Assembly: GCA_903907995.1 (NCBI GenBank)
Contig: CAIVQH010000040.1
Location: 1 to 64,000, forward strand
Direction of reading: 5' to 3'
DNA: 64,000 nt
Source: an uncultured Verrucomicrobiota bacterium
GTDB lineage: Bacteria > Verrucomicrobiota > Verrucomicrobiia > Limisphaerales > UBA9464
Below, piece by piece: positions 1 through 64,000 of this stretch (its first letter is position 1; each line of letters opens with the position of its first letter). The position numbers and the translations under genes were made by a program. A model generated the notes under the pieces. That model did not search any database, was not told the DNA's origin, and saw nothing but the letters and a program-made list of their open reading frames with translations.

Positions 1-135
1 ATCCAGACCGTAAAGCGCAAAGCCCGCGGCTTCCGCTCCGTCGAGTACTTCTCCGCCATGATCTACCTCGTCGCCTCCCATCTGAAGTTCGACCTCCCTG
101 ATCCCGTTCCAGCTACCCACACAAAGTCACCTTGA
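1..135 (+). mobile_element. C-terminal end of an ISL3-like DDE transposase (cut by window edge)
   Basis: The window opens inside a reading frame that runs 44 codons to a TGA at 133-135. The peptide contains KRKARGFRSVEYF followed by a hydrophobic stretch, which resembles the extreme C-terminus of ISL3-family DDE transposases (usual pattern K-R-x-A-x-G-[FY]-R-x-x-[ED]-[NY]-F). No catalytic residue lies inside the window, so the family call rests on this tail alone. A truncated LamG gene starts directly downstream, which suggests that insertion of the element cut that gene. The IS end should lie near 135-145, but I could not identify a terminal inverted repeat without the other end. Confidence 0.6.
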
Positions 136-136
136 G

Positions 137-1104
137 GCCACAAACCTGTCCGCAACGCTGAGCGTGACCGCGCGTACCGAGACGGTTCCGCTGGCGGACA
201 CCTACGCCCAGATCGTCACGAATGACAATCCGGTCGCCTTCTACCGCTGGATGACGACGGCAGCGGCAAGGCGGTGGATGCCGTCGGCTCCTTCGATGGT
301 GACTTCACGGATACAGGCGGCGGCTCGGGCGTTTACACCTACCAGGTGGCTTCCGGAATTCCCCGCGCCACGGACACTGCGCTCGGCATCACTGCCGGAG
401 CCACGGTGACCATCCCCTACGCACTGGAACTGAATCCGGACGGCGACTGGTCCGACGAAATCTGGTTCAAGCCGGCCACGCTCGGGGTGGATGGCGGCGA
501 CTACCGCATCATCCTCTCCTCGGAATACAACCTGTTCCCGAACCCATATCACGGGTTTTACATCTACCAGGAGCCCGCCGGCACCGTCGCCTTCGTGCCG
601 CAGCCGGGCAACCAGTTCATCAGCAGCGGGCCGAATGACCCCGCGCACGGCAACATCCTCGTGCCGGGCAAATGGTACCACCTGGTGGTGACAAAGACCG
701 ACGCGGCCTTCACGGTCTATATCAACGGCGAGGCGCGCACCTCCTTCCCGGTACCGGGTTCGGGCTTCATCCAGAACGGCATCAACGGCGACCCGCTGCT
801 CGAAGGCGGCGCCACGGTCATCGGCCGGCGCACCGATGGCTCCTTCAATCCCTTTGACGGCACAGTGGACGAGGCGGCGGTCTATGATTACGCCCTGTCG
901 CCGGCGCAGATTCGCGCGCATTATGCGAATGTGCCGACGCTGAAGGTCAGCACCACGCCCAGCCTCACCCTGACCTGGCCGGTCGGTACGCTGCAGCGGG
1001 CCGACACAGTGAGTGGAACGTACACGGACGTCCCGGCGGCGACCTCGCCCTATTCCCCGCCGCTCAACACCGCGCAGGGATTCTTCCGGGTGCAGGTTCC
1101 CTGA
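137..1104 (+). pseudogene. Truncated, frameshifted LamG-domain surface protein
   Basis: This is the 3' part of a larger exported protein. The frame is open from just after the transposase stop (peptide ...NLSATLSVTARTETVPLADTYAQ) to about 248. The matching continuation (DDDGSGKAVDAVGSFDG) then lies one frame earlier, as expected if one base is missing around 245-250. The rest is a concanavalin A/LamG fold: a beta-rich stretch, WYHLVVTK, then DGTVDEAAVYDYALSPAQI, the usual LamG C-terminal signature. The last 60 residues form a small beta module ending FFRVQVP, also seen in other exported proteins here. No start codon or signal peptide remains. If the frameshift is a sequencing error, the gene is still truncated by the upstream transposon. 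Confidence 0.7.
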
Positions 1105-1120
1105 CCCAACCAGATCACCA

Positions 1121-1152
1121 GGCCCGTCGGTTCACCACCGGCGGGCCTTTTT
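1121..1152 (+). terminator. Rho-independent terminator after the LamG fragment
   Basis: An 11-bp stem (GGCCCGTCGGT at 1121-1131 with ACCGGCGGGCC at 1137-1147, one G-U pair) with a 5-nt loop is followed by TTTTTG. It begins 16 bases after the LamG stop codon. Confidence 0.85.
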
Positions 1153-1284
1153 GTTGGACGCGTCCCCCTCACGCTCTTGCTCTTGCTCTTGATCGTGCTT
1201 GTCATTGCAAACATGGCAGATGAAGTCATTGCGAGCAGGAGCACGACTGGGAACGCAACGTGACCTTCATGGCCTCGCCGAGTC

Positions 1285-2633
1285 TCACGGCGGTGTCACC
1301 ACCCGATAATAGCGCGGCGAAGCCGGGCCGTGGGGTAACGGGTAGGGCAACTGCACGACCAACTCGGCGCCGGCGGTGTAATTGGTGAGGACATGCCAGA
1401 TGCCGGCGCGCAGATCGCTGCTCCATTGCACCTGGTAGATTCCCAGCGGCGCGGTGGCAAAGCCGAGTTCAACCTGATCGGGCCCGGCCTGAATGGTGAT
1501 CGCGCCCGGCGTGGCCAGGGCCTGGCCGACGGCCGCCAGCAAAGGGTCGTCCATTCCGGTCGCCGTGACGCGATGCCCCTGGGACAGCTCCCAGATCATC
1601 ACGCCGCCGAGGTGATAATTGCGGGCATAGCTCACCATCGCGCGGCAGGCCCGCTCGTCGTCATAGGATAGGAAGGCATCCGCCGTATCCGTGGCCCCGG
1701 GAAGGCTCAGGTAGGCCGCCTGCGCGGCGTCATCCCAGTGATAGTTTTGCGGCTGGTAATAATCGGCCGAAATGGTTGACCAGGCCACCGGCGTGACTGT
1801 GGGGGCCATCGTCCAGGATTGACGCGGCAGCAGGGTGCCCCCGGTGGGGGTGCCTCCACCGTGATTCCACAGCTGGCCATAGAAGGCGACCCGATGGCGA
1901 GCTTCTGATTCGACACTCTGTTTCCGAGGAACTCGGTCACCAGGCCATCCGCCGAGGGAATGAGGCTGCCGGTGCTCGGGAAACGATACCCGCCGTCATA
2001 GATCGGCGCGTTGAACCAGACGACCCAGCCCGGCCAGGGACCGGCAAGGTCGTAGGTCATCAGGTTGATCTGGTCGAACTGGCTTTGCAGCGAGGCAAAC
2101 AGCTTCGGTTCGGAAGCCGTGGCGACGGTCAGCAGGGGGCGCGGAGTGTGCAGGTCCAGTGCCGTTCGCAGGGCATTGGCGAGCGCGGCATACCGCCCCG
2201 CGTCGGCGGACGTGAGGGGTTCCCAATCGAGATCCACACCATCATAACCGTTGTCGGTCATGAAACTGACCAGCTGATTCACAAATCCCGGCAGATTGGC
2301 GCTGCTCGTGGCACTCTGGAAACCCGCCTCGCTGTCCGCCCCGCCCACGCAGATGAGCGCCTTGCGATGGGCAGCATGGGCGTGAGCGACGAGGTCCGCG
2401 GAGCGGGCGGCCGTGAGACCGTTCGCGACGGTGTCCAGGGATCCGTCCGCCTTGGGAACAATGGAGAAATGGATGACATGGCTCACGACCGAGAAATCAA
2501 TCTCCTCCGGGGCCATCTGCGCCTGGTGATAGGCCGGATAGTAGGCGGTGGTCCAAAGATCGGCCGCCGCGAGCGCCGTGGAAAAGCAGAACCCAAGGGC
2601 ACAGCTGCGCAGGAGTTTGTGGCCAGACTTCAT
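1285..2633 (-). pseudogene. GH18 chitinase-like secreted glycosidase, frameshifted
   Basis: The start MKSGHKLLRSCALGFCFSTA begins a signal peptide ending LAAA; an in-frame ATG 27 bases upstream is less likely. The mature part shows GH18 features: ALICVGGAD and YDGVDLDWEP, the DxxDxDxE catalytic motif with Glu about residue 138. After KLAIG the frame drifts into non-homologous residues. Reading one frame over restores GVAFYGQLWNHGG and then continues through GGVMIWELSQG to the stop. The break sits at a C run at 1890-1892 (G run on the coding strand) that appears one base short. The last 70 residues are a beta module with YQVQWSSDLRAGIWHVL and RYYRV. The gene is either decaying or affected by a homopolymer error. 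Expected substrate is beta-1,4-linked GlcNAc polymer, exported. Confidence 0.75.
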
Positions 2634-2766
2634 TCGAGGAAAGCGGCTGCCAATTGCCATGGATCATGGCCGGCAACCGGGAAGGCGGCGAGGCTTTTGG
2701 CGCGACGGTCTTGCCGCCACCGAACCGCACGCCGGACGTTGAACCAGCCGGCGAGATGCTGGAAAA

Positions 2767-3741
2767 TCAGGCAACAGCGGGAACGGGTGTGCCGGCCGGC
2801 GGCGGCGCCGCGCGGCGGGGTTTCCAGCGGTTGTGGACCCAGAACCAGTTCGCGGGATCGCGTCGTACGGCAGCCTCCATGGCCCTGTTGATATCCTGCG
2901 TGATGGCCTCGCACGAACGGCGACGCCCGTTCTCCTCCGTGGGGATGGCGTCACCGGTCTCGATCACCCAGCGGCCCAGGCCGGTGCGGTAGCAGATGGG
3001 CACGTACAGCGTGCAGCCATAGCGGGCGGCCAGCAGGGCGGGCGCCCGTGAGGCCATGCAGGTGTGGCCAAGAAAGGAGACCTCCTGGCCGTTCGTGGGC
3101 GCGCTCTGGTCCGCCACGAGCACGAGCAGCAGGCCGCCCTGCTTCAGCAGCTTCTTCAGCTCGTCCGATTCCGTGCGGCGCTCGAACATCTGCATGCCCC
3201 AACGGGTGCGCACGTCATGAAACATCTGGTTCAGGGCGGGCTGGCGGATGCCCCGGTAGGTGCTGGCGAACTGGTACCCGCTGATGTAGGTGCCCAGCCG
3301 CGTGAAGAGCTCGAAATTGCCGAAGTGGCCGGTGGCGAAGAGGCAGTTGCGGGCCACGCCGGCCGCGTCCTTGTTGCCGCCCAGACCCTGGCCCTCCACC
3401 CGCAGGACTTCCTGGATCCTGGCGGGGCTCAGCGCGGCGGCGTGGATGGCACAGCAGGCATTTTCACCGATGCGGCGAAAGTTCTCATGCGCCAGCGCAC
3501 GGATCTGGACGGCCGTCATCTCATGCTGAAAGCAGCGGGTGAGATTCGCGATGGTCATGCGGCGATGGCGCCGGTCCACCCAGAAGACCACCTCGCCCCC
3601 GAAGCGCCCCAGCCGGGCCGCCCAGCTCAGCGGCGCGGCCTGGAGCAGGCCGATGCCACCGCGGGTGAGCAGGCAAAGGGTGTGGTCCACGCACGCCGCC
3701 AGGAGCGCCGTCGGACGAAGGCCTGCCAGCCGCTGCGTCAT
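2767..3741 (-). CDS. Lysophospholipid/lipid A acyltransferase (LpxL/HtrB family)
   Basis: The 324-residue protein belongs to the inner-membrane acyltransferases that transfer a secondary acyl chain to lipid A precursors. It has an N-terminal hydrophobic stretch, the H-x4-E catalytic motif in ATGHFGNFEL, then VLVADQSAP, and the family's typical end NWFWVHNRWK. Length fits the family (about 300). The start MTQRLAG gives a complete N-terminus. It lies downstream of the MbnP-MbnH operon with a 240-base gap in which I see no gene, and upstream of the GH18 gene on the same strand. It implies an outer membrane carrying lipid A-type glycolipid. Acyl-chain specificity cannot be read from the sequence. 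Confidence 0.9.
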   Translation of the reverse strand: MTQRLAGLRPTALLAACVDHTLCLLTRGGIGLLQAAPLSWAARLGRFGGEVVFWVDRRHRRMTIANLTRCFQHEMTAVQIRALAHENFRRIGENACCAIHAAALSPARIQEVLRVEGQGLGGNKDAAGVARNCLFATGHFGNFELFTRLGTYISGYQFASTYRGIRQPALNQMFHDVRTRWGMQMFERRTESDELKKLLKQGGLLLVLVADQSAPTNGQEVSFLGHTCMASRAPALLAARYGCTLYVPICYRTGLGRWVIETGDAIPTEENGRRRSCEAITQDINRAMEAAVRRDPANWFWVHNRWKPRRAAPPPAGTPVPAVA

Positions 3742-3981
3742 ACGGAGGGTTTCCCTGGGTTGGCCTGCTTACGCCAGTCGTCAGAAAGAGGGCAGATAGA
3801 GGCTGGCCCGAAGAATGCCCGTGGAATTCCCGGTCGGAGAGCCGGTGCGCCTGGCGCCAGTGGCTTTTCTAATTTGATAAGTGCGACCGCCACGAACGGC
3901 CGCGACGGACAGGAGGCGGGCATGCAGTGGCAAGCTGTGACCCGCACCATGACCGGACCGCCCCGCCAAGCGAGCGAATAT

Positions 3982-5754
3982 TCAGGGCGTGGCCGCCGAA
4001 TCCGTGAGCGTCCGGAGAAAGGCGACCAGGGCATGCTGGTCCTCCGCGCTGAGGGGGACCCCACCGTCGGGATGTTTGCCGAGGTTGGGGTCGAGCGTCG
4101 GGCTGCGGCGGACGCCGGAGCAGTAGTGTGCGACGGCCTCCTCCAGCGTGGCCAGGCGGCCGTCATGCATGTACGGCGCGGTCAGCGCCACGTTGCGCAG
4201 CGAAGGGGTCTTGAATTTCGCGAGGTCCGCCCGGTTGGTCGTCACCAGGAAGCGACCGGGGTCCTGGGCGGAGCCGTCGGCATCCAGGCCGTTGTTGTGA
4301 AACGCAAAGTCGCTGAACAGCGGGCCGCCGTGGCAATGGAAGCAGTCCGCCCCATACTGCCCGTGCCGCGGATCATATTCGGTATGGAACAGCTCGTAGC
4401 CGCGCTGCTCCTCCGCCGTGAACGTGGCCCGCACGCCGAGCACCCGGTCGAACTTCGAGTCATAGGCGGTCAGGGTGAGCACGAACTGCTCGAGCGCCCG
4501 CGCCATGCGGTCGGCGGTGATTTCGGCCGTGCCGAAGGCTGCGGCAAAATCCGGCGCATAGCCGGCGCGCTCCAGTTTTCTTACCACGTTCGTGAGCGAC
4601 TCGTGCATCTCGGCCGGATTCGTCACCGGCTGCAGCACCTGTTCACGCAAGGATCCGGCCCGGCCATCCCAGAAGAAGCGGCCGGCCCACGCGAGATTCG
4701 CCAACGGCATCGCGTTGCGGGTGCCAATCGCGCCCTCCGCGCCGGTGCTGAAGCGCTTGCCGGCGTCAGTGAAGGCCGCGTCCGCCTGATGGCATGAGGC
4801 GCAGGACTGCGTGCCGTTCACCGACAGCGCCGGGTCGTGGAACAGCCGGCGGCCGAGCGCCACGCCCTGCTCCGTCAGGGGATTGTCGGCCGGCAGGGAA
4901 GGCTGGGGAAAGAAGCGCGACAGGCGGAACCGGTAGGGTGTGGCGTTCGTGGCCATCTCGACATGACGGGGGGCGGCGGCCAGCACCGGCGCCGGGGCGG
5001 CAGCCGGCACGACCGGACTTTCCGCCCGAAAGGCGCGGATGGCATTGTCCCTCAGTTGCCCGGCCAGCGGGTCGTTGGTGCGGGAATGCGTCGAGGCTGT
5101 GGCGTTGGTGAGCGCGATGGAGTGCACGCCGGAGAAGATTTTCGCGATATCCAGCGTAAGGCGCTGTTCCGTCGGACCATTCGCCGAAGTCACCTGCAAG
5201 GCCAGCGGCAGCTCGACTGGTAGCTCGAGGGCATCGGTGGCCAGATGATAGGAGTAGCCGCCCACCGAGCCCCCGGCCTGGTGCCAGCCGCCTTCGAGCG
5301 CCAGGAACACATAGCCGCCCTGCCAGCTCCAGTGCAGGCCGTTGACGGCGGGATTCAGCGGGTGTCCTGGTGCGATCGTGGCCGGATCGACACGGTTCAC
5401 CGCCGGTGACACGCCGACGCGGAAGCGCAGCCCGGTGAAGCGGCCCGCCGGCACGTCGCGCAGCTCGAACTGCGTCCGCCCGCCGCCGGCGCTGAGATAG
5501 GCAACCTGGTTCGTGAGCGCGACCGTGCCGCCCCCGGCGGTGACCAGGGCGAAGTCGGACAGGAGGTAGTCGAGCCGCGTCACCGACAGGACGTCGCCTG
5601 CCGCGTTCGTGTAGTTCAGTTCGCCGAGATGCAGCGTGCGGTCGCCGAACACGTGCCCGACCTCCACCCGCACCGTGGCCGCCCGCGACGCGACGGCACA
5701 GGCCAGCGCGGCGACGAGCGACCCGAGGGTGCGGAGGAGAGGCCGGGGACTCAT
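3982..5754 (-). CDS. MbnP-MbnH fusion: copper-binding domain joined to di-heme Trp-oxidising enzyme
   Basis: A 590-residue exported protein with signal peptide ending SRAA. Residues about 28-230 match the MbnP family: MbnP core WSWQGGYVFLALEG with Trp142 and Trp144, then GYSYHLATDA. Residues about 265-585 are a di-heme cytochrome c peroxidase/MauG-type enzyme with heme sites CASCH (318-322) and CFHCH (471-475), GTRNAMPLANLAW, and PYMHDGRLATLEEAV. In methanotrophs MbnH is a separate MauG-like enzyme that oxidises a Trp of MbnP to kynurenine so that it binds copper. Here substrate and enzyme are one polypeptide, so the modification could be intramolecular (inference). It follows the YHYH gene by 19 bases, as an operon. 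Periplasmic or surface location is expected. The domain calls are firm; the chemistry in this organism is inferred. Confidence 0.85.
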   Translation of the reverse strand: MSPRPLLRTLGSLVAALACAVASRAATVRVEVGHVFGDRTLHLGELNYTNAAGDVLSVTRLDYLLSDFALVTAGGGTVALTNQVAYLSAGGGRTQFELRDVPAGRFTGLRFRVGVSPAVNRVDPATIAPGHPLNPAVNGLHWSWQGGYVFLALEGGWHQAGGSVGGYSYHLATDALELPVELPLALQVTSANGPTEQRLTLDIAKIFSGVHSIALTNATASTHSRTNDPLAGQLRDNAIRAFRAESPVVPAAAPAPVLAAAPRHVEMATNATPYRFRLSRFFPQPSLPADNPLTEQGVALGRRLFHDPALSVNGTQSCASCHQADAAFTDAGKRFSTGAEGAIGTRNAMPLANLAWAGRFFWDGRAGSLREQVLQPVTNPAEMHESLTNVVRKLERAGYAPDFAAAFGTAEITADRMARALEQFVLTLTAYDSKFDRVLGVRATFTAEEQRGYELFHTEYDPRHGQYGADCFHCHGGPLFSDFAFHNNGLDADGSAQDPGRFLVTTNRADLAKFKTPSLRNVALTAPYMHDGRLATLEEAVAHYCSGVRRSPTLDPNLGKHPDGGVPLSAEDQHALVAFLRTLTDSAATP

Positions 5755-5773
5755 GAGAGCAGGGGCCGACGGT

Positions 5774-7501
5774 TCAGCGGATGGTGAAGCCGTTCGCCAG
5801 CGTGAAGGTCACGTCGCCCTGGCCCGGCGGACCGGGGAAAACGACGCTGACCGTGACCGCGCCGGGAGTGGCGTCCGCCGGGATGGCAAAGGTGGCCGTC
5901 ACGGTGCCGCCACTGCGTTGCACCTGCGTGCCCGCGATGGTTCCCAAGGTGGCCGAGGTCGGGTTGACCGGTCCCGGCGGGGCCATGTCGCCGAGGGTGA
6001 TCGTGAGCGCGACCGTGGTGCCATGCTGACCGCTGGTCGGGGTAATGCCGCCGAGGGTCGGACCGCCACCGCCGCCACCGTTGTTGGTCGTGCCGGTCGC
6101 GGGATCGTATTCGGCCAGGGCCATCTGCGCGACCCGGAAGAAGGCCGGATTCGCCGAGCCGGTGCCGCTGAGGGTGTGGCTGCCCCGGTTGCCGACCGCC
6201 GCCACGCTGGTGGTGTTGGTGCTCCACGCCGTGAGATTCGTCGAGGATTCCACCTGATAGGTACCGCCCTCGACCGCACTCCATACCAGCGTGACCTCAT
6301 TGTCGGCCAGCGTCGGCGTGCCGATCACCACCGGTGAGCTGGCGCCACCCACGAAGTTGGTCGTCACCGTCTCCGCCAGCGCCGTGACCGCCGCGCCGGA
6401 CGGGTTGCCGTAGAAGGCGCGGCCGATGTTGTAGGGGAAGGTCGGAGTGCCGTCGGCGGCGATGCTGACAAAGTAGGCGTACGTGCCATTCGGGAACTCC
6501 GGCGTCACGCAGAAGCGGCCGTTGTATTCGTCCAGGTCAAAGTCCGTGCCCTGGCGGTAGCCGAGATCGCCAAGGTAGGCGTTGTCCTCCATGTAGCGGC
6601 CCAGCGGATAGCTGGTGGAGACCGCCGGGCCGGTCTGCGTGCCGGCGGTGCCATACAGGCGCGTGGCCCAGGTGGGCAGCGTGGCCCGGCCGGCCGTGGT
6701 GAGATTGTCCGTGCCGCGCTGGCCGTTGCGAAGTTGGAAGCCGGTGAGCATCCGGCGCACGCCGCTGCCGGCGTTCGTCGCGTTGGCATAGCCGTAGGGA
6801 CCATAGACCGGATAGCCGTCCCGCACCCAGCCAAGGATTGGCGAATGCTGCGTCACCGGAGCCGAGGATTCGGTGTAGCGTTTGGTCGCCGCCACATAGT
6901 CCACATGGTCGCCGAGCAGGTAGCGCAGGGCGATGGGGTTCGCGTGATAGTGGTAGGTGCCGGTGTTCTCCTGATGCGCGTAGGCGGGATCGAAGGTGGC
7001 CCCCTCGTTCACGTAGGCCTCACGGTTCCAATTGCCACTGCCCTGCGTCTCCGTCGTGCCGTTCCAGGAAAACGCGTCGCGCGAGTCGAACATCGCCACG
7101 CCATCCACGAAGTAGCCGATGGCGCCGAGACCGGTGAGCGTCTTGGTCGCAGGCACGGAGGGCGTGCGCGGGATGCGGTACAGCACCTTCTGATTGGCCG
7201 GCAGATTGGGGAAACCGACGGACCAAGGACCCATCGTGTGGCTGCCTAGGCCGGTGGTGCGCACATAGACCCAGTCGGCGGAGGAATACACCTTCTGCAC
7301 GCCCGCATAGGCGGGCAGCGACTGGGTCTGCGAGCCGTTGCTCCAGGTGGTGACGGCGTTGCCGGCGGCCTGGCTGGCGGCGTTGGTGTAAATGCGGGCG
7401 TAGCGGCCCGAGTAGTCGGTGAGCCATGAGTCGATCCGGGGATCGGCCTGGACGGCGGCGGTCGCGAGCGCGACGCCGATAAGAAGGAGCTGAGGTTTCA
7501 T
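5774..7501 (-). CDS. YHYH-domain exported protein with C-terminal IPT/TIG domain
   Basis: A 575-residue exported protein with signal peptide MKPQLLLIGVALATAAVQA. Its middle carries the YHYH domain: GTYHYHANP with YHYH at 183-186, then SPILGWVRDGYPVYGPYGY, and EYNGRFCVTPEFPNGTYAYF. A beta module follows (GGTYQVESSTNLTAWS ... FFRV), then a glycine run and an IPT/TIG domain (TPTSGQHGTTVALTITLGD) ending NGFTIR. The YHYH domain has no proven activity; its His-rich motif suggests metal binding. It is the first gene of a two-gene operon with the MbnP-MbnH fusion, which points to a shared role in copper handling (inference). It is divergent from the response regulator gene, separated by about 140 bases. 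Confidence 0.8.
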   Translation of the reverse strand: MKPQLLLIGVALATAAVQADPRIDSWLTDYSGRYARIYTNAASQAAGNAVTTWSNGSQTQSLPAYAGVQKVYSSADWVYVRTTGLGSHTMGPWSVGFPNLPANQKVLYRIPRTPSVPATKTLTGLGAIGYFVDGVAMFDSRDAFSWNGTTETQGSGNWNREAYVNEGATFDPAYAHQENTGTYHYHANPIALRYLLGDHVDYVAATKRYTESSAPVTQHSPILGWVRDGYPVYGPYGYANATNAGSGVRRMLTGFQLRNGQRGTDNLTTAGRATLPTWATRLYGTAGTQTGPAVSTSYPLGRYMEDNAYLGDLGYRQGTDFDLDEYNGRFCVTPEFPNGTYAYFVSIAADGTPTFPYNIGRAFYGNPSGAAVTALAETVTTNFVGGASSPVVIGTPTLADNEVTLVWSAVEGGTYQVESSTNLTAWSTNTTSVAAVGNRGSHTLSGTGSANPAFFRVAQMALAEYDPATGTTNNGGGGGGPTLGGITPTSGQHGTTVALTITLGDMAPPGPVNPTSATLGTIAGTQVQRSGGTVTATFAIPADATPGAVTVSVVFPGPPGQGDVTFTLANGFTIR

Positions 7502-7553
7502 GCGGTGGACGGTTTGAAGCTGCGGTTGACGCGCCCCACTTCGGCCCCGTCGC

Positions 7554-7598
7554 GTTAAGCCCGTGTGTGGGCAGACCGGAAAATTGTTAAGCCCGTGT
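7554..7598. promoter_or_regulatory. Paired 13-bp direct repeats upstream of a response regulator (candidate operator)
   Basis: GTTAAGCCCGTGT occurs at 7554-7566 and again, identically, at 7586-7598. The start-to-start distance is 32 bases, about three helical turns. OmpR-family regulators bind tandem direct repeats on one face of DNA, so these may be an autoregulatory site for the regulator that starts at 7645, or for the divergent YHYH operon. The repeat identity is seen directly; the role is inferred. Confidence 0.55.
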
Positions 7599-7644
7599 AA
7601 AGATGGCGGATTTTCCCCGCCGAACCCTTACGGTGCGCCCCAGC

Positions 7645-8388
7645 ATGACGGCTCCACCGACCGCCAACGCCGCCCGGATCCTGGTCATCGATGACGACCG
7701 CAAGCTCTGCCGGCTCATCCGCGACTACCTGGAGCCCATGGGCTACGCGGTCGAGGCCGCCCACACCGGCCAGGAGGGCGTCGAGCGGGCCACCGCCGCA
7801 CCCTGGCAGGCCGTGATCCTCGACCTGATGCTGCCGGGCATGGACGGCTTCGAGGTGCTGAAGCAGATCCGGCGCACCAGCAGCGTGCCCGTGCTGATGC
7901 TGACGGCACGGGGTGACGAGGCCGACCGCATCGTGGGCCTGGAGATTGGCGCCGACGACTACCTGCCCAAAACGTTTTCCACACGCGAACTGCTCGCCCG
8001 CCTGCGCGCCGTGATCCGCCGCTCGGCGCTCACGAAGGCCGAGGCCGAAGACGACGCGGAGTACGTTGTGGGCGAGCTGCGCGTCCGACCGGCCTCGCGC
8101 ACCGCCACGCTCGGCGAACAGGCGCTGGCGCTCACCCCCGTGGAGTTTGACCTGCTGGCCTCGCTCGCGAAGGCCAGAGGCCGGGTGAAGTCGCGCGAGC
8201 AGTTGCTCGACGAGTGCCGCGACCGGAATTACGACGTGTTCGACCGCTCGATTGACGTCCACATCTCCGCGCTCCGGAAAAAACTGGGCGATGATTCCAA
8301 GTCCCCACGCTACATCCGCACCCTGCGCGCGGCGGGCTATATGATGGCCGATCCCGAGGTGGAGAAAGGGGAGGGCAACAAGCCATGA
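7645..8388 (+). CDS. OmpR-family response regulator (CpxR-like)
   Basis: A 247-residue two-domain regulator. The receiver has ILVIDDDRK (acidic pocket), AVILDLMLPGMDG (phospho-acceptor Asp), LMLTARGDE (switch Thr) and YLPKTFSTRELLARL (conserved Lys). The C-terminal winged helix shows LALTPVEFDLLASLAKARGR and DRSIDVHISALRKKLGD, with IRTLRAAGYM. I chose ATG 7645 because the receiver begins soon after; an in-frame ATG at 7603 would add 14 residues overlapping the repeat region. Its stop overlaps the kinase start (ATGA, 4 bases), so the two are translationally coupled. The output helix and partner resemble CpxR/CpxA, so an envelope-stress role is plausible but not shown. Confidence 0.95.
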   Translation: MTAPPTANAARILVIDDDRKLCRLIRDYLEPMGYAVEAAHTGQEGVERATAAPWQAVILDLMLPGMDGFEVLKQIRRTSSVPVLMLTARGDEADRIVGLEIGADDYLPKTFSTRELLARLRAVIRRSALTKAEAEDDAEYVVGELRVRPASRTATLGEQALALTPVEFDLLASLAKARGRVKSREQLLDECRDRNYDVFDRSIDVHISALRKKLGDDSKSPRYIRTLRAAGYMMADPEVEKGEGNKP

Positions 8389-9947
8389 GCGACGACGCCC
8401 CTCCGCCGGGCGGCGCGCCTGGTCCGGTTGTCTCCCCGCCGGTCCCGACCAGCCCAGCCGGGGCACGCCCGGGCCGTTCCGCGTTCCTCTGGCGGCTGCC
8501 GTGGAAACTGCCGCTGCTGGCACAAATCATCGGCTGGTTTTTCCTGAACCTGGTGCTACTCGCTGCCGGAGCCTGGCTGTTCGTGCGCTCAGAGCTGCGC
8601 CTGGGACCCCTGCTGGCCGGCCTCGCGACCCAGCGCGCCCTGCCCGCGGTCGAGACCATGGTCATCGAGCTGCGCGACCGCCCCCGGGCCGACTGGGACG
8701 CGATGCTGGAGCGCTTTGGCCGCGTCTATGGCGTCCAATTGCTGCTCCTGCACGGCAACGGCAGCCGCGTGGCCGGCCCGGAGATCACGCTGCCCGAGCC
8801 GGTGCGCGCCTGGATGCAGGCACGGGAAGGCCTGCGCGGCGAGCCGCCCCCCTCCGAAAACCGCCCGCCTCCCCCGGAGGAGTTGCGCCGGCGTCCGCTG
8901 ACCCCTGTGTTCCTGCACACCTCGGCCCCCTCCTGCTACTGGCTGCTGCTCGAAGCGCCGCTGCCCGATCCCGACGAACACCGGCCGCTGCGGCTGGCCA
9001 TCCGCTCGGAATCGCTCGGTGCCGGCGGGCTGTTCTTCGACTTCCGGCCGTGGCTCTGGGCGGGTTCGTCCGTGATGGTGCTGTCGGTGCTGTGGTGGAT
9101 TCCCTTCGTGCGGAGCATCACCCGCGCCCTCTCCCGGGTCACGGCGGCCACCGAGCAGATCGCCGGCGGCCGGTTCGAGGTCGCGCTGGACGAGGGGCGC
9201 GGGGACGAGCTGGGCCGGCTGGCCGGCGCGATCAACCGCATGTCGGCGCGCCTCGTCCACTTCGTCACCGGGCAGAAGCGCTTCCTCGGCGACATCGCGC
9301 ACGAGCTGTGCGCCCCGCTGTCGCGGATGCAGCTGGCCATCGGCGTGCTCGAGCAGCGCGCCGACGAGCGCCAGCGCGAATACGTGGAGGATGTGCGCGA
9401 GGAGCTGCAGCACATGTCCGCCCTGGTGAACGAGCTGCTGTCCTTCTCCCGGGCCGGCATCACCGGCCGCGAGGTGCCGCTTTCCTCCGTGCCGCTGCAC
9501 CCGCTGGTGGACCGGGTGCTCGCCCGCGAATCCCTGCCCGCCGACCGCGCGCGGATCACGGTGCCGCCGGGACTCGCCGTGCTGGCCGAGCCGGAACTGC
9601 TCGCCCGCTGCCTCGGCAACCTGGTGCGCAACGCCCTCCGCCACGCCGGCACCGCGGAGGGTCCGGTCGAGATTTCCGCGCGGCCCCACGAAGGCTGGGT
9701 GGAAATCTCGGTCGCCGACCACGGCCCCGGCGTGCCGACGGAGTCGCTGGACCGCATCTTCGAGCCGTTCTACCGCGTGGACGTCTCGCGCCAGCGCGAG
9801 ACCGGCGGCGTCGGCCTCGGCCTGGCCATCGTGAAGACCTGCCTCCAGGCCTGCGGCGGCCGGGTTTCCGCCCGCAACCGCGAACCGCACGGGCTGGAGG
9901 TGGTGCTCGTGCTGGCCCGGGCCCGCGATTCCGTCCCGCCGGAGTGA
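8385..9947 (+). CDS. Sensor histidine kinase (CpxA-like)
   Basis: A 520-residue membrane kinase. A proline-rich N-terminal tail precedes TM1 (about 45-70, IIGWFFLNLVLLAAGAWLF), a periplasmic segment of about 150 residues with proline-rich PPSENRPPPPEELRRRP, TM2 (WAGSSVMVLSVLWWIPFV), and a HAMP linker. The H-box is GDIAHELCAPLSRMQLAIG; E-L-C-x-P-L is the CpxA-type variant of the usual E-L-R-T-P-L. The ATPase domain has N box LVRNALRHA, G1 VADHGPGVP and G2 TGGVGLGLAIVK. It overlaps the response regulator by 4 bases and is its evident partner. The small sensor region has no recognised ligand domain. Confidence 0.93.
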   Translation: MSDDAPPPGGAPGPVVSPPVPTSPAGARPGRSAFLWRLPWKLPLLAQIIGWFFLNLVLLAAGAWLFVRSELRLGPLLAGLATQRALPAVETMVIELRDRPRADWDAMLERFGRVYGVQLLLLHGNGSRVAGPEITLPEPVRAWMQAREGLRGEPPPSENRPPPPEELRRRPLTPVFLHTSAPSCYWLLLEAPLPDPDEHRPLRLAIRSESLGAGGLFFDFRPWLWAGSSVMVLSVLWWIPFVRSITRALSRVTAATEQIAGGRFEVALDEGRGDELGRLAGAINRMSARLVHFVTGQKRFLGDIAHELCAPLSRMQLAIGVLEQRADERQREYVEDVREELQHMSALVNELLSFSRAGITGREVPLSSVPLHPLVDRVLARESLPADRARITVPPGLAVLAEPELLARCLGNLVRNALRHAGTAEGPVEISARPHEGWVEISVADHGPGVPTESLDRIFEPFYRVDVSRQRETGGVGLGLAIVKTCLQACGGRVSARNREPHGLEVVLVLARARDSVPPE

Positions 9948-10092
9948 GCGGCACCCAGGTCCAGGCGATTCAATCGGCTACAGAATTTCTGCTGGCGCTC
10001 CAGCCGACGAAGGATCAGAGATGCCGAATTGGATCGTTGACGAATGACCTCCGGCCTTGCGCCGAGCCGCAGATCGTAAGCACCTTGCCGAC

Positions 10093-10470
10093 ATGGCATA
10101 TTTCATTGTTCTCGCACGGGAGATCGAAGGCTTGGACACCGGCATGGATGGCAAACGCCTCGCGAGCCATATTGAGGCGCTGGACGAGGCCGCCCATGCT
10201 TCGGGCATTCGGCCATTGTCCGAATTTTTCAGCGCCGACCCGGAGGAAGGCGCGGATTTTTTGGCAGGCGAGGGCGTTGATCCCGGTGAAATTGAGCTGG
10301 CTCCGCTTCAGCAGTTTTCCGCCCAGGAGGGCCTGGAAGCAGTCAGAGCCTTACTTTTGTTGCCGGTGACCCAGGCGGAAGACGTCGCCCCAGATTTGCG
10401 TGAGTGCGAGCGCATCTTGGAAGTTGCCGCGCAACACGGAGTTGGTTGGCACTTTGAAATCGATTTCTGA
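10093..10470 (+). CDS. Conserved hypothetical protein, 125 aa
   Basis: A soluble protein beginning MAYFIVLAREIEGLDTGMDG and ending GWHFEIDF; it resembles small uncharacterised proteins that start with MAYFIVL and have a GLD-TxxxGK stretch. It has no signal peptide and no membrane segment. The middle is acidic (SADPEEGADF). I chose ATG 10093 rather than an upstream in-frame start because the family-like beta strand begins there. The next gene follows after 20 bases with AAGGAG overlapping this stop, so the two are likely co-transcribed. Function unknown. Confidence 0.65.
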   Translation: MAYFIVLAREIEGLDTGMDGKRLASHIEALDEAAHASGIRPLSEFFSADPEEGADFLAGEGVDPGEIELAPLQQFSAQEGLEAVRALLLLPVTQAEDVAPDLRECERILEVAAQHGVGWHFEIDF

Positions 10471-10490
10471 AGGAGAACCTGAGGCTATAA

Positions 10491-11006
10491 ATGACCCCGT
10501 TCAGCACAGGCCTGTCGCTCTGGAAACGAATTGCTCTGATTCTGGGGATTCTTGCGGCCATCGTGACCGTACTCTTTGGCTATGCTCTCTATGTGACGGT
10601 AAATGTCGTAATTCCCGAGTCCTACTGCTCGTGGATGACAGGGGATCTGCTGGTGAGATATTTGCAAATCCACACGAATCAATGGCCCAGAAACTGGGAC
10701 GATCTGGCCTCGGTGACCAATGATCCTGGACCATTGTCCCAATATGTGGCCGTGGAGAATTTGCGGCAAACCGTGAAGATCGACTGGCAGGTTGATGTCA
10801 GGCAGTTGCAGCAGATGGCTCGCAACGACAGCAATGTCACCCTGCGCGTGGTCACCCGTCTGGATGGTTCACGTCTCAAGTCGAGCTGGGGGGCGGATAC
10901 CGAACCCAACGCCAAAATCCTGCGCTATCTGCAGGCGTCCTTGGGGACGAATGGCGGCGTGCCCGGGCCGGTGCTGACACACCCTTCCGCTTCGCCCAAT
11001 CCCTGA
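10491..11006 (+). CDS. Hypothetical single-pass membrane protein, 171 aa
   Basis: One N-terminal membrane helix ([20 protein letters not shown], about residues 14-35) anchors a roughly 130-residue soluble part that presumably faces the periplasm. The soluble part has [10 protein letters not shown], which resembles short alpha/beta segments in verrucomicrobial pilin-like and DUF proteins, but I recognise no named domain. The end is Pro/Ser rich. A Shine-Dalgarno-like AAGGAG lies about 16 bases before the ATG, at the stop of the preceding gene. Function unknown. Confidence 0.6.
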
Positions 11007-11145
11007 GGGCTTCTTCCGGCCGCACGCGGGCCATTGGCATTCCTGCGCGGAGCGGAAGTGCCCACTGTGCCGGGCTTGTGCCGCCGCCCGGCAATCGCCG
11101 ACAAGACGCGGGCCATGTGCCGCGTCACGCTGTCGCCACCAATCC

Positions 11146-12096
11146 ATGAGCGTGCAGCGTGTGCAAATCATCGACTCCCATACCGGGGGCGAACCGACCC
11201 GGGTGGTGATCGCCGGCGGGCCGGACCTGGGCAAGGGCTCGGTCGCGGACCGACAGAAGGTGTTTCGCAGGAAGCATGACCGCTTCCGCTCCGCCGTGGT
11301 CAACGAGCCACGCGGCTCGGACGTGCTGGTCGGCGCGCTGCTCGTGGAGCCCGCCGACAAGACCTGCGTGGCCGGAGTGATTTTCTTCAACAACGTCGGC
11401 TGCCTCGGCATGTGCGGCCATGGCACCATCGGCCTGATCGCCACCCTGGCGCATCTGGGCCGGATCAAACCGGGCGAGCACCGGATCGAGACCTCCGTGG
11501 GCGTCGTCACCACGACCCTGCACACCGACGGCTCGGTGTCGGTCGCGAATGTGCCCAGCTACCGCCACGCCCAGCGCGTCACCGTGGAAGTGCCCGGCCA
11601 CGGCATGGTTTTCGGCGACATCGCGTGGGGCGGCAACTGGTTCTATCTGGTGGAAGGTCACGGTGAAAAACTGGACCTCGCCAACGCCGAACGGCTCACC
11701 GAATTCACCTGGCAGATCCGCCAGGCGCTGCAGCGGAACAGGATCACCGGCGCGCGCGGCGGCGAGATCGACCACATCGAGCTCTTCGGCAAGGCGCGCT
11801 CGGCCAAGGCGCAGTCGCGCAACTTCGTGCTCTGTCCCGGCAAGGCCTACGACCGTTCGCCCTGCGGCACCGGCACCAGCGCCAAGCTCGCCTGCCTGGC
11901 CGCCGACGGAAAACTCGCCGCCGGCGCCAAGTGGATTCAGGAGAGCATCCTCGGGAGCACCTTCACCGGCAGCTACCAGTGGCTCGACCGCGCGGCGGGC
12001 ACAATCGCGCCGACGATTTCGGGCCGCGCCTTCGTCAACAGCGAGATCACCCTGCTGCTCAACGAGCACGATCCCTTCTGCTGGGGCATTCGGTAA
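11146..12096 (+). CDS. Proline racemase family; likely 4-hydroxyproline epimerase
   Basis: A 316-residue PLP-independent racemase/epimerase using two active-site cysteines. Both are present: Cys90 in [12 protein letters not shown] and Cys240 in [11 protein letters not shown]. The N-terminus [14 protein letters not shown] is the family hallmark. In this family the MCGHGTIG form is common in trans-4-hydroxy-L-proline epimerases, which produce cis-4-hydroxy-D-proline for catabolism; proline racemases proper and dehydratases share the fold, so substrate is uncertain. No other hydroxyproline catabolic gene (dehydrogenase, deaminase, semialdehyde dehydrogenase) is adjacent. The enzyme is cytoplasmic. 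It is followed by a palindromic repeat at 12121-12197. Confidence 0.85.
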
Positions 12097-12120
12097 TTCC
12101 CGCCGTCCCGCATCGCTATT

Positions 12121-12197
12121 CGGAGCGCGGATGGTCTCATCGGCGTGCATGCGACCACGGGTGGGGTGGCCACGCGGATGTGACCATCCGCGCTCCG
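12121..12197. repeat. Intergenic inverted repeat (REP-like)
   Basis: Perfect 16-bp arms: CGGAGCGCGGATGGTC at 12121-12136 and its complement at 12182-12197, separated by 45 bases. It starts 24 bases after the epimerase stop. No T run follows, so it is more like a REP/MITE element than a terminator. Confidence 0.8.
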
Positions 12198-12264
12198 TTG
12201 ATTGCGGCTTGAATGCCGGTTGAATCGGAGGCCAGCTACGGGAGTCATCCATCGTACTCGTGCC

Positions 12265-13581
12265 ATGAATCCACGCCGTTCCCTCCTCGCCCTGACGCTG
12301 GCCGTGTTCGCCCTGCCCGCGCTCCATGCCGCCGACTACACGCTGCACACCTTCAAACGCATCCAGCTCAGCGACCAGTTCTGGTGCGAAGGCGCAAGCT
12401 TTGCCGATTTCAACAACGACGGCGTGAACGACATCGTGTCGGGCCCGTGGTGGTACGAGGGGCCGGGCTTCACCAACAAGCACGAGCTGTACGCGCCGAC
12501 CACGACCTTCCAGCTCCAGCTCGGGCCGATGACGTCGGTGACCGTGCCCGGCTTTGAGGGCGCGTTGGGAAACAAGAACACCTACTCGGACAATTTCTTC
12601 GCCTTCCCCTACGACTTCAACCACGACGGCTGGATGGATGTGCTCATCATCGGCTTCCCCGGCCAGCAGACGGTGTGGTTTGAGAACCCGAAGACGCCGG
12701 ACCAGCACTGGACCCGCCACGTCATCTTCGAGCAGACCGACAACGAATCCCCGACCTTTGCCGACCTGACAGGCGACGGGAAACCGGAGCTGGTGTGCAT
12801 CACCAAGGGCGCCTACGGCTACGCCACCCCGGACTGGTCCGATCCGGCCAAACCCTGGACGTGGCACCGGATCTCGCCCGACAAGGGCTACGGCAACTTC
12901 ACGCACGGCATGGGCCTCGGCGACCTCAACGGCGACGGACGTCTCGACCTCATCGAAAAGGACGGCTGGTGGGAACAGCCGGCTTCGCTCGCGGGCGATC
13001 CGGAATGGAAGTTCCACCCGGGGCCGTTCGGCCTCGGCGGCTCGCAGATGATCGCTTACGACGTGAACGGCGACGGCCTGCCCGACGTGGTGACGGCGCT
13101 CACCGCGCACGCGTTTGGCCTCGCATGGTTTGAACAGGTGCGCACGGGCGGCGAGATCACCTTCAAGGAGCACATCATCATGAACAAGGAGCCGCGCGAG
13201 AACCGCTACGGGCTGAAATTCACCGAGCTGCACTCGCTGGACCTCGTGGACATGGATGGGGACGGCCTGAAGGACATCGTGACCGGCAAGCGCTTCTGGT
13301 CGCACGGGCGCACGGGCGATCCGGACCGCAACATGGCCGCCGTGGCATACTGGTTCCAGCTCGTGCGCGGGCCGGGCGGATCAGTGGACTTCGTGCCCCA
13401 TCTCATCGACGACAATTCCGGCGTCGGCACGCAGCTCGTGGTCGGCGACGTGAACAAGGACGGTCTGCCCGACCTCGTCGTCGGCAACAAGAAAGGCACG
13501 TTCGTCCATCTCCACGAAAAGAGGACCGTCTCCCAGGCAGAATGGGAAAAGGCGCAGCCCAAGCCGGTAGCCGCGCCATAA
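12265..13581 (+). CDS. Secreted FG-GAP/VCBS-repeat protein
   Basis: A 438-residue exported protein with signal peptide MNPRRSLLALTLAVFALPAL ending HAA. Repeats with a calcium-binding D-x-N-x-D-G pattern occur throughout: FADFNNDGVNDIVSG, DFNHDGWMDVLI, DLTGDGKPELV, DLNGDGRLDLIEKDG, DVNGDGLPDVV, DMDGDGLKDIV and DVNKDGLPDLVVG. This predicts a seven-bladed FG-GAP beta-propeller outside the cytoplasm. Such proteins are expanded in Verrucomicrobiota and often lie next to DUF1549/DUF1501 modules, as here (module starts 208 bases downstream). I chose ATG 12265 because it begins the signal peptide. Specific ligand unknown. Confidence 0.85.
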   Translation: MNPRRSLLALTLAVFALPALHAADYTLHTFKRIQLSDQFWCEGASFADFNNDGVNDIVSGPWWYEGPGFTNKHELYAPTTTFQLQLGPMTSVTVPGFEGALGNKNTYSDNFFAFPYDFNHDGWMDVLIIGFPGQQTVWFENPKTPDQHWTRHVIFEQTDNESPTFADLTGDGKPELVCITKGAYGYATPDWSDPAKPWTWHRISPDKGYGNFTHGMGLGDLNGDGRLDLIEKDGWWEQPASLAGDPEWKFHPGPFGLGGSQMIAYDVNGDGLPDVVTALTAHAFGLAWFEQVRTGGEITFKEHIIMNKEPRENRYGLKFTELHSLDLVDMDGDGLKDIVTGKRFWSHGRTGDPDRNMAAVAYWFQLVRGPGGSVDFVPHLIDDNSGVGTQLVVGDVNKDGLPDLVVGNKKGTFVHLHEKRTVSQAEWEKAQPKPVAAP

Positions 13582-13789
13582 GGCCGCCGTTGGCGGGGAT
13601 CGGTCGTTTCTTGGCCATCTTTTGCCTCGCGATGCACTCGGATGGCGGGGATCGGCACCATCAGCTACTCTCACCCGGGACGTGACAACGAATTCACCGT
13701 GAAGAAGCATCGCGGCTGAACGTCCCATTTTCATGCGCCTCGACCGGAACGGGTCCGGTTGTCGGCGCACCGGTCGGAGTCGCAGCACT

Positions 13790-16700
13790 ATGACGGATTT
13801 TCGTGCAACAGTTCATCGGTACGGTTCGGGTTTGCTGACAGCGGCGGCGCTGGCCTGCGTGCTGGATGGTGCCACCGCGTCCGCCCAGGCCGCAGCCGCC
13901 GGCCAGATCGTGTTCAACCGCGACATCCGGCCGATCCTTTCGGAGAACTGCTTCCACTGCCACGGCCCCGATCCTGGCTCCCGCAAGGCCGGCCTGCGTC
14001 TCGACACCCGCGAGGGGGTCTTCGCCGTGACCAAGAAGGATGGGCCCGTGGTCACGCCCGGCCAGCCCGACAAGAGCGTTCTCTGGCGGCGCGTCATGAC
14101 GTCGGACAAAGACGACCTGATGCCCCCCCCGGAGACGCATAAAGAGCTGAAACCGGAGGAGCGCGAGGCGCTGAAGCGCTGGATCGCCCAGGGTGCCCCC
14201 TGGCAGCCCCATTGGTCGTTCATCAAGCCGGAGCGCGCGGCGGTGCCCGCGCCCAAGGTGCCCGTCGCGAAGTCCAAGACCTCGCCGATCCGCAATCCGA
14301 TCGACGCCTTTGTGGCGGCCAAGCTCGCCGAGAAGAAGCTGGCGATGAACCCCGAGGCCGACCGGCGCACCCTGGCGCGCCGCCTGTCGCTCGATCTCAC
14401 CGGGCTACCGCCGAAGTCGGAAGAGGTCGAGGCCTTCGTCAACGACAAGTCGCCGAACTACTACGAGAAGTACGTTCACGCGCTGATGGATTCGCCGCAG
14501 TGGGGCGAGCACCGCGCCCGCTACTGGCTCGATGCCGCGCGCTACGCTGACACCCACGGGTACCACTTCGACAACTACCGCGAGATGTGGCCCTACCGCG
14601 ACTGGGTCATCCACGCCTTCAACCGGAACGAGCCCTTCGACCGCTTCGTGGTCGAGCAGCTCGCGGGCGATCTGCTGCCCAATCCGACCGACGACCAGAT
14701 GATCGCCACCGGCTTCCACCGGTGCAACATGACCACGAACGAGGGTGGCACCATCGAGGAGGAGAACCTCGCGATCTACGCCAGCGACCGCGTCGCCACG
14801 ACCGGCTGGGTCTTCCTCGGCCTCACGGCGAACTGCGCCGCGTGCCACGACCACAAGTTCGATCCGATCACGCAGAAGGATTATTACTCACTGGCCGCGT
14901 TCTTCCGGAACACCAAGCAGGGCGGCCTCGACGGCAACGTCAAGGACTCCAACCCGAGCGTCCTCGTGCCGCAGAACGACGCCGATCTCGGACGCTGGAA
15001 GGCGCTGCCCGATGAGATCACCGCGGGCAAGACACGAGTTGAGGACCGCCGCAAGGCGGCCCAGCCCGACTTCGACCAGTGGCTGGCCGGCGCGAAGGCG
15101 GCGGACTTTGATGCCAAGGTCACCGCTAATGGCCTCGTGCTGCACGCACCGCTGAATGACGGCGCGGGCGATGAGATCAACGGCCTGACGACACAGCCGG
15201 CTAAGTTCAAGGCCGACGGCACGGTAACCTGGAAACCCGAGGGCAAGCTGGGACCGGCCCCGGTGATCAAGGCGGGAGCCAATTTCAACCTCGGCGACGT
15301 GGGCGATTTCGAGCGGGACCAGGCCTTCAGCTATGGCGCCTGGGTGAATGCGCCCGCCGGCCACAACGATGCCGTGCTCGCCCGCATGGATCAGGGCAAC
15401 GATTACCGGGGTTGGGATCTCTTCGCCTCGGACCGCAATTACGCCGTCCACATCGTCAACAAGTGGCCGGACAACGCGCTCAAGGTCGTCACCGAGGGCA
15501 ACCCGATGAAGCCCGGAGAATGGCAGCACGTCTTCGTGACCTACGACGGCTCCGGCAAGCCCGCCGGGCTGAAGGTGTTCATCGACGGCAAGCCGGCAAA
15601 GCTGAAGACCGAGGTGGACAAGCTTTCCGCGACCATCCGCACCACCGTGCCGCTGCGCGTCGGCCAGCGCAGCAAGGATCAGGTGCTCACCGACGCAATG
15701 GTGCAGGACGTGCGCGTTTACAACCGGCGACTGGAAGAGTCGGAAGTAGCCGACCTTGCCGCGAACAGTGTTCCGCGCGCGCTCCTGGCCGTGGCCACCG
15801 ACAAACGCAGCGCAGGTCAACGCCAGTCGCTCTTCGAATATTTCCTCGGCAATCGTGACGAATCTTTCCAAAAGGCCACCGGCGATCTGGCCAGGCTCGA
15901 GGCTGAGAAGGAAGCCATCCGCCAGCGTAATCCGGTCACGCACATCCAGATCGAGAAGACGGACTCGATGCCGATGGCGAACATCCTGTTCCGCGGCCAG
16001 TACGATCAGAAGAAGGACCAGGTGGTGGCCAACACACCGTCCTTCCTGCCACCGATGGCCGCCGGCTCGCAAACCAACCGCCTCGGCCTCGCGCAGTGGC
16101 TGATCGCCCCGGAAAATCCGCTCATGGCGCGCGTGACGGTGAACCGCTTCTGGCAGGAGCTCTTCGGTGTCGGCCTCGTGAAGACGACCGAGGACTTCGG
16201 CATCATGGGCGAGACTCCCCTGAATCAGGAGCTGCTCGACTGGCTCGCCGTTGAGTTCCGCGAAAGCGGCTGGGATGTGAAGCACCTCTTCGAGCTGATG
16301 GTCATGTCCTCCGCCTACCGGCAAGGCGAGCAGGCCTCGCCGGAGAAGCTGGACAAGGATCCGGGCAACCGCCTGCTCAGCCGCGGGCCGCGCTTCCGCA
16401 TGGACGCCGAAATGGTGCGCGACTACGCCCTCGCCGCAAGCGGCCTGCTCGTGCCGAAGATCGGCGGCCCCAGCGTGAAGCCCTACCAGCCCGACGGCGT
16501 GTGGGAGCCGGTCGCCATGCCCGAGAGCAACACCAAGATATACAAGCACGATTCCGGCGAGGCGCTCTACCGCCGCAGCCTCTACACCTTCTGGAAGCGG
16601 GCCGCCCCGCCGGCCAGCATGGACGTCTTCAACGCGCCCAGCCGCGAGACCTCCTGCACCCGGCGCGAGCGCACCGACACACCGTTGCAGGCGCTCGTCA

Positions 16701-17023
16701 CGCTCAACGACCCGCAGTTCATCGAGGCCGCCCGGCATCTTGCCGAGGAGGCGCTGACCACCAGCTCCGGCAACACCAACCGCGCGGTGGAAATCATGTC
16801 CCGCCGCCTCTTGGCGCGGCCGCTCAACGCCACCGAGCAAAAGGTGGTGAACGGCACGCTGGCGACGCTGGAAAGCTTCTATGCTGGCCAGCCCGACGAG
16901 GCGAAGAAGCTCGTGACCGTCGGCGACTCCAAGCCGGACGCGAAGATCCCCGCCCCGCAGCTGGCGGCGATGACGATGCTCGCGAACCAGCTGCTGAACC
17001 TGGATGAAGTCTTGAACAAGTAG
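13790..17023 (+). CDS. DUF1549-DUF1553 cytochrome protein with LamG insert (module A)
   Basis: A 1077-residue exported protein of PVC bacteria. Order: signal peptide ending ASAQ; PSCyt1 heme domain with CFHCH (54-58) and FNRDIRPILSENC; PSCyt2/DUF1549 with [28 protein letters not shown] and a second heme motif in NCAACHDHKFDP; a LamG-type domain (FEAD-like beta region, VQDVRVYNRRLEESEV); then PSD1/DUF1553 with RVTVNRFWQELFGVGLV, SSAYRQ and RRERTDTPLQALVTLNDP. The function of these proteins is not established; they are always paired with DUF1501 proteins and are proposed to act in periplasmic oxidation linked to polysaccharide use. DUF1501 follows after 4 bases. I chose ATG 13790, which starts the signal peptide. 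Confidence 0.9.
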   Translation: MTDFRATVHRYGSGLLTAAALACVLDGATASAQAAAAGQIVFNRDIRPILSENCFHCHGPDPGSRKAGLRLDTREGVFAVTKKDGPVVTPGQPDKSVLWRRVMTSDKDDLMPPPETHKELKPEEREALKRWIAQGAPWQPHWSFIKPERAAVPAPKVPVAKSKTSPIRNPIDAFVAAKLAEKKLAMNPEADRRTLARRLSLDLTGLPPKSEEVEAFVNDKSPNYYEKYVHALMDSPQWGEHRARYWLDAARYADTHGYHFDNYREMWPYRDWVIHAFNRNEPFDRFVVEQLAGDLLPNPTDDQMIATGFHRCNMTTNEGGTIEEENLAIYASDRVATTGWVFLGLTANCAACHDHKFDPITQKDYYSLAAFFRNTKQGGLDGNVKDSNPSVLVPQNDADLGRWKALPDEITAGKTRVEDRRKAAQPDFDQWLAGAKAADFDAKVTANGLVLHAPLNDGAGDEINGLTTQPAKFKADGTVTWKPEGKLGPAPVIKAGANFNLGDVGDFERDQAFSYGAWVNAPAGHNDAVLARMDQGNDYRGWDLFASDRNYAVHIVNKWPDNALKVVTEGNPMKPGEWQHVFVTYDGSGKPAGLKVFIDGKPAKLKTEVDKLSATIRTTVPLRVGQRSKDQVLTDAMVQDVRVYNRRLEESEVADLAANSVPRALLAVATDKRSAGQRQSLFEYFLGNRDESFQKATGDLARLEAEKEAIRQRNPVTHIQIEKTDSMPMANILFRGQYDQKKDQVVANTPSFLPPMAAGSQTNRLGLAQWLIAPENPLMARVTVNRFWQELFGVGLVKTTEDFGIMGETPLNQELLDWLAVEFRESGWDVKHLFELMVMSSAYRQGEQASPEKLDKDPGNRLLSRGPRFRMDAEMVRDYALAASGLLVPKIGGPSVKPYQPDGVWEPVAMPESNTKIYKHDSGEALYRRSLYTFWKRAAPPASMDVFNAPSRETSCTRRERTDTPLQALVTLNDPQFIEAARHLAEEALTTSSGNTNRAVEIMSRRLLARPLNATEQKVVNGTLATLESFYAGQPDEAKKLVTVGDSKPDAKIPAPQLAAMTMLANQLLNLDEVLNK

Positions 17024-17027
17024 CCCT

Positions 17028-18497
17028 ATGAATCCCCTCTCCGAATTCCAGCGTCTCGAGACCCGCCGGCAGTTCTTCTCACGCGGCAAGAACGTGCTCG
17101 GCTATGCCGCGCTCGCGTCGCTGCTGGGCAAGAACTTTAACCTGCTGGGCGACACCGCGCCGGGCGCCGCGGGTCCTCATCTCCCTCTGCCGCATTTCGC
17201 ACCCAAGGCGAAGCGCGTCATCTACCTGCACATGGTTGGTGGCCCTTCGCAGATGGACCTTTGGGACTACAAGCCGCAGATGAACGACTGGTACGACAAG
17301 GATCTGCCTGCCAGCGTCCGCAACGGCCAGCGCCTCACGACGATGACCTCCGGCCAGACCCGGTTCCCCATCGCGCCGTCCAAATTCAAGTTCAGCCAGG
17401 TTGGCAGGAACGGCCTGTGGATGAACACCGAGCTGCTGCCCCATACGGCGAAAGTGGCCGATGACCTCTGCCTCATCCGCACGATGAACACCGAGGCCAT
17501 CAACCACGAGCCGGCCATCTGCTACATGCAGACCGGCAACCAGATCACGGGGCGTCCCTGCATCGGCTCGTGGGTCAGCTACGGGCTCGGCTCGATGAAC
17601 CAGAATCTGCCCACCTTCGTCGTGCTCGTCGCCGAGCCGACCAACAAGGAACAGATCCAGGCGATCAGCGCGCGGCTCTGGTCCAGTGGCTACCTATCAG
17701 GTGAGCACGCCGGCGTGTCCTTCCGCAGCGGCGGCGACCCAATCCTCTACATCAACAATCCGCCCGGCGTCACCACCGACCTGCGCCGTTCGCAGCTCGA
17801 CGGTTTGCGGTCGCTGAACGAGATGAACTATAAGGCCCTCGGCGATCCCGAGACGCACACGCGCATCCAGCAGTTCGAGATGGCCTTCCGTATGCAGGCC
17901 AGCGTACCCGAACTGACCAATGTCGCGAGCGAACCGGAGTCCACCTACCAGCTCTACGGCGAGTCCGCGAAGAAGCCCGGCTCCTTTGCCTACAGCGCGC
18001 TGCTGGCCCGCCGCCTCGTGGAGCGCGGCGTGCGCTTTGTGCAGGTGTACCTCAACAACTGGGACCACCACTCCAATGCCGGTGGCCGCCTGCCGTCGCA
18101 GTGCAAGGACATCGACCAGGCCACCTACGGCCTCATCACCGATCTCAAGGCGCGCGGCATGCTCGACGAGACGCTCATCATCTGGGGCGGCGAATTTGGC
18201 CGGACGATCTACAGCCAGGGCGGCCTCTCGCATGAGAACTACGGCCGCGACCATCACCCGCGCTGCTTCAGCATGTGGATGGCCGGCGGCGGCTCCCGCG
18301 GCGGCGCGATCTACGGTGAGACCGACGACTTCTCCTACAACATCGTGAAGGACCCCGTCCACGTGCGGGATTTCCACGCCACCGTCCTGCAACTGCTCGG
18401 CATGAACCACGAGCGCTTCACCTACAAGTACCAGGGCCTCGACCAGAAGCTCACCGGGGTCGAGGCGGCGAAGGTGATCAAGGAACTGATCGCCTGA
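17028..18497 (+). CDS. DUF1501 protein, Tat-exported sulfatase-like (module A)
   Basis: A 489-residue protein with a twin-arginine signal (ETRRQFFSRG, then a hydrophobic segment about 23-40). DUF1501 has an alkaline-phosphatase/sulfatase-like fold. Visible landmarks are [61 protein letters not shown] and GRDHHPRCFSMWMAGGG, where the Asp and His residues suit metal binding. It lies 4 bases after the DUF1549/1553 gene, so the two form one operon and probably act together in the periplasm; Tat export fits a cofactor- or metal-loaded protein. The catalytic reaction is unknown. Confidence 0.9.
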   Translation: MNPLSEFQRLETRRQFFSRGKNVLGYAALASLLGKNFNLLGDTAPGAAGPHLPLPHFAPKAKRVIYLHMVGGPSQMDLWDYKPQMNDWYDKDLPASVRNGQRLTTMTSGQTRFPIAPSKFKFSQVGRNGLWMNTELLPHTAKVADDLCLIRTMNTEAINHEPAICYMQTGNQITGRPCIGSWVSYGLGSMNQNLPTFVVLVAEPTNKEQIQAISARLWSSGYLSGEHAGVSFRSGGDPILYINNPPGVTTDLRRSQLDGLRSLNEMNYKALGDPETHTRIQQFEMAFRMQASVPELTNVASEPESTYQLYGESAKKPGSFAYSALLARRLVERGVRFVQVYLNNWDHHSNAGGRLPSQCKDIDQATYGLITDLKARGMLDETLIIWGGEFGRTIYSQGGLSHENYGRDHHPRCFSMWMAGGGSRGGAIYGETDDFSYNIVKDPVHVRDFHATVLQLLGMNHERFTYKYQGLDQKLTGVEAAKVIKELIA

Positions 18498-18559
18498 GTG
18501 CCGCTAAGCCGGCGGTTTTCCCAGACCTCGTCAAAAGGGAGTGAAGGCGGGCGGCCCGG

Positions 18560-19096
18560 CTATTTGGTGTTCTTCAGGTGAACGCGGTCGGCAATCGCCT
18601 GAACTGAGGCGTCATCCAAGTCGCCACCTCCGGCTTTGGTGCATTGAACCATGTACACGAAGCCGTTGAGCGCCTTTTCCGCCATGATGGTGACGCCTGA
18701 GCTCTTCTGCCCCTGGATCTCAGACTCGGTGATGAAGCAATAGGCCGGAAGTCCCAGCAGCTTGGCCTCGGTCCGCCGGAGGATCTTCCCGTTGGTGCCA
18801 AGCCCTTTCACCAGCCCGACTTCTGCGCCTTTCCGGTTCAGGGTGAATTTCTCGTCCGGCTGCCTCATTCCCATCAGGGCAAAGCTGTTGCCGGTGGCCT
18901 TTTCATTGATGGCAGCGAGGAAGGGGGCGTGGATTTCGGTGCGCCGTTCCCATCCCTCCGGAATCACCACAACCAGGGCATGCCCAGAGACGACGAACTC
19001 TTCGGAGGCGGCAGCCCGGATGGATAAAACTAATGAAGCGATGATCGCCGACAAAATTGCGGTCATCAGTTGGAATGTTTTTGGGTATCGCATCAT
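18560..19096 (-). CDS. Hypothetical exported protein, 178 aa
   Basis: A signal peptide (MMRYPKTFQLMTAILSAIIA ... RAAASEE) is followed by about 145 residues rich in beta strands: FVVSGHALVVVIPEGWE, LGLPAYCFITESEI and FVYMVQC. It resembles small secreted proteins that assess a 'PEGW' motif (DUF-type), but no family is named with confidence. It is convergent with the DUF1501 gene of module A (62-base gap) and divergent from the AraC-type regulator, so these share a 160-base promoter region. Confidence 0.6.
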   Translation of the reverse strand: MMRYPKTFQLMTAILSAIIASLVLSIRAAASEEFVVSGHALVVVIPEGWERRTEIHAPFLAAINEKATGNSFALMGMRQPDEKFTLNRKGAEVGLVKGLGTNGKILRRTEAKLLGLPAYCFITESEIQGQKSSGVTIMAEKALNGFVYMVQCTKAGGGDLDDASVQAIADRVHLKNTK

Positions 19097-19258
19097 TGGA
19101 ATTGTGTCGGGCAGCCATCAGGCCTGCCCCCCCGACTCTGGTGCCACCTAGGTCTTGGGAGCACCTAAAATTGCGCCATTGGAGACCCCGCTTTGTTTCC
19201 CATCATCGGCTCTTACTCTGGCATCGCCCCGCGCCCATTTTTGGGGCAACAATCAAGC

Positions 19259-20032
19259 ATGTCCGCGAAAGGCCGCCCCGCATCTGCGCCCACGCCGCCC
19301 CTGCCGCCCGAGCTGGCGGCGATGGCGGAGCTGTTTGAGCACGTGCCCGAGGCGGCCTTCTTCGTGAAGGATCGCACGGGCCGCTACGTGGCCGTGAACC
19401 AGTCGCTCGTCGAGCGCGTGGGCCTGCGTCACAAGCATGAGCTGCTGGGCCGCCATGTGCGCGAGGTTTTTCCCGCCGAGTTTGCCGAGCGCTACGCCGC
19501 GCAGGATGCCGCCGTGCTGCGCTCCGGACGTCCCATCCGAGACCGGCTGGAGCTGCACTGGTATCCGCACCGGCGCAAGGGCTGGTGCCTCACCACCAAG
19601 CTGCCGCTGCGCGACGGAGGCGGCGCGGTGGCCGGGCTGGTCGGCATCTCCCGTGACCTGCGCGCGCCCGGCGACAGCGAGATCATTCCCGCGCAATTGG
19701 GCGGCACGCTGGAATTTCTGGAGGCCAATTTCGGCGAGCCGCTCTCACCCTCCATGCTGGCGGCGCGTGCCGGGCTTTCACCGGTCCGCTTCGCGCGGCT
19801 CATCAAGCGCATCTTCGGCCTCACGCCCAGCCAGCTCATCACGCAGACGCGGCTGGCCGCCGCTTCACAGCTGCTGGAGGAGACGGATAAGGCGGTCGCG
19901 GAGGTGGCCCTGGCCTGTGGCTTCTACGATCACAGCGCCTTCACCCGCGCCTTCCGCTCCGCCACCGGCCGGACACCGACGGAACTGCGCGCGGAACGGA
20001 GCCGCATCATCCCGGCCTTACGCGCGCGCTGA
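19259..20032 (+). CDS. AraC-family regulator with N-terminal PAS domain
   Basis: A 257-residue transcription factor. Residues about 20-130 are a PAS domain (LFEHVPEAAFFVKDRTGRYV, GRHVREVFP, GISRDLRAPG). Residues about 150-250 are the double HTH: LSPSMLAARAGLSPVRFARL, then TDKAVAEVALACGFYDHSAF and FTRAFRSATGRTPTEL. The PAS domain replaces the usual sugar-binding cupin, so the signal may be a small molecule or redox state. ATG 19259 is chosen; a TTG at 19193 could extend it by 22 residues with no homology. The 3' end overlaps the convergent glycosyltransferase gene by 15 bases. Targets unknown. Confidence 0.85.
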   Translation: MSAKGRPASAPTPPLPPELAAMAELFEHVPEAAFFVKDRTGRYVAVNQSLVERVGLRHKHELLGRHVREVFPAEFAERYAAQDAAVLRSGRPIRDRLELHWYPHRRKGWCLTTKLPLRDGGGAVAGLVGISRDLRAPGDSEIIPAQLGGTLEFLEANFGEPLSPSMLAARAGLSPVRFARLIKRIFGLTPSQLITQTRLAAASQLLEETDKAVAEVALACGFYDHSAFTRAFRSATGRTPTELRAERSRIIPALRAR

Positions 20033-20038
20033 GAGCGC
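20018..20038. other. Convergent 15-base gene overlap with small hairpin
   Basis: The stop of the AraC-type gene (TGA ending 20032) lies inside the end of the glycosyltransferase gene, whose stop reads TTA at 20018-20020 on the plus strand. The overlap contains CGCGCT-GAG-AGCGCG, a perfect 6-bp stem with a 3-nt loop. Confidence 0.8.
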
Positions 20039-21238
20039 GAGCAGTTCCAGCGTCGCCGCCACAACCGGGGCACAGGGCACCAGGCTGGCATTGACCGGCG
20101 TGTCCGCCGGGGTTTCAGGGGGTGGATAGATGATCCGGCTCACGGTGTCATGCGGTCCCGTATGGCGCGGATCGCCGCGGGTCCCGGGCCTGGCCGTCAG
20201 CGGCATTCCGCAGATCATGACCACCGGAGTCCGGGCGGCGGCCGCCATGTGCAGGATGCCGGTGTCATTGCCGACATAGAGGTCACAGAGGGCGGTCAAA
20301 GCCCAGACGGCTCCCAGCCCAAGCTGGCCACAGGCGTTGTGGACCAGGCCGGGCTCCTGGGCGACGAGCCAGTCGCCGGTCAGGGCCACGTCCTTGCCGC
20401 CGATCGTCATGAAAGCCACGTCGGGCCTTTGCCGGGCGACTTCCCGCACCAGTTTGAGGTAGCGCTCCTGCGGCCACATCTTCGGGGTTTCGCTGCTGGC
20501 CACCCCGAGCATGACCAACTGGCGACGACCGTACCGCGCGCGGCTGGCCATCTCGCCGGCCTGCTGCGCATCGGCATCCGTCCACCACGTGTCGAGCTTG
20601 CGGCCGCTTGGGGAAAGACCGATGGCCTCGAGCATGCGGAAACACTTCTCCGTCTCATGCAACGACTGCGCCAGCGGCAGGGCATGGGTGTGGAAGCGCC
20701 CGCCAGTATCGACATCCCAGTCGGGATCTTCCCAGCAGAAGCGCGCGGGCGCGCCGGTGAACCAGGCCAGTGCACGCGATTCGAAGTACCAATAGAGCGT
20801 GCCGGGCTGCAGCAGCAGCTCCGGGTCGCGCGGCCAGATTTCCCGGCGTGCAAAGGAGAGCAGCGCGGCCAGGCGGCGCTGCTGGTAGAAGCGCGCCGGG
20901 AATTTCAATTCGATGTCCACCACACGGTCCACCCAGGGGCACGTGCGCATCCAGGAAGCCCAGGGGGTGCGGCAGACCAGCGTGATCTCAGCCTGGGGCA
21001 GCAGGCGGCGGAGCTCCCGGAGCATCCCCGAGGTGAGCACCATGTCGCCCATGCCGTCATAGCGCAGCAGCGTCACCCGTTTGGCCTGCCGGAAATCCTT
21101 CAGTGGCCGCCGCGCCAGCCGGAGACGCAGTGAAGGAAAGCACCACCCCCAGGTCATGATCCCCTCGACGCTGCTCGTCCAGAGGAGGAAATTGACCCAC
21201 CGTGAACGCGCCCAGTTCCATCCCGGCAGGCGGCTCAT
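20018..21238 (-). CDS. Glycosyltransferase family 9 (heptosyltransferase-like)
   Basis: A 406-residue GT-B enzyme of the ADP-heptose:LPS heptosyltransferase group. N-terminal acceptor domain: TLLRYDGMGDMVLTSGMLRE; C-terminal donor domain: GVASSETPKMWPQERYLKLV (the kMWP...Y motif) and YVGNDTGILHMAAAARTPVV (D-T-G-x-x-H-x-A). It probably adds a sugar to the LPS core or a cell-surface glycan from the cytoplasmic face. ATG 21238 is preferred to upstream starts that run through a palindromic repeat. Together with the lipid A acyltransferase at 2767 it supports an LPS-bearing outer membrane. Sugar specificity is unknown. Confidence 0.88.
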   Translation of the reverse strand: MSRLPGWNWARSRWVNFLLWTSSVEGIMTWGWCFPSLRLRLARRPLKDFRQAKRVTLLRYDGMGDMVLTSGMLRELRRLLPQAEITLVCRTPWASWMRTCPWVDRVVDIELKFPARFYQQRRLAALLSFARREIWPRDPELLLQPGTLYWYFESRALAWFTGAPARFCWEDPDWDVDTGGRFHTHALPLAQSLHETEKCFRMLEAIGLSPSGRKLDTWWTDADAQQAGEMASRARYGRRQLVMLGVASSETPKMWPQERYLKLVREVARQRPDVAFMTIGGKDVALTGDWLVAQEPGLVHNACGQLGLGAVWALTALCDLYVGNDTGILHMAAAARTPVVMICGMPLTARPGTRGDPRHTGPHDTVSRIIYPPPETPADTPVNASLVPCAPVVAATLELLALSARA

Positions 21239-21270
21239 AATACCAGTTCCCTGAAAGAAGCGGTGCCTTT

Positions 21271-21399
21271 GGTAGGGACGGTGCGTTGCGCCGTCCCCGC
21301 CCTGAAGGGGCGGTGGAGGCATAGGGAGGCCGTGGGCGTTCGTTCCTTCGCCTGACGCTGCGCTCGGCGAAGGGGACGGCGCAGCGCGCCATCCCTACC
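21271..21399. repeat. MITE-like inverted repeat upstream of the glycosyltransferase gene
   Basis: 28-base arms at 21271-21298 and 21372-21399 pair with 25 of 28 matches; both read GGTAGGGA-[CT]-GG outwards to CCGTCCCC. A second nested stem (CCTTCGCC with GGCGAAGG) lies inside. The element is about 129 bases, has no coding capacity, and fills most of the gap between the glycosyltransferase start and the end of aminopeptidase P. Confidence 0.8.
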
Positions 21400-21514
21400 C
21401 AGGCGTCCGATGACCATCGGGAAATGGCATGAAGACACGCTCCGGTGGTCCGGGCGAGGCGGCAGTGAAAGGTTTGGTGTCATCGCCTGGAGCCGGGAGA
21501 AGCGGGCCATCCGT

Positions 21515-22801
21515 CTAACGCCGCATCAGTGCCTCGACTTCGTCCGCTTCCAAGGGGGTCGTGGCCATCAGGTCCACATTGCCGCCAGCGCGGATGACCA
21601 CGTCGTTTTCGAGGCGCACGGCCAGGCCCTCCTCGGGGATGTAGATGGCCGGCTCCACCGTCATGACCCAGCCCTCGGCAAAGGGCTCGTTGAGATGGCC
21701 GAGGTCATGTACATCGAGGCCGAGCGGGTGGCCGCAGCCGTGCATGAAGTATTTCCGGTACGCCGGTTTCTCCGGGTCCTGCTTCTTGATCTCGCGCGGG
21801 GTGAGCAGGCCGAGGCCGACCAGCTCCGCCTCGGTGAGCTGTTCGCACTCTTTCTGCCAGGTCGCCCATTTCTTGCCCGGCACCAAGCCGGCGATCTGCG
21901 CACGCAGAACGCGGAGCACCGCGTTGTAAACCTGCTTCTGCCGCTTGGTGAAACGGCCATTCACCGGGATCGTGCGCGTGAGGTCGGCGTTGTAGTTGGC
22001 GTAGCTCGCCGCGACATCGAGCAGCAGCAGGTCGCCGTTACGGCAGGGCCGCTCGTTCTCGATATAGTGCAGCACGCAGGCGTTGGCCCCGCTGGCGATG
22101 ATGGGGGAATAGGCGAAGCCGCCGCCGCCCCGGGTAAACTCGTGGATGAACTCCGCCTCGACCTCCAGCTCGGTGACGCCGGGCTTCACAAACTTCGCCA
22201 CGCGCTCGAAACCGGCTTTCGTGAGATCGCATGCCTTCTGGAGCAGCTCCACCTCCTGCGGTGACTTCACAACGCGCAGCCGGTGCATAAGCCGCGCGAG
22301 ACGCTGATAATCGTGCAGCGGATACTCCGCCTGCACGCGCCGGATGAAACGGGCGTCGCGGGTCTCGACTTCGGACACCGAGCGCTTGTGCTCGTTGGTG
22401 TTGAGGTACACGTGCTCCGCCTCGCACATCACCTTGCGGAAGATCGCCGGAAACTCGGAGAGCCAGTGGATCTGCCGGATGCCCGTGAGCTGGCGCGCCT
22501 CTTCCTTCGTGAGCTTGTGGCCTTCCCAGGTGGCGATGAGGTCACTGGTCTCGCGCAGAAAGAGCATTTCGCGGTGCTTCTCGTCGTCCGCGTCGGGGAA
22601 CAGCACGAGGATGGTCTCCTCCTGGTTCACGCCGGTGAGCCAGAAAAGATCGGAATTGGCGATGAGCCGCAGCGTGCCGTCGGCGTTGGTCGGCAGGATG
22701 TCGTTCGCATTCACCACCGCCAGCGAGCCTGGCAGCAGCAGCGGTTTCAGACGGGCACGGTTCTCAACGAAGAGCCGCGGATTAATCGGCGCGTAACGCA
22801 T
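21515..22801 (-). CDS. pepP: Xaa-Pro aminopeptidase (aminopeptidase P, M24B)
   Basis: A 428-residue cytoplasmic metallopeptidase that removes N-terminal residues preceding proline. It has the N-terminal AMP_N domain (FWLTGVNQEETILVLFPDAD) and a C-terminal pita-bread domain. Dinuclear-metal ligands are visible: Asp in LLLLDVAASYANYNADLTRT (two Asp), His in HGCGHPLGLDVHD, Glu in WVMTVEPAIYIPEEG and Glu in RLENDVVI. The start MRYAPINPRLF at 22801 is chosen because the upstream extension is low-complexity antisense-type sequence. It lies downstream of the BSP-type peptidase gene with a 169-base gap that holds a decayed gene remnant. Confidence 0.93.
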   Translation of the reverse strand: MRYAPINPRLFVENRARLKPLLLPGSLAVVNANDILPTNADGTLRLIANSDLFWLTGVNQEETILVLFPDADDEKHREMLFLRETSDLIATWEGHKLTKEEARQLTGIRQIHWLSEFPAIFRKVMCEAEHVYLNTNEHKRSVSEVETRDARFIRRVQAEYPLHDYQRLARLMHRLRVVKSPQEVELLQKACDLTKAGFERVAKFVKPGVTELEVEAEFIHEFTRGGGGFAYSPIIASGANACVLHYIENERPCRNGDLLLLDVAASYANYNADLTRTIPVNGRFTKRQKQVYNAVLRVLRAQIAGLVPGKKWATWQKECEQLTEAELVGLGLLTPREIKKQDPEKPAYRKYFMHGCGHPLGLDVHDLGHLNEPFAEGWVMTVEPAIYIPEEGLAVRLENDVVIRAGGNVDLMATTPLEADEVEALMRR

Positions 22802-22857
22802 GGACGGGACGTTTGCAGAGCGGAGGACGCCGGGCAATCCCGTGGCGGACGCTGCTC

Positions 22858-22905
22858 GGGTCGCACTGGGTGCTAACCCAGTTGAAGGAATCCGCGATGA
22901 CGGGA
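22858..22905 (-). pseudogene. Decayed remnant similar to the BSP-peptidase C-terminus
   Basis: Read on the minus strand, this stretch encodes VIADSFNWVSTQCDPS, which closely parallels VTANFLNWVTTQYDPQ in the adjacent peptidase gene (coding bases 23121-23166). The DNA match is about 37 of 46 bases. It looks like the leftover of a second paralogue or of a tandem duplication. No other part of the paralogue was recognised. Confidence 0.5.
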
Positions 22906-22970
22906 TGTTTCTCCCCGCAGAACCTCTGGCGCAGGCGGCCACTGACCTGCCCTGCCGCGTGAGCCGGCAG

Positions 22971-24350
22971 CTACTTCGCCGGCACCGCGAGGCGTTGCTC
23001 CTGGAAGTGTTTCCACTCGTCGCCGAGTTCCTGGACGGTCTTGCCAGTCGCCTCTTTCCAGAGTTCCTCGCGGTATTTGCCGGCGCGGGCGGCGGCGTTG
23101 AGCTTCTGGACGATCTGGGGGTCGTACTGGGTGGTGACCCAGTTGAGGAAGTTCGCGGTGACGCGATAGCTCCCGTCGTATTTGGCCCGGGCCAGGTTGC
23201 GGGCGGTGATCTCGGCGCCCCTGGTCTGCGGCTCGTAGCGGTACCAGCGGATGTAGTCGGGGATGCCCTCGACCAGCCAGCCGGGCATGCGCGTGGCATT
23301 CGGGTCGTTGCGCCTCCCGCCGGCATAGCTCTGTACGACGTGCACCAGCTCGTGCACCACGGAGCCGCGCGCCTCGCGGTTCAGTTCGCCGCGGAACCAG
23401 CCGGCGTTGCAGTTCACAAAGCCGCCGCCCGCCGAGGCCGGCGTGCCACCCATGTCCTCGCGGAAGCGCAGGGTCACATTGGTGCGCGGCAGGAAACCCT
23501 CGCTGGGCAGCAGGGCGATGAGCTTGGGATACCATTCCTGCACGACCGGGCGCAGTTCTTTGTCCGCCCACTCCGTCAGGTCCGGCGCCAGGGTGGTGTC
23601 GATGGTGAAGTGATATTTCCCGCCCTCGGCCACGAAGCTCTCGGTGATCGGTTTCGGCGCGTCCGAGGCTATGGGCAGGGCGGTCGAATGGGCGTCGATC
23701 ACATCGATCTCGCTGTAGAAGGTGTGGCCGAAGGGGTCTTCCCCCTCGGTGCGCGAGATGTCGAAGAGCAGATAGCGGAAGGTGCCAAGATCGCCGCCGG
23801 AGTCAGAGACGCTGACGCCATACTGGCCGCCGAGCGGCTCGCCCTTGGGCCGGGTGTCCACTTTGGCAAGCAGCTTCCAGCCGCAAGCCTCGGGGTCGGT
23901 GCCGCGCTTGGGTTCCGCCTGGAAACCGGGAGCGCCGCCGTCGCTGCCATAGAGCCAATAGACCTGCGGTGCGCGGCTGCCCCCATGCCACGAATAGCTG
24001 TTGACCTGCTTGATCGCGATGGCGCTCCCAAGATCGAGCTGGATGCGCCCGCCCGCCGAGCCCGCGCGGAAAAAGAAATTTTCGGACGGCTGATCCTCCT
24101 CCCGGGGCAGGCGGCCATCGTGCAGTTTGATCAGCTCGCCGCCGTTGATGTCCCGTTCACCGTCCACGAGTGTGAAGATGGCCTTTTCGGCGGCATCCGA
24201 TTTCGCGGGTGCGGGCACATTCTTGAAGCGAAAGGTGCCGGTGGCGGCCTCGCTTTCGTTCCGTTCGCTCACGACCTGAATGGCTCCCAAGCAAACCGGA
24301 GGCAGGAACTGGAGGAGCAGCAGGGCGGCGGCGAGAAGGTTCGGTTTCAT
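22971..24350 (-). CDS. Secreted basic-secretory-protein (BSP) family metallopeptidase
   Basis: A 459-residue exported protein: signal peptide MKPNLLAAALLLLQFLPPVC, an N-terminal F5/8-type discoidin-like region (GGRIQLDLGSAIAIKQVNSY, about 40-230), then the BSP domain. The zinc site is VVHELVHVVQSY (HExxH), with GWLVEGIPDYIRWYRYEP downstream, the typical GxxEGxADYxR signature of plant NtPRp27-like peptidases. EELWKEATGKTVQELGDEWK closes the domain. The combination suggests a surface or secreted peptidase that binds glycan or matrix. ATG 24350 is chosen for the signal peptide. It is upstream of aminopeptidase P on the same strand and might supply peptides to it (inference). Confidence 0.85.
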   Translation of the reverse strand: MKPNLLAAALLLLQFLPPVCLGAIQVVSERNESEAATGTFRFKNVPAPAKSDAAEKAIFTLVDGERDINGGELIKLHDGRLPREEDQPSENFFFRAGSAGGRIQLDLGSAIAIKQVNSYSWHGGSRAPQVYWLYGSDGGAPGFQAEPKRGTDPEACGWKLLAKVDTRPKGEPLGGQYGVSVSDSGGDLGTFRYLLFDISRTEGEDPFGHTFYSEIDVIDAHSTALPIASDAPKPITESFVAEGGKYHFTIDTTLAPDLTEWADKELRPVVQEWYPKLIALLPSEGFLPRTNVTLRFREDMGGTPASAGGGFVNCNAGWFRGELNREARGSVVHELVHVVQSYAGGRRNDPNATRMPGWLVEGIPDYIRWYRYEPQTRGAEITARNLARAKYDGSYRVTANFLNWVTTQYDPQIVQKLNAAARAGKYREELWKEATGKTVQELGDEWKHFQEQRLAVPAK

Positions 24351-25063
24351 CAGCAAGCGGGTATCCTTTGGCAGCTCGCCGCAGGTACGTCCAGCGGTAT
24401 TCCCGGCCCCGGTTCCCATTCATGCCGAGCCAGTTATTGGGAAATGCGTTGGGCCTCGGGCGTCACAGCCGGTGGCGCGGGTGCTTCCGTCGTGCCGCCT
24501 TACTCTCATCCCAAAATCCTTCGCCGCAGCACCTCCCAATTTTTAGCCGGGCTCTTAAGTGCCAGCGTGGGAATCCGATAGTCAGATTGGCCATCCCTCA
24601 GGTCAGCCCGAAAAATAAACAAAAAACGGGAAAGCAGACAAAATGAACATAACGTCAAATTACGCATCGGCCGCCTCGTCGGCCTGGTCCACGCAAGGCA
24701 AAACCGCTCCAGCCTCGCCGTCATGGCGCTGAAGACCTTCTCCCTGGCCGCGCTGCCCGTCACCGCGCTGGCATGGTGGAGCGGCGCACTGAACAACGCC
24801 CGACGCGGTCGCTGGCGGCGCTTCGGCATGGATTTTCTGGCGGCGCGCGAGGTGCTGCGACGGACCCCGGCGGCGTGGCGGTTTCGCCAGGCGAACAGCG
24901 CCTACAACCACTACTATCCCGGCGAACGCTTTTTCACGGCCCCGGAATTCAAAAGTCGGGAGGACTGACAGAATGAACGCAATGGAACCGGCCCGGTTGA
25001 GCCCGTCGCCTGGGGCCTAGACGGCCGACAGAGGGGTCCCACGGAGCGAGGCCGTGAAAGTAA
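24351..25063. other. Long region without a confident gene
   Basis: About 700 bases upstream of the BSP-peptidase gene. It contains an A-rich patch (about 24608-24645) and one weak reading frame described separately (24723-24968). The composition between 24530 and 24660 is clearly lower in GC than its surroundings. The promoter of the minus-strand peptidase gene is expected near 24351-24500, but I see no convincing -35/-10 pair. Confidence 0.5.
24723..24968 (+). CDS. Small hypothetical frame, possible C-terminal remnant of a larger protein
   Basis: The 81-residue frame reads MALKTFSLAALPVTALAWWS and continues with many Arg (NNARRGRWRRFGMDF), ending FFTAPEFKSRED. The frame stays open upstream of the ATG for at least 20 more codons (…HARQNRSSLAV), which argues that it is the tail of something longer. 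A hydrophobic segment followed by Arg-rich helices resembles the C-terminus of some membrane-associated family 2 glycosyltransferases, but that is only a resemblance. No Shine-Dalgarno sequence is obvious. Confidence 0.25.
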   Translation: MALKTFSLAALPVTALAWWSGALNNARRGRWRRFGMDFLAAREVLRRTPAAWRFRQANSAYNHYYPGERFFTAPEFKSRED

Positions 25064-25236
25064 CCGTGGGCATCGCCCATGGAAATCCGCCACCCGGTGG
25101 ATTCCGTCGCGTAGCGACGGTTGAACGGACGATTCGGAGCTTACGGGCTCTCAAACGTCGCGATGCGACGCTACGTGGATGGTCCGGGCCTTGGGCTATC
25201 GCCCACGGCTAGGTTGATTCGGTCGCTCCGCGACCG
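25064..25236. repeat. Cluster of five short palindromes upstream of module B
   Basis: Within 173 bases there are CCGTGGGCATCGCCCATGG (25064-25082), CCGTCGCGTAGCGACGG (25104-25120), CGTCGCGATGCGACG (25156-25170), a GGGCTATCGCCC stem with flanks (25189-25208) and CGGTCGCTCCGCGACCG (25220-25236). Three of them are CGTCGC/GCGACG-type stems with 2-5 base loops and two are GGGC/GCCC-type stems. No reading frame spans them credibly. Confidence 0.8.
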
Positions 25237-25379
25237 AGGGCCGGGTGCCTCATGCCCCCATCCGGTTCATCCTGTTTTCTCCGCTTTCCCAGAATTAATC
25301 GCCGCCACGGTACGTCCAACCCGATGCACCTTGAAAAACCGTTCGACCGCATCAACCCGTTGGCTCAACGTACCCGTTA

Positions 25380-28300
25380 ATGAAAGCCTTTGACTTGCGC
25401 CCCTTGCTGGCGGCCTTGGCCTGTGGTCTGTCCGCGGCCGCCGCCACGGATCCCGCCAAGCTGCCCCCGGCCGCGACCGCGAAGGTGAACTTTGAGCGGG
25501 ACATTGTGCCCCTCTTCGAAAATTCCTGCGTGAACTGTCACGGACCGAAGCGCACCGAAAGTGGCCTGCGGCTCGACTCCGCGGCCGACGCGCTCAAGGG
25601 CGGCGAACATGGCCCGGCCTTCATCGCCGGCAAGAGCGCGGAATCGCTGCTGGTGCAGGTGACAGCTGGCGTTCACGCCGAACTCGCGCAGATGCCGAAA
25701 AAGGGCGACAAGCTCACCCCCGAACAGATCGGCCTGCTGCGCGCCTGGATCGACCAGGGCGCCAACTGGCCGGCGACCGCCAAGGTGGACAAGGCGGCGC
25801 ATCACTGGGCCTTCAAGGCGCCGGTGAAACCGCCCGAGCCGAAGGTGAAGAACGCCGCCTGGGCGAAGACGCCCCTCGACAAGTTCATCCTGGCCAAGCT
25901 GGAGCAGGAAGGCCTGAAACCCTCGCCCGAGACTGATAAGACCACCCTCCTGCGGCGGGTGCATTTCGACCTCATCGGCCTGCCGCCGACTCCGGAAGAA
26001 ACCGAGGCCTTTCTCGCCGACAAATCGCCCAACGCCTACGAGAAGGTCGTCGAGAAGCTGCTCAAGTCGCCGCATTACGGTGAAAAATGGGCCCGCCACT
26101 GGCTCGACGCCGCGCGCTACGCGGATTCCGATGGGTTTGAGAAAGACAAGGCCCGCTTCATCTGGAGCTACCGCGACTGGGTGGTCAGCGCCTTCAACCA
26201 GAACCTGCCGTACGACCGCTTCGTCATCGCCCAGCTTGCCGGCGACCAGCTTCCGAACCCGACGCAGGACGACCGCGTCGCCACCGGCTTCCTCCGCAAC
26301 GCCATGCTCAATGAGGAGGGGGGTGCCGACCCCGAGCAGTTCCGTATGGACGCGATGTTCGACCGCATGGACTGCATCGGGAAGAGCGTCCTCGGGCTGA
26401 CCATCCAGTGCGCGCAGTGCCACAACCACAAGTTCGACCCGATCCAGCAGGAGGAATACTACCGGCTCTTCGCCTTCCTGAACAACGACCACGAGTCGTC
26501 GCTGGTCGCCTACACGCCCGCCGAGCAGATGAAGCGCGCCGACCTGATGCGCCAGATGCGTGACCTGGAAGAGGGTCTGCGCCACACCACGCCCGGCTGG
26601 GAGGAACGGCTCGCGCAGTGGGAGGACTCCGTGAAGACCAACCAGCCCGACTGGCAGGTCGTCAACACGGTCCATGAGGGCGAGAATGGGGAACGCTTCT
26701 ACTATTACCCGGACGGCTCCATCCGCGCCTCCAGCTACGCGCCCACGCAATGGACCGCGCACTTTGTTGCCACCAATGCGCCCGCCGTGATCGGTGCGTT
26801 CCGCTTTGAGCAGCTCACTGACCCGAACCTGCCCTGCGGCGGGCCGGGCCGGTCCATCCATGGCATGGCGGCCCTGAGCGAGTTCAAGGTCGAGGTGGTG
26901 GAGGTGAAGAACCGGACCAACAAGTTCGACGTGAAGTTCGTGAAAGCCACGGCCGATTTCGAAAACGCCGAGAAGCCGCTGGAGCCGGAGTTCCAGTCCG
27001 AGAGCCGCAAGAAGAACGGCGGCGACAAGCGCACCTACGGGCCCGTCGCCTTCGCGATCGACGGCAAGGAGGACACCGCGTGGGGCATCGATGCCGGGCC
27101 GGGCCGCCGCAATGTGGCGCGCAAGGCGGTCTTCATCCCCGAGAAGCCGCTGACCTTCACCAACGCCGTCGAGCTGAACTTCCGCCTGGTGCAAAACCAT
27201 GGTGGCGACAATTCGGACGACAACCAGACGCACAACCTCGGCCGCTTCCGCTTCAGCGCCTGCGCCGACACCAACGCCGTCGCCGACCCGCTGCCCGCGA
27301 ATGTGCGCGAAGTGTTCAAGACGCCGCGTGAACAGCGCTCGCCCGCGCAGGTCGCCGCCGTGTTCAGCTACTGGCGCACAACCGTTCCGGAGTTCAAGGA
27401 GGTCAACGACAAGATCGAGGTGCTGTGGCAGCAGTGGCCCGAGGGCGCGCCCACCTCGGTGCTCGTGGCCCGGAACAATGCCGGCCCCGGCGATGAAACG
27501 CGCGCCACCCGCATGCTCAAGCGCGGTGACTGGCTGAAGCCGGGCAAGGAAGTCAGCCCCGGCGTCCCGGCCTTCCTGCATCAGCTCCCGGAGGGCGCGG
27601 ATGGCTCGCGGATGACCTTTGCGAAGTGGCTTGTGGACAAAAAGTCGCCCACCACGGCGCGCGTCTTCGTGAACCGCCTCTGGCAGGCTTACTTCGGCAT
27701 CGGCATCGTGGAGACGCCCGAGGATTTCGGCCTGCAAAGCCCCGCGCCAAGCCATCCCGAGCTGCTCGACTGGCTGGCGTGCGAGTTCATGGACCGCGGC
27801 TGGGACATCAAGGCGATGCACCGGCTCATCGTGAATTCGGCGACCTACCGGCAGTCCTCGCACGTCACGCCAGAGCTGTACGCCAAGGACCGCTACAACC
27901 GCCTGCTGGCGCGCGGTCCACGCTTCCGCGTCGAGGGCGAGCTGGTGCGCGACGCGGCACTGGCCACCAGCGGTCTGCTGAATCCGACGCTCGGCGGCCC
28001 CAGCGTGCAACCGCCCGCGCCCGCCTTCCTCTTCATGCCGCCCGCTTCCTATGGTCCCAAGACCTGGGAGGAGGCGAAGGGCGCCGACCGCTATCGCCGG
28101 GGCCTGTATACCTTCCGCTACCGCTCGGTGCCGTATCCCTTCCTCACCGCCTTCGACGCGCCCAACGGCGACTTCTCCTGCGTGCGCCGCACGAAGTCCA
28201 ACACGCCGCTCCAGGCGCTCATGACCCTGAACGAGACGCTGGCGCTGGAATGCGCCCAAGGCCTCGCGGCGAAGACCCTGGCCGAGGGTGGCAAGACCGA

Positions 28301-28556
28301 TGACGCACGGCTGACCTACGCCTTCCGTCGCGTGCTGTCGCGCCCGCCCACCTCGGATGAGCGCGCCGAGCTGAAGGGCCTGCTCACCCGCCAGACGCAG
28401 CGCATCGCCGACGGCTGGGTGAACCCCTACGAACTCGCCACCGGCAAGAACACCCTGCCCAAGGTGCCCGCCGGCTCAACGCCAACACAGCTTGCGGCCT
28501 ACACGGCGGTGAGCCGGGTACTGCTCAACCTCGACGAAGCTATTACGAAAGAATAA
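25380..28556 (+). CDS. DUF1549-DUF1553 cytochrome protein (module B)
   Basis: A 1058-residue exported protein, signal peptide ending SAAAAT. PSCyt1 has CVNCH (50-54) within [17 protein letters not shown]; PSCyt2/DUF1549 has [33 protein letters not shown] and a second heme motif in [12 protein letters not shown]. In place of the LamG domain of module A there is a discoidin-like segment ([20 protein letters not shown] ... [16 protein letters not shown]). PSD1/DUF1553 follows with [29 protein letters not shown] and [18 protein letters not shown]. The partner DUF1501 gene starts 4 bases later. Periplasmic; function unproven. The different carbohydrate-type inserts suggest that modules A and B act on different substrates (inference). 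Confidence 0.9.
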
Positions 28557-28560
28557 CGCC

Positions 28561-30009
28561 ATGAAACGTTTGACCCACTTCCAGCAAGCCGTCGAGCAGC
28601 AGCGCCGCGCCATCTCCCGCCGCTGGTTCTTCCGTGATTGCGGCGTCGGCCTCGGGGCCATTGCGCTGCATTCATTGCTGGGCGGCCAGTCCGCCGCCGC
28701 GGCCGCCGCGCCCACGCTGGTCAATCCGCTCGCGCCGAAGAAGGGCCACTTCCCCGGCAAGGCCAAGCGCGTGATCTACCTGTTCATGGCCGGCGCGCCG
28801 AGCCATCTGGAGCTGTTCGACAACAAGCCCCAGCTCACCAAGTTCAACGGCACCCTCCCGCCGGCGGAGATGCTCAAGGGCTACCGCGCCGCCTTCATCA
28901 ACCCGAGTGCGACGCTCCTCGGGCCGAAGTACAAGTTCAACAAGGCCGGCAAATGCGGCATGGAGCTGGGCGAGACCCTGCCGCACCTCGCGGAAGTCGC
29001 GGACGACATTACGCTCATCCGGTCCATGCAGACCGACGCGTTCAACCACGCGCCGGGGCAGATCATGATGAACACCGGCTCGCAGCAGTTTGGCCGGCCC
29101 AGTTTCGGCGCGTGGACGACCTACGGCCTCGGCTGCGAATCGCAGGACCTGCCCGCCTACGTGGTCTTCAGCACCGGTGGCAAGGGCTCCAGCGGCGGCG
29201 CGAGCAATTGGGGGCCCGGCTTCCTGCCCACGCAGCACGGCGGCACGCTCTTCCGCAACGGCGGCGAACCCGTTCTCTATCTTTCCAACCCGAAAGGCGT
29301 GGACGACGGCCTGCAGAAGGATTCGCTGGAGACCTTGAACCGGCTCAACGCGAAACGCCTCGGAGTCGTCGGCGACCCGGAGATTGCCGCACGCATCAGC
29401 GCCTTCGAGATGGCCTTTCGGATGCAGCACGTCGCGCCCGAGGTCATGGACCTGACCAAGGAATCCAAGGAGACGCTGGAGATGTACGGCGCGGAACCGG
29501 GCAAGCCGGGCTTTGCCAACGCCTGCCTCCTGTCGCGCCGGCTCATTGAGAAGGGCGTGCGCTTCGTCCAGATTTTCCACGAGTCCTGGGACCAGCACGG
29601 CAACCTGAAGGCCGACATCAAGCGCAACTGCGACGTCACCGACCGCGCGAGCGCCGCGCTCGTGAAGGACCTGAAGCAGCGCGGCCTGCTGGAGGACACC
29701 ATCATCATCTGGGGCGGCGAATTCGGCCGCACGCCGATGGTGCAGGGCGGCGACGATGGCCGTGACCATCACCCGAACGGCTTCAGCTACTGGGTCGCCG
29801 GCGGCGGCTTCAAGCCGGGCCTGACCTACGGCGAAACCGACGAGCTGGGCTTCAACGCGGTGAAGGACAAGGTCCACGTCCACGACTTCCATGCCACGCT
29901 GCTGCACCAGCTTGGCTTCGACCACGAGAAGCTGACCTACCGCTTCCAGGGCCGCGACTTCCGGCTGACGGATGTGAGCGGCGAGGTGGTGAAGGGGTTG
30001 TTGGCGTAG
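28561..30009 (+). CDS. DUF1501 protein, Tat-exported (module B)
   Basis: A 482-residue partner of the preceding gene. The N-terminus has a twin-arginine signal ([20 protein letters not shown]). Sulfatase-like fold landmarks match the module A paralogue: [53 protein letters not shown] and [17 protein letters not shown]. It has the same spacing to its DUF1549 gene as in module A, which shows conserved coupling. The two DUF1501 proteins are clear paralogues that have diverged, consistent with separate substrates. No terminator is visible right after the stop. Confidence 0.9.
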
Positions 30010-30067
30010 GGGGATGGGCAGGAAAGCGTGACCGCCAGCCAAATGCAAAAGAGAGATAGGCGAGGCT

Positions 30068-30355
30068 ATGAGCAACTGTCTCAAAGCAACTTCTGAAGAA
30101 CTGGCGAAATGCGTGCGCCCGTTTTGCAGTCGTTCATTCGTGTTGGATTGCAAACATTGCCGAGATATCGGTTCGGTTTCAGCCAACCGCAGGACGATTT
30201 CGAGTGAGGAGCACAAATTCAAGGCGGCTGAGAAATTCGTCAGCCAAGGATGGCGTATCGAAGATGGAATTCCTGTGTGTCCGGCTTGTTTCACCCGACG
30301 ATTCGGCAAAGGCAAGTATGCCTACGAAGAGACGGTCGCAAATGGTGGCCAGTAG
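30068..30355 (+). CDS. Small cysteine-rich hypothetical protein, 95 aa
   Basis: The peptide has a cluster CVRPFCSRSFVLDCKHC near residues 15-32 and VCPAC near residue 72, which could form one or two zinc sites. No signal peptide is present. A purine-rich stretch (GAGATAGGCGAGGC) sits before the ATG. It lies in a low-GC patch after module B and before a broken immunity-like gene, so it may belong to an acquired segment. No family recognised. Confidence 0.4.
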   Translation: MSNCLKATSEELAKCVRPFCSRSFVLDCKHCRDIGSVSANRRTISSEEHKFKAAEKFVSQGWRIEDGIPVCPACFTRRFGKGKYAYEETVANGGQ

Positions 30356-30388
30356 TGTTGGCATTGGGTGGATTCCGGATTGGTGCTT

Positions 30389-30831
30389 ATGCCATCAAAA
30401 CTCATTTGGGACGATCTGTTGATTCAGGGCCTGCCAGAGACCGAAGTTCACAGATGGCTCGGTTACTGGACAGGAATGGTTCGCGGACGAGTCGCACCCG
30501 TCTTTATGTCAAAGTTTGGCGATTGGTTTCTCCGCCGGCCTGACGGGGCACGGACGAGCTTTCGGTCATCGAGGGCACGTACACGGGTATCGCTTCCACG
30601 CCGGAAGAATTCGCTTCACTCGTGAACACACAAGAATGGCAGGAGGAACATTTGCTTTCACTCCAGGTGTCGCAGTTGCACGAGCGAGGCGTCATCCCGG
30701 TGGCTGGGCAATGTTACGCGTTTGATCCGCATCCTGCATTCTCCGGGAGCATTGACATTGAGCGGGTGAAACTCATGGATATCGGCGTCTGGCAGCACAT
30801 CTGCGCCCAACAGTTTAATTTGAGCCGGTGA
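30389..30831 (+). pseudogene. Tdi1/DUF1851-like immunity-type protein, frameshifted
   Basis: The first part reads MPSKLIWDDLLIQGLPETEV ... KFGDWFLRRPDG. The second part, one frame earlier, reads DELSVIEGTYTGIASTPEEF ... GVIPVAGQCYAFDPHPAFSG ... VWQHICAQQF. Together they resemble the T6SS immunity Tdi1/DUF1851 group (G-D-W-F-L..., late G-Q-C-Y-x-F and h-P motif). The join sits at GGGG, 30545-30548, which is one base short of keeping the frame. Intact length would be about 147 residues. Such proteins often occur alone as orphan immunity genes. No cognate effector is seen nearby. Confidence 0.5.
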
Positions 30832-30877
30832 GCACTCTTCGCTTACTCAATTTCCAGCCGCAGTCCGCCAATCATCC

Positions 30878-30943
30878 ATGAAACCCAACCTCGTCTGGTA
30901 CGACATTCCCGCGCTCAATCTCGCCCTGGGCGTCCAATTTTGA
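30878..30943 (+). pseudogene. 5' fragment of a VOC-family gene (partial duplicate)
   Basis: MKPNLVWYDIPALNLALGVQ followed by one residue and TGA. The first 13 residues equal those of the intact VOC gene at 32205, and the DNA matches well for about 60 bases before diverging. It is a truncated, decayed paralogue sitting just upstream of the M48 gene. Confidence 0.75.
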
Positions 30944-30957
30944 CATAGCCTGAAAGC

Positions 30958-32125
30958 ATGTCACCCCTCCTGCTCGCCGGATATTTTCTGGGCGCCGGCC
31001 TGCTGACCGCCGGCCTGAACTGGCTGGCGCTGATCCCGTGGCGTCGCACCCGGGGCGAACACTGGTCCGAGCGGGCGCGGGCGCTGTTCCCAGCCCGCCT
31101 TGCCGCGCGGGTCAACCTGGTGCTGATTCCGATTTGCGCAATCGAGGCACACCTCATCACTTCAGCAGAACCGCGGAGCCCCTTGGCCTGGGTCATTTTG
31201 CCGGCCTGGTTGGGTACTTTGCTTGGCTCGTACGCTTTCGATCGCGAAGTCCTTCCTTGGCTGAAATGGGAACAGTGGCTGCGCGAAGTCGCGATCTCAT
31301 GGCTGCTCTTCATCGCCCTCTGGGTGGTTTTTCTGGGAGCCATGCTGCTGATGCCTTACCGCTTCGACGATTGGCGCGTCTGGTTGATCGCCAGTGTGGT
31401 CATCGGTCTCAGCCTGGCATTCCAATATGGAGCGTCCGTCTGTCTTCTGGCCTGCTTTGGCTGGTTACAACCGCCCTCGGAACGGCTGGCCCGGATCGTC
31501 GGGGAAACCTCCACCCGGCTGGGTGTGCCGGTGCGACGCACTTGGCTGATGCGGGGTTCGGCCTCTGCGGCCTATGCCTTGCCGACCACCGGTGAGCTGC
31601 TGTTCAGCGAGCGCCTGCTGGAGACACATCCTGATGACGAGGTTGGCCGCCATCTGCGCGCATGAGCTGTCGCACCTGAACGAGCCGCCCCGGGTGCTGC
31701 TGGGACGCCTGGTCGGCGCGCTCGTGTTTGTGCCCTTCGTGTTTTTGCACCCGGCCAGCAAGCTCTGGCATGGTCTGGGGCTGCTGGTGATGCTGGCGCT
31801 GATGGTGGGCCTGATCGCCTTCAACCGCCGCCTGGCGCGCCGCATGGAGCATCAGGCGGACGACGTGGCGGCCAAAAACCAGGGTGAAGCCGGCACCTAC
31901 GCCCGGGCCCTGGCCCGGATTTACGAGATCAACCAGATGCCCGCCGTCATGCGTGGAAAACCAATCCATCCCCATCTCTATGACCGCATGCTGGCGGCCG
32001 GGGTGACTCCAGAATTTCCCCGGCCCCAGCCACCCGGCCGCTTCTCCCTGAACGGTGTTGCCATCCTTTTGCTTCTGGCAGGTTTGGTCGCTTTTCTTAT
32101 CACCTCACACCAGTCACCTATTTGA
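30958..32125 (+). pseudogene. M48-family membrane zinc peptidase, frameshifted
   Basis: The N-terminal 228 codons give several membrane helices and then a conserved block (LGVPVRRTWLMRGSASAAYA, LLFSERLLETHPDDEV). The next frame continues with AAICAHELSHLNEPP (the HExxH zinc motif) and MEHQADDVAAKNQ (third zinc ligand region), then a C-terminal membrane segment. The junction is at about 31642-31646: GAC GAG GTT G GCC GCC ATC carries one extra base. Restored length would be about 389 residues, typical of M48 Ste24-like proteases with many TM segments. Either the gene is inactivated or the base is a sequencing artefact. Confidence 0.75.
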
Positions 32126-32204
32126 ACCTCTCGCCAGCTGCCTGATCACTGGCTGTCCGACTTCTTCGGCCAAGCCGCACTCCACCACCACGCCCTGAAC
32201 GAAA

Positions 32205-32576
32205 ATGAAACCCAACCTCGTTTGGTACGACATCCCCGCGCTCGATCTCGACCGGGCCATCCGGTTTTATTCGGCGGTGCTGGCCGCGCCGGTGCGGAAG
32301 GAACTGGTCGGTGATGTCCCGACGGGTTGGCTGCCGACGGAGGATGGCGGGGTCATGGGTTGCCTCTGCGTCGTCCCGGGCTTCAAGCCCTCGGCGGATG
32401 GCGTCATGATCTATCTGGGCGTCAATGGCCGCCTGCGTGCCGCCGTCGCCGCCGTCCGGGCCCTGGGTGGTATGGTGCAGTCCGACGTCCATCCGATCGG
32501 TGAACACGGTTTCCGCGCCGAGGTGCTGGACTCTGAAGGCAACTGCATCGCCCTCCATTCTGAAACGGACGTCTGA
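32205..32576 (+). CDS. VOC/glyoxalase-fold protein, 123 aa
   Basis: A small single-domain protein of the vicinal-oxygen-chelate superfamily: LVWYDIPALDLDRAIRFYSA opens the beta-alpha-beta-beta-beta unit and RAEVLDSEGNCIALHSE closes the second one. Such proteins act as lyases, dioxygenases or resistance proteins; the specific role cannot be deduced. The metal residue pattern is incomplete, as expected for the divergent 'predicted enzyme related to lactoylglutathione lyase' group. The same N-terminus is found as a decayed copy at 30878. The next 490 bases are intergenic. Confidence 0.8.
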   Translation: MKPNLVWYDIPALDLDRAIRFYSAVLAAPVRKELVGDVPTGWLPTEDGGVMGCLCVVPGFKPSADGVMIYLGVNGRLRAAVAAVRALGGMVQSDVHPIGEHGFRAEVLDSEGNCIALHSETDV

Positions 32577-32687
32577 TCTGAAGCTGTAATCCCGCCAGCT
32601 GCGTCAGAACGTTCAGGTATCCTTGACCTGATCTTCCACGAACCGTAGGCGCACGTCGGTAAAGCGGACAATTGGAGTGGACGCCCG

Positions 32688-32944
32688 CCCTCACCCCGGC
32701 CCTCTCCCGCCGGGAGAGATTCCACGCCCCAAAATGCGCGAATTGTGACCCTGAACCCTCCTTTCGTAAGTTCTTGGAAATCAAGGTGCCGTCGGGAGGG
32801 TTCATGGGTAGGGGGAATGGTCGCCCGCCGGTCGGCGAAGGCAGGCGCAGGATTGGCCGGAGAATCTTCCCATCAGCCTGTGGCATCCCCGGCTGTCCCC
32901 TCTCCCTGGGGGAGAGGGTTAGGGTGAGGGAGAACGGCCCGCGT
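32688..32944. repeat. CCCTCACCCC-type interspersed repeat, copy 1 (expanded)
   Basis: Left arm CCCTCACCCCGGCCCTCTCCC begins at about 32688 and the right arm, a complementary CTCTCCC...GAGAGGGTTAGGGTGAGGG, ends about 32930, then AACGGCCCGC. The inner conserved core TCGGCGAAGGCAGGCGC lies before GGATTGGCCGG. About 100 extra bases lie between left arm and core. It lies between the convergent VOC gene and the PVC heme-protein gene. Confidence 0.8.
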
Positions 32945-33016
32945 TCATCAGGGCTTACATTCCCTCCGGATCAGCCGCTGACCACGATGAAAAGATCCGC
33001 CCTGAACAATCCTAGC

Positions 33017-33055
33017 AAGAAAAAGGCGCCGGCCCCATCCGGGCACCGGCGCCTG
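33017..33055 (-). terminator. Rho-independent terminator of the PVC heme-protein gene
   Basis: On the minus strand, GGCGCCGG and CCGGCGCC (33046-33053 and 33025-33032) pair around a 13-base loop and are followed by TTTTTCTT. It lies 18 bases after the stop of the gene at 33073-35733. Confidence 0.85.
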
Positions 33056-33072
33056 CCTTTCAAGCGGTCTGC

Positions 33073-35733
33073 TTACTTCGTCTTGAGATACGCGGCGATG
33101 TCGGCGAGATCCTGCGGCACGAGGCCGAGCTGGTCGGCGCTCAGCATGAGCGAGCGGCCCAGGGGCTTGCGCAACTCGATGCGGGCCTTGGGCACGGTCT
33201 GCGTGAGGCCGCCGGCGGATTGCACGATGGCCGGGTCGCCGTTCGAGAGCACGAGGCCGTCAATCGTCATCCCGTCCTTCAGCTTCAGCTCAGTGCCGTT
33301 GAACCCGCTCGCGATGTCCGCGCTCGGGTTGATGATGGAATTGATCAGCACCTCCGTGGTCTGGCGCTTGGCCCAGCCGGTCAGGTTCGGGGCGTACTCC
33401 GTGCCCACATCGCCGGCCTTGTGGCAGCTGGAGCAGATGCTGGTGAACCGCTCGCCACCGCGCTTCACATCGCCCGTGAGCTTCGTCACGTCGGCCACCG
33501 TGAATTTCGGAGCCTCGGCCGCAGGAACGACGGCCTCGGTCAGCTCGACATTGTCGGGATCATACACGCCGCGCGACTTGAGGGCGGCATTCACGCCGAA
33601 CTGTCCCCACGTCGAATCCTTGCGGTTCAGCAGCCACCAGAGCGCCTCGGCCTTCACCGATTTGTCGGTCTTGCCGCCGGCTTCCAGCATGGCGTCTGCG
33701 GCCGCCTGGGTCGCGTTGTAGCCGATGGCCGTCAGTGCGCGTTTGCGCGCGCCATCGTCGAGCGAGGTGGAGAGGGCGCGGGCCTTGAAGTCGGCGATGC
33801 TCTGCGCCGGATGCAGGCGCCAGGCAATCCAGGCGAACTGCGGGGACCAGTGGACCGCGTCAGTACCGCCAAGGGCCGCCTTCACCGCATCGTAAAACGG
33901 CGACTCGGAACCGGTCGCGCCGGTGCCGAGGGCTTCGAGATAGGTGCGGTCCTGGCCGTCAAAACCCTTGGCCACGGTGAGCAGGATGTCCTTGGACTGC
34001 GCGAACGGCTGGTCGCGCATTGCGAGCGCGACTTCGCGCCGGACGGCGGGCGAAGGATCCGTGGCCAAGGCGCGGGCATGGCCGAAGAGATCGTGCCCCT
34101 GCCGACGCAGCGCGCGAAATGCGACGATCCGCATCTGGGCGTCCGAATCCTTCAGCAGCGGCTCGACCTTCTTGATCCCATCCTCGCCGAGCTGCGAGAG
34201 CACCCACACGGCGCGGGCGCGCACCGCGGGATTCTCGTCCTTGAGCAGTTTCGCGACGGGCTTCACGGCCTTCGCGCCCATCGCCTCCAAGGCATAGTGG
34301 GCACCGCCGCGCACGTTGACCGAGGGGCTCTTCAGGCCGGCGATGGCGCCGTCCATCGTGGTGAAATCCACTTTCGGCAGCTTGCGCTTCATGCCTTTCG
34401 GCGCGATGCGGTAGATCGTGCCGGAAGTGCTTTCGTCCCAGTCCGCATGGCCGCCGACACGCGCATCAAACCAGTCCGCGACGTAGATCGCGCCATCGGG
34501 GCCGACCGCCACGTCGCTGGGGCGGAACATCGTCTTGAGGTCCTTGGTCTCGTTGCGGCCGCCCTTGAAGTCGGTGCCGGCGAAGTCGCCCTCCTTGTTG
34601 CTGGTGAGGAAATCGAAGCGCTCCAGCTTGTAGCCCGCGCCCTCGGGCTTCGGGAAATAGCCGAAGACCGTGTTGCGGCCCGGCTCGCAGCTCAGCAGCA
34701 GGCCGCGGTACTTGGCCCCGAGCGCGCTGTCCTCGACGTAGGTGATGCCCGTCGGGGAGCCGCCGCCGTACACGTCGCCGGCCGGCATCGTGCCGGGATC
34801 CTCCTGCCGCCATTCGGCGGTCGGGATGCTCTGGCCGGGCCGGCGATCCGCGCCCCAGGAGCGCTGGCCGTCGAAGGAGCAGAAGCCCGCGTTGCCGAAC
34901 TCCAGCAGGAACGCGGTCCGGCACGCCGGGGGATCGTCATTGTCATTCTGGAACACGTCGCCATACGAGGTGACGGTCTGCTCGTAGCTGTTGCGGTAAT
35001 TATGGCCGATGATGTGAACGCCCGTGCCGTCCGGGTTCATGCGCGCCGTGAAGCCGCCGATCCACACGTGGCCGTCGTCGCTCTTCTGGCCGGCGATCTG
35101 CGTCGGCTGCCAGCCGAGCTCGCCGCCGGCGTCGTAGGCGCTGCCGATGCGGAAGGTCTTGCCCGACTTGTCGGTGAACATCGCGCCGGTGTTGCCCGAG
35201 TTCCAGTACCACTGGCCATCCGGCCCGACCGTCACGCTGTGGATCGTGTGGTCATGCTTGCGGCCGTTGAAGCCCGTGAGCAGCACCTCGCGCTTGTCCA
35301 CGGCGGGGTCGAACTTCCCGTCGCGGTTCACGTCGGTATAGACGATCATGTCCGGCGCCATCGAGACGACGACCTTGTTGTCGATCACGGCGATGCCCAT
35401 CGGCGCGCGCAGGTCCGGCTCCTGCACAAACACGCTCTCCTTGTCGGCCTTCCCGTCGCCGTCGGTGTCCTCGAGGATCACGATGCGGTCGCCGGCGGGC
35501 TGCCGGTCGTAGTGGCTGCGGTAATTGACGCCCTCGGCCACCCAGAGGCGGCCATCCTTGTCGAAGTCCATGTTGGTCGGGTTCCTGACCTTCGGGGTCG
35601 AGGCCCAGACGGTGACTTCGAGGCTGGGGTCCGACGTGAACAGCATCGACGTGGGAACCAGGTTGGTCTGGGCGCGGACGGCGAGCGCCGAGAGCAAAGC
35701 AGCGGCGTAGAGCGAGATACGGAAAGGCTTCAC
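33073..35733 (-). CDS. PVC-type heme-binding CxxCH protein with HEAT repeats
   Basis: An 886-residue exported protein. After a signal peptide (FRISLYAAALLSALAVRAQ) comes a beta-propeller of glucose/sorbosone dehydrogenase type (NPTNMDFDKDGRLWVAEGVN, DRIVILEDTDGDGKADK, HSVTVGPDGQWYWNSGN, FRPSDVAVGPDGAIYVADWF), then HEAT repeats (about 500-720), and a C-terminal cytochrome c domain with CSSCH in FTSICSSCHKAG. The order propeller-HEAT-cytochrome is typical of Planctomycetes and Verrucomicrobia and is thought to serve in periplasmic oxidation; no substrate is known. The start is probably GTG 35733, which begins the signal peptide; an ATG 36 bases upstream is possible. It ends with a clear terminator. 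Confidence 0.88.
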   Translation of the reverse strand: MKPFRISLYAAALLSALAVRAQTNLVPTSMLFTSDPSLEVTVWASTPKVRNPTNMDFDKDGRLWVAEGVNYRSHYDRQPAGDRIVILEDTDGDGKADKESVFVQEPDLRAPMGIAVIDNKVVVSMAPDMIVYTDVNRDGKFDPAVDKREVLLTGFNGRKHDHTIHSVTVGPDGQWYWNSGNTGAMFTDKSGKTFRIGSAYDAGGELGWQPTQIAGQKSDDGHVWIGGFTARMNPDGTGVHIIGHNYRNSYEQTVTSYGDVFQNDNDDPPACRTAFLLEFGNAGFCSFDGQRSWGADRRPGQSIPTAEWRQEDPGTMPAGDVYGGGSPTGITYVEDSALGAKYRGLLLSCEPGRNTVFGYFPKPEGAGYKLERFDFLTSNKEGDFAGTDFKGGRNETKDLKTMFRPSDVAVGPDGAIYVADWFDARVGGHADWDESTSGTIYRIAPKGMKRKLPKVDFTTMDGAIAGLKSPSVNVRGGAHYALEAMGAKAVKPVAKLLKDENPAVRARAVWVLSQLGEDGIKKVEPLLKDSDAQMRIVAFRALRRQGHDLFGHARALATDPSPAVRREVALAMRDQPFAQSKDILLTVAKGFDGQDRTYLEALGTGATGSESPFYDAVKAALGGTDAVHWSPQFAWIAWRLHPAQSIADFKARALSTSLDDGARKRALTAIGYNATQAAADAMLEAGGKTDKSVKAEALWWLLNRKDSTWGQFGVNAALKSRGVYDPDNVELTEAVVPAAEAPKFTVADVTKLTGDVKRGGERFTSICSSCHKAGDVGTEYAPNLTGWAKRQTTEVLINSIINPSADIASGFNGTELKLKDGMTIDGLVLSNGDPAIVQSAGGLTQTVPKARIELRKPLGRSLMLSADQLGLVPQDLADIAAYLKTK

Positions 35734-35875
35734 AGGCGGAGTGTGCCGGGAGACAGGCCACCTCGCCAAGCCGATACATGGAATCCTCTGTATTGGCGGG
35801 TTGCGGGGTGCGTCATTTTATCGTGGTGCCTCGGGCCTCGGTTCAGAAGATCTCAACAGTGGTTGTGGGCCGTCC

Positions 35876-36034
35876 TCCCTCACCCCGGCCCTCTCCCGCT
35901 GGGAGAGGGAGAATCGTCGTCTGCTTGCTGGCGAAAGCCCGGCGCTGGCATAGCCGGAAGCGCGGCCGGAGCCTCGGCCAGGCTGCCCAGCTGTCCCTTC
36001 TCCCCAAGGGAGAAGGTTAGGATGAGGGGGAAGG
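35876..36034. repeat. CCCTCACCCC-type interspersed repeat, copy 2
   Basis: CCCTCACCCCGGCCCTCTCCC opens at 35877 and GGGAGAAGGTTAGGATGAGGG closes near 36029. Inside are GAATCGTCGTC and GGCGAAAGCCCGGCGC followed by TAGCCGG, matching the family core. It occupies most of the 378-base gap between the PVC heme-protein gene start and the end of the PQQ-like propeller gene. Confidence 0.8.
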
Positions 36035-36111
36035 GAACTGCCGGCCGCCGGTTGTTGCCGATAGCCAAACGAGTTCTGTGCAACAGCGGCTACAGTATTA
36101 TTGAAAACGTT

Positions 36112-37713
36112 TTACCGCACCAAAGCCGTGGCCGTCGCCGTCAACGGCAGCTCGTAGCACGCGGCCTCGTGATCGTTGCGCACGAGCAGATACGGGCCGG
36201 CCAGCGCCAGGTTGTTCCACGTCTTGGAATCGAGCGCATTGATGCGGCCCAGCTCCGTGAAGCCCTCGGGCTTCGCCTCGGCCAGCGCCACGAAGCCGGA
36301 TTCGGACTGGACCAGCACCAGATCACCCACCAGCAGGCTCTGGCCGGAGCCGTAGCGGCCGTCCTTCCAGAGGCGCTTGCCTGTCGCCACCTCGACACAG
36401 GCCAGGAAGCCGTCGTCCAACCCGTAAAGATATCCATCGCGCACCGCGACGTTGTTGAACTGCGTCTTCATCGACTTCGCACGCCAGACTTCCTCGGCCT
36501 TCAGCGAGCCGTCCGCCGCCGCCTTGACCTCGATGAGCTGGCAACCTGTCGCGTAGCCGGCGGAGAGGAATATCCGGTCACCTGCCACCACGAGGGGCTG
36601 CGAGCACTTCGGCGGCTTGTCGCTGCCCCACACGTGGCGCCACAGCACGGCGCCGGTCGCCGGCTCCAGTCCCGCCACGGCCTGCGGCCCGCTTACCAGG
36701 ATCTGCTTGCGTCCCGCCAGGGTGGCCGCCGCCGCGGAAGCGTAGTTCGCCGCGTCACTGTTGGCGGCCCACAGCGGCTTGCCGGTGTCGGCGTCGTAGG
36801 CCAGCCAGCCCTTCTCCGCCGAAGTGCCGCCACTGACGATCACCCGCCCGTCCCCGACCAGCGGGGCGGAGCTTTTGCCCCAAGTGAGATTGTGCAGCCC
36901 GTTGGCCTTCAGCACATCCACCGACCAGAGCAGCCGGCCGGTGGCCAGATCAAGGCAGTCGAGGATGCCCGTGGCCCCGTAGGAATAGATGCGGTTGCCC
37001 ACGATGGTCGGCGTGGCGCGCGGTCCGTCGCCGCCCTGCCATTCGACGAAGCGCGTGCGGTTCGTGTGCGCCCAGACCGGCGCGCCCGTGAGCAGCGCAC
37101 AGGCGGTGACCAGCTCATCCTCGCCCACCTGCTCCTGCGTGATGGCCAGGCCGTTCGCGACGACGAAGCCCGACCACCCGAGCCCGACCGGATGCCGCCA
37201 AAGTTCCTTGGGCGGCAATGCGGCCCAGTCATGGGCAAGTTTCACGCCCTCCACCCGGCTGTCGCGGTTGGCCCCAAGAAACTGGGGGAAGCTGAACTTC
37301 GCCTCGGCCGCGACGGGTGCCGGCATCGCAGCGTGCGGCGCGGTGGCCGCAGCCACCACGGCACGGGAGAGCTGCTCGTCCTTCGTCGGTGCCCAGCGCC
37401 ATACCAGGCGCGGCAGACCCGAGCTGCTGATTGCGCCATCGGTGCGGGTGGTCATTTTCACGGCGGCGTAGGCGGCCACCAGCACGCCCAGCGCGCCCAG
37501 CCGCTGCCACCAGCGCAGCCCGCTGAAGGCCAGCAGCCACAGCACCTCCAGCAGCACGCCCAACACCACCACCGCCACGGTGATCCAGGCGCGGATGTTC
37601 CGGTCCAGATCGCCCAAGGATTGGACCACCACGACGCCCAACAGGATCAGGCCGGCGATCACGAACGGCGCAATCCGCCGGCGACGACGGGCAGGAACCG
37701 GGCTGGTGTTCAT
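36112..37713 (-). CDS. PQQ-like beta-propeller membrane protein
   Basis: A 533-residue protein with an Arg-rich start (ARRRRRIAPFVIAGLILLGV), two to three membrane helices in the first 100 residues, and a soluble PQQ-like WD/quinoprotein propeller: DCLDLATGRLLWSVDVLK, LAYDADTGKPLWAANSDA, LEPATGAVLWRHVWGSD and ACVEVATGKRLWKDG. This is the BamB-like or quinoprotein dehydrogenase-like fold, but catalytic PQQ residues are not obvious, so a structural role is as likely as an enzymatic one. It begins 14 bases after the TfoX-like gene stop on the same strand, so the two are probably co-transcribed. Start ATG 37713. Confidence 0.8.
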   Translation of the reverse strand: MNTSPVPARRRRRIAPFVIAGLILLGVVVVQSLGDLDRNIRAWITVAVVVLGVLLEVLWLLAFSGLRWWQRLGALGVLVAAYAAVKMTTRTDGAISSSGLPRLVWRWAPTKDEQLSRAVVAAATAPHAAMPAPVAAEAKFSFPQFLGANRDSRVEGVKLAHDWAALPPKELWRHPVGLGWSGFVVANGLAITQEQVGEDELVTACALLTGAPVWAHTNRTRFVEWQGGDGPRATPTIVGNRIYSYGATGILDCLDLATGRLLWSVDVLKANGLHNLTWGKSSAPLVGDGRVIVSGGTSAEKGWLAYDADTGKPLWAANSDAANYASAAAATLAGRKQILVSGPQAVAGLEPATGAVLWRHVWGSDKPPKCSQPLVVAGDRIFLSAGYATGCQLIEVKAAADGSLKAEEVWRAKSMKTQFNNVAVRDGYLYGLDDGFLACVEVATGKRLWKDGRYGSGQSLLVGDLVLVQSESGFVALAEAKPEGFTELGRINALDSKTWNNLALAGPYLLVRNDHEAACYELPLTATATALVR

Positions 37714-37727
37714 GGCGTGCAGCATCG

Positions 37728-38147
37728 TCAACCCGTGCCCGGGCGCAAGTGACCTTCCGACGGCTTTCGGGCGGCCCCGGGTCTGGACTCTTTCCATTTC
37801 CTGGCGGGCTTCCGCCGATCCTTCTGCTTGGCAACGGCCACCGCCACCGCCCGGGCCATCCAGACCTTCAGTTCGTTCACGTTCTCCAGCACGTCGGCGG
37901 GCACCTCGTGGTAGGCCATCGGCGGCGTATCCGGTCCGAACGGCTGGAAGGGTTTCAGGCCGCGCGCCTCAAATTCGGCCCGCGTGGTCTCATCGGTCTT
38001 GAAGTAGAGCGTGTCATCGTCGAGCAGTGCGAAGAACACGCCGTCCGCATAAAGCCCCACGCCGCCGAACATCTTCCGCCACGTCACAGCGCCTCCGCGC
38101 CGGAGCTGCTCGGTCACGAATTCGCGAAAGGAATCACGTACGGCCAT
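37728..38147 (-). CDS. TfoX N-terminal domain protein
   Basis: A 139-residue protein whose first 105 residues match the TfoX N-terminal domain (WRKMFGGVGLYADGVFFALL, YFKTDETTRAEFEARGLKPF, MAYHEVPADVL). The C-terminal tail is basic (KQKDRRKPARKWKESRP), which suits nucleic acid contact. TfoX/Sxy of gamma-proteobacteria controls competence genes, but stand-alone TfoX-N proteins are common and mostly uncharacterised. Start ATG 38147 gives the canonical N-terminus. It is divergent from efp with about 107 bases between starts. Confidence 0.85.
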   Translation of the reverse strand: MAVRDSFREFVTEQLRRGGAVTWRKMFGGVGLYADGVFFALLDDDTLYFKTDETTRAEFEARGLKPFQPFGPDTPPMAYHEVPADVLENVNELKVWMARAVAVAVAKQKDRRKPARKWKESRPGAARKPSEGHLRPGTG

Positions 38148-38254
38148 GCCGCCAGTTTGCAGGAAATGGGAGCTTGCCAGCAACCCTTCATCAGGTAGCG
38201 TCCGCTCTCTTTTCCACCGGTAAAACCGGCTGTAGCATCCATTTTTAAGGCTTT

Positions 38255-38815
38255 ATGGCAGTCAACGCGAACGAACTCCGCAAGGGCACGGCAGTCGTCT
38301 ATAACAACGATGTGTGTGTGGTGCTCGAAGTCACCCACCGCACCCCGGGCAACCTGCGCGCCTTTGTGCAGGCGATCCTCCGCAGCATCCGCACCGGCAA
38401 GTCGATGGACGTGCGTTTCGGCTCGACCGAGAAGGTCGAGACCGTGCCGCTGATGAGCTACAAGATGGAGTTCAGCTACAAGACCGGCGAGGACTACGTG
38501 TTCGTGAACCCGGACTCCTTCGAGGAAGTCACCGTCCCGCCCGAACTCGTCGGCGACGCCAAGGACTATCTCGTCGAAAACGCCCGGGTGACCATGACCT
38601 TCGTCGAGGAAAAGGCCGTGCAGGTCGAAATCCCGCCCAGCGTCGTGCTGACGGTGACCGATGCGCCCGAAGGCCTCCGCGGCGATTCGGCCAACAACGT
38701 CCAGAAGGCCGTCACGCTCGAAACCGGCCTGGTGATCCAGGCGCCGCTCTTCATCAAGACCGGCGAGAAGATCAAGGTCGATACGCGCACCGGCAAGTAC
38801 ATGGAGCGCGCCTGA
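38255..38815 (+). CDS. efp: Elongation factor P with an atypical tip loop
   Basis: A 186-residue three-domain EF-P/EF-P-like factor that relieves ribosome stalling at polyproline stretches. The N-terminus MAVNANELRKGTAVVYNNDV and the C-terminus KIKVDTRTGKYMERA are typical. The tip loop reads HRTPGNLRAF (residues 28-37), where E. coli EF-P has PGKGQAF with modified Lys34. Here Asn33 takes that place and Arg35 follows two residues on, so neither the EpmA lysylation site nor the usual Arg32 rhamnosylation site is present. The first residues (ANELRKG) and the final YMERA also recall the YeiP/EfpL paralogue, so the exact subfamily is open. A terminator follows at 38859. Confidence 0.93.
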   Translation: MAVNANELRKGTAVVYNNDVCVVLEVTHRTPGNLRAFVQAILRSIRTGKSMDVRFGSTEKVETVPLMSYKMEFSYKTGEDYVFVNPDSFEEVTVPPELVGDAKDYLVENARVTMTFVEEKAVQVEIPPSVVLTVTDAPEGLRGDSANNVQKAVTLETGLVIQAPLFIKTGEKIKVDTRTGKYMERA

Positions 38816-38858
38816 TTTTTTGTGAACGCGGCTAACCCCCGCTTCCGTGTGTAAATGG

Positions 38859-38888
38859 ACGGTCCGTCGCAAGGCGGGCCGTTTTTTT
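38859..38888 (+). terminator. Rho-independent terminator of efp
   Basis: Stem ACGGTCCGTC (38859-38868) with GGCGGGCCGT (38873-38882; two G-U pairs), GCAA loop, then a run of seven T. It lies 43 bases after the efp stop. Confidence 0.88.
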
Positions 38889-39005
38889 ATTTCATGAAGT
38901 CGGCCGCCCGAAAAAATGGGGAACCCAGGGAACTGCTTCGGATGGGAGTCTCCAACGCGTGACCTCTCGTAAATCCGCAAGCGCAACGACGGTTCGTCTG
39001 CTCCC

Positions 39006-39151
39006 TTCACCCTCACCCGCCAGGAGCGGAACACCGGACGAACACTGCGGGCTGCCGGGCAATCATTCCAGCCAGTCCCGCTCCTGACCTCGCCGAAAGA
39101 CAGGCGACGGTTCCCCCGCTCCCAAAAGGAGAGAACCGGGGTGAGGGGGTA
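39006..39151. repeat. CCCTCACCCC-type interspersed repeat, copy 3 (inverted)
   Basis: This copy is inverted: CCTCACCCGCCAGGAGCGG near 39011 and CTCCC...GGAGAGAACCGGGGTGAGGGGG near 39119-39148. The reverse complement contains GGAACCGTCGCC and CGGCGAGGTCAGGAGCGGGACTGGC, which align with the core of copy 4. It lies between the convergent efp and GNAT genes. Confidence 0.75.
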
Positions 39152-39280
39152 GGCACCTCGCGCAGCACCGAGCTCCCGCCCCCGAAGTCGTTTCCCAAAG
39201 GTTCCCCGCATTGCGCTCCCGCGCGGCCCGCCAAGGACAGCCCTCCACTCCGGGTCGCAGGCCGGCATTCCGGCAGCACG

Positions 39281-39793
39281 CTACACCCGCAGCTCCATGT
39301 AGGCCACGTCGAGCCAGCGGCCGAACTTGAAGCCGACCTCCTTGAAGCGGCCCACATGCTCGAAGCCGAACTTCGCATGCAGCCGCACGCTGGCCTCGTT
39401 CGACGCGTCGATCACCGCGATGATCGCGTGCAGGCCGCGTTCCTTCGCCGCCGGAATCAGCGGCGCGAGCAGCGATGAGCCGATCCCCCAGCCCCGGTGG
39501 GAGGCGGCGACATAGATCGAGTTTTCCGTGGTGAAGCGGTAGCCCACACGGTCGTGGTAGCGGTTCAGCGCGCTCCAGCCGACGATGAGTTCCGTGCCGT
39601 CGGGCTGCGCTTCGACGGCGACAAAGATCGGGAAATTGGTTTTCGCATGGTCGTCGAACCAATGCTGCCGGTGCTCAAGCGAGCGCGGCTCGTAATCGTA
39701 GCTCGCCGTGGTGGTGAGCACGGCGTCGTTGTAGATCGCGAGGATGCCCGGGCAGTCGGCCCGGACGGCGGGGCGGAGGGAGACAGGTTTCAC
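39281..39793 (-). CDS. GNAT acetyltransferase, phosphinothricin/PAT-type
   Basis: A 170-residue cytoplasmic N-acetyltransferase. The start block LRPAVRADCPGILAIYNDAV and TTTASYDYEPRSLEHRQHWF, then ENSIYVAASHRGWGIGSSLL (acetyl-CoA-binding R/Q-G-x-G-x-G/A), and EASVRLHAKFGFEHVGRFKE with KFGRWLDVAYMEL, match the PAT/Bar/MnaT group that acetylates phosphinothricin or methionine sulfone. Natural substrate unknown. The start is taken as GTG 39793 because the first beta strand follows at once; an upstream ATG at 39874 would add 27 residues without homology. It ends near repeat copy 3. Confidence 0.85.
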   Translation of the reverse strand: MKPVSLRPAVRADCPGILAIYNDAVLTTTASYDYEPRSLEHRQHWFDDHAKTNFPIFVAVEAQPDGTELIVGWSALNRYHDRVGYRFTTENSIYVAASHRGWGIGSSLLAPLIPAAKERGLHAIIAVIDASNEASVRLHAKFGFEHVGRFKEVGFKFGRWLDVAYMELRV

Positions 39794-39961
39794 GTGAAGG
39801 CGAGCGAGGTTGTGTCCGGACGAAGCATTCGAATCGGGTGCGCGAACCATCCCGCTGCCGCTCGCGGCCGGCAACTCAAACCGCCGGCCATTGGCCCGTC
39901 GTAGCCGCAGACAGCCGTTGCGTCCGGTCGGACCGGGTCGTCAGTGTGTCCCCGCCTTTAC

Positions 39962-41113
39962 ATGGGAATCCTGCGCCTGCTGCTCGCGATCAGCGTTGTT
40001 GTTTTCCACCGGGACCCGCACATCAGCCTGTGGTTTCTGGTGGGCGGCCACTTTGCCGTGCAGCTTTTTTTCGTGATCTCCGGCTTCTACATGGCGCTGG
40101 TGCTCGACGAGAAATACCGGGGCGCGCACGGAATCCGCGCCTTTTACGGGAACCGGCTGCTGCGGCTGCTGCCCACATATTATGTCGCGCTGCTGCTGAT
40201 CGTGCTGGTGCCCTGGCTGGCCGGCCTGCTGCTGGGCCGGCCCATCCAGATCGGACAGATGAACACCTGGGCCACCTACGGCGCACAACTGCCGGACTGG
40301 CTGGCGGCGGGGCTGAAGGCGCTGCACCTGTCGCCGCTGGGCCAGGAGCTGCCGTCTGTCGGCGAGCTCGACCTGACGAGCCACACGGCAGTGTCTCAGG
40401 CACCGCCCGGCCACAACACGGTGGATCTCCTCTTCTTCATGCTGCTGCCGCCGGCTTGGAGCCTGAGCCTGGAACTCCAGTTCTACGCCCTCGCCCCGTG
40501 GCTGACGCGGCGCTCCACGGCGCTGCTCGTGGGACTGTTTGCCGCCGCGCTGAGCCTGCATTGGCTGCTGCCGCTGCTGCCCTTCGGCAACGACGAGTTC
40601 TGGCGGAACCGCAACCTGCTCGCGCAGCTCGGCTACTTCCTCCTGGGCATGGCCGGGCATCGCCTCTACCGGCTGCGGACCCATGAGGCGTGGCTGGGCC
40701 GGCTCATGCAGCGGGGACGCTGGTTTTGGGCGGGGTCGCTGGCGCTGCTGGTCGCGTATCCGTGGCTGCCCCTGGGCGTGCGTGATCCGCTGGTCACGGG
40801 CGGCTTCGCGCTGGCGCTGCCGTTCGTGTTTGCCGCCACGTCGTCGTGGAAGTGGGACCGGATGGTCGGCGAGCTGTCCTATCCGCTGTATCTCAGTCAC
40901 TGGCTGGTGAACCAGGGCTGGTACGGCCTGGAACCGCTCGTGCAGCGGCGGATTCCCGCCTTCCGGCACGACTGGCTCAGCGTGGTGGTGGTCGTGGTGA
41001 TCAGCCTCGCGCTGGCCGCGTTGATCCACTGGTTCGTGGAAAGGCCCGTGGACCGCTTCCGCCAGCGTTGGGCCCGGCGCAGCCTGTCGGCGACCTCAAC
41101 ACCCGCGATTTGA
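39962..41113 (+). CDS. Acyltransferase 3 (OafA/YrhL-type) membrane protein
   Basis: A 383-residue multi-spanning protein with about ten hydrophobic segments, starting MGILRLLLAISVVVFHRDPH, the family's first helix with the catalytic-site His. FFVISGFYMALVL, the conserved R-x10-F region and a C-terminal HWFVERPVDRF complete the family pattern. These enzymes O-acylate surface polysaccharides or peptidoglycan. A GTG 18 bases upstream is possible. The downstream SLBB-type lipoproteins hint at polysaccharide export, so glycan acylation is a reasonable guess (inference). Confidence 0.88.
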   Translation: MGILRLLLAISVVVFHRDPHISLWFLVGGHFAVQLFFVISGFYMALVLDEKYRGAHGIRAFYGNRLLRLLPTYYVALLLIVLVPWLAGLLLGRPIQIGQMNTWATYGAQLPDWLAAGLKALHLSPLGQELPSVGELDLTSHTAVSQAPPGHNTVDLLFFMLLPPAWSLSLELQFYALAPWLTRRSTALLVGLFAAALSLHWLLPLLPFGNDEFWRNRNLLAQLGYFLLGMAGHRLYRLRTHEAWLGRLMQRGRWFWAGSLALLVAYPWLPLGVRDPLVTGGFALALPFVFAATSSWKWDRMVGELSYPLYLSHWLVNQGWYGLEPLVQRRIPAFRHDWLSVVVVVVISLALAALIHWFVERPVDRFRQRWARRSLSATSTPAI

Positions 41114-41142
41114 TGGCCGCGCGCCACAGACGCCATCTGGAG

Positions 41143-41278
41143 GTAGCGCAGCTTTTTGAAGCTGCCGTCTCGCAGGTTTGCAACCTGCACCGGCACCGGG
41201 ATTTCCCGTGCGCGTCCGAGCATTCCACCCCGTGCCGATTGAAAATCGGCGATACAGCAGGTTGCAAACCTGCGCTAC
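41143..41278. repeat. GTAGCGCAG...CTGCGCTAC palindromic repeat, copy A
   Basis: GTAGCGCAG starts at 41143 and CTGCGCTAC ends at 41278, a 9-bp inverted terminus. Inside are GCAGGTTTGCAACCTGC (41172-41188) and GCAGGTTGCAAACCTGC (41257-41273), each a palindrome itself and each the complement of the other, plus GCCGATTGAAAATCGGC. It sits in the 244-base gap before the tandem lipoprotein genes. Confidence 0.85.
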
Positions 41279-41357
41279 CTGCTTTGCGTCCCACCGGATT
41301 TGGCCATGAAATTGGCGCTGGCGCGGGGAGGGAGAATTCGGTCTGTTGCCGAGCGTG

Positions 41358-41753
41358 ATGAAGCGGATCGGATGCTTGGTTTTGGGCCTGTGCGGGCTGC
41401 TGTTGACCGCCTGCTTCGCGGGTGAGGCCCCCGTCACTCCTGCAACGACGAATTCCCCGGCGACGACCAAACCGTTGGAGTTGCCGGTCTTTGGCGAAGC
41501 CGGCCCGGGCAAGATCAGGGTCAAAGTGACTGGGGAAGTACATCGCCCCGGGATCTACTATTTAAAAGACAGCGCGGTGATCGCCGATGCGCTGGACGCG
41601 GCCCTAGGTAAGGCAGAGTTTTTCAATTGGCGCTCTTCCAGCCTGCATCGGCCCACAGTGCCAGTAGAGCAATGGATTCGGCTGGGGAAAAAGGAAGCAA
41701 GCCTACCACTCAAGGACGGCGATTGGCTATCTCTGGACCACCCGGCGGACTGA
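41358..41753 (+). CDS. SLBB-domain lipoprotein (first of a tandem pair)
   Basis: A 131-residue lipoprotein: MKRIGCLVLGLCGLLLTACF, with lipobox LLTAC. After a Thr/Pro-rich linker (APVTPATTNSPATTKPLE) comes an SLBB-type beta-grasp: GPGKIRVKVTGEVHRPGIYY, with DSAVIADALDAALG and PLKDGDWLSLD. SLBB domains bind soluble ligands and are best known from Wza-type polysaccharide export proteins. The next gene is a clear tandem duplicate, 16 bases away. ATG 41358 is chosen for the signal peptide. Confidence 0.75.
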   Translation: MKRIGCLVLGLCGLLLTACFAGEAPVTPATTNSPATTKPLELPVFGEAGPGKIRVKVTGEVHRPGIYYLKDSAVIADALDAALGKAEFFNWRSSSLHRPTVPVEQWIRLGKKEASLPLKDGDWLSLDHPAD

Positions 41754-41769
41754 GCATTTTCCAATCCTT

Positions 41770-42186
41770 ATGAACCGAACCGCCTGTTTATGGTGTGGTC
41801 TGTGCGGACTGCTTCTGACCGGCTGCATTTCAGGTAAGGAACCTTCGAATTTCGCCCAATCCTTCCAACAGACCGGGTGGGAGCCTGCGCCAAAAACCGC
41901 TTGGGCATCTACGGAACAGCCGTCGAGGTGGCCGGTCTTTGGCGATCCGGGACCCGGAAAGATTCGTGTCACAGTGAGCGGCGAGGTAAGGCGTGCCGGA
42001 ATCTTTTATCTGAACGATGGTGCGCTGATCTCCCATGCGCTCGAAGCTGCGGGCACGAATGAGTTTTCCGGGTCCACCCTGACTTGGTCCAGAACAGCCC
42101 AGGCCAATGAGGCAATTGAAATACTAGAAAAGGACATCAAGAAGCCGCTCAAGGATGGCGACTCGCTCTTGGTATCGAGGGAATGA
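41770..42186 (+). CDS. SLBB-domain lipoprotein (second of a tandem pair)
   Basis: A 138-residue lipoprotein, MNRTACLWCGLCGLLLTGCI, lipobox LLTGC. It has the same architecture as its upstream neighbour: linker, GPGKIRVTVSGEVRRAGIFY, then a late KKPLKDGDSLLVSRE. The shared segment KIRV.V.GEV.R.GI.YL.D and the LKDGD end show recent duplication, while the linkers and the middle regions differ. Outer-membrane or periplasmic anchoring is predicted. Likely co-transcribed with its partner. Confidence 0.75.
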   Translation: MNRTACLWCGLCGLLLTGCISGKEPSNFAQSFQQTGWEPAPKTAWASTEQPSRWPVFGDPGPGKIRVTVSGEVRRAGIFYLNDGALISHALEAAGTNEFSGSTLTWSRTAQANEAIEILEKDIKKPLKDGDSLLVSRE

Positions 42187-42255
42187 TTTGAGAACGGCCC
42201 ACGAGACACACCTCACACCGCCACCGGGAATTTCATCGCGTGCGCCACTTGAGAA

Positions 42256-42720
42256 TCAGCCGTGAGACAGTGAAGGCACCAACGCTTTTGCTTTGGGCAA
42301 CCAGGAGGACGCGATCCATCCCGGCGTAAGCGGGGGAACGATGTAGACATCCCAGCCGGAGTGGCGCAGGGAATTGTGCATGGACCACCGCCGCTCGTGA
42401 TTGCTGGTGTGCAGGATCACCGGGCATTGCGGCGGGAAGCGGCTTAGCAGGTCCGCGACCTCCAAACCGGTTCCGGGGTCTTCAGTCTTGCCGGGCATGG
42501 GATTCAAGTCGTGATCGAGCGAAATGAGACCGGCCTGTGACAACAGGGCCGGGCATTCGGCGAGCATGGTCGGGGCGTCGTTCCAGATCCTTACCGTCAC
42601 CGCGGGGTTCAGCTGCCCAATCGCGGCGGTGAATTCGCGGATTCGCTCCTCCGAATCTTCCAGGATCAGGATAAGACGCCGGTCGCCTGAGGAATCACGA
42701 GGCGGCGCGGGTGCGGGCAT
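42256..42720 (-). CDS. cREC (cyclic-phosphate processing receiver-like) protein
   Basis: A 154-residue receiver-like protein without output domain: RRLILILEDSEERIREFTAA gives the acidic pocket, and LISLDHDLN with GTGLEVADLLSRFPP the central LDHDL motif that marks the cREC family. VILHTSNHERRWSMHNSL follows. In the cREC family the phospho-acceptor site is replaced and a role in handling cyclic nucleotides or cyclic phosphates has been predicted. It begins 12 bases after the thyA stop and is presumably co-transcribed. Confidence 0.7.
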   Translation of the reverse strand: MPAPAPPRDSSGDRRLILILEDSEERIREFTAAIGQLNPAVTVRIWNDAPTMLAECPALLSQAGLISLDHDLNPMPGKTEDPGTGLEVADLLSRFPPQCPVILHTSNHERRWSMHNSLRHSGWDVYIVPPLTPGWIASSWLPKAKALVPSLSHG

Positions 42721-42732
42721 GGTGGCCTTTGC

Positions 42733-43530
42733 TCACACCGCCACCGGGGCCTTGATGGCCGGGTGCGGATCGTAGCCGACCAGTTCGAAATCCTCGTACT
42801 GGAAGTCATGGATGTCCTTCACCGCCGGGTTGATCTTCATCGTCGGCAGCGGGCGCGGTTCGCGGCTGAGCTGCAGCTTCACCTGCTCGACGTGGTTCGC
42901 GTAGATGTGGACGTCGCCGAAGGTGTGGACGAAATCGCCCGGCTTCAGGCCCGTGACCTGCGCGACCATGAGCGTGAGCAGCGCGTAGCTGGCGATGTTG
43001 AAGGGCACGCCGAGAAACAGGTCCGCGCTGCGCTGGTAGAGCTGGCAGCTCAGTTCGCCATCGCTCACGTAGAACTGGAACAGCGTGTGGCACGGCGGCA
43101 GCGCCATGCCCTCGACCTCGCCCGGATTCCACGCGCTCACGAGGAGGCGGCGCGAATCGGGATTCTTGCGGATCATCGCAATGACGTTGTCGAGCTGGTG
43201 CAGGCTGCGGCCGTCGGCGGTGCGCCAGTCGCACCATTGCGCGCCGTACACCCGGCCGAGATCGCCGGTCTCCTTGTCGGCCCATTCGTTCCAGATGGTC
43301 ACGCCGCGATCCTGCAGCCAGCGCACGTTGGTGTCGCCGCGGATGAACCACAGCAGCTCGTAGAGGATGGACTTGAGGTGGACCTTCTTGGTCGTCACCA
43401 GCGGGAAGCCGTCGGCGAGGCGGTAGCGCGTCTGCGCGCCGAAGAGGGAGTAGGTGCCGGTGCCCGTGCGGTCGGGCTTGAACTTGCCGTGTTCGAGCAC
43501 GTGGCGGAGCAGATCGAGATAGGGGCGCAT
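42733..43530 (-). CDS. thyA: Thymidylate synthase
   Basis: A 265-residue folate-dependent enzyme making dTMP from dUMP with 5,10-methylene-THF. Motifs: [32 protein letters not shown], catalytic Cys147 in [32 protein letters not shown], and [16 protein letters not shown]. Length and all key residues match E. coli ThyA (264 residues). Start ATG 43530. It is first of a two-gene unit with the cREC gene. No dihydrofolate reductase gene is adjacent. Confidence 0.97.
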
Positions 43531-43660
43531 CGGCGGCGATGAGGTTCGGCGTTTCGCGGTTCAGGTTCAAGGGATGAACAACGAAGGGACGAAGAAAGGG
43601 CGTATCTTTTCGCCGTGGTTGGCCTCGGGCAATGGGAGCGCGGGCGGAGTCGGGTAGCCG

Positions 43661-43824
43661 TTCACCCTCACCCCGGCCCTCTCCCGCTGGGAGAGGGAGA
43701 ATCGTCGTCCATCGCTCGGCAAAGGCAGGCGCGGGATTGGCCGGGAAGCTGCCAGTCAGCCAGTGGCCTTCCTGGCGGTTTCCTCTCCCAGCGGGAGAGG
43801 ATCAAGGTGAGGGAGAACGGCCCG
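43661..43824. repeat. CCCTCACCCC-type interspersed repeat, copy 4
   Basis: CACCCTCACCCCGGCCCTCTC starts near 43662; the complementary arm ends AAGGTGAGGGAGAACGG near 43820. The core reads GAATCGTCGTCCATCGCTCGG then CAAAGGCAGGCGCGGGATTG and GCCGGGAA. It lies between the divergent thyA and cNMP-binding genes. Confidence 0.85.
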
Positions 43825-43980
43825 CATTCACCCGCCCGCCAACTGATCGCCGGCCTTCGTTTTATCGGCGGGCGGCCCGGCGCGGTCGCGGAAGCCGGAC
43901 AGCCAGAGCGGGTTCCGTGAGGCGTCGCGAACGGGGCGTTTTGCTTTGCCAAAAGGCCGCATTTGCGCTTCAGTAACTAC

Positions 43981-44682
43981 ATGCCCCCGGAAGCCGAATC
44001 TGCAGGATTCAAGGTTCTCGCCATGGATGACGTCTGCTACGGGCCGGTGGACATCGCCGCCCTGGTTCAATGGGCCAAGGACGAGCGGGTCGTGGCCGAC
44101 AGCTGGATCCTCTGCCTCACCGACCAGCGCTGGCTGCCCGCGGCGCATCTGCCGCAGCTGCGCGAGGTGTTCGGCAACGGAGCGGACCCGGCGGAGGAAA
44201 CTCCTGGCGACGCCAAATCGATGGTGCGGCCCGGTTCGCTCCGGCGCATGCGCGTGCTGTCGGATCTCACGGACGAGCAGCTGACCCGCTTTGCCGAGAT
44301 CGGCGAGGTGGTCCGTTTCCCGGCGTTCACGCCGGTCATGAAGGTGGGTGCGACCGGTGACTCGATGTTCCTCGTGCTCGATGGCCAGGTCCGGCTGCGC
44401 ATCATGGTGAAGGATCACGAGATCCTGATTGCGATCCACGATATCGGCGGCGTCTTCGGCCAGATTTCCCTCTTCGACGGCGGCCCCCGGATCACCGACG
44501 CCATCACTGACGCGCCCACCGTGCTCTTCCGGGTCACAGCGGCGAACTTCCGCCGGCTCTGCCAGAAACGGCCGGACATCGGCTCGGTCGTGCTGCACGC
44601 GCTGGGGCGCACGCTCGCCATGAGCATCCGCAGTGACGACAAGCATCTGGCCGAGATGGTCGCGATGCACGCCAACACGTGA
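43981..44682 (+). CDS. GYF_2 and cyclic-nucleotide-binding domain protein
   Basis: A 233-residue cytoplasmic protein. Residues about 15-65 resemble a GYF_2 domain (GPVDIAALVQWAKDERVVAD, tryptophan in QRWLPAAHLPQL). Residues about 90-225 are a cNMP-binding beta-barrel: VRFPAFTPVMKVGATGDSMF, VLDGQVRLRI, and GGVFGQISLFDGGPRITDAI, with the G-E/Q-L/I phosphate cassette partly changed (FGQISLFDGGPR). There is no HTH, so it is not a CRP-type activator. It may act as a sensory adaptor. Start ATG 43981; an upstream TTG is possible. A composite GGTCCCGGG repeat follows. Confidence 0.8.
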   Translation: MPPEAESAGFKVLAMDDVCYGPVDIAALVQWAKDERVVADSWILCLTDQRWLPAAHLPQLREVFGNGADPAEETPGDAKSMVRPGSLRRMRVLSDLTDEQLTRFAEIGEVVRFPAFTPVMKVGATGDSMFLVLDGQVRLRIMVKDHEILIAIHDIGGVFGQISLFDGGPRITDAITDAPTVLFRVTAANFRRLCQKRPDIGSVVLHALGRTLAMSIRSDDKHLAEMVAMHANT

Positions 44683-44686
44683 AGAA

Positions 44687-44820
44687 GGTCCCGGGTCCCG
44701 GGTCCAAGGTCCCGCGTCCAAAGTCCTAGGGCTCCACACGGGACTCGGGACTTCGGAACCGGGACCCGGGACCCGGCCGACCGGCAGACTTTGGACTTTG
44801 GACCCGGGACCCGCGACCCT
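44687..44820. repeat. GGTCCCGGGTCC-rich repeat block
   Basis: Iterated GGTCCCGGGTCC and AAGTCC units on the left are mirrored by GGACTTTGGACTTTGGACCC and GGGACCCGGGACCC on the right, so the block is an imperfect inverted repeat. It lies between the cNMP-binding gene stop and the next start and resembles a composite REP element. Confidence 0.75.
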
Positions 44821-44831
44821 AGTCTTCCCCC

Positions 44832-45965
44832 ATGACAGCTTCGGCCACGCCGGTCACCACGACCGATCCGATCAATGCGCGCATCCTCGCGGTGAGCGAG
44901 GACCAGATTCAGGGCTTTCTCCGCGATCCGCTCGGGGAAATCGCCCGGCGGGCCGACCTGCCCACCGACACGGTGATCGGGCACATCCGCGCCATGCTCA
45001 CCGCCGGCACCATCCGGCGCGTGCGGCAGACGCTGCTGGCCACGAACCTCGCCGATGGCGCTCTCTGCGCCTGGCAATTGCCGGTGGAACGCACCGATGC
45101 GGCGTTCGACTTCATGTCGCAGCAGGATCCCTTCAGCGGGCATGTGGTGGTGCGCTCGACGGATGCCGCCACGCCCGGGTCGAACTACCGCCTGTGGACC
45201 ACGCTGAAAGTGCCGCAGGGCTATTCGCTGGCGAAGCACGCGGAGCTGCTGCTGAAAAAGGTCGGCGGCGAGAAGTTCCGCCTGATGCCGGCCAAGAAGC
45301 TCTTCGCCCTCGGCGTCGGGCATGTGCGCCGGCGCGGCATGGAGCCGGGCAGCCGCGCGGACGAACTGGCCGATGTCCTCGATGTGCAGGTCGCGCAGCT
45401 CACCGACGCCGAATGGCGCGTGCTGACGGCGCTCAAGCGCGAGTTCCGCCCCGAGGAGCTGCACGCGGACCTGTGGGCCGCCCGGGCGACCGAGGCCGGC
45501 GTGTCGTTCGCGGAATTCTGCCGCGTCGCCGAGGATCTCAATGCGCGCAAGATCATCGGGCGCTTCAGCACCTTCCTCGAGCACGTGAAGACGCTCAGCA
45601 CGGGCGAAAAGGTCACCAAGTTCAACGCGCTCTTCCACTGGGCCGTGCCGCCCGGCCGTGAGCTGGATGCGGGCCGCGAGGTCGGCCGCCACCACATCAT
45701 GACGCACGCCTACTGGCGCGAGGGCGGGCCGGAGTTTCGCAACGTGAACGTGATGGGCGTGGCGCACGGCACCGACCGCGAGGTGGTGCTGGCGCACAAG
45801 GCGGCGATCGACCGGCACCTGGAGGAGGCGGGGATGCCCATCAGCTACACGAACGTCTTCTGGGGCGGGCGCAGCGAGATCAAGCCGAGCGAGATCAGCC
45901 CCTTCGCCTACCGCGACTGGTGCGTGTCGCAGGGCGTGGACCCGGAGACGATGCGGGCGAGATAG
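44832..45965 (+). CDS. AhbA/AhbB-like fusion, AsnC-type (siroheme decarboxylase family)
   Basis: A 377-residue protein made of two AsnC/Lrp-like halves. N-terminal half: HTH (LGEIARRADLPTDTVIGHIR) plus an AsnC ligand domain (CAWQLPVERTDAAFDFMSQQ, SNYRLWTTLKVP). C-terminal half: HTH region (LTDAEWRVLTALKREF) and an AhbB-like domain with FHWAVPP, HHIMTHAYWREGG and NVNVMGVAHG, ending EISPFAYRDW. The H-x-Y-x-R region matches AhbB proteins that decarboxylate siroheme in alternative heme or heme d1 synthesis. AhbA and AhbB usually are separate. The protein may instead be a regulator. It lies upstream of mlaE with a palindromic repeat between. Confidence 0.6.
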   Translation: MTASATPVTTTDPINARILAVSEDQIQGFLRDPLGEIARRADLPTDTVIGHIRAMLTAGTIRRVRQTLLATNLADGALCAWQLPVERTDAAFDFMSQQDPFSGHVVVRSTDAATPGSNYRLWTTLKVPQGYSLAKHAELLLKKVGGEKFRLMPAKKLFALGVGHVRRRGMEPGSRADELADVLDVQVAQLTDAEWRVLTALKREFRPEELHADLWAARATEAGVSFAEFCRVAEDLNARKIIGRFSTFLEHVKTLSTGEKVTKFNALFHWAVPPGRELDAGREVGRHHIMTHAYWREGGPEFRNVNVMGVAHGTDREVVLAHKAAIDRHLEEAGMPISYTNVFWGGRSEIKPSEISPFAYRDWCVSQGVDPETMRAR

Positions 45966-45997
45966 TTGCGAGTTGCGAGCGACGGGCCGGGCCGGGC

Positions 45998-46130
45998 GTA
46001 GCGCAGAATTGCATTCTGCTGTATCGCGGATTTGCCATCCGCATCGGCAACGTTGCCCCGAGCGCGGGATCGGTTCCGACGCCCTGCCGAGTGCAACTCG
46101 GCGATGCGGCAGAAGGCAATTCTGCGCTAC
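45998..46130. repeat. GTAGCGCAG...CTGCGCTAC palindromic repeat, copy B
   Basis: Starts GTAGCGCAGAATTGCATTCT and ends GGCAATTCTGCGCTAC. The inner parts carry GCGGATTTGCCATCCGC and CCGAGTGCAACTCGG stems. It shares the termini and the GCCGA...TCGGCGAT segment with copy A at 41143. Confidence 0.85.
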
Positions 46131-46209
46131 TGGCACCGGCTTCCCGCTCGCGTCAATTCCCCGATGGCGATGATTGCGGACGGCGGCGGAGCGGGGTCTA
46201 ATCGCTCGC

Positions 46210-47025
46210 GTGGATACGGTAGTCGTTTCTTCTACGTCCCTCTACACGTCCGCCGTCCGCCAGTTCCGGCTGGTGATCGCGGCGGTGCGCGGCCTCACGG
46301 CGTTCACGCTCATCACCTTCGGCACGCTGTACACCAAGGTGGGCCGGTCCCAGCAGGTCATCCGGCCGCTCGTCCATGACCAGGTTTACCGCGCCGGGGT
46401 GAAGCTGCTGCCGATCGTCTGCTTTCTGGGGCTGGCCCTGGGCATGGTGCTGGTCGGCCAGATCGTCTCGATGCTTCAGCAGGTGGGCGCGGAGAAGTTC
46501 ATCGGCCAGCTGCTGGTCACGGTCGTCATCCGCGAGCTGGCGCCGCTCGTGGCGGGGCTGGTGGTGCTGGCGCGCGTGGGCACGGCCTCCGTGATCGAAC
46601 TTGGCACGGCCCGGGCGCTCGGTGAAATCGAGGCATTGGAGGCCCTCGGGATCGACCCGATCCACTATCTGGTGGTGCCCCGGGTCATCGGCTTCACGGT
46701 CGCGGTGTCGGGGCTCACCGTTTATTTTCTGCTGCTGGCGCTGGCCAGCGGGTATGCGTTCGCGTTTGTGCGCGGGCTGCCGCTGTCGCTGCAGGAGTAC
46801 TTCGACCACATCGCGGCCGCGCTGACGCTGGCGGACTTCCCCCTGCTCGCGATCAAGACGGCGCTGTTCGGGGCCATGACCGGCCTGGTGATCTGCTACC
46901 AGGGGCTGGCGCAGCCGCTGCGGCTGGAGGACATCGGCGGGGCGACGACCCGCACCGTGGCCATGTGCGTGGTCGGGTGCCTGTGCCTCGACGCGCTGTT
47001 CGTCCCAATCTATCTGCTCGTGTGA
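46210..47025 (+). CDS. mlaE: MlaE-type phospholipid ABC transporter permease
   Basis: A 271-residue membrane protein of the MlaE/Tgd1 family: LPIVCFLGLALGMVLVGQIV, then VVIRELAPLVAGLVVLARVG and ALGEIEALEALGIDPIHYLV (the conserved E-x-x-A-L-x-x-x-G-I-D-P motif), and CLDALFVPIYLLV at the end. With MlaF and MlaD it moves lipids between inner and outer membranes. The start is GTG 46210, preferred over TTG 46174 for distance to the first helix. It overlaps mlaF by 4 bases (GTGA). Confidence 0.9.
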   Translation: MDTVVVSSTSLYTSAVRQFRLVIAAVRGLTAFTLITFGTLYTKVGRSQQVIRPLVHDQVYRAGVKLLPIVCFLGLALGMVLVGQIVSMLQQVGAEKFIGQLLVTVVIRELAPLVAGLVVLARVGTASVIELGTARALGEIEALEALGIDPIHYLVVPRVIGFTVAVSGLTVYFLLLALASGYAFAFVRGLPLSLQEYFDHIAAALTLADFPLLAIKTALFGAMTGLVICYQGLAQPLRLEDIGGATTRTVAMCVVGCLCLDALFVPIYLLV

Positions 47026-47792
47026 ACGCGCCCGTCGTCATCGAGATGGAAGGCGTCGCGGTGGTCAGCCCGCGCAATCCGGAGCTGCCGCTCCTGGAGC
47101 CGGTGGACTGGCGCGTGGAGGAGGGCGAGTGCTGGGTCGTGGCTGGCCTGCATGGCTCGGGGAAGACGTCGCTGCTGCACACCGCCGCCGGCCTGCAGAC
47201 CGTCCCGCGCGGGCAGCTGCGGGTGTTTGGCGAGCCGGTGCCGCTCGCGGCCGGTGAGGCGCTGACGCTGCTGCGCCGGCGCGTGGGCGTCGTGTTTGAG
47301 GGGGAGGGGCGCCTGTTCCCGACGCTGACCGTCCTGGAAAACGTGGTGCTGCCGCTGCGGTACCACCTCGACCTGAGCCTGGCCGCCGCCGCGGCCGAGG
47401 TCGCCCCGCTGATGGCCGAGTTCCACCTCGACCGCCTCGCCAGCTTTTTTCCCGGCCGCATCGGCCACGCCTGGACCCGGCGGGTGGCCCTGGCCCGGGC
47501 GCTTGCGCTGCGGCCCGCCCTGCTGCTGCTGGACAACCCGATGGAGGGCCTTGATCCCACGCATCTCCGCTGGTGGCGCGACTTTCTGGGCGCGCTGCAC
47601 CGGGGACACGCCTGGCTGCACGGCCAGCCCCAGACGCTCGTGATCACGACCGACGACCTGCGGCCCCTCCTGAACGTGGGCGATCACTTCGCCCTCAGCG
47701 CCGGCCACCAGTGGCGGATCATCGGCGACCGCGCCGAGGTGCTCGCCAGCACCCAGCGCGACGTGCGCGAACTTCTCGGCGAAAGCGAATGA
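47022..47792 (+). CDS. mlaF: MlaF-type ABC transporter ATPase with degenerate signature motif
   Basis: A 256-residue ATPase: Walker A GLHGSGKTSLL, Q-loop region VGVVFEGEGRLFPTLTVLEN, Walker B ALLLLDNPMEGLDPTH, and an H-loop-like Thr (LVITTDDLR). The ABC signature, normally LSGG, is replaced by IGHAWTRRVALARAL, so ATP sandwiching may rely on other residues. Starts with GTG inside the mlaE stop and is followed by mlaD after 7 bases. The order permease-ATPase-MCE supports a lipid transport operon without mlaC or mlaB nearby. Confidence 0.85.
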   Translation: MNAPVVIEMEGVAVVSPRNPELPLLEPVDWRVEEGECWVVAGLHGSGKTSLLHTAAGLQTVPRGQLRVFGEPVPLAAGEALTLLRRRVGVVFEGEGRLFPTLTVLENVVLPLRYHLDLSLAAAAAEVAPLMAEFHLDRLASFFPGRIGHAWTRRVALARALALRPALLLLDNPMEGLDPTHLRWWRDFLGALHRGHAWLHGQPQTLVITTDDLRPLLNVGDHFALSAGHQWRIIGDRAEVLASTQRDVRELLGESE

Positions 47793-47799
47793 CACTTTT

Positions 47800-49023
47800 A
47801 TGGCGCTCCAAGACCTGCCCCCCCAACTCCGGACCCGGCTGCGCAAGGTCGAGTGGTTCGTGGTGCTCTTCCTCGGCGGCACCCTCGTGCTCATGGCCGT
47901 GAGCCTCGCGTGGTTCATCAAGAAGACCGGCGACGCGCGCGGCTGGTGGGTGACGGAGGTGCCCTATTACACCTACCTGCGCGACGCCTCCGGCATCAAA
48001 ATCGGGTCACCGGTGCAGATGATCGGCTTCAAGGTCGGCCAAGTGACCAAGATCGAGGCCGTCAGCCTGGAGGATCTCCGCAACTGGGACTACTATGGCA
48101 GCCATCCCGTTTACGTGGGCTTCACCGTGCGTGAGCCGTATCCCGGCTACATCACCAGCGACTCCCGCCTGAAGCTCGCGGGACTCCCTCTCGAGATCGC
48201 CGGGGGGGTGACGCTGGAAGTGACGGTAGGCTCGGCCAACAGCCTGCACACCACCACGAACCAGGGCGGCCACATCTTTGTGCTTTCGGACAAGATCGCC
48301 TATGACCAGCAGGCCGCCCATCATGAGAAGAGAGAGTTCACCAACCTGGCGGCGTATGCGCACTACACCCCGCTGGCCGAGACCAAGAAGGGCTTCTTCC
48401 TCCGGCTCGACGAACATGACGCGATGATGGCCCAGGTCACACGCATCCTCACCAATCTGAGCGCCATCAGCAGCACGTTGAATCAGGCCATGCCGGGCCT
48501 GACCAACGAGCTGCAGAAAACCCTCGGCAACGTCAGCGTGCTGACCGAAAGCCTGAAGCCCGCCCTGGCCAATCCTGGCGGGATCGGCAACCTGCTGCTG
48601 CCGACCAACCTCGTGGCGCGGCTCGACCGGCCCGGCGGCATCGGCGAGCTGGTCATCCCGACCAACCTCAACGAGGAGCTGATGGGCACGTTGGCCAGTG
48701 TCCACACCAACCTGCCCGGAACGCTTTCCAACCTGAACCTGCGGATGACGGATCTGGGTCCGGTGCTGACCAACCTCAACGCGGGAACCGCCCGTCTGGT
48801 CCCGCTGATGACCAATCTGGATGACACCATGGGCAGCGTGCGCAGCAACACCGTGCCGCGCGTGAACTCGCTGCTCGAGACGCTCGATTCCTTCGTCGCC
48901 GGGATGAAGCGCCACTGGCTCTTCCGCGGCGCCTTCAAGACGGCCCCGACCAATGCGCCGCCGAAAGCGGTGGATACCAACGCGCCCGTCCACGTCCCGC
49001 CGCCGAACCGCGCCCGGTTCTGA
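47800..49023 (+). CDS. mlaD: MlaD-type MCE protein with long C-terminal tail
   Basis: A 407-residue inner-membrane-anchored MCE protein. The TM helix (WFVVLFLGGTLVLMAVSLAW, about 19-40) is followed by an MCE domain: YTYLRDASGIKIGSPVQMIG, FKVGQVTKIEAV, LKLAGLPLEIAGGVTLEV. Residues about 210-340 form a long helical region with repeated Leu/Asn, typical of MCE tunnel-forming subunits. The C-terminal end is Pro/Asn-rich. It completes the operon with mlaE and mlaF. Confidence 0.88.
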   Translation: MALQDLPPQLRTRLRKVEWFVVLFLGGTLVLMAVSLAWFIKKTGDARGWWVTEVPYYTYLRDASGIKIGSPVQMIGFKVGQVTKIEAVSLEDLRNWDYYGSHPVYVGFTVREPYPGYITSDSRLKLAGLPLEIAGGVTLEVTVGSANSLHTTTNQGGHIFVLSDKIAYDQQAAHHEKREFTNLAAYAHYTPLAETKKGFFLRLDEHDAMMAQVTRILTNLSAISSTLNQAMPGLTNELQKTLGNVSVLTESLKPALANPGGIGNLLLPTNLVARLDRPGGIGELVIPTNLNEELMGTLASVHTNLPGTLSNLNLRMTDLGPVLTNLNAGTARLVPLMTNLDDTMGSVRSNTVPRVNSLLETLDSFVAGMKRHWLFRGAFKTAPTNAPPKAVDTNAPVHVPPPNRARF

Positions 49024-49091
49024 GGCTCTGCATCGGGCTGTTTTGGGGAAAAACATTGCTGCGAACCCGTTGCAGTCCTAACAAGCCCCTT

Positions 49092-51839
49092 ATGGCCGTC
49101 GATTCACCGTCAAAGCCCTCTGAAAAGGCCGGAGGCGGACGAAAGCTGCTGTCCTGGCGGGCAACGTTTCTGGTCTGTCTGGTGGGGACTTTGATTACGG
49201 GGCTCGGCACCTATCTGGTCTGGCGGAGCCAGCGGGCGGACCGGGAGCAGCGCTTTGTCCGGCTGGTGGAAACCCGGCTGCGAGTGTTCGACGAGCGGAT
49301 GGGCCGCTGCGAGGACCGCCTGTTCGCCCTGCGGATGCTCTTCGAGAGCAATCCTGCGGTGTCCCGCCTCGAATACCGCCGCGTGGTCGATGAACTGATC
49401 GACCGGCTGCCGGGGATTCAGGCGTTCCAGTGGATTCCCGTGGTGCCCGCGGAGACGCGCGAAGGGGTCGAGGCGCGGGCGCGGGCGGAAGGCTTCACCG
49501 ACTTCCAGATTTCCGAGCCGGACCCGGCAGCGCCCGGCCGCCTGCGCCGGGCCCCGACCCGGCCGTTTTACTGCCCGGTTTACTTCTCGGAGCCGCTGAT
49601 GACGAACCAGTCGCCCCTGGGCTACGACCTGCTGAGCGGGCCGCTGGCCCCGTTCCTGGCCCACGCGGCCGAGAGCGGGAAGGCCGTCGGAACACCCAAG
49701 CTCCATCTGCTGCCCGGCTCGTCCGAGCGTTCCGTCGTGGGCATCCTGGCGGTGTACGATCCGCAGCAACCGAGCCGCACGCCGGAGGAGCGGCGGGCGG
49801 CGGTCCGCGGTTACGTGCAGCTCGTGTGCGACATCGACACGCTGATCCGGACCGCCATCACCGGCCCCCGCAAGACGGGGTTCGATCTGATGCTGATGGA
49901 TGCGACCAACCAGACGCCGGAGGGCATCATGACCTTCCTGCCCGCCGAGCTGCGCACCGAGCCCATTCCCGTGCCACCGCCGGCCCCTTTCACCGGGCCG
50001 ATGGCGCTGAACCTCATGGATCAGATCGGCCAGCGGCAATGGGTGATTTCCAGCCGCCCCTGCCCCGAATGGCTGGCGCAGAATTCGACCTGGTATCCGG
50101 AGGGGGTGCTGCTCATCGGGCTGCTGATCACCGGCAGCATCGGCTGGGCCCTCGCCTCGGCCAACCTCCGCACCCGCCTCGTCGCCCGTGAGGTGGAGGT
50201 GCGGACGCGGGAACTGAGCGACCTCAACCGCAGCTATGCCGCGGAGATCCAGCAGCGCCGCCAGGTCGAGGAGGTGCTCGCCCGCGAGCGCAACCTGCTG
50301 CGCACCCTGCTCGACACGCTGCCGGAGCAGATCTACGTAAAGGACACGGCCGGGCGCTTCCTGCTGACCAACGAGCCGAACCGCGTGCTTCTGCAGTTGC
50401 GCAGCACCGAAGAGGCGGTCGGCAAGACCGTGTTTGACCTCATCGCCGCGGAATATGCGGTCCACTACGATGCCGATGACCGTCATGTGATCCGCACCGG
50501 CCAGGCGATTCTCAACCGCGAGGAGGCGGGGCGCTTTGCCGACGGCCGCGAGCGCGTGCTGCTGACCAGCAAACTGCCTCTCCGCGACGGTGCGGGCCAG
50601 ATCATCGGCCTCGTGGGAGTGACCCGTGACATCACCGAGGAGAAGCGCGCCGGCCAGGAAAAGGAGCAGCTCACGCGCCGCCTGCAGGAAACCCAGAAGC
50701 TGGAGAGCCTGGGCGTGCTCGCCGGCGGCATCGCCCATGATTTCAACAACATCCTGACCAGCGTGCTCGGTTACGCGAGCCTGGCGCGGCTGGATCTGGC
50801 GGGCCTGCCTTCGGCGGCCTCCCACCTCGAACAGATCGAGCAGGCCGCGCTGCGGGCGGCCGAGCTGTGCAAGCAGATGCTGGCCTATTCCGGGCGCGGC
50901 CACTTCGTCGTGCAGCAGGTCAACCTGACCCGGCTGGTGGAGGAGGCGCTGCCGCTGCTGCAGGTTTCCATCAGCAAGCGGGTCACGCTGCGCCACGATC
51001 TCGAAGGCGATCTGCCCGCAGTCATCGCCGATGTGACCCAGCTCCGGCAGATCATCATGAACCTCGTGATCAACGCCGCCGACGCCATCGGCGAGCGCAG
51101 CGGCGGCGTCCATGTCGCCACCGGGGTGATGCAGGCCGACCGCGCCTACCTCGATCAGACCTATCTGTCCCCCGCCATCGAGCCGGGCACATATGTCTAT
51201 CTGGAGGTGCGCGACAATGGCTGCGGCATGACACCGGAGACCATGGCCCGCATTTTTGAGCCGTTCTTCAGCACCAAGTTCACCGGGCGCGGCCTGGGGC
51301 TGGCGGCGGTGCTCGGCATCGTGCGCGGCCACGGCGGTGCCATCCGGGTGGACAGCGAGCCGGACCGGGGCACGACCTTCCGGCTCCTGCTGCCGGCGGC
51401 CCTGGGGCGGGCCCTGCCGGCCGCCACGCCGTCCGCGCCGCCCGCGCCCAGCTGGCGCGGCCAGGGCACGATCCTCGTGGTGGATGACGAGGAAAACGTG
51501 CGCGCGGTGACCGCGCGGATCCTGGAGGCGCTCGGGTTCACCGCGGTGCTGGCCGTGGACGGCGAAGACGCCCTGAACATCATCGCTCGGCGGTCCGGGA
51601 CCTTTGTCGCGGTGCTGCTGGATCTGACCATGCCCCGCATGGACGGCGCCGAGGCCTTTGCCCGGCTGCAGCGGTTCCGGCCCGGACTGCCGGTGCTGCT
51701 GATGAGCGGCTATACCGAACAGGAGGCGGTAGGCCGGTTCACCGGGACCGGATTCGCCGGGTTCATCCAGAAGCCCTTCCATATGCAGGAGCTGCGCGAG
51801 CGCCTCCAGCAGATCATCGAGGGTCACCGCCCGGGCTGA
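49092..51839 (+). CDS. Hybrid histidine kinase with CHASE, PAS and receiver domains
   Basis: A 915-residue membrane sensor. TM1 (ATFLVCLVGTLITGLGTYLV), an extracytoplasmic CHASE domain (LPGIQAFQWIPVVPAETREG), TM2 (GVLLIGLLITGSIGWALA), a coiled coil, a PAS domain (LLDTLPEQIYVKDTAGRFLL), the kinase core (H-box VLAGGIAHDFNNILTSVLGY; N-box LVINAADAIGERSGG; G-box GRGLGLAAVLGI), and a C-terminal receiver (ILVVDDEENVRAVTA, LLDLTMPRMDG, LLMSGYT, IQKPF). The H-D-F-N-N H-box is typical of this kinase subclass. No dedicated response regulator is adjacent. ATG 49092 chosen; the preceding in-frame codons are part of the intergenic region. Confidence 0.93.
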   Translation: MAVDSPSKPSEKAGGGRKLLSWRATFLVCLVGTLITGLGTYLVWRSQRADREQRFVRLVETRLRVFDERMGRCEDRLFALRMLFESNPAVSRLEYRRVVDELIDRLPGIQAFQWIPVVPAETREGVEARARAEGFTDFQISEPDPAAPGRLRRAPTRPFYCPVYFSEPLMTNQSPLGYDLLSGPLAPFLAHAAESGKAVGTPKLHLLPGSSERSVVGILAVYDPQQPSRTPEERRAAVRGYVQLVCDIDTLIRTAITGPRKTGFDLMLMDATNQTPEGIMTFLPAELRTEPIPVPPPAPFTGPMALNLMDQIGQRQWVISSRPCPEWLAQNSTWYPEGVLLIGLLITGSIGWALASANLRTRLVAREVEVRTRELSDLNRSYAAEIQQRRQVEEVLARERNLLRTLLDTLPEQIYVKDTAGRFLLTNEPNRVLLQLRSTEEAVGKTVFDLIAAEYAVHYDADDRHVIRTGQAILNREEAGRFADGRERVLLTSKLPLRDGAGQIIGLVGVTRDITEEKRAGQEKEQLTRRLQETQKLESLGVLAGGIAHDFNNILTSVLGYASLARLDLAGLPSAASHLEQIEQAALRAAELCKQMLAYSGRGHFVVQQVNLTRLVEEALPLLQVSISKRVTLRHDLEGDLPAVIADVTQLRQIIMNLVINAADAIGERSGGVHVATGVMQADRAYLDQTYLSPAIEPGTYVYLEVRDNGCGMTPETMARIFEPFFSTKFTGRGLGLAAVLGIVRGHGGAIRVDSEPDRGTTFRLLLPAALGRALPAATPSAPPAPSWRGQGTILVVDDEENVRAVTARILEALGFTAVLAVDGEDALNIIARRSGTFVAVLLDLTMPRMDGAEAFARLQRFRPGLPVLLMSGYTEQEAVGRFTGTGFAGFIQKPFHMQELRERLQQIIEGHRPG

Positions 51840-51978
51840 GGCTGCTCGACGCTCAAGCCCCGCCACTGTCAGCGGTCACTCAAAACCAGCCATGAACAGC
51901 TTGCGACTTTCGGATTCCGTGAAAAAGGCGGTGCAATGGGCGAACCGGCTGTCGCACAGTCCAAAGTTCTGTGAAATC

Positions 51979-52604
51979 ATGAAATCCGCAAATATCCTCC
52001 GAAACTTCCAACGCTCTGCTGTGGCGCTGCTTGTGGCCGGTTTGGCCGCAGGTGTTTTCCTGTCTGGGTGCTCAAGCGTAACGAGGGCTATCGTGACGAT
52101 CTCGTGAGTATCAGGGAACACTACACTATACAGTATTTCAATGTCCACGGTGGCACGGATACCGAAATCCTGACTATTTGGGGTCTTGATTTCAAGGATG
52201 TGAGAGGACTTAATTCTTGTTATCTGACGATCACAAACCGGCACTTGATTCTGTTTGTGACAGGGAGGACATATGATGATGGGCAGGCGGTGGTTCATCT
52301 GGCGGACACCTCGACTCACCAGATTCGTGGTTTTCCAGCTTACGACAGTTCAATTGGGAGAAGTATTGGAGCAACTGGAACAAGCGACTTTGAGCGTATC
52401 TTGAGCCTTGACGGAGACAAGCTCGTCATCGAGGGAGCGTTTCTCGACCGTCGCAACAAGTATTTCATCGATCTGTCAAAACCACGATTTGAGAAGGAGG
52501 AGGAGAGCGGAGGTGTCAGTCGTACGACAGGAAAACTGTGTCATTATGTTATGGAGGATGGGAAGTTCTCAAAGCTACATGAGGTTCCAGGAGAAATGAA
52601 GTAG
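51979..52604 (+). pseudogene. Lipoprotein gene with a frameshift
   Basis: The start MKSANILRNFQRSAVALLVA leads to lipobox LSGCSS. The frame stops soon after (TRAIVTIS), but the frame one base earlier continues with NEGYRDDLVSIREHYTIQYF and 165 more codons to a stop at 52604 (…KLHEVPGEMK). A single missing base near 52080 (between AGCGT and AAC) would restore a protein of about 208 residues. No named family is recognised in the mature part. The gene has lower GC than its neighbours, suggesting transfer. Confidence 0.55.
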
Positions 52605-52788
52605 TTGAAAGGTCTCTTGCGTGCATCAAGAAAGCTGAAATGAATAAACCGACTCAGAGTGGTCGCTTTTGAAGTGACCGGTGACCCCGCCACGATGTCC
52701 GCGAGGTCATGAACGGCAGCCCTCTGCCGCTTTTGCGCCGGACATAACCTTGGCTCTTTTGTACGAACCACGAGCGGGTTTGCCTTTG

Positions 52789-52925
52789 AAAATAGCCCAG
52801 CCATTCATGGCTGGGTGAACGCGCGATCAAGGAGCGAGTCCCGGAGGGACGACACATTCTGTCGTCCCTCCGGGACTTGGTGGAAACGCGGCTGGCGACC
52901 CAGCGCTGAAGCGCTGGGCTATTTT
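52789..52925. repeat. Nested palindromic element near the M13 peptidase gene
   Basis: Perfect outer arms AAAATAGCCCAGC (52789-52801) and GCTGGGCTATTTT (52913-52925) enclose a perfect 17-bp hairpin GTCCCGGAGGGACGACA (52838-52854) with complement 52860-52876 and a 5-base loop. CAGCGCTGAAGCGCTG lies near the right end. It lies downstream of both the plus-strand lipoprotein gene and the minus-strand peptidase gene. Confidence 0.9.
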
Positions 52926-53031
52926 CTACCGGCAAGGCGTTGCCTGGTTGGGCCCTTCAGTAGTCGAAAGCGCGAGAGAGAACTCGCTCACTCCAAGACG
53001 CTTCGCGACTCCGCCACCGTCTCAGCACTCC

Positions 53032-55065
53032 TCACCAGATCTTCGCGCGCAGCTCCGGCGGGCGCCACATGGGCGAGCCCTCATGGATGCCGAAGGCCTC
53101 GTAGAACTCCGGCACGTTCACGTGCGGCCCGATCGCGCGGAACTGGCCCGGCGAATGCGGGTCCACCACCAGCCGGCGGCGCAGCTCGGCTTCGCGCCAG
53201 TTGGTGCGCCAGAGCTGCGCGAGGCTGAGGTAGAAGCGCTGCTCCGGCGTGTAGCCGTCGATGACCTTGCGCTTGGACGGGTCCTTCGCGAGGGCGCGTT
53301 GCAGCGCCTCGTACGCGATGCTGGTGCCGCCGAGGTCGGCGATGTTCTCACCGAGCGTAAGCTGGCCGTTCACGTGCTGGCCGGGCAGGGCCTCGTAGCC
53401 GTTGTACTGGTCCACGAGCTTCTGCGCGCGGCCCTTGAACTCCTTCGCATCGGCCTCGGTCCACCAGTCGTGCAGGTTGCCCTCGGCGTCGTACTGCCGG
53501 CCCTGGTCGTCGTAGCCGTGCGTGATCTCGTGGCCGATCACGACCCCGATCGCGCCGTAGTTCACCGCGTCATCCATGTCGGCGTCGAAGAACGGCGGCT
53601 GGAGGATGCCGGCCGGGAACACGATCTCGTTCTTCGCCGGGCTGAAGTAGGCGTTCACCGTCTGCGGCGTCATTTCCCATTCCGTGCGGTCCACCGGCCG
53701 GCCGATGCGGGCCAGCTCGCGGCGCGATTCGAATTCGGCGGCCCGGCGCGCGTTCCCGAAGTAGTCGTCGGCGTGGATCTTCACCTTGGAATAGTCCCGG
53801 AAGGTGTCGGGATGGCCGATCTTCTGCGTGAAGCGGTCGAACTTCTGCAGCGCCAGCGCCCGTGTGGGGGCACTCATCCACTCCACCTTCCCCAGCCGGT
53901 CGCGGAAGACCGAGCGCAGGTTGCCGATCAGCTCCGCCATGCGCGCCTTGGCGGCGGGTGGGAAGTAACGGTCCACATAGAGCTTGCCCAGGGCCTCGCC
54001 GAGGCTGCCGTCGATGACCTTGGCGGCCCGCTGCCAGCGCGGCTCCTGCTCCGGCTGGCCCCGGAGCGTCGTGCCGTAGAAGGCGAAGTGCTCGCGGTCG
54101 GCCGCCGCGTGCAGGAACGGCGCGGAATCCTTCACCAGATGGACTCGTAGGTAGGTCTTCCAGTCATCCAGCGGGCGGGTCTTGGCCAATTCGGCGACGG
54201 TGCCGAAGAAGTTCGTCTGGCCCACGATGATGTACGGCGGATTGGCCACACCCAGCGCCTTGAAATAGGCCCCCCAGGGCAGGCCCGGCGTGCGCTGCTC
54301 CAGCTCCAGGACGGAGAACTTGTTGTAGTTCGCGTTCGGATCGCGCAGCTCCACGCGGGTCTTGCTCGCCTTCGCCAGCTCTGTCTCGAAGGCCAGCGTG
54401 GTGGCGGCCTCCTTCGCGGCGACGTCATCCGGATCACCCAGCAGTTTCATCAGCCTCGTGAGGAAGGCGCGATAGGCCTCGCGCTGCGGGGCAAAGCCGT
54501 CCGCCATATAATAGTCGCGATCCGGCAGGCCGAGACCGGCCTGGGAAAGGTCAAAAGCGTAGATCGAGCTGTTCTTCGCATCGGGCGACACGCCGGAGCC
54601 GAAAATGAGGCCGGGATTGCTCAGGTGCTCCTCGCCCAGCAAGCGGAACAGCTGCTTCAGGTCCTTGATGGCCGCGATCCGCTTCAGCTCCTTGTCCAGC
54701 GGCTTGAAGCCGAGCTTTTCGAGCCGGTTGGTGTCCGTGGCGGAAAGGTAAAAGTTGCCAACCTGCGTCGCCGGGTCGGAGCGGTTTGAGCTCTTCGGGG
54801 CGTCCTTCGCGGTTGTCTCCAGCAGGCCGCGGATCAGCTTCCAGTTGCGGTCCTGCAACTCGTCAAAACCGGCCCAACGCGACTTGTCGGCAGGCACCGG
54901 ATTGTTCTTGAGCCAGGTGCCGGTGGCGAAGCGGTAGAAGTCCGTCGCGGGATCGACCGACTTGTCCATGTTCTCCACCGAGAACCGGGGGACCTTCGGC
55001 ATCGCCTCGTCGGCAACGAGCGTGGCGGCGGCGCAGACGGCAACCAGCAGGAAACGGAATTTCAT
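53032..55065 (-). CDS. M13-family (neprilysin/PepO-like) metallopeptidase
   Basis: A 677-residue exported endopeptidase. Signal peptide MKFRFLLVAVCAAATLVADE; N-terminal domain starts ENMDKSVDPATDFYRFATGTW. The catalytic zinc site is VIGHEITHGYDD (His about 512), with GENIADLGGTSIAYEA carrying the third ligand Glu, and NAYFSPAKNEIVFPAGILQPPFF upstream. Length matches the family (about 670-700). The C-terminus lacks the usual C-x-x-W; it ends AKIW. Periplasmic or surface peptide degradation is expected. Start ATG 55065. Confidence 0.93.
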   Translation of the reverse strand: MKFRFLLVAVCAAATLVADEAMPKVPRFSVENMDKSVDPATDFYRFATGTWLKNNPVPADKSRWAGFDELQDRNWKLIRGLLETTAKDAPKSSNRSDPATQVGNFYLSATDTNRLEKLGFKPLDKELKRIAAIKDLKQLFRLLGEEHLSNPGLIFGSGVSPDAKNSSIYAFDLSQAGLGLPDRDYYMADGFAPQREAYRAFLTRLMKLLGDPDDVAAKEAATTLAFETELAKASKTRVELRDPNANYNKFSVLELEQRTPGLPWGAYFKALGVANPPYIIVGQTNFFGTVAELAKTRPLDDWKTYLRVHLVKDSAPFLHAAADREHFAFYGTTLRGQPEQEPRWQRAAKVIDGSLGEALGKLYVDRYFPPAAKARMAELIGNLRSVFRDRLGKVEWMSAPTRALALQKFDRFTQKIGHPDTFRDYSKVKIHADDYFGNARRAAEFESRRELARIGRPVDRTEWEMTPQTVNAYFSPAKNEIVFPAGILQPPFFDADMDDAVNYGAIGVVIGHEITHGYDDQGRQYDAEGNLHDWWTEADAKEFKGRAQKLVDQYNGYEALPGQHVNGQLTLGENIADLGGTSIAYEALQRALAKDPSKRKVIDGYTPEQRFYLSLAQLWRTNWREAELRRRLVVDPHSPGQFRAIGPHVNVPEFYEAFGIHEGSPMWRPPELRAKIW

Positions 55066-55307
55066 GCGGCGCACGATACCCCCGGTCGGGAAAAAGGCGA
55101 GCCCCGGCGTCGAAGGCGTTACCGGCGTATGACAATCCGGTAAAGCAACGGAGGATAAGGCGTACTAAGAAGCATACGAGGCGGACCGGCCACTTTGGCG
55201 CCAACAGCAGTTGCTTTTCTTTACAAGGTCGATATATAGATGACCTGCTTCCGAAAGGGAGCGACGGGGCCGATTTACAGCCCCAAAAAGGAGGAGATTT
55301 TCCGGTT

Positions 55308-55667
55308 ATGGCAATCGCTATAGCACTGTTGTCGTCGTTGAACCGTGGACTTTGGTGCCGCCTGACCCGCCAGGCGGGCTACGACGCCCATGAGCTGGCG
55401 CGCCTGTACGGTGTCACGGAGCGGCATCTGCGGCGCAAATCCGAGGATCTGGTCGCCCAGCCGCTGCACATCTGGTTGCGGGAACAACGGCTGATCGCCG
55501 CCACCCACTATCTGCTGGAGACCGAGTCGGTGAAACTGGCGGCGTACCAGGCCCGGTACCACCGGGTCGCGACCTTTATCGAACACTTTCAACAGTACCA
55601 CGAGATCACCCCGGCCAGCTATCTGGAATGGCAACGGCGGCAGCGACTGGTCTGTGGCTGGGAGTAA
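55308..55667 (+). CDS. Stand-alone AraC-type DNA-binding protein, 119 aa
   Basis: The protein is nearly only the double-HTH domain: AHELARLYGVTERHLRRKSE for HTH1 and SVKLAAYQARYHRVATFIEH with FQQYHEITPASYLEW for HTH2. It lacks the usual ligand domain, like MarA or SoxS, so activity may be set by its level. A strong Shine-Dalgarno (AAAAAGGAGGAG) lies about 8-20 bases before the ATG. The N-terminal 20 residues precede HTH1 and are hydrophobic (MAIAIALLSSLNRGLWCRL). Sits between the M13 peptidase and a surface-protein gene. Confidence 0.7.
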   Translation: MAIAIALLSSLNRGLWCRLTRQAGYDAHELARLYGVTERHLRRKSEDLVAQPLHIWLREQRLIAATHYLLETESVKLAAYQARYHRVATFIEHFQQYHEITPASYLEWQRRQRLVCGWE

Positions 55668-56114
55668 GATGTTGAAAGCGAGGGCGGTGGTCCCTCTCGC
55701 ACCGGATGAAAAGCGGCCGAAGACGTGGTCTAAGCCCACAGGTTACACAAAAGATCACGATATCGAAAATGTCCTCCCAGCGTAATAGATAGGGCTGGTT
55801 GGCGGAGCAGCCCATGATAGATTGCGGAGGTTGGGCGGAACGCCGCCAGCCTCAATTCTTAAGGAGACGGTTCAGAGACATCCCAAACAGGGTGGCGAGA
55901 TTCCTAGGGTGTTTGCACGAATGGACGACGATGGCGGGGGATTGGAAACCGGACTGAATCTGCATGCGACCGATGGCCGCGCACAAACATCCCAGGGAAA
56001 AGACAACCAAACAATTTGCTCCGGGCCCGGTCTGGCCCAACGCGGAGGTTCGGATGAACTTCCGCCGCCCTGGCAGGCGGCCAGACCGGAAATCCCGGAG
56101 CGGAAAGACAAGCG
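55668..56114. other. Intergenic region with no credible gene
   Basis: About 450 bases before the surface-protein gene. Two frames longer than 90 codons overlap here on opposite strands, but neither has a start signal or recognisable motif. No terminator or obvious repeat was seen after the AraC-type gene. A Shine-Dalgarno-like GGAAATCCCGGAGCG lies shortly before the ATG at 56115. Confidence 0.5.
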
Positions 56115-57629
56115 ATGAAGAACAAGATCGGAAAATTGCTGCTGACGCTAGGTCTTTGTGCGCTCTCACAGGTCACTGAGGCTAATGGTTTCAAAGACAT
56201 TGTGAACCAAGGTTTTAATCCAAGCATACCCAGTGCTAGCAGCGGCGCACTCGTGTACACCTACGAATTCTGGGCGACTCCGTACGTTGATGTTTCGGGG
56301 CTCGTGTCCTCTGCGCTGAGTGCCTACACCATGGAGTCAGGAACCATAACCGTCGGTTCCACCACCACCACGGTCGTGTCACGTGCCAACGTCAAAACTA
56401 AAACTGTTCACTACGACCCCTGCGGCGTTATTGCACCCTCGCAGTGCTCGCTATCACAGACCCAAATCAGCTATCCATCTGTCTCCTACACGCCCAGTTC
56501 CGGCGTAGTTTGCGCCGTCGACTATGCCGGCGGTGGCTTTTTCAACGGGTGGACGCCTGCCAAGGCTTATGACAGTGCGCCCTTGGTCACCCAGACGATT
56601 TCTGGAACGGGTTGGTACATAGAATATACCCATCCGAGTACACTTCCATACATGTACTTCCTCAACAGGAAGCAAGAGGGTTGCGGCGGGGGGGTGTACG
56701 CAAACGTTACGACCGAAGGATGGGGTTCGTATTATAAAATCGTGGTCCATGTGAACCAGGGTGTTTCTACGTCCACCATTCCCCTTCCATCCCTGCCTTC
56801 CGGAGGATCCACGGGCGGTGACTCATACACCGGTTCCAGCGCTGATTTCTTTGAGACCTATTCCCCCTCGTTCAACGGAAGCAGCCAGTACCAGTTTCAG
56901 GTGCAGGGTTTGGGAAGCGCATTCGCCATTGAGAAGTCGTCGGACCTCGCCACGTGGACTTCGCTGTCTTCGAGTGTCCCCTTCACCGGAAGCGGGCAGG
57001 TTTACACCGACACGACCTCGAGTGGCAGCACCGCCACCCGATTCTACCGGATCACCCCGACCAGCGTCTCGAACTATGGTGTCAACACGCTCGGCTTCAA
57101 CCGCATCAGCAAGGCCTCGGGCAAGAATCTGATTCTGTTGGGGAGCCAGTTCAAGGCGGGTGACAACTCCTTGGCGGCTTTGGTCCCCAGCGTGCCGAAC
57201 GGAACGGTGGCCTACGTCGGGAATCCGGGCACGGCCTCCTACCTCAGCAGCACCTTTTCGAGCACCACCGGTTGGTCCGATCCGAATCTGGTGGTAAACC
57301 TCGGCTCCGGCTTCTGGCTGAGCTCCAGCGGTGCCATCAGCATCCCGCTTTACGGCGTTGTGACGAAAGGCACCACCAGCGTGACCCTGCCGCAGGTCCA
57401 GTCGCTGATGGGCTCGCCGCTGCCCAAGGCGGACACGCTTCCCAATCTGGGCTTCCCGTTGATCGACGGGGACAACTTCTACCGGTGGGACGTGACGGCG
57501 CAGAACTACGTCAACTACCAGTACTTCAACCCCGGCGGCTGGTCACCCTCGGCTCCCAGCCTGGGCATCAGTGAGGGGTTCATCTATGACGGCAGAGCTA
57601 CGCCGACGACCTGGAGCCAAACCTATTGA
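56115..57629 (+). CDS. Secreted surface protein with verrucomicrobial beta modules
   Basis: A 504-residue exported protein, signal peptide MKNKIGKLLLTLGLCALSQV (cleaved after TEA). The N-terminal half is Ser/Thr/Tyr rich with four to five Cys (CGVIAPSQC, GVVCAVDY, EGCGGG) and no known family. A central beta module follows: QFQVQGLGSAFAIEKSSDLA and TWTSL ... FYRITP. The C-terminal 180 residues hold two related repeats: ILLGSQFKAGDN...GWSDPNLVVNLGSGFWL and SPLPKADTL...FYRWDV...GGWSPSAPSLGISEGFIYDG, typical of surface proteins in this phylum. The N-terminal half has lower GC and more varied codon use than its surroundings. Function unknown, likely surface-exposed. Confidence 0.7.
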   Translation: MKNKIGKLLLTLGLCALSQVTEANGFKDIVNQGFNPSIPSASSGALVYTYEFWATPYVDVSGLVSSALSAYTMESGTITVGSTTTTVVSRANVKTKTVHYDPCGVIAPSQCSLSQTQISYPSVSYTPSSGVVCAVDYAGGGFFNGWTPAKAYDSAPLVTQTISGTGWYIEYTHPSTLPYMYFLNRKQEGCGGGVYANVTTEGWGSYYKIVVHVNQGVSTSTIPLPSLPSGGSTGGDSYTGSSADFFETYSPSFNGSSQYQFQVQGLGSAFAIEKSSDLATWTSLSSSVPFTGSGQVYTDTTSSGSTATRFYRITPTSVSNYGVNTLGFNRISKASGKNLILLGSQFKAGDNSLAALVPSVPNGTVAYVGNPGTASYLSSTFSSTTGWSDPNLVVNLGSGFWLSSSGAISIPLYGVVTKGTTSVTLPQVQSLMGSPLPKADTLPNLGFPLIDGDNFYRWDVTAQNYVNYQYFNPGGWSPSAPSLGISEGFIYDGRATPTTWSQTY

Positions 57630-57707
57630 CCGAGCGGGCCGTGGTGTGACGGCGTAGCCATCCGCCGCCGCGCCGCTTCCCGGCTACCCAGCGAAAAACC
57701 AAACACT

Positions 57708-57739
57708 GCGCGCAGTCTTCAAGGCTGCGCGCCTTTTTT
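57708..57739 (+). terminator. Rho-independent terminator after the surface-protein gene
   Basis: GCGCGCAG (57708-57715) pairs with CTGCGCGC (57725-57732) around a 9-base loop and is followed by C and six T. Confidence 0.88.
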
Positions 57740-57918
57740 GTGCTTCCGGGCGCGGCTGCGACGGATTCCGCGCCTTGGGGGGCATTTCAATTCCATTTTT
57801 GCATAGGCAGCACGGTTCCGCCTTGAAAGAGGCTGCCAATTTTCCCGCTGGCTAGGCCGGAACGGGGCGCGGTAGTGTCGGGTCTCGTTCCCAAAGGGGA
57901 GCGCCTTAACTTTTTGAC

Positions 57919-59388
57919 ATGAATCCTCCCGGCGACATCGCGCTCATCGGCCTCGCGGTCATGGGCCAGAACCTGATCCTCAACATGAACGACCACGGCT
58001 TCACCGTCGTGGCGTACAACCGCACCACCTCCAAGGTGGACGATTTCCTCGCGAACGAGGCCAAGGGCACCAAGGTCCTCGGCGCGCACTCCATCGAGGA
58101 GATGGTGTCGAAGCTCAAGAAGCCCCGCCGCATCATGTGCATGGTCAAGGCCGGCAGCGCGGTCGATGACTTCATCGCCCAGATCGTGCCGTTCCTGGAG
58201 CCCGGCGACATCATCATCGACGGCGGCAACTCGCTCTACGGCGACAGCAACCGCCGCGTGAAGGAGCTCGAAGCCAAGGGCCTGCTCTTCATCGGCACCG
58301 GCGTGTCCGGCGGCGAGGAGGGCGCGCGGTTCGGCCCCAGCATCATGCCCGGCGGCAGCGCGGCGGCCTGGCCCGCGGTGAAGGAAATCTTCCAGGGCAT
58401 CTCCGCCAAGGTCGATGGCGGCACGCCCTGCTGCGACTGGGTGGGCAACGGCGGTTCCGGCCACTACGTCAAGATGGTCCACAACGGCATCGAGTACGGC
58501 GACATGCAGCTCATCTGCGAGGCCTACAGCCTGATGCGCGACGGCCTCGGCATGACCGCCGACGAGATGGCGGCCGTGTTCAAGGAGTGGAACGCGGGCG
58601 AGCTCGACAGCTTCCTCATCGAGATCACGGCCAACATCCTCGCCAAGAAGGACGAGGAAGGCACCCCGCTCGTGGACAAGATCCTCGACACCGCCGGTCA
58701 GAAGGGCACGGGCAAGTGGACCGTCATCGATTCCGCGAACCTCGCCCAGCCCGTCACGCTCATCGCCGAGGCGGTGTTCTCCCGCTGCGTCAGCGCCATG
58801 AAGGACGAGCGCGTGAAGGCCGCCCGCAAGCTCAAGGGCCCCCGCCCCGTCCTGTCGCAGGCCAAGGATCCCGCGAAGAAGAAGGCGCTGATCAACGACA
58901 TCATGAGCGCGCTCTACGCCTCAAAGATCGTCAGCTACGCGCAGGGCTACATGCTGCTGCGCGCGGCGGCCAAGGAATACGGCTGGGACCTCAACTACGG
59001 CGGCATCGCCCTCATGTGGCGCGGCGGCTGCATCATCCGGTCGCGCTTCCTCGGCAAGATCAAGGAGGCCTACGACAAGAACCCGAAGCTGGCCAACCTG
59101 CTGCTCGACGACTACTTCCGCGGCGAGATCAAGAAGTCGCAGAAGGGCTGGCGCAACGTGGTCTCGCTGGCCGCCAAGAAGGGCATCCCCGTGCCCGCCT
59201 TCAGCACGGCGCTGGCGTTCTTCGACGGCTACCGCAACCCGAGCCTGCCGGCCAACCTGCTCCAGGCGCAGCGCGACTACTTCGGCGCCCACACCTACGA
59301 GCGCGTGGACAAGCCGCGCGGCGAGTTCTTCCACACCAACTGGACCGGTACGGGCGGCCGCGTGAGCTCGAGCACGTACAACGCGTAA
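57919..59388 (+). CDS. gnd: 6-phosphogluconate dehydrogenase (decarboxylating)
   Basis: A 489-residue enzyme of the oxidative pentose phosphate pathway that turns 6-phosphogluconate into ribulose 5-phosphate, CO2 and NAD(P)H. Rossmann start IALIGLAVMGQNLILNMNDH (GxAxMGxN), GDIIIDGGNSLYGDSNRRVK, FIGTGVSGGEEGARFGPSIM (the substrate-binding G-V-S-G-G), KMVHNGIEYGDMQLICEAY (catalytic Lys and Asn), and TAGQKGTGKWTVIDSANLAQ. Length and C-terminal HTNWTG match the long (decarboxylating, dimeric) form. Start ATG 57919. It shares a bidirectional terminator with the next gene. Confidence 0.97.
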   Translation: MNPPGDIALIGLAVMGQNLILNMNDHGFTVVAYNRTTSKVDDFLANEAKGTKVLGAHSIEEMVSKLKKPRRIMCMVKAGSAVDDFIAQIVPFLEPGDIIIDGGNSLYGDSNRRVKELEAKGLLFIGTGVSGGEEGARFGPSIMPGGSAAAWPAVKEIFQGISAKVDGGTPCCDWVGNGGSGHYVKMVHNGIEYGDMQLICEAYSLMRDGLGMTADEMAAVFKEWNAGELDSFLIEITANILAKKDEEGTPLVDKILDTAGQKGTGKWTVIDSANLAQPVTLIAEAVFSRCVSAMKDERVKAARKLKGPRPVLSQAKDPAKKKALINDIMSALYASKIVSYAQGYMLLRAAAKEYGWDLNYGGIALMWRGGCIIRSRFLGKIKEAYDKNPKLANLLLDDYFRGEIKKSQKGWRNVVSLAAKKGIPVPAFSTALAFFDGYRNPSLPANLLQAQRDYFGAHTYERVDKPRGEFFHTNWTGTGGRVSSSTYNA

Positions 59389-59411
59389 ACGGCGGCTGGA
59401 CGGCTAAAACA

Positions 59412-59450
59412 AAAGCGGCGAAACCGGTGACGGTTTCGCCGCTTTGCTTT
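59412..59450. terminator. Bidirectional terminator between gnd and the sugar kinase
   Basis: Perfect 15-bp stem AAAGCGGCGAAACCG (59412-59426) with CGGTTTCGCCGCTTT (59431-59445), GTGA loop. T-rich bases on the right (TTTGCTTTT) and A-rich bases on the left (AAAACAAAA) let it serve both convergent genes. Confidence 0.92.
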
Positions 59451-59461
59451 TGGAAATCCCA

Positions 59462-60544
59462 TTACCGCTGGATGCGGGCCGAGCCGCCCTTGGCGAAGGC
59501 GCGGACTTCTTCCTCGGTCGCCATCGTGGTGTCGCCGGGGAAGGTGGTGAGCAGGGCGCCGTGGGCCCAGCCGAGGCGCACGGCCATCTCTTCGGATTCG
59601 CCGGCCAGCAGGCCGTGGATAAAGCCGGCCGCAAAGCCGTCGCCGCCGCCGACGCGGTCGAGGACGTCGAGCTCGCAGGTGGGCGCGACGTAGTTCTGGC
59701 CGTTGATCCAGGCGACCGCGCTCCAGCTGTGGCGGTTGGTCGTGTGCACCTCGCGTAGCGTCGTGGCGACCGCCTTGACGTGCGGATGCTGCTTCACCAC
59801 CCGCCCGATCATGTCGAAGAAGGTGTCGGTATCGAGCTTCGAGGCCGCGGCCACTTCCGGGCCGGCGATGCCAAGGCCCTTCTGCAGGTCCTCCTCGTTG
59901 CCGATGATGACGTCCACGTGCTCCATGATGCGCCGGAGCGTGGCCACGGCGCGGTCGCCGCCGCCGAAGACCTTCCAGAGCTTGGCGCGGAAGTTCAGGT
60001 CAAACGAGGTCACCGCCCCGGCCGCGTGGGCGGCCTGCATGCCCTCGATGATGAGTTCGGGCGTGGTCGGCGACAGCGCGGCGAAGATGCCGCCGCTGTG
60101 GAACCAGCGCACCCCGCCGGCGAAAATCTCGTTCCAGTTGAAATCCCCCGGCTTGAGCTGCGCGGCGGCCTCGTTGCAGCGGTTGTAGAAGACGACGGGG
60201 GCGCGCACGCCCTTGCCCTGGTCGCTGAACACCGTGGCCATGTTCGGCCCGGTGACGCCGTCGTGCTCAAAACGCCGGTAGAAGGGTTTCACGCCCATCG
60301 CCCGCACGCGCTCGGCGATCAGCTCGCCGATCGGGTAGTTCACCATCGCGGAGACGATGCCGGTGGGCCGGCGGAAGCAGTCGGCGAGGTTGGCGGCCAC
60401 GTTGAATTCGCCACCGCTGACGTGGATCTGGCACTGGGTCGCCTTGCGGAAGGGGACGAGGCCGGGATCGAGGCGGTGGACGAGCGCGCCGAGGGAGACG
60501 AAATCCAGGGCGCCACTCGGGCGGAGGTTCAGACCGTACTTCAT
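59462..60544 (-). CDS. PfkB-family sugar kinase (2-keto-3-deoxygluconate kinase-like)
   Basis: A 360-residue ribokinase-fold kinase: VSGGEFNVAANLADCFRRPT (substrate-binding GGxxxNxA), SFDLNFRAKLWKVFGGGD, IIGNEEDLQKGLGI, and the catalytic/anion-hole motif DRVGGGDGFAAGFIHGLL, with Asp as base. The DLNFR and GNEED motifs are typical of KdgK and fructokinase-type proteins; adjacency to gnd supports a sugar-acid pathway such as Entner-Doudoroff, though the substrate is not proven. Start ATG 60544 follows a GAAAG. It is convergent with gnd and divergent from the Gfo/Idh gene, with a palindromic element in the promoter region. Confidence 0.88.
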   Translation of the reverse strand: MKYGLNLRPSGALDFVSLGALVHRLDPGLVPFRKATQCQIHVSGGEFNVAANLADCFRRPTGIVSAMVNYPIGELIAERVRAMGVKPFYRRFEHDGVTGPNMATVFSDQGKGVRAPVVFYNRCNEAAAQLKPGDFNWNEIFAGGVRWFHSGGIFAALSPTTPELIIEGMQAAHAAGAVTSFDLNFRAKLWKVFGGGDRAVATLRRIMEHVDVIIGNEEDLQKGLGIAGPEVAAASKLDTDTFFDMIGRVVKQHPHVKAVATTLREVHTTNRHSWSAVAWINGQNYVAPTCELDVLDRVGGGDGFAAGFIHGLLAGESEEMAVRLGWAHGALLTTFPGDTTMATEEEVRAFAKGGSARIQR

Positions 60545-60675
60545 GAGTTTTCTTTCGGGCGGGTGCGATTGCGGCCGGCCGGACTCCGCCAGAAGGGACG
60601 AAGCGCAAGCCGACGTACGTGATGCCGCCATGATAGGTGTGACCCAAGGCCCGCCAACTGAAATCAGAAAGCCGC

Positions 60676-60778
60676 AAGTAGGACGGGCGTCCCGCCCGTC
60701 TTCCATAATTGTGTCTGTTGGGCATCCGAACACCGCACGGGGAAAAGATAGAAGACGGGCGGGACGCCCGTCCTACTT
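60676..60778. repeat. Long perfect inverted repeat in the kinase-Gfo/Idh divergent region
   Basis: Perfect 28-bp arms at 60676-60703 and 60751-60778 (AAGTAGGACGGGCGTCCC... and complement). Each arm contains GACGGGCG-TCC-CGCCCGTC, itself a hairpin. The central 47 bases are AT-richer. The whole is 103 bases, MITE-like, and lies in the 324-base promoter region of two divergent genes. Confidence 0.92.
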
Positions 60779-60868
60779 TGGAGGGGCCTTCGGCCTTCAG
60801 CCCCTGCTCCACCTGGACGAAACCCGGCTTGGCTTCGTTCTCCGGCTCGGTAACATCCCGGCACACGC

Positions 60869-62191
60869 ATGAACTCCCCTGTCCCGACTCCGGCTGACGT
60901 GAACCGTCGCGATTTCGTCAAAGTCGGCTCCTTTGCCGCCATGATCGCCGCGCTGGGCGGCATTCCCATCAACGGCGAGGAGGCGAAGAAGAATCCCGAT
61001 GGCACGGTGGCGGTACCCAAGGCCGATCCCAACTTCAAGGAAAAGCCCCCCGGACCGCCGGTGAAGTTCGGCGTCATCGGGCTCGGCGCGCAGGGCCGTG
61101 AGGTGATCGCGCAGCTTGGCCGCCTGCCCAACGGACCCGTGGCGGCGGTGGGCGACAGTTACAAATCCTCCATCAAGCGCGCGGCCGAGGCGGCCCCGAA
61201 CGCGAAGACTTACGATGATTACAAGGCGGTGCTCGACGACAAGGACGTCCAGGCCGTCGTCATTGCCACCCCCACGCACCTGCACCGGCAGATCGCGCTG
61301 GACGCCATGCAGGCGGGCAAGCACGTCTATCTCGAGGCGCCGATGGCCGGCTCGATCGACGATGCGCGGGCGATTGCGAAGGCGGCGTCGGCGCTGCCGG
61401 CGAAGCAGATCTTCCAGGTCGGCCAGCAGTACCGGGCGAATCCGCAGCACCACCACGTGCTGAAATTCTTCCGCACCGGCGCGTGCGGCAAGACGGCCTC
61501 GGCCCGGGCGCAGTTCAACAAGAAGCAGTCCTGGCGGCGGGCTTCTCCCAATCCCGACCGCGAAAGGGCGCTCAACTGGCGGCTCTACCAGGAGACCTCC
61601 CTCGGCCTGCTGGGCGAGATCGGCATCCACCCCATCGACACGGTGAGCTGGTATCTGGACGCGCTGCCCACCTCCGTGACGGGCTTCGGCGGCATTCTGC
61701 AATGGCAGGATGACCGTACCGTACCCGACACCATCCAGGCGGTGATCGAGTATCCCGGCGGCGTCCGGATGAATTATAGTGCGACGCTGGCCAGCTCCTT
61801 CGAGGGCGAGCACCAGATCTTCCACGGCAGTGACGCCGCCATCCTGATCCGGGACAACAAGGGCTGGATGTTCAAGGAGGTCGATGCGCCGCTGCTCGGC
61901 TGGGAGGTGTACGCCCGCAAGGACGATTTCCTCACCGACTCCGGCATCGCGCTGGTCGCGAATGCGACCAAAATTCTGGCGCAGGGAAAAAAACCGGCGG
62001 AAGCCGCGAGCGACACCGACTCACCGCTGAAGTACGCCCTGCAGGCCTTCGTGGACCACATCAACGAGGGCACCAAACCGGAGGCCGGCTGGAAGGAAGG
62101 CTTCGAGGCGACGGTCACGGCGGTGAAGTCCAACGAGGCCATTATGGCGGGCAGCAAGATCGTTTTCGAGCCCGGCTGGTTCAAGGTGTGA
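60869..62191 (+). CDS. Tat-exported Gfo/Idh/MocA oxidoreductase with altered EKP motif
   Basis: A 440-residue NAD(P)-dependent oxidoreductase-like protein. The N-terminus has a twin-arginine signal (VNRRDFVKVGSFAAMIAAL). Rossmann GxGxxG is in FGVIGLGAQGREV; the substrate domain has LGLLGEIGIHPIDTVSWYL with the catalytic His. The family motif E-K-P is E-A-P here (YLEAPMA, residues 155-160), so the catalytic Lys is missing, and the enzyme may be altered or non-catalytic. Such Tat-exported members are typical of PVC bacteria and are often linked to sugar use; no substrate is known. Start ATG 60869. Confidence 0.88.
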   Translation: MNSPVPTPADVNRRDFVKVGSFAAMIAALGGIPINGEEAKKNPDGTVAVPKADPNFKEKPPGPPVKFGVIGLGAQGREVIAQLGRLPNGPVAAVGDSYKSSIKRAAEAAPNAKTYDDYKAVLDDKDVQAVVIATPTHLHRQIALDAMQAGKHVYLEAPMAGSIDDARAIAKAASALPAKQIFQVGQQYRANPQHHHVLKFFRTGACGKTASARAQFNKKQSWRRASPNPDRERALNWRLYQETSLGLLGEIGIHPIDTVSWYLDALPTSVTGFGGILQWQDDRTVPDTIQAVIEYPGGVRMNYSATLASSFEGEHQIFHGSDAAILIRDNKGWMFKEVDAPLLGWEVYARKDDFLTDSGIALVANATKILAQGKKPAEAASDTDSPLKYALQAFVDHINEGTKPEAGWKEGFEATVTAVKSNEAIMAGSKIVFEPGWFKV

Positions 62192-62235
62192 CCCCCACCG
62201 ATGGGGGTCGCCAGTCACAATTTACCCCTCAGCTA

Positions 62236-62264
62236 GCGTCCGTCGTCACTGACGGACGCCTTTT
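62236..62264 (+). terminator. Rho-independent terminator after the Gfo/Idh gene
   Basis: GCGTCCGTC (62236-62244) pairs perfectly with GACGGACGC (62251-62259), loop GTCACT, then C and TTTT. It is about 44 bases after the stop. Confidence 0.85.
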
Positions 62265-62410
62265 CATTTAAGTTCACGGGCCTCCTGCCGATGAGTGAGG
62301 GCATGGACTATTACCCCTTTCACGAGGGGTGATGCCGGAGCCATTGGTAATATCGCCCGATATCCTGGGGCCGGCCAAATCCGCGCGGCGGTGCGTCAGC
62401 AGCGCCGGCC

Positions 62411-62471
62411 GGGAACACACGGTTCCCAGGCCCTTGGGAACAACCTGCTAGAAGTATTCCCTAAAGTTCCC
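62411..62471. promoter_or_regulatory. Cluster of GTTCCC/GGGAAC motifs upstream of the metallopeptidase gene
   Basis: GGGAAC at 62411, GTTCCC at 62422, GGGAAC at 62436, ATTCCC at 62456 and GTTCCC at 62466. The first pair and the second pair are inverted and form small palindromes. They lie about 170-220 bases before the start at 62636, in a 444-base gap with no other gene, and could be an operator or a structured leader. Confidence 0.4.
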
Positions 62472-62635
62472 CCGGAGCCCTGCCGATTCCTGTGACGATG
62501 AAACAGGCACGAACGGCGGAAAAAAATCCCAGCGACCGCAACCCGCGGGACGGTGAGATCGCGACGTGTCGTGCTGTTTTCCCGGGGAGCGCCGCTCCCT
62601 GGGGCCGCCGTCAGACCTCCAACCAGAAGGATCCC

Positions 62636-64000
62636 ATGGATTCCCGCCCGACCACTCGTTCCACCCCGCGCTTCGCGGAAGTCTCCCGCCTCGTCCGCCG
62701 TGTCGCACGGCAGGGCGCAGCCCTCTTCGCTTTTGCCGGCCTGATGCTGGGCGCGACCGCGCTGCCCGCCCGGGCGGAAGGGGCGGCCGAACTGTTTCTC
62801 GCCGAGCCGGCCACCACGGGCGCCAAGCCCGCCGCCGCCGTGCCGCCGGGCCTGCACCGGGCGCGTGCCGCCAGGATCAATGCGCAGCTGCTGCATGATC
62901 CGGCCTCGCCGCTCCACCACCCCTCTCCCGCCGCGCTGAAGAATCCGAGCTCGCGCCTCTCGATCAGCCTGTATGGCGACCGCCAAGTCACTGCGGTCAT
63001 CGAGCACACCGAGTACAAGCCCGGTGGCCGTTTCCTCGCGCATGGCGTCGTCGAGGGCGTGCCGGGCAGCCGGGTGGCGTTCAGCGTGGATGGCGACGTC
63101 CTCGCCGGCACGGTGTTCGTCCCGGGCCAGGACGCGACGCAGATTTCCTACCTCGGTGACGGCGTGCATCAGATTGCCGATCTGGACCAGGAACTCGGCA
63201 CCGCGTGCGGCGCGGTGCTGGCTCCAGACCAGTCCGGCGATGCGACCGCCATCATTCACGCCCCGATCACCGCCGGCACGACGCCGACGGTGGTGGATGT
63301 GGCGGTCCTTTACACCACGGCGGCGATGAACGGCGCGGGCGGCGTCCCGGGCATCCAGAGCCAGATCGATCTCGCGGTGGATGAGGCCAACACCTGCTTC
63401 TCGAACAGCGGCATCAACGTCCAGCTCAACCTGGTCTATCGCGGCGAGGTCACCTACAACGAGACCAGCAACCCGACCACCGACCTGGGCCATCTGCAGA
63501 ACCCGACGGACGGCCAGCTCGATTCCGCCCAGACCATCCGTACCCAGTACGGCGCGGACCTCGTCTGCCTGGTGGTGGAGGGCATGAACACCTACGCCGG
63601 CCTCGGCTACGTGATGTCCCCGATCGCGAGCAGCTTCGCCAGCTACGGCTACAGCGTCGTGAAGCGCCAGTACCTCACCGGCGTTTACACCTTCCCGCAT
63701 GAGCTCGGGCACAACTTCGGCTGCAACCACGACCGCCAGAACGCCACTGGCAGCGGCGCGTTCTCCTATTCCTACGGCTACCGCTTTGATGCGGCCGGCA
63801 CGACCTACCGTACCGTGATGGCCTACGCCCCGGGCACGCGCATCCCCTATTTCTCCAATCCCAGTGTGAACTACCTCGGCGTCGCGACGGGGGTCGCGCA
63901 CGGGCAGGCGACCGAGGCCGACAACGTCGGCACGATCAACGCCTCGGCGGACACGGTGTCGGCCTTCAGCGGCCCGTCCACCGTCATCGATTTCAGCACC
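62636..64000 (+). CDS. Secreted zinc metallopeptidase of the metzincin (M12-like) clan, runs off window
   Basis: The first 455 codons are present with no stop. The signal peptide lies near residues 25-48 (QGAALFAFAGLMLGATALPA). The prodomain includes a His/Glu-rich region up to about residue 200. The catalytic domain starts VDVAVLYTTAAMNGAGG and has the metzincin zinc motif HELGHNFGCNHD (HExxHxxGxxHD, His355) and a Met-turn in TVMAYAPGTRIPYFSNP. This is typical of reprolysin-like secreted endopeptidases. The start ATG 62636 precedes the signal peptide; GAAGGATCCC precedes it as a possible ribosome binding site. The C-terminal domains lie beyond the window. Confidence 0.85.
   Translation, partial: MDSRPTTRSTPRFAEVSRLVRRVARQGAALFAFAGLMLGATALPARAEGAAELFLAEPATTGAKPAAAVPPGLHRARAARINAQLLHDPASPLHHPSPAALKNPSSRLSISLYGDRQVTAVIEHTEYKPGGRFLAHGVVEGVPGSRVAFSVDGDVLAGTVFVPGQDATQISYLGDGVHQIADLDQELGTACGAVLAPDQSGDATAIIHAPITAGTTPTVVDVAVLYTTAAMNGAGGVPGIQSQIDLAVDEANTCFSNSGINVQLNLVYRGEVTYNETSNPTTDLGHLQNPTDGQLDSAQTIRTQYGADLVCLVVEGMNTYAGLGYVMSPIASSFASYGYSVVKRQYLTGVYTFPHELGHNFGCNHDRQNATGSGAFSYSYGYRFDAAGTTYRTVMAYAPGTRIPYFSNPSVNYLGVATGVAHGQATEADNVGTINASADTVSAFSGPSTVIDFST

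Follow-up and report, generated by a model that had tools for sequence, protein, structure and literature searches.

The closest described counterparts of the locus studied here are MbnP and MbnH of methanotrophs, represented by those of Methylosinus trichosporium (PDB 7l6g and 6e1c). The residue converted to kynurenine in MbnP is the first Trp of a WxW motif, and the copper site of the published MbnP structure reportedly contains a Met ligand as well (His/Met/kynurenine). In CorA/MopE sites, Cu(I) is bound by two His and kynurenine, with no Met (PMC3912023). Another relevant precedent is the Streptomyces copper radical oxidase GlxA, whose maturation depends both on Sco, a chaperone, and on DtpA, a heme peroxidase (PMC4736821).

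The window analysed here is the whole of a 64,000-nucleotide stretch of DNA from an uncultured Verrucomicrobiota bacterium. In it, the original prediction described a single gene encoding MbnP fused to a two-heme MbnH-type enzyme, with a YHYH-domain gene immediately upstream as its operon partner. Both open reading frames, 3982-5754 and 5774-7501, are indeed present on the same strand, separated by 19 bp. Their features are given below, residue conservation being counted over 38 fused and 60 unfused sequences.

3982-5754, minus strand: MbnP-like/MbnH-like fusion gene, 590 aa (Pfam, alignment, AF2 model, fold match)
3985-4938, minus strand: MbnH/MauG-like di-heme domain, residues 273-590 (6e1c_A fold; PF03150)
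4123-4125, minus strand: Tyr544 codon, aligned with the MauG axial Tyr294 (Tyr in 38/38 fused)
4330-4344, minus strand: heme motif CFHCH, residues 471-475 (C471, C474 and H475 invariant, 38/38)
4789-4803, minus strand: heme motif CASCH, residues 318-322 (C318, C321 and H322 invariant, 38/38)
4939-5013, minus strand: linker, about residues 248-272 (model pLDDT under 50 at 250-261)
5104-5676, minus strand: MbnP domain, residues 27-217 (PF20243; 7l6g_D fold match)
5245-5247, minus strand: His170 codon, candidate copper ligand (38/38 fused, 57/60 unfused)
5323-5325, minus strand: Trp144 codon, second Trp of WxW (kept in 37/38 fused; Pro in L015)
5329-5331, minus strand: Trp142 codon, first Trp of WxW, predicted kynurenine site (7l6g alignment; Trp in 38/38 fused)
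5774-7501, minus strand: YHYH protein gene, upstream partner, 575 aa (PF14240; co-occurrence)
6458-7180, minus strand: YHYH domain, long form, residues 108-348 (PF14240)

The joining of the two protein types is genuine. PF20243 matches residues 27-217, within the first 240 residues, where the original prediction required an MbnP match, with E 3.7e-30 and 105.7 bits against a Pfam gathering cut-off of 27. The AF2 model of the fusion, built without hemes, has pLDDT 82.6 and pTM 0.82; its residues 24-247 match 7l6g_D with Z 18.4 and rmsd 3.0 over 206 aligned residues, and a PDB profile search with MbnP domains matched only 7l6g at E up to 10. In the C-terminal half, CCP_MauG (PF03150) matches residues 296-439 with E 6.9e-53. 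The best structural match of this part of the model is MbnH 6e1c_A (Z 31.4, 303 residues aligned), MauG comes next (Z 28.3), and phmmer likewise gives MbnH as the closest solved structure (E 1.3e-54). The N-terminus, judged by eye, is a predicted Sec-type signal. The predicted identity has to be narrowed in one respect. TIGR04052, the MbnP equivalog, scores 37.2 bits against a cut-off of 140, and TIGR04039 (MbnH), yet the best-scoring NCBIfam model, 221.5 bits against 362.85. Because both cut-offs were missed, the two halves are not counted as MbnP and MbnH in the strict sense and are called MbnP-like and MbnH-like.

Alignment places WSW 142-144 opposite WNW of M. trichosporium MbnP, and His170 opposite the His of MVHVG in 7l6g. 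While either Trp of the motif had been proposed as the modified residue, only Trp142 aligns with that of 7l6g; Trp144 was rejected, being second in WxW and replaced by Pro in L015. The original prediction came through both of the checks it had set for its own refutation. There is no Met in the MbnP-like domain between residues 2 and 266, and the published His/Met/kynurenine site cannot therefore be copied. The fused family has no conserved Met column (the best reaches 10/38); three of its His are near-invariant. Both predicted heme motifs, CASCH and CFHCH, are found, with Cys and His invariant in relatives. Where a classical bacterial cytochrome c peroxidase has an axial Met at its high-potential heme, the fusion has Tyr544, aligned with MauG position 294 (PDB entry 3orv is titled Y294H-MauG). 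By its two CxxCH motifs and axial Tyr, the di-heme domain belongs to the MbnH/MauG group of the bCCP/MauG superfamily.

Next, we examined the distribution of the fused form. PF20243 occurs in 16 of 289 Verrucomicrobiota genomes, every time fused to the di-heme enzyme (two of the 16 fusions are broken by frameshift or fragments), so that the fused protein is the only form of MbnP within this sample. Among the best 80 loci outside Verrucomicrobiota, MbnP and MauG-type genes are always separate. The nearest unfused row to the fused group in the tree, Sumerlaeota L039, has separate genes in the order YHYH, MbnP, MauG, beside a two-component system. An artefact or chance read-through was considered as the source of the fusion and rejected: the gene is stop-free in dozens of other genomes, and all 38 fused sequences lie on one side of one tree branch. 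A methanobactin locus elsewhere in this genome was likewise rejected, the methanobactin-type MbnB model (PF05114), which does match in control genomes, having no match in it; the original prediction had seen no methanobactin-like peptide or transporter nearby. In the open literature we found neither an MbnP-MbnH fusion nor a connection of YHYH with copper, a passing mention in the key PNAS 2021 and JBC 2019 papers being possible.

The upstream open reading frame matches PF14240 with E 6.8e-42 (144 bits against a gathering threshold of 25). YHYH is present in all 16 MbnP genomes as against 30 of 289 in the Verrucomicrobiota sample overall (Fisher 2e-18 by genome, 1e-11 by genus), and adjoins the fusion in 12 of the 16. 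With a regulatory element in common, the gene is a real partner, and the co-occurrence that the original prediction wanted checked across Verrucomicrobiota holds. The TIG domain also attributed to the YHYH protein was rejected, as no Pfam match appears even at E up to 10. The AF2 model of this protein (pLDDT 76.9) has no match in the PDB (no Foldseek match below E 0.9, and no VIA match with Z above 3), and a PDB sequence profile search matched nothing. Other genes downstream (LVIVD, DUF7133, intradiol dioxygenase, symporter) vary between loci.

On the opposite strand lies a two-component system, preceded by a direct-repeat element which the YHYH and fusion genes have in common.

7554-7566, plus strand: direct repeat GTTAAGCCCGTGT, upstream half
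7584-7601, plus strand: conserved element TTGTTAAGCCCGTGTAAA, with the second repeat, 7586-7598, inside
7603-8388, plus strand: OmpR-family response regulator (start may be 7645)
8385-9947, plus strand: sensor histidine kinase (HAMP, HisKA, HATPase_c)

Across 13 genomes examined, the shared element occurs six times, in four genomes, and all occurrences are at the YHYH/fusion locus.

In other genomes we detected a second operon type, with the fusion directly before a galactose-oxidase-like copper radical oxidase. The galactose-oxidase domain PF09118 is found in 6 of 289 genomes, each time directly downstream of the fusion and only there, and the two genes have overlapping stop and start. The oxidase matches PDB galactose oxidase with E 2.7e-96; in an alignment with 9g8h, the copper-site Cys, Tyr, Tyr-His and His are kept in all ten fusion-linked oxidases, which on these residues belong to the galactose oxidase/GlxA family. 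No fused locus has both YHYH and the oxidase as neighbours. The genome studied here lacks a galactose-oxidase homologue, hence the link to a copper enzyme is drawn from other branches. Neither this operon type nor the shared element figured in the original prediction. Of the independent evidence for a role in copper, these two observations are the strongest. Since YHYH accompanies the fusion, and the fusion precedes a copper enzyme in some genomes, it probably handles copper in the Verrucomicrobiota carrying it.

The best explanation, which we consider fairly probable, is that the fusion is an exported, self-contained MbnP/MbnH pair making a kynurenine Cu(I) site and loading or shielding copper for a co-expressed client. 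Peroxide would oxidise the C-terminal di-heme domain, whose second heme would be His/Tyr-ligated as in MauG and MbnH, and its oxidising equivalents would go into making kynurenine from Trp142 of the N-terminal domain, either within one chain or between adjacent copies. The resulting Cu(I) site would probably consist of Kyn142 and His170 plus either His141 or His131, which would take the place of the Met of classical MbnP. Once loaded, the fusion may pass copper to, or shield it for, an exported client, namely the YHYH protein in one operon type and the copper radical oxidase in the other. The dedicated two-component system would turn on the YHYH and fusion genes jointly, in response to a signal that its kinase would sense.

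A more specific version is possible, if doubtful: a single-chain, self-activating copper maturation factor that oxidises Trp142 in cis, forms a Met-free kynurenine site and loads exported clients, YHYH being itself a copper protein. At fused loci of other lineages, the partner position of YHYH is occupied by the copper radical oxidase. If this version is true, the YHYH protein is a copper protein not recognised as such so far, its fold having no match in the PDB.

Rather unlikely, in our view, is that the di-heme domain mainly oxidises the operon partner, either cross-linking Cys and Tyr in the copper radical oxidase or altering a YHYH residue, while the MbnP domain donates copper and any change of Trp142 is secondary or absent. 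Known copper radical oxidases, however, form the Cys-Tyr link with copper and O2, and the WxW Trp and His170 are as strictly kept as the heme ligands, a constraint that docking alone would not impose. Such a maturase would nevertheless account for the confinement of the oxidase to the fusion (6/6 genomes, with stop/start overlap) and for the mutual exclusion of the two neighbours, and it has a precedent in the dependence of GlxA on Sco and DtpA (PMC4736821).

It is still less probable that the protein is a periplasmic di-heme peroxidase for peroxide defence, in which a domain derived from MbnP serves for docking or for storing copper and Trp142 is left unmodified. The enzyme is a member of the bCCP/MauG superfamily, and unfused MbnP-family relatives lack the first Trp in 6/60 cases and the second in 13/60. 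Trp142, however, is lost in none of the 38 fused proteins, and all 38 have the axial Tyr544 instead of the Met of CCP; in MauG, the equivalent Tyr is associated with oxidation of a substrate and not with turnover as a peroxidase. Binding of another metal, or of none, by the MbnP domain is highly improbable: it would suit the lost Met ligand and an uncharacterised YHYH partner whose fold has no PDB match, but is opposed by the dedicated copper radical oxidase, the three near-invariant His and the Met-free Cu(I) sites of CorA/MopE (PMC3912023).

MbnP/MbnH-like pairs are common far beyond methanobactin producers. With the fused version, the Trp-to-kynurenine reaction becomes testable in one protein encoded by one gene, including cis versus trans oxidation, stoichiometry and the Met-free site. 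Being strictly tied in one branch to the oxidase, and in another to YHYH with a private two-component system, the fusion supplies concrete client candidates, and the YHYH association suggests a role for this uncharacterised family.

Among known systems, Bacteroidota have PF20243 and CCP gene pairs with the same two domains, adjacent but unfused; no YHYH was found among the loci examined, and some lack one Trp of WxW. GlxA is a copper radical oxidase that relies on a chaperone for copper together with a heme peroxidase, as proposed with the fusion, but the protein families are unrelated, and the fusion unites the heme enzyme with the putative donor in a single chain. MauG has in common with the fusion the di-heme fold (Z 28) and the equivalent of Tyr294. 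Its Trp199 corresponds to Ala469, two residues before the second heme Cys, the fusion misses the TIGR03791 cut-off, and the candidate substrate is its own chain instead of methylamine dehydrogenase. MopE/CorA is a Cu(I) protein that uses kynurenine, its gene lies next to that of a di-heme CCP/MauG-like protein (SACCP/CorB), and its site with two His is similar to one that the fused family could form. The genes are separate, and the PDB profile search gave no sequence match to MopE/CorA. With MbnP/MbnH of methanotrophs, the fusion has in common both folds, WxW with an invariant first Trp, the aligned His170, two c-heme motifs, the axial Tyr and an extra His in the second motif. It differs in being one polypeptide with a Met-free copper domain, in falling below both NCBIfam equivalog cut-offs, in its genome lacking MbnB, and in having YHYH or a copper radical oxidase, plus a two-component system, as partners instead. 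The fusion is a variant of the known MbnP/MbnH pair, joined in one exported chain.

Both open reading frames foreseen by the original prediction were found at the expected coordinates, on the same strand and 19 bp apart. They are listed here together with the repeat and the regulatory genes upstream.

3982-5754, minus strand: fusion ORF, 590 aa
5774-7501, minus strand: YHYH ORF, 575 aa, 19 bp from the fusion
7554-7601, between the YHYH and response regulator genes: exact 13-bp direct repeat GTTAAGCCCGTGT, two copies starting at 7554 and 7586, 32 bp apart
7603-8388, plus strand: OmpR-family regulator, upstream of YHYH and divergent from it
8385-9947, plus strand: histidine kinase, likewise upstream and divergent

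MbnP had been assigned to the first 230 or so residues and a two-heme MauG-type enzyme to the C-terminal half. Pfam supports both, matching MbnP (PF20243) to residues 27-217 (E 3.7e-30) and CCP_MauG (PF03150) to residues 296-439 (E 6.9e-53), with both CxxCH motifs present; YHYH (PF14240) matches the 575-aa ORF (E 6.8e-42), and all three matches exceed the curated cut-offs. A TIG domain, also proposed for the YHYH protein, finds no support in Pfam. In NCBIfam, MbnH (TIGR04039) ranks first for the enzyme half with 221.5 bits, versus 185.1 for MauG. Since the fusion misses the equivalog cut-offs of TIGR04039 (362.85) and of MbnP_like_WxW, TIGR04052 (37.2 bits, cut-off 140), both halves are members of the superfamilies but fall outside the strict curated definitions of MbnP and MbnH. 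Elsewhere in the window (1285-2660, minus strand), a GH18 chitinase-like gene is split over two overlapping frames, with profile positions 4-229 in one and 264-316 in the other, through a frameshift, pseudogenization or sequencing error.

An AlphaFold2 model of the fusion, built from 22 fused homologues and lacking the hemes, reached a mean pLDDT of 82.6 and pTM of 0.82. Its residues 24-247 resemble Methylosinus trichosporium MbnP (7l6g_D; Z 18.4, rmsd 3.0, 206 aligned), while residues 273-590 best match MbnH (6e1c_A; Z 31.4, 303 aligned), followed by MauG entries (28). pLDDT drops below 50 at residues 250-261, which makes it probable that a loose linker, roughly 25 residues long, connects the domains.

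Either Trp142 or Trp144 had been put forward as the modified residue. The profile of the MbnP domain matched a single PDB entry, 7l6g, and since the family's GLHWSWQGG aligns with its GMAWNWQAG, Trp142 corresponds to the first Trp of WxW and Trp144, as the second, drops out. In MbnP, the first Trp is reportedly turned into kynurenine, and the copper site is said to comprise His, Met, solvent and kynurenine. All 38 fused sequences retain Trp142 and His170, with Trp144 and His141 kept in 37 and His131 in 36. Met is entirely missing from residues 2 to 266 of the window's protein, and the Met-richest column of the fused family reaches only 10/38; where the fusion has Leu140 and His141, MbnP has Met and Ala. 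By analogy, the fusion may hold a Met-free copper site of the MopE/CorA kind, in which Cu(I) is surrounded by two His, water and kynurenine (PMC3912023). Among unfused PF20243 proteins, the second WxW Trp is Val in 13 of 60 and the first is Phe or Met in 6 of 60. Some flavobacterial members (within loci L024-L081) lack one of the two but for the most part retain His170 and the adjacent MauG gene; they may act without kynurenine.

In the enzyme domain, both CxxCH motifs are invariant across the 38 fused sequences, as is Tyr544, at a position occupied by Met in classical CCPs. Its counterpart in MauG chains is position 294, the residue named in the title of PDB entry 3orv (Y294H-MauG). MauG Trp199, two residues before the second-heme Cys, is replaced by Ala469 in the fusion (37/38) and by Ala in MbnH as well, so that the electron path to the substrate would not be that of MauG.

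Next, we examined how the fusion is distributed. Among the best loci listed in a profile scan of genome contigs, 21 Verrucomicrobiota loci carry the fused form; in the remainder, mostly Bacteroidota, MbnP and the enzyme are separate adjacent genes. In many Bacteroidota loci (L033, L034, L036, L038, L040 and others among L033-L080), MbnP precedes not one MauG-like gene but two in succession. PF20243 occurs in 16 of 289 sampled Verrucomicrobiota genomes, every copy being in frame with the enzyme except in G108 (frameshifted) and G121 (fragmented). In a 98-row tree of the concatenated domains, a single branch sets the 38 fused rows apart, consistent with the fusion having arisen once, but the support of this branch is only 68. 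Their nearest unfused row, a Sumerlaeota pair (L039), groups with them at 94; here YHYH, MbnP and MauG are three consecutive genes adjoining a two-component system, an order that looks like the state before fusion. At another locus, an intradiol dioxygenase-like gene (PF00775; L005:2720-3379) overlaps the fusion stop.

The suspected association with YHYH holds across the Verrucomicrobiota sample. YHYH is present in 30/289 genomes, including all 16 with MbnP (Fisher 2e-18 by genome, 1e-11 by genus, both ignoring phylogeny), and lies within 6 kb of the fusion in 12 of the 16. A long YHYH form, set apart by its Pfam match span, occurs in 14 genomes, namely 13 MbnP genomes and G238, in which contig-end fragments point to an interrupted fusion gene. 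The three MbnP genomes devoid of it (G188, G191, G200) all carry a second operon type, in which a galactose-oxidase-like copper radical oxidase follows the fusion. Residues conserved in the YHYH domain include His176, His184, His186, His219 and Asp228, and such His and Asp could be metal ligands; a structure search with the YHYH protein model (pLDDT 76.9) returned no PDB match. In G235, a single protein of 1013 aa (L132:10163-13204, the same gene as L016:519-3560) carries a sulfatase domain followed by a fused YHYH domain, and is encoded divergently from regulator, kinase and fusion.

The 13-bp repeat pair is unique in the window's genome. Its second half is part of a longer element, TTGTTAAGNNNNNGTNAA, which recurs in eight intergenic regions at loci of this type, preceding YHYH and, if the two genes are separated, the fusion as well. 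The direct repeat is conserved in G018, G170 and G182, while L004 keeps its second half. In a search of 13 whole genomes, the bipartite pattern matched six times, in four of them and always at this locus, and its reversed control had no match; the pattern is absent from the other nine, several of which have different regulators, or no regulator, close by. The element is most naturally read as a candidate private regulator box, which would co-express regulator, YHYH and fusion. The kinase scores below every NCBIfam cut-off, with CpxA as its nearest model and the heavy-metal sensor group next.

In the second operon type (ten fused loci: L128, gene at 7611-13563; L126, L127, L130, L134, L136, L010, L017, L018, L009), the oxidase gene directly follows the fusion, overlapping or adjoining it. 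The encoded protein reaches some 2000 residues or more, lower bounds in most cases since most genes extend past the fetched stretch, and combines galactose-oxidase, legume-type lectin, Ig-like, beta-propeller and MauG-like cytochrome parts. Galactose oxidase is a PDB match of the N-terminal module (E 2.7e-96), and the copper-radical site residues Cys, Tyr, Tyr-His and His are kept in 10/10. PF09118 occurs in only 6/289 Verrucomicrobiota genomes, one copy each, always directly downstream of the fusion; this links the fusion to a copper enzyme by evidence that does not depend on MbnP. A search of the window's own genome found no such oxidase. YHYH and oxidase are never joint neighbours of one fused locus, a pattern whose test overstates the evidence, as the types cluster in the tree.

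MbnP/MbnH-like genes are known and widespread as pairs (PMC3621798, a paper that writes of a pair and uses neither "fused" nor "fusion"). The open literature searched, a scope outside which two central papers lie, holds no description of the fusion or of its links to YHYH and the copper radical oxidase.

The fusion's sequence, fold, conservation, neighbourhood and shared element are established here; the mechanism that seems most likely goes beyond them by inference in its modification, copper and delivery steps. Peroxide would oxidise the two hemes, Trp142 would then be converted to kynurenine, the resulting site would take up Cu(I), and the copper would be passed to an exported client. As the linker joins both domains, modification in cis is plausible; modification in trans, between two copies, is also conceivable. 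The main rival holds that the heme domain itself matures the client. Streptomyces GlxA, which at scarce copper requires both a chaperone, Sco, and a heme peroxidase, DtpA, for its maturation (PMC4736821), offers a parallel to the fusion and its copper radical oxidase.
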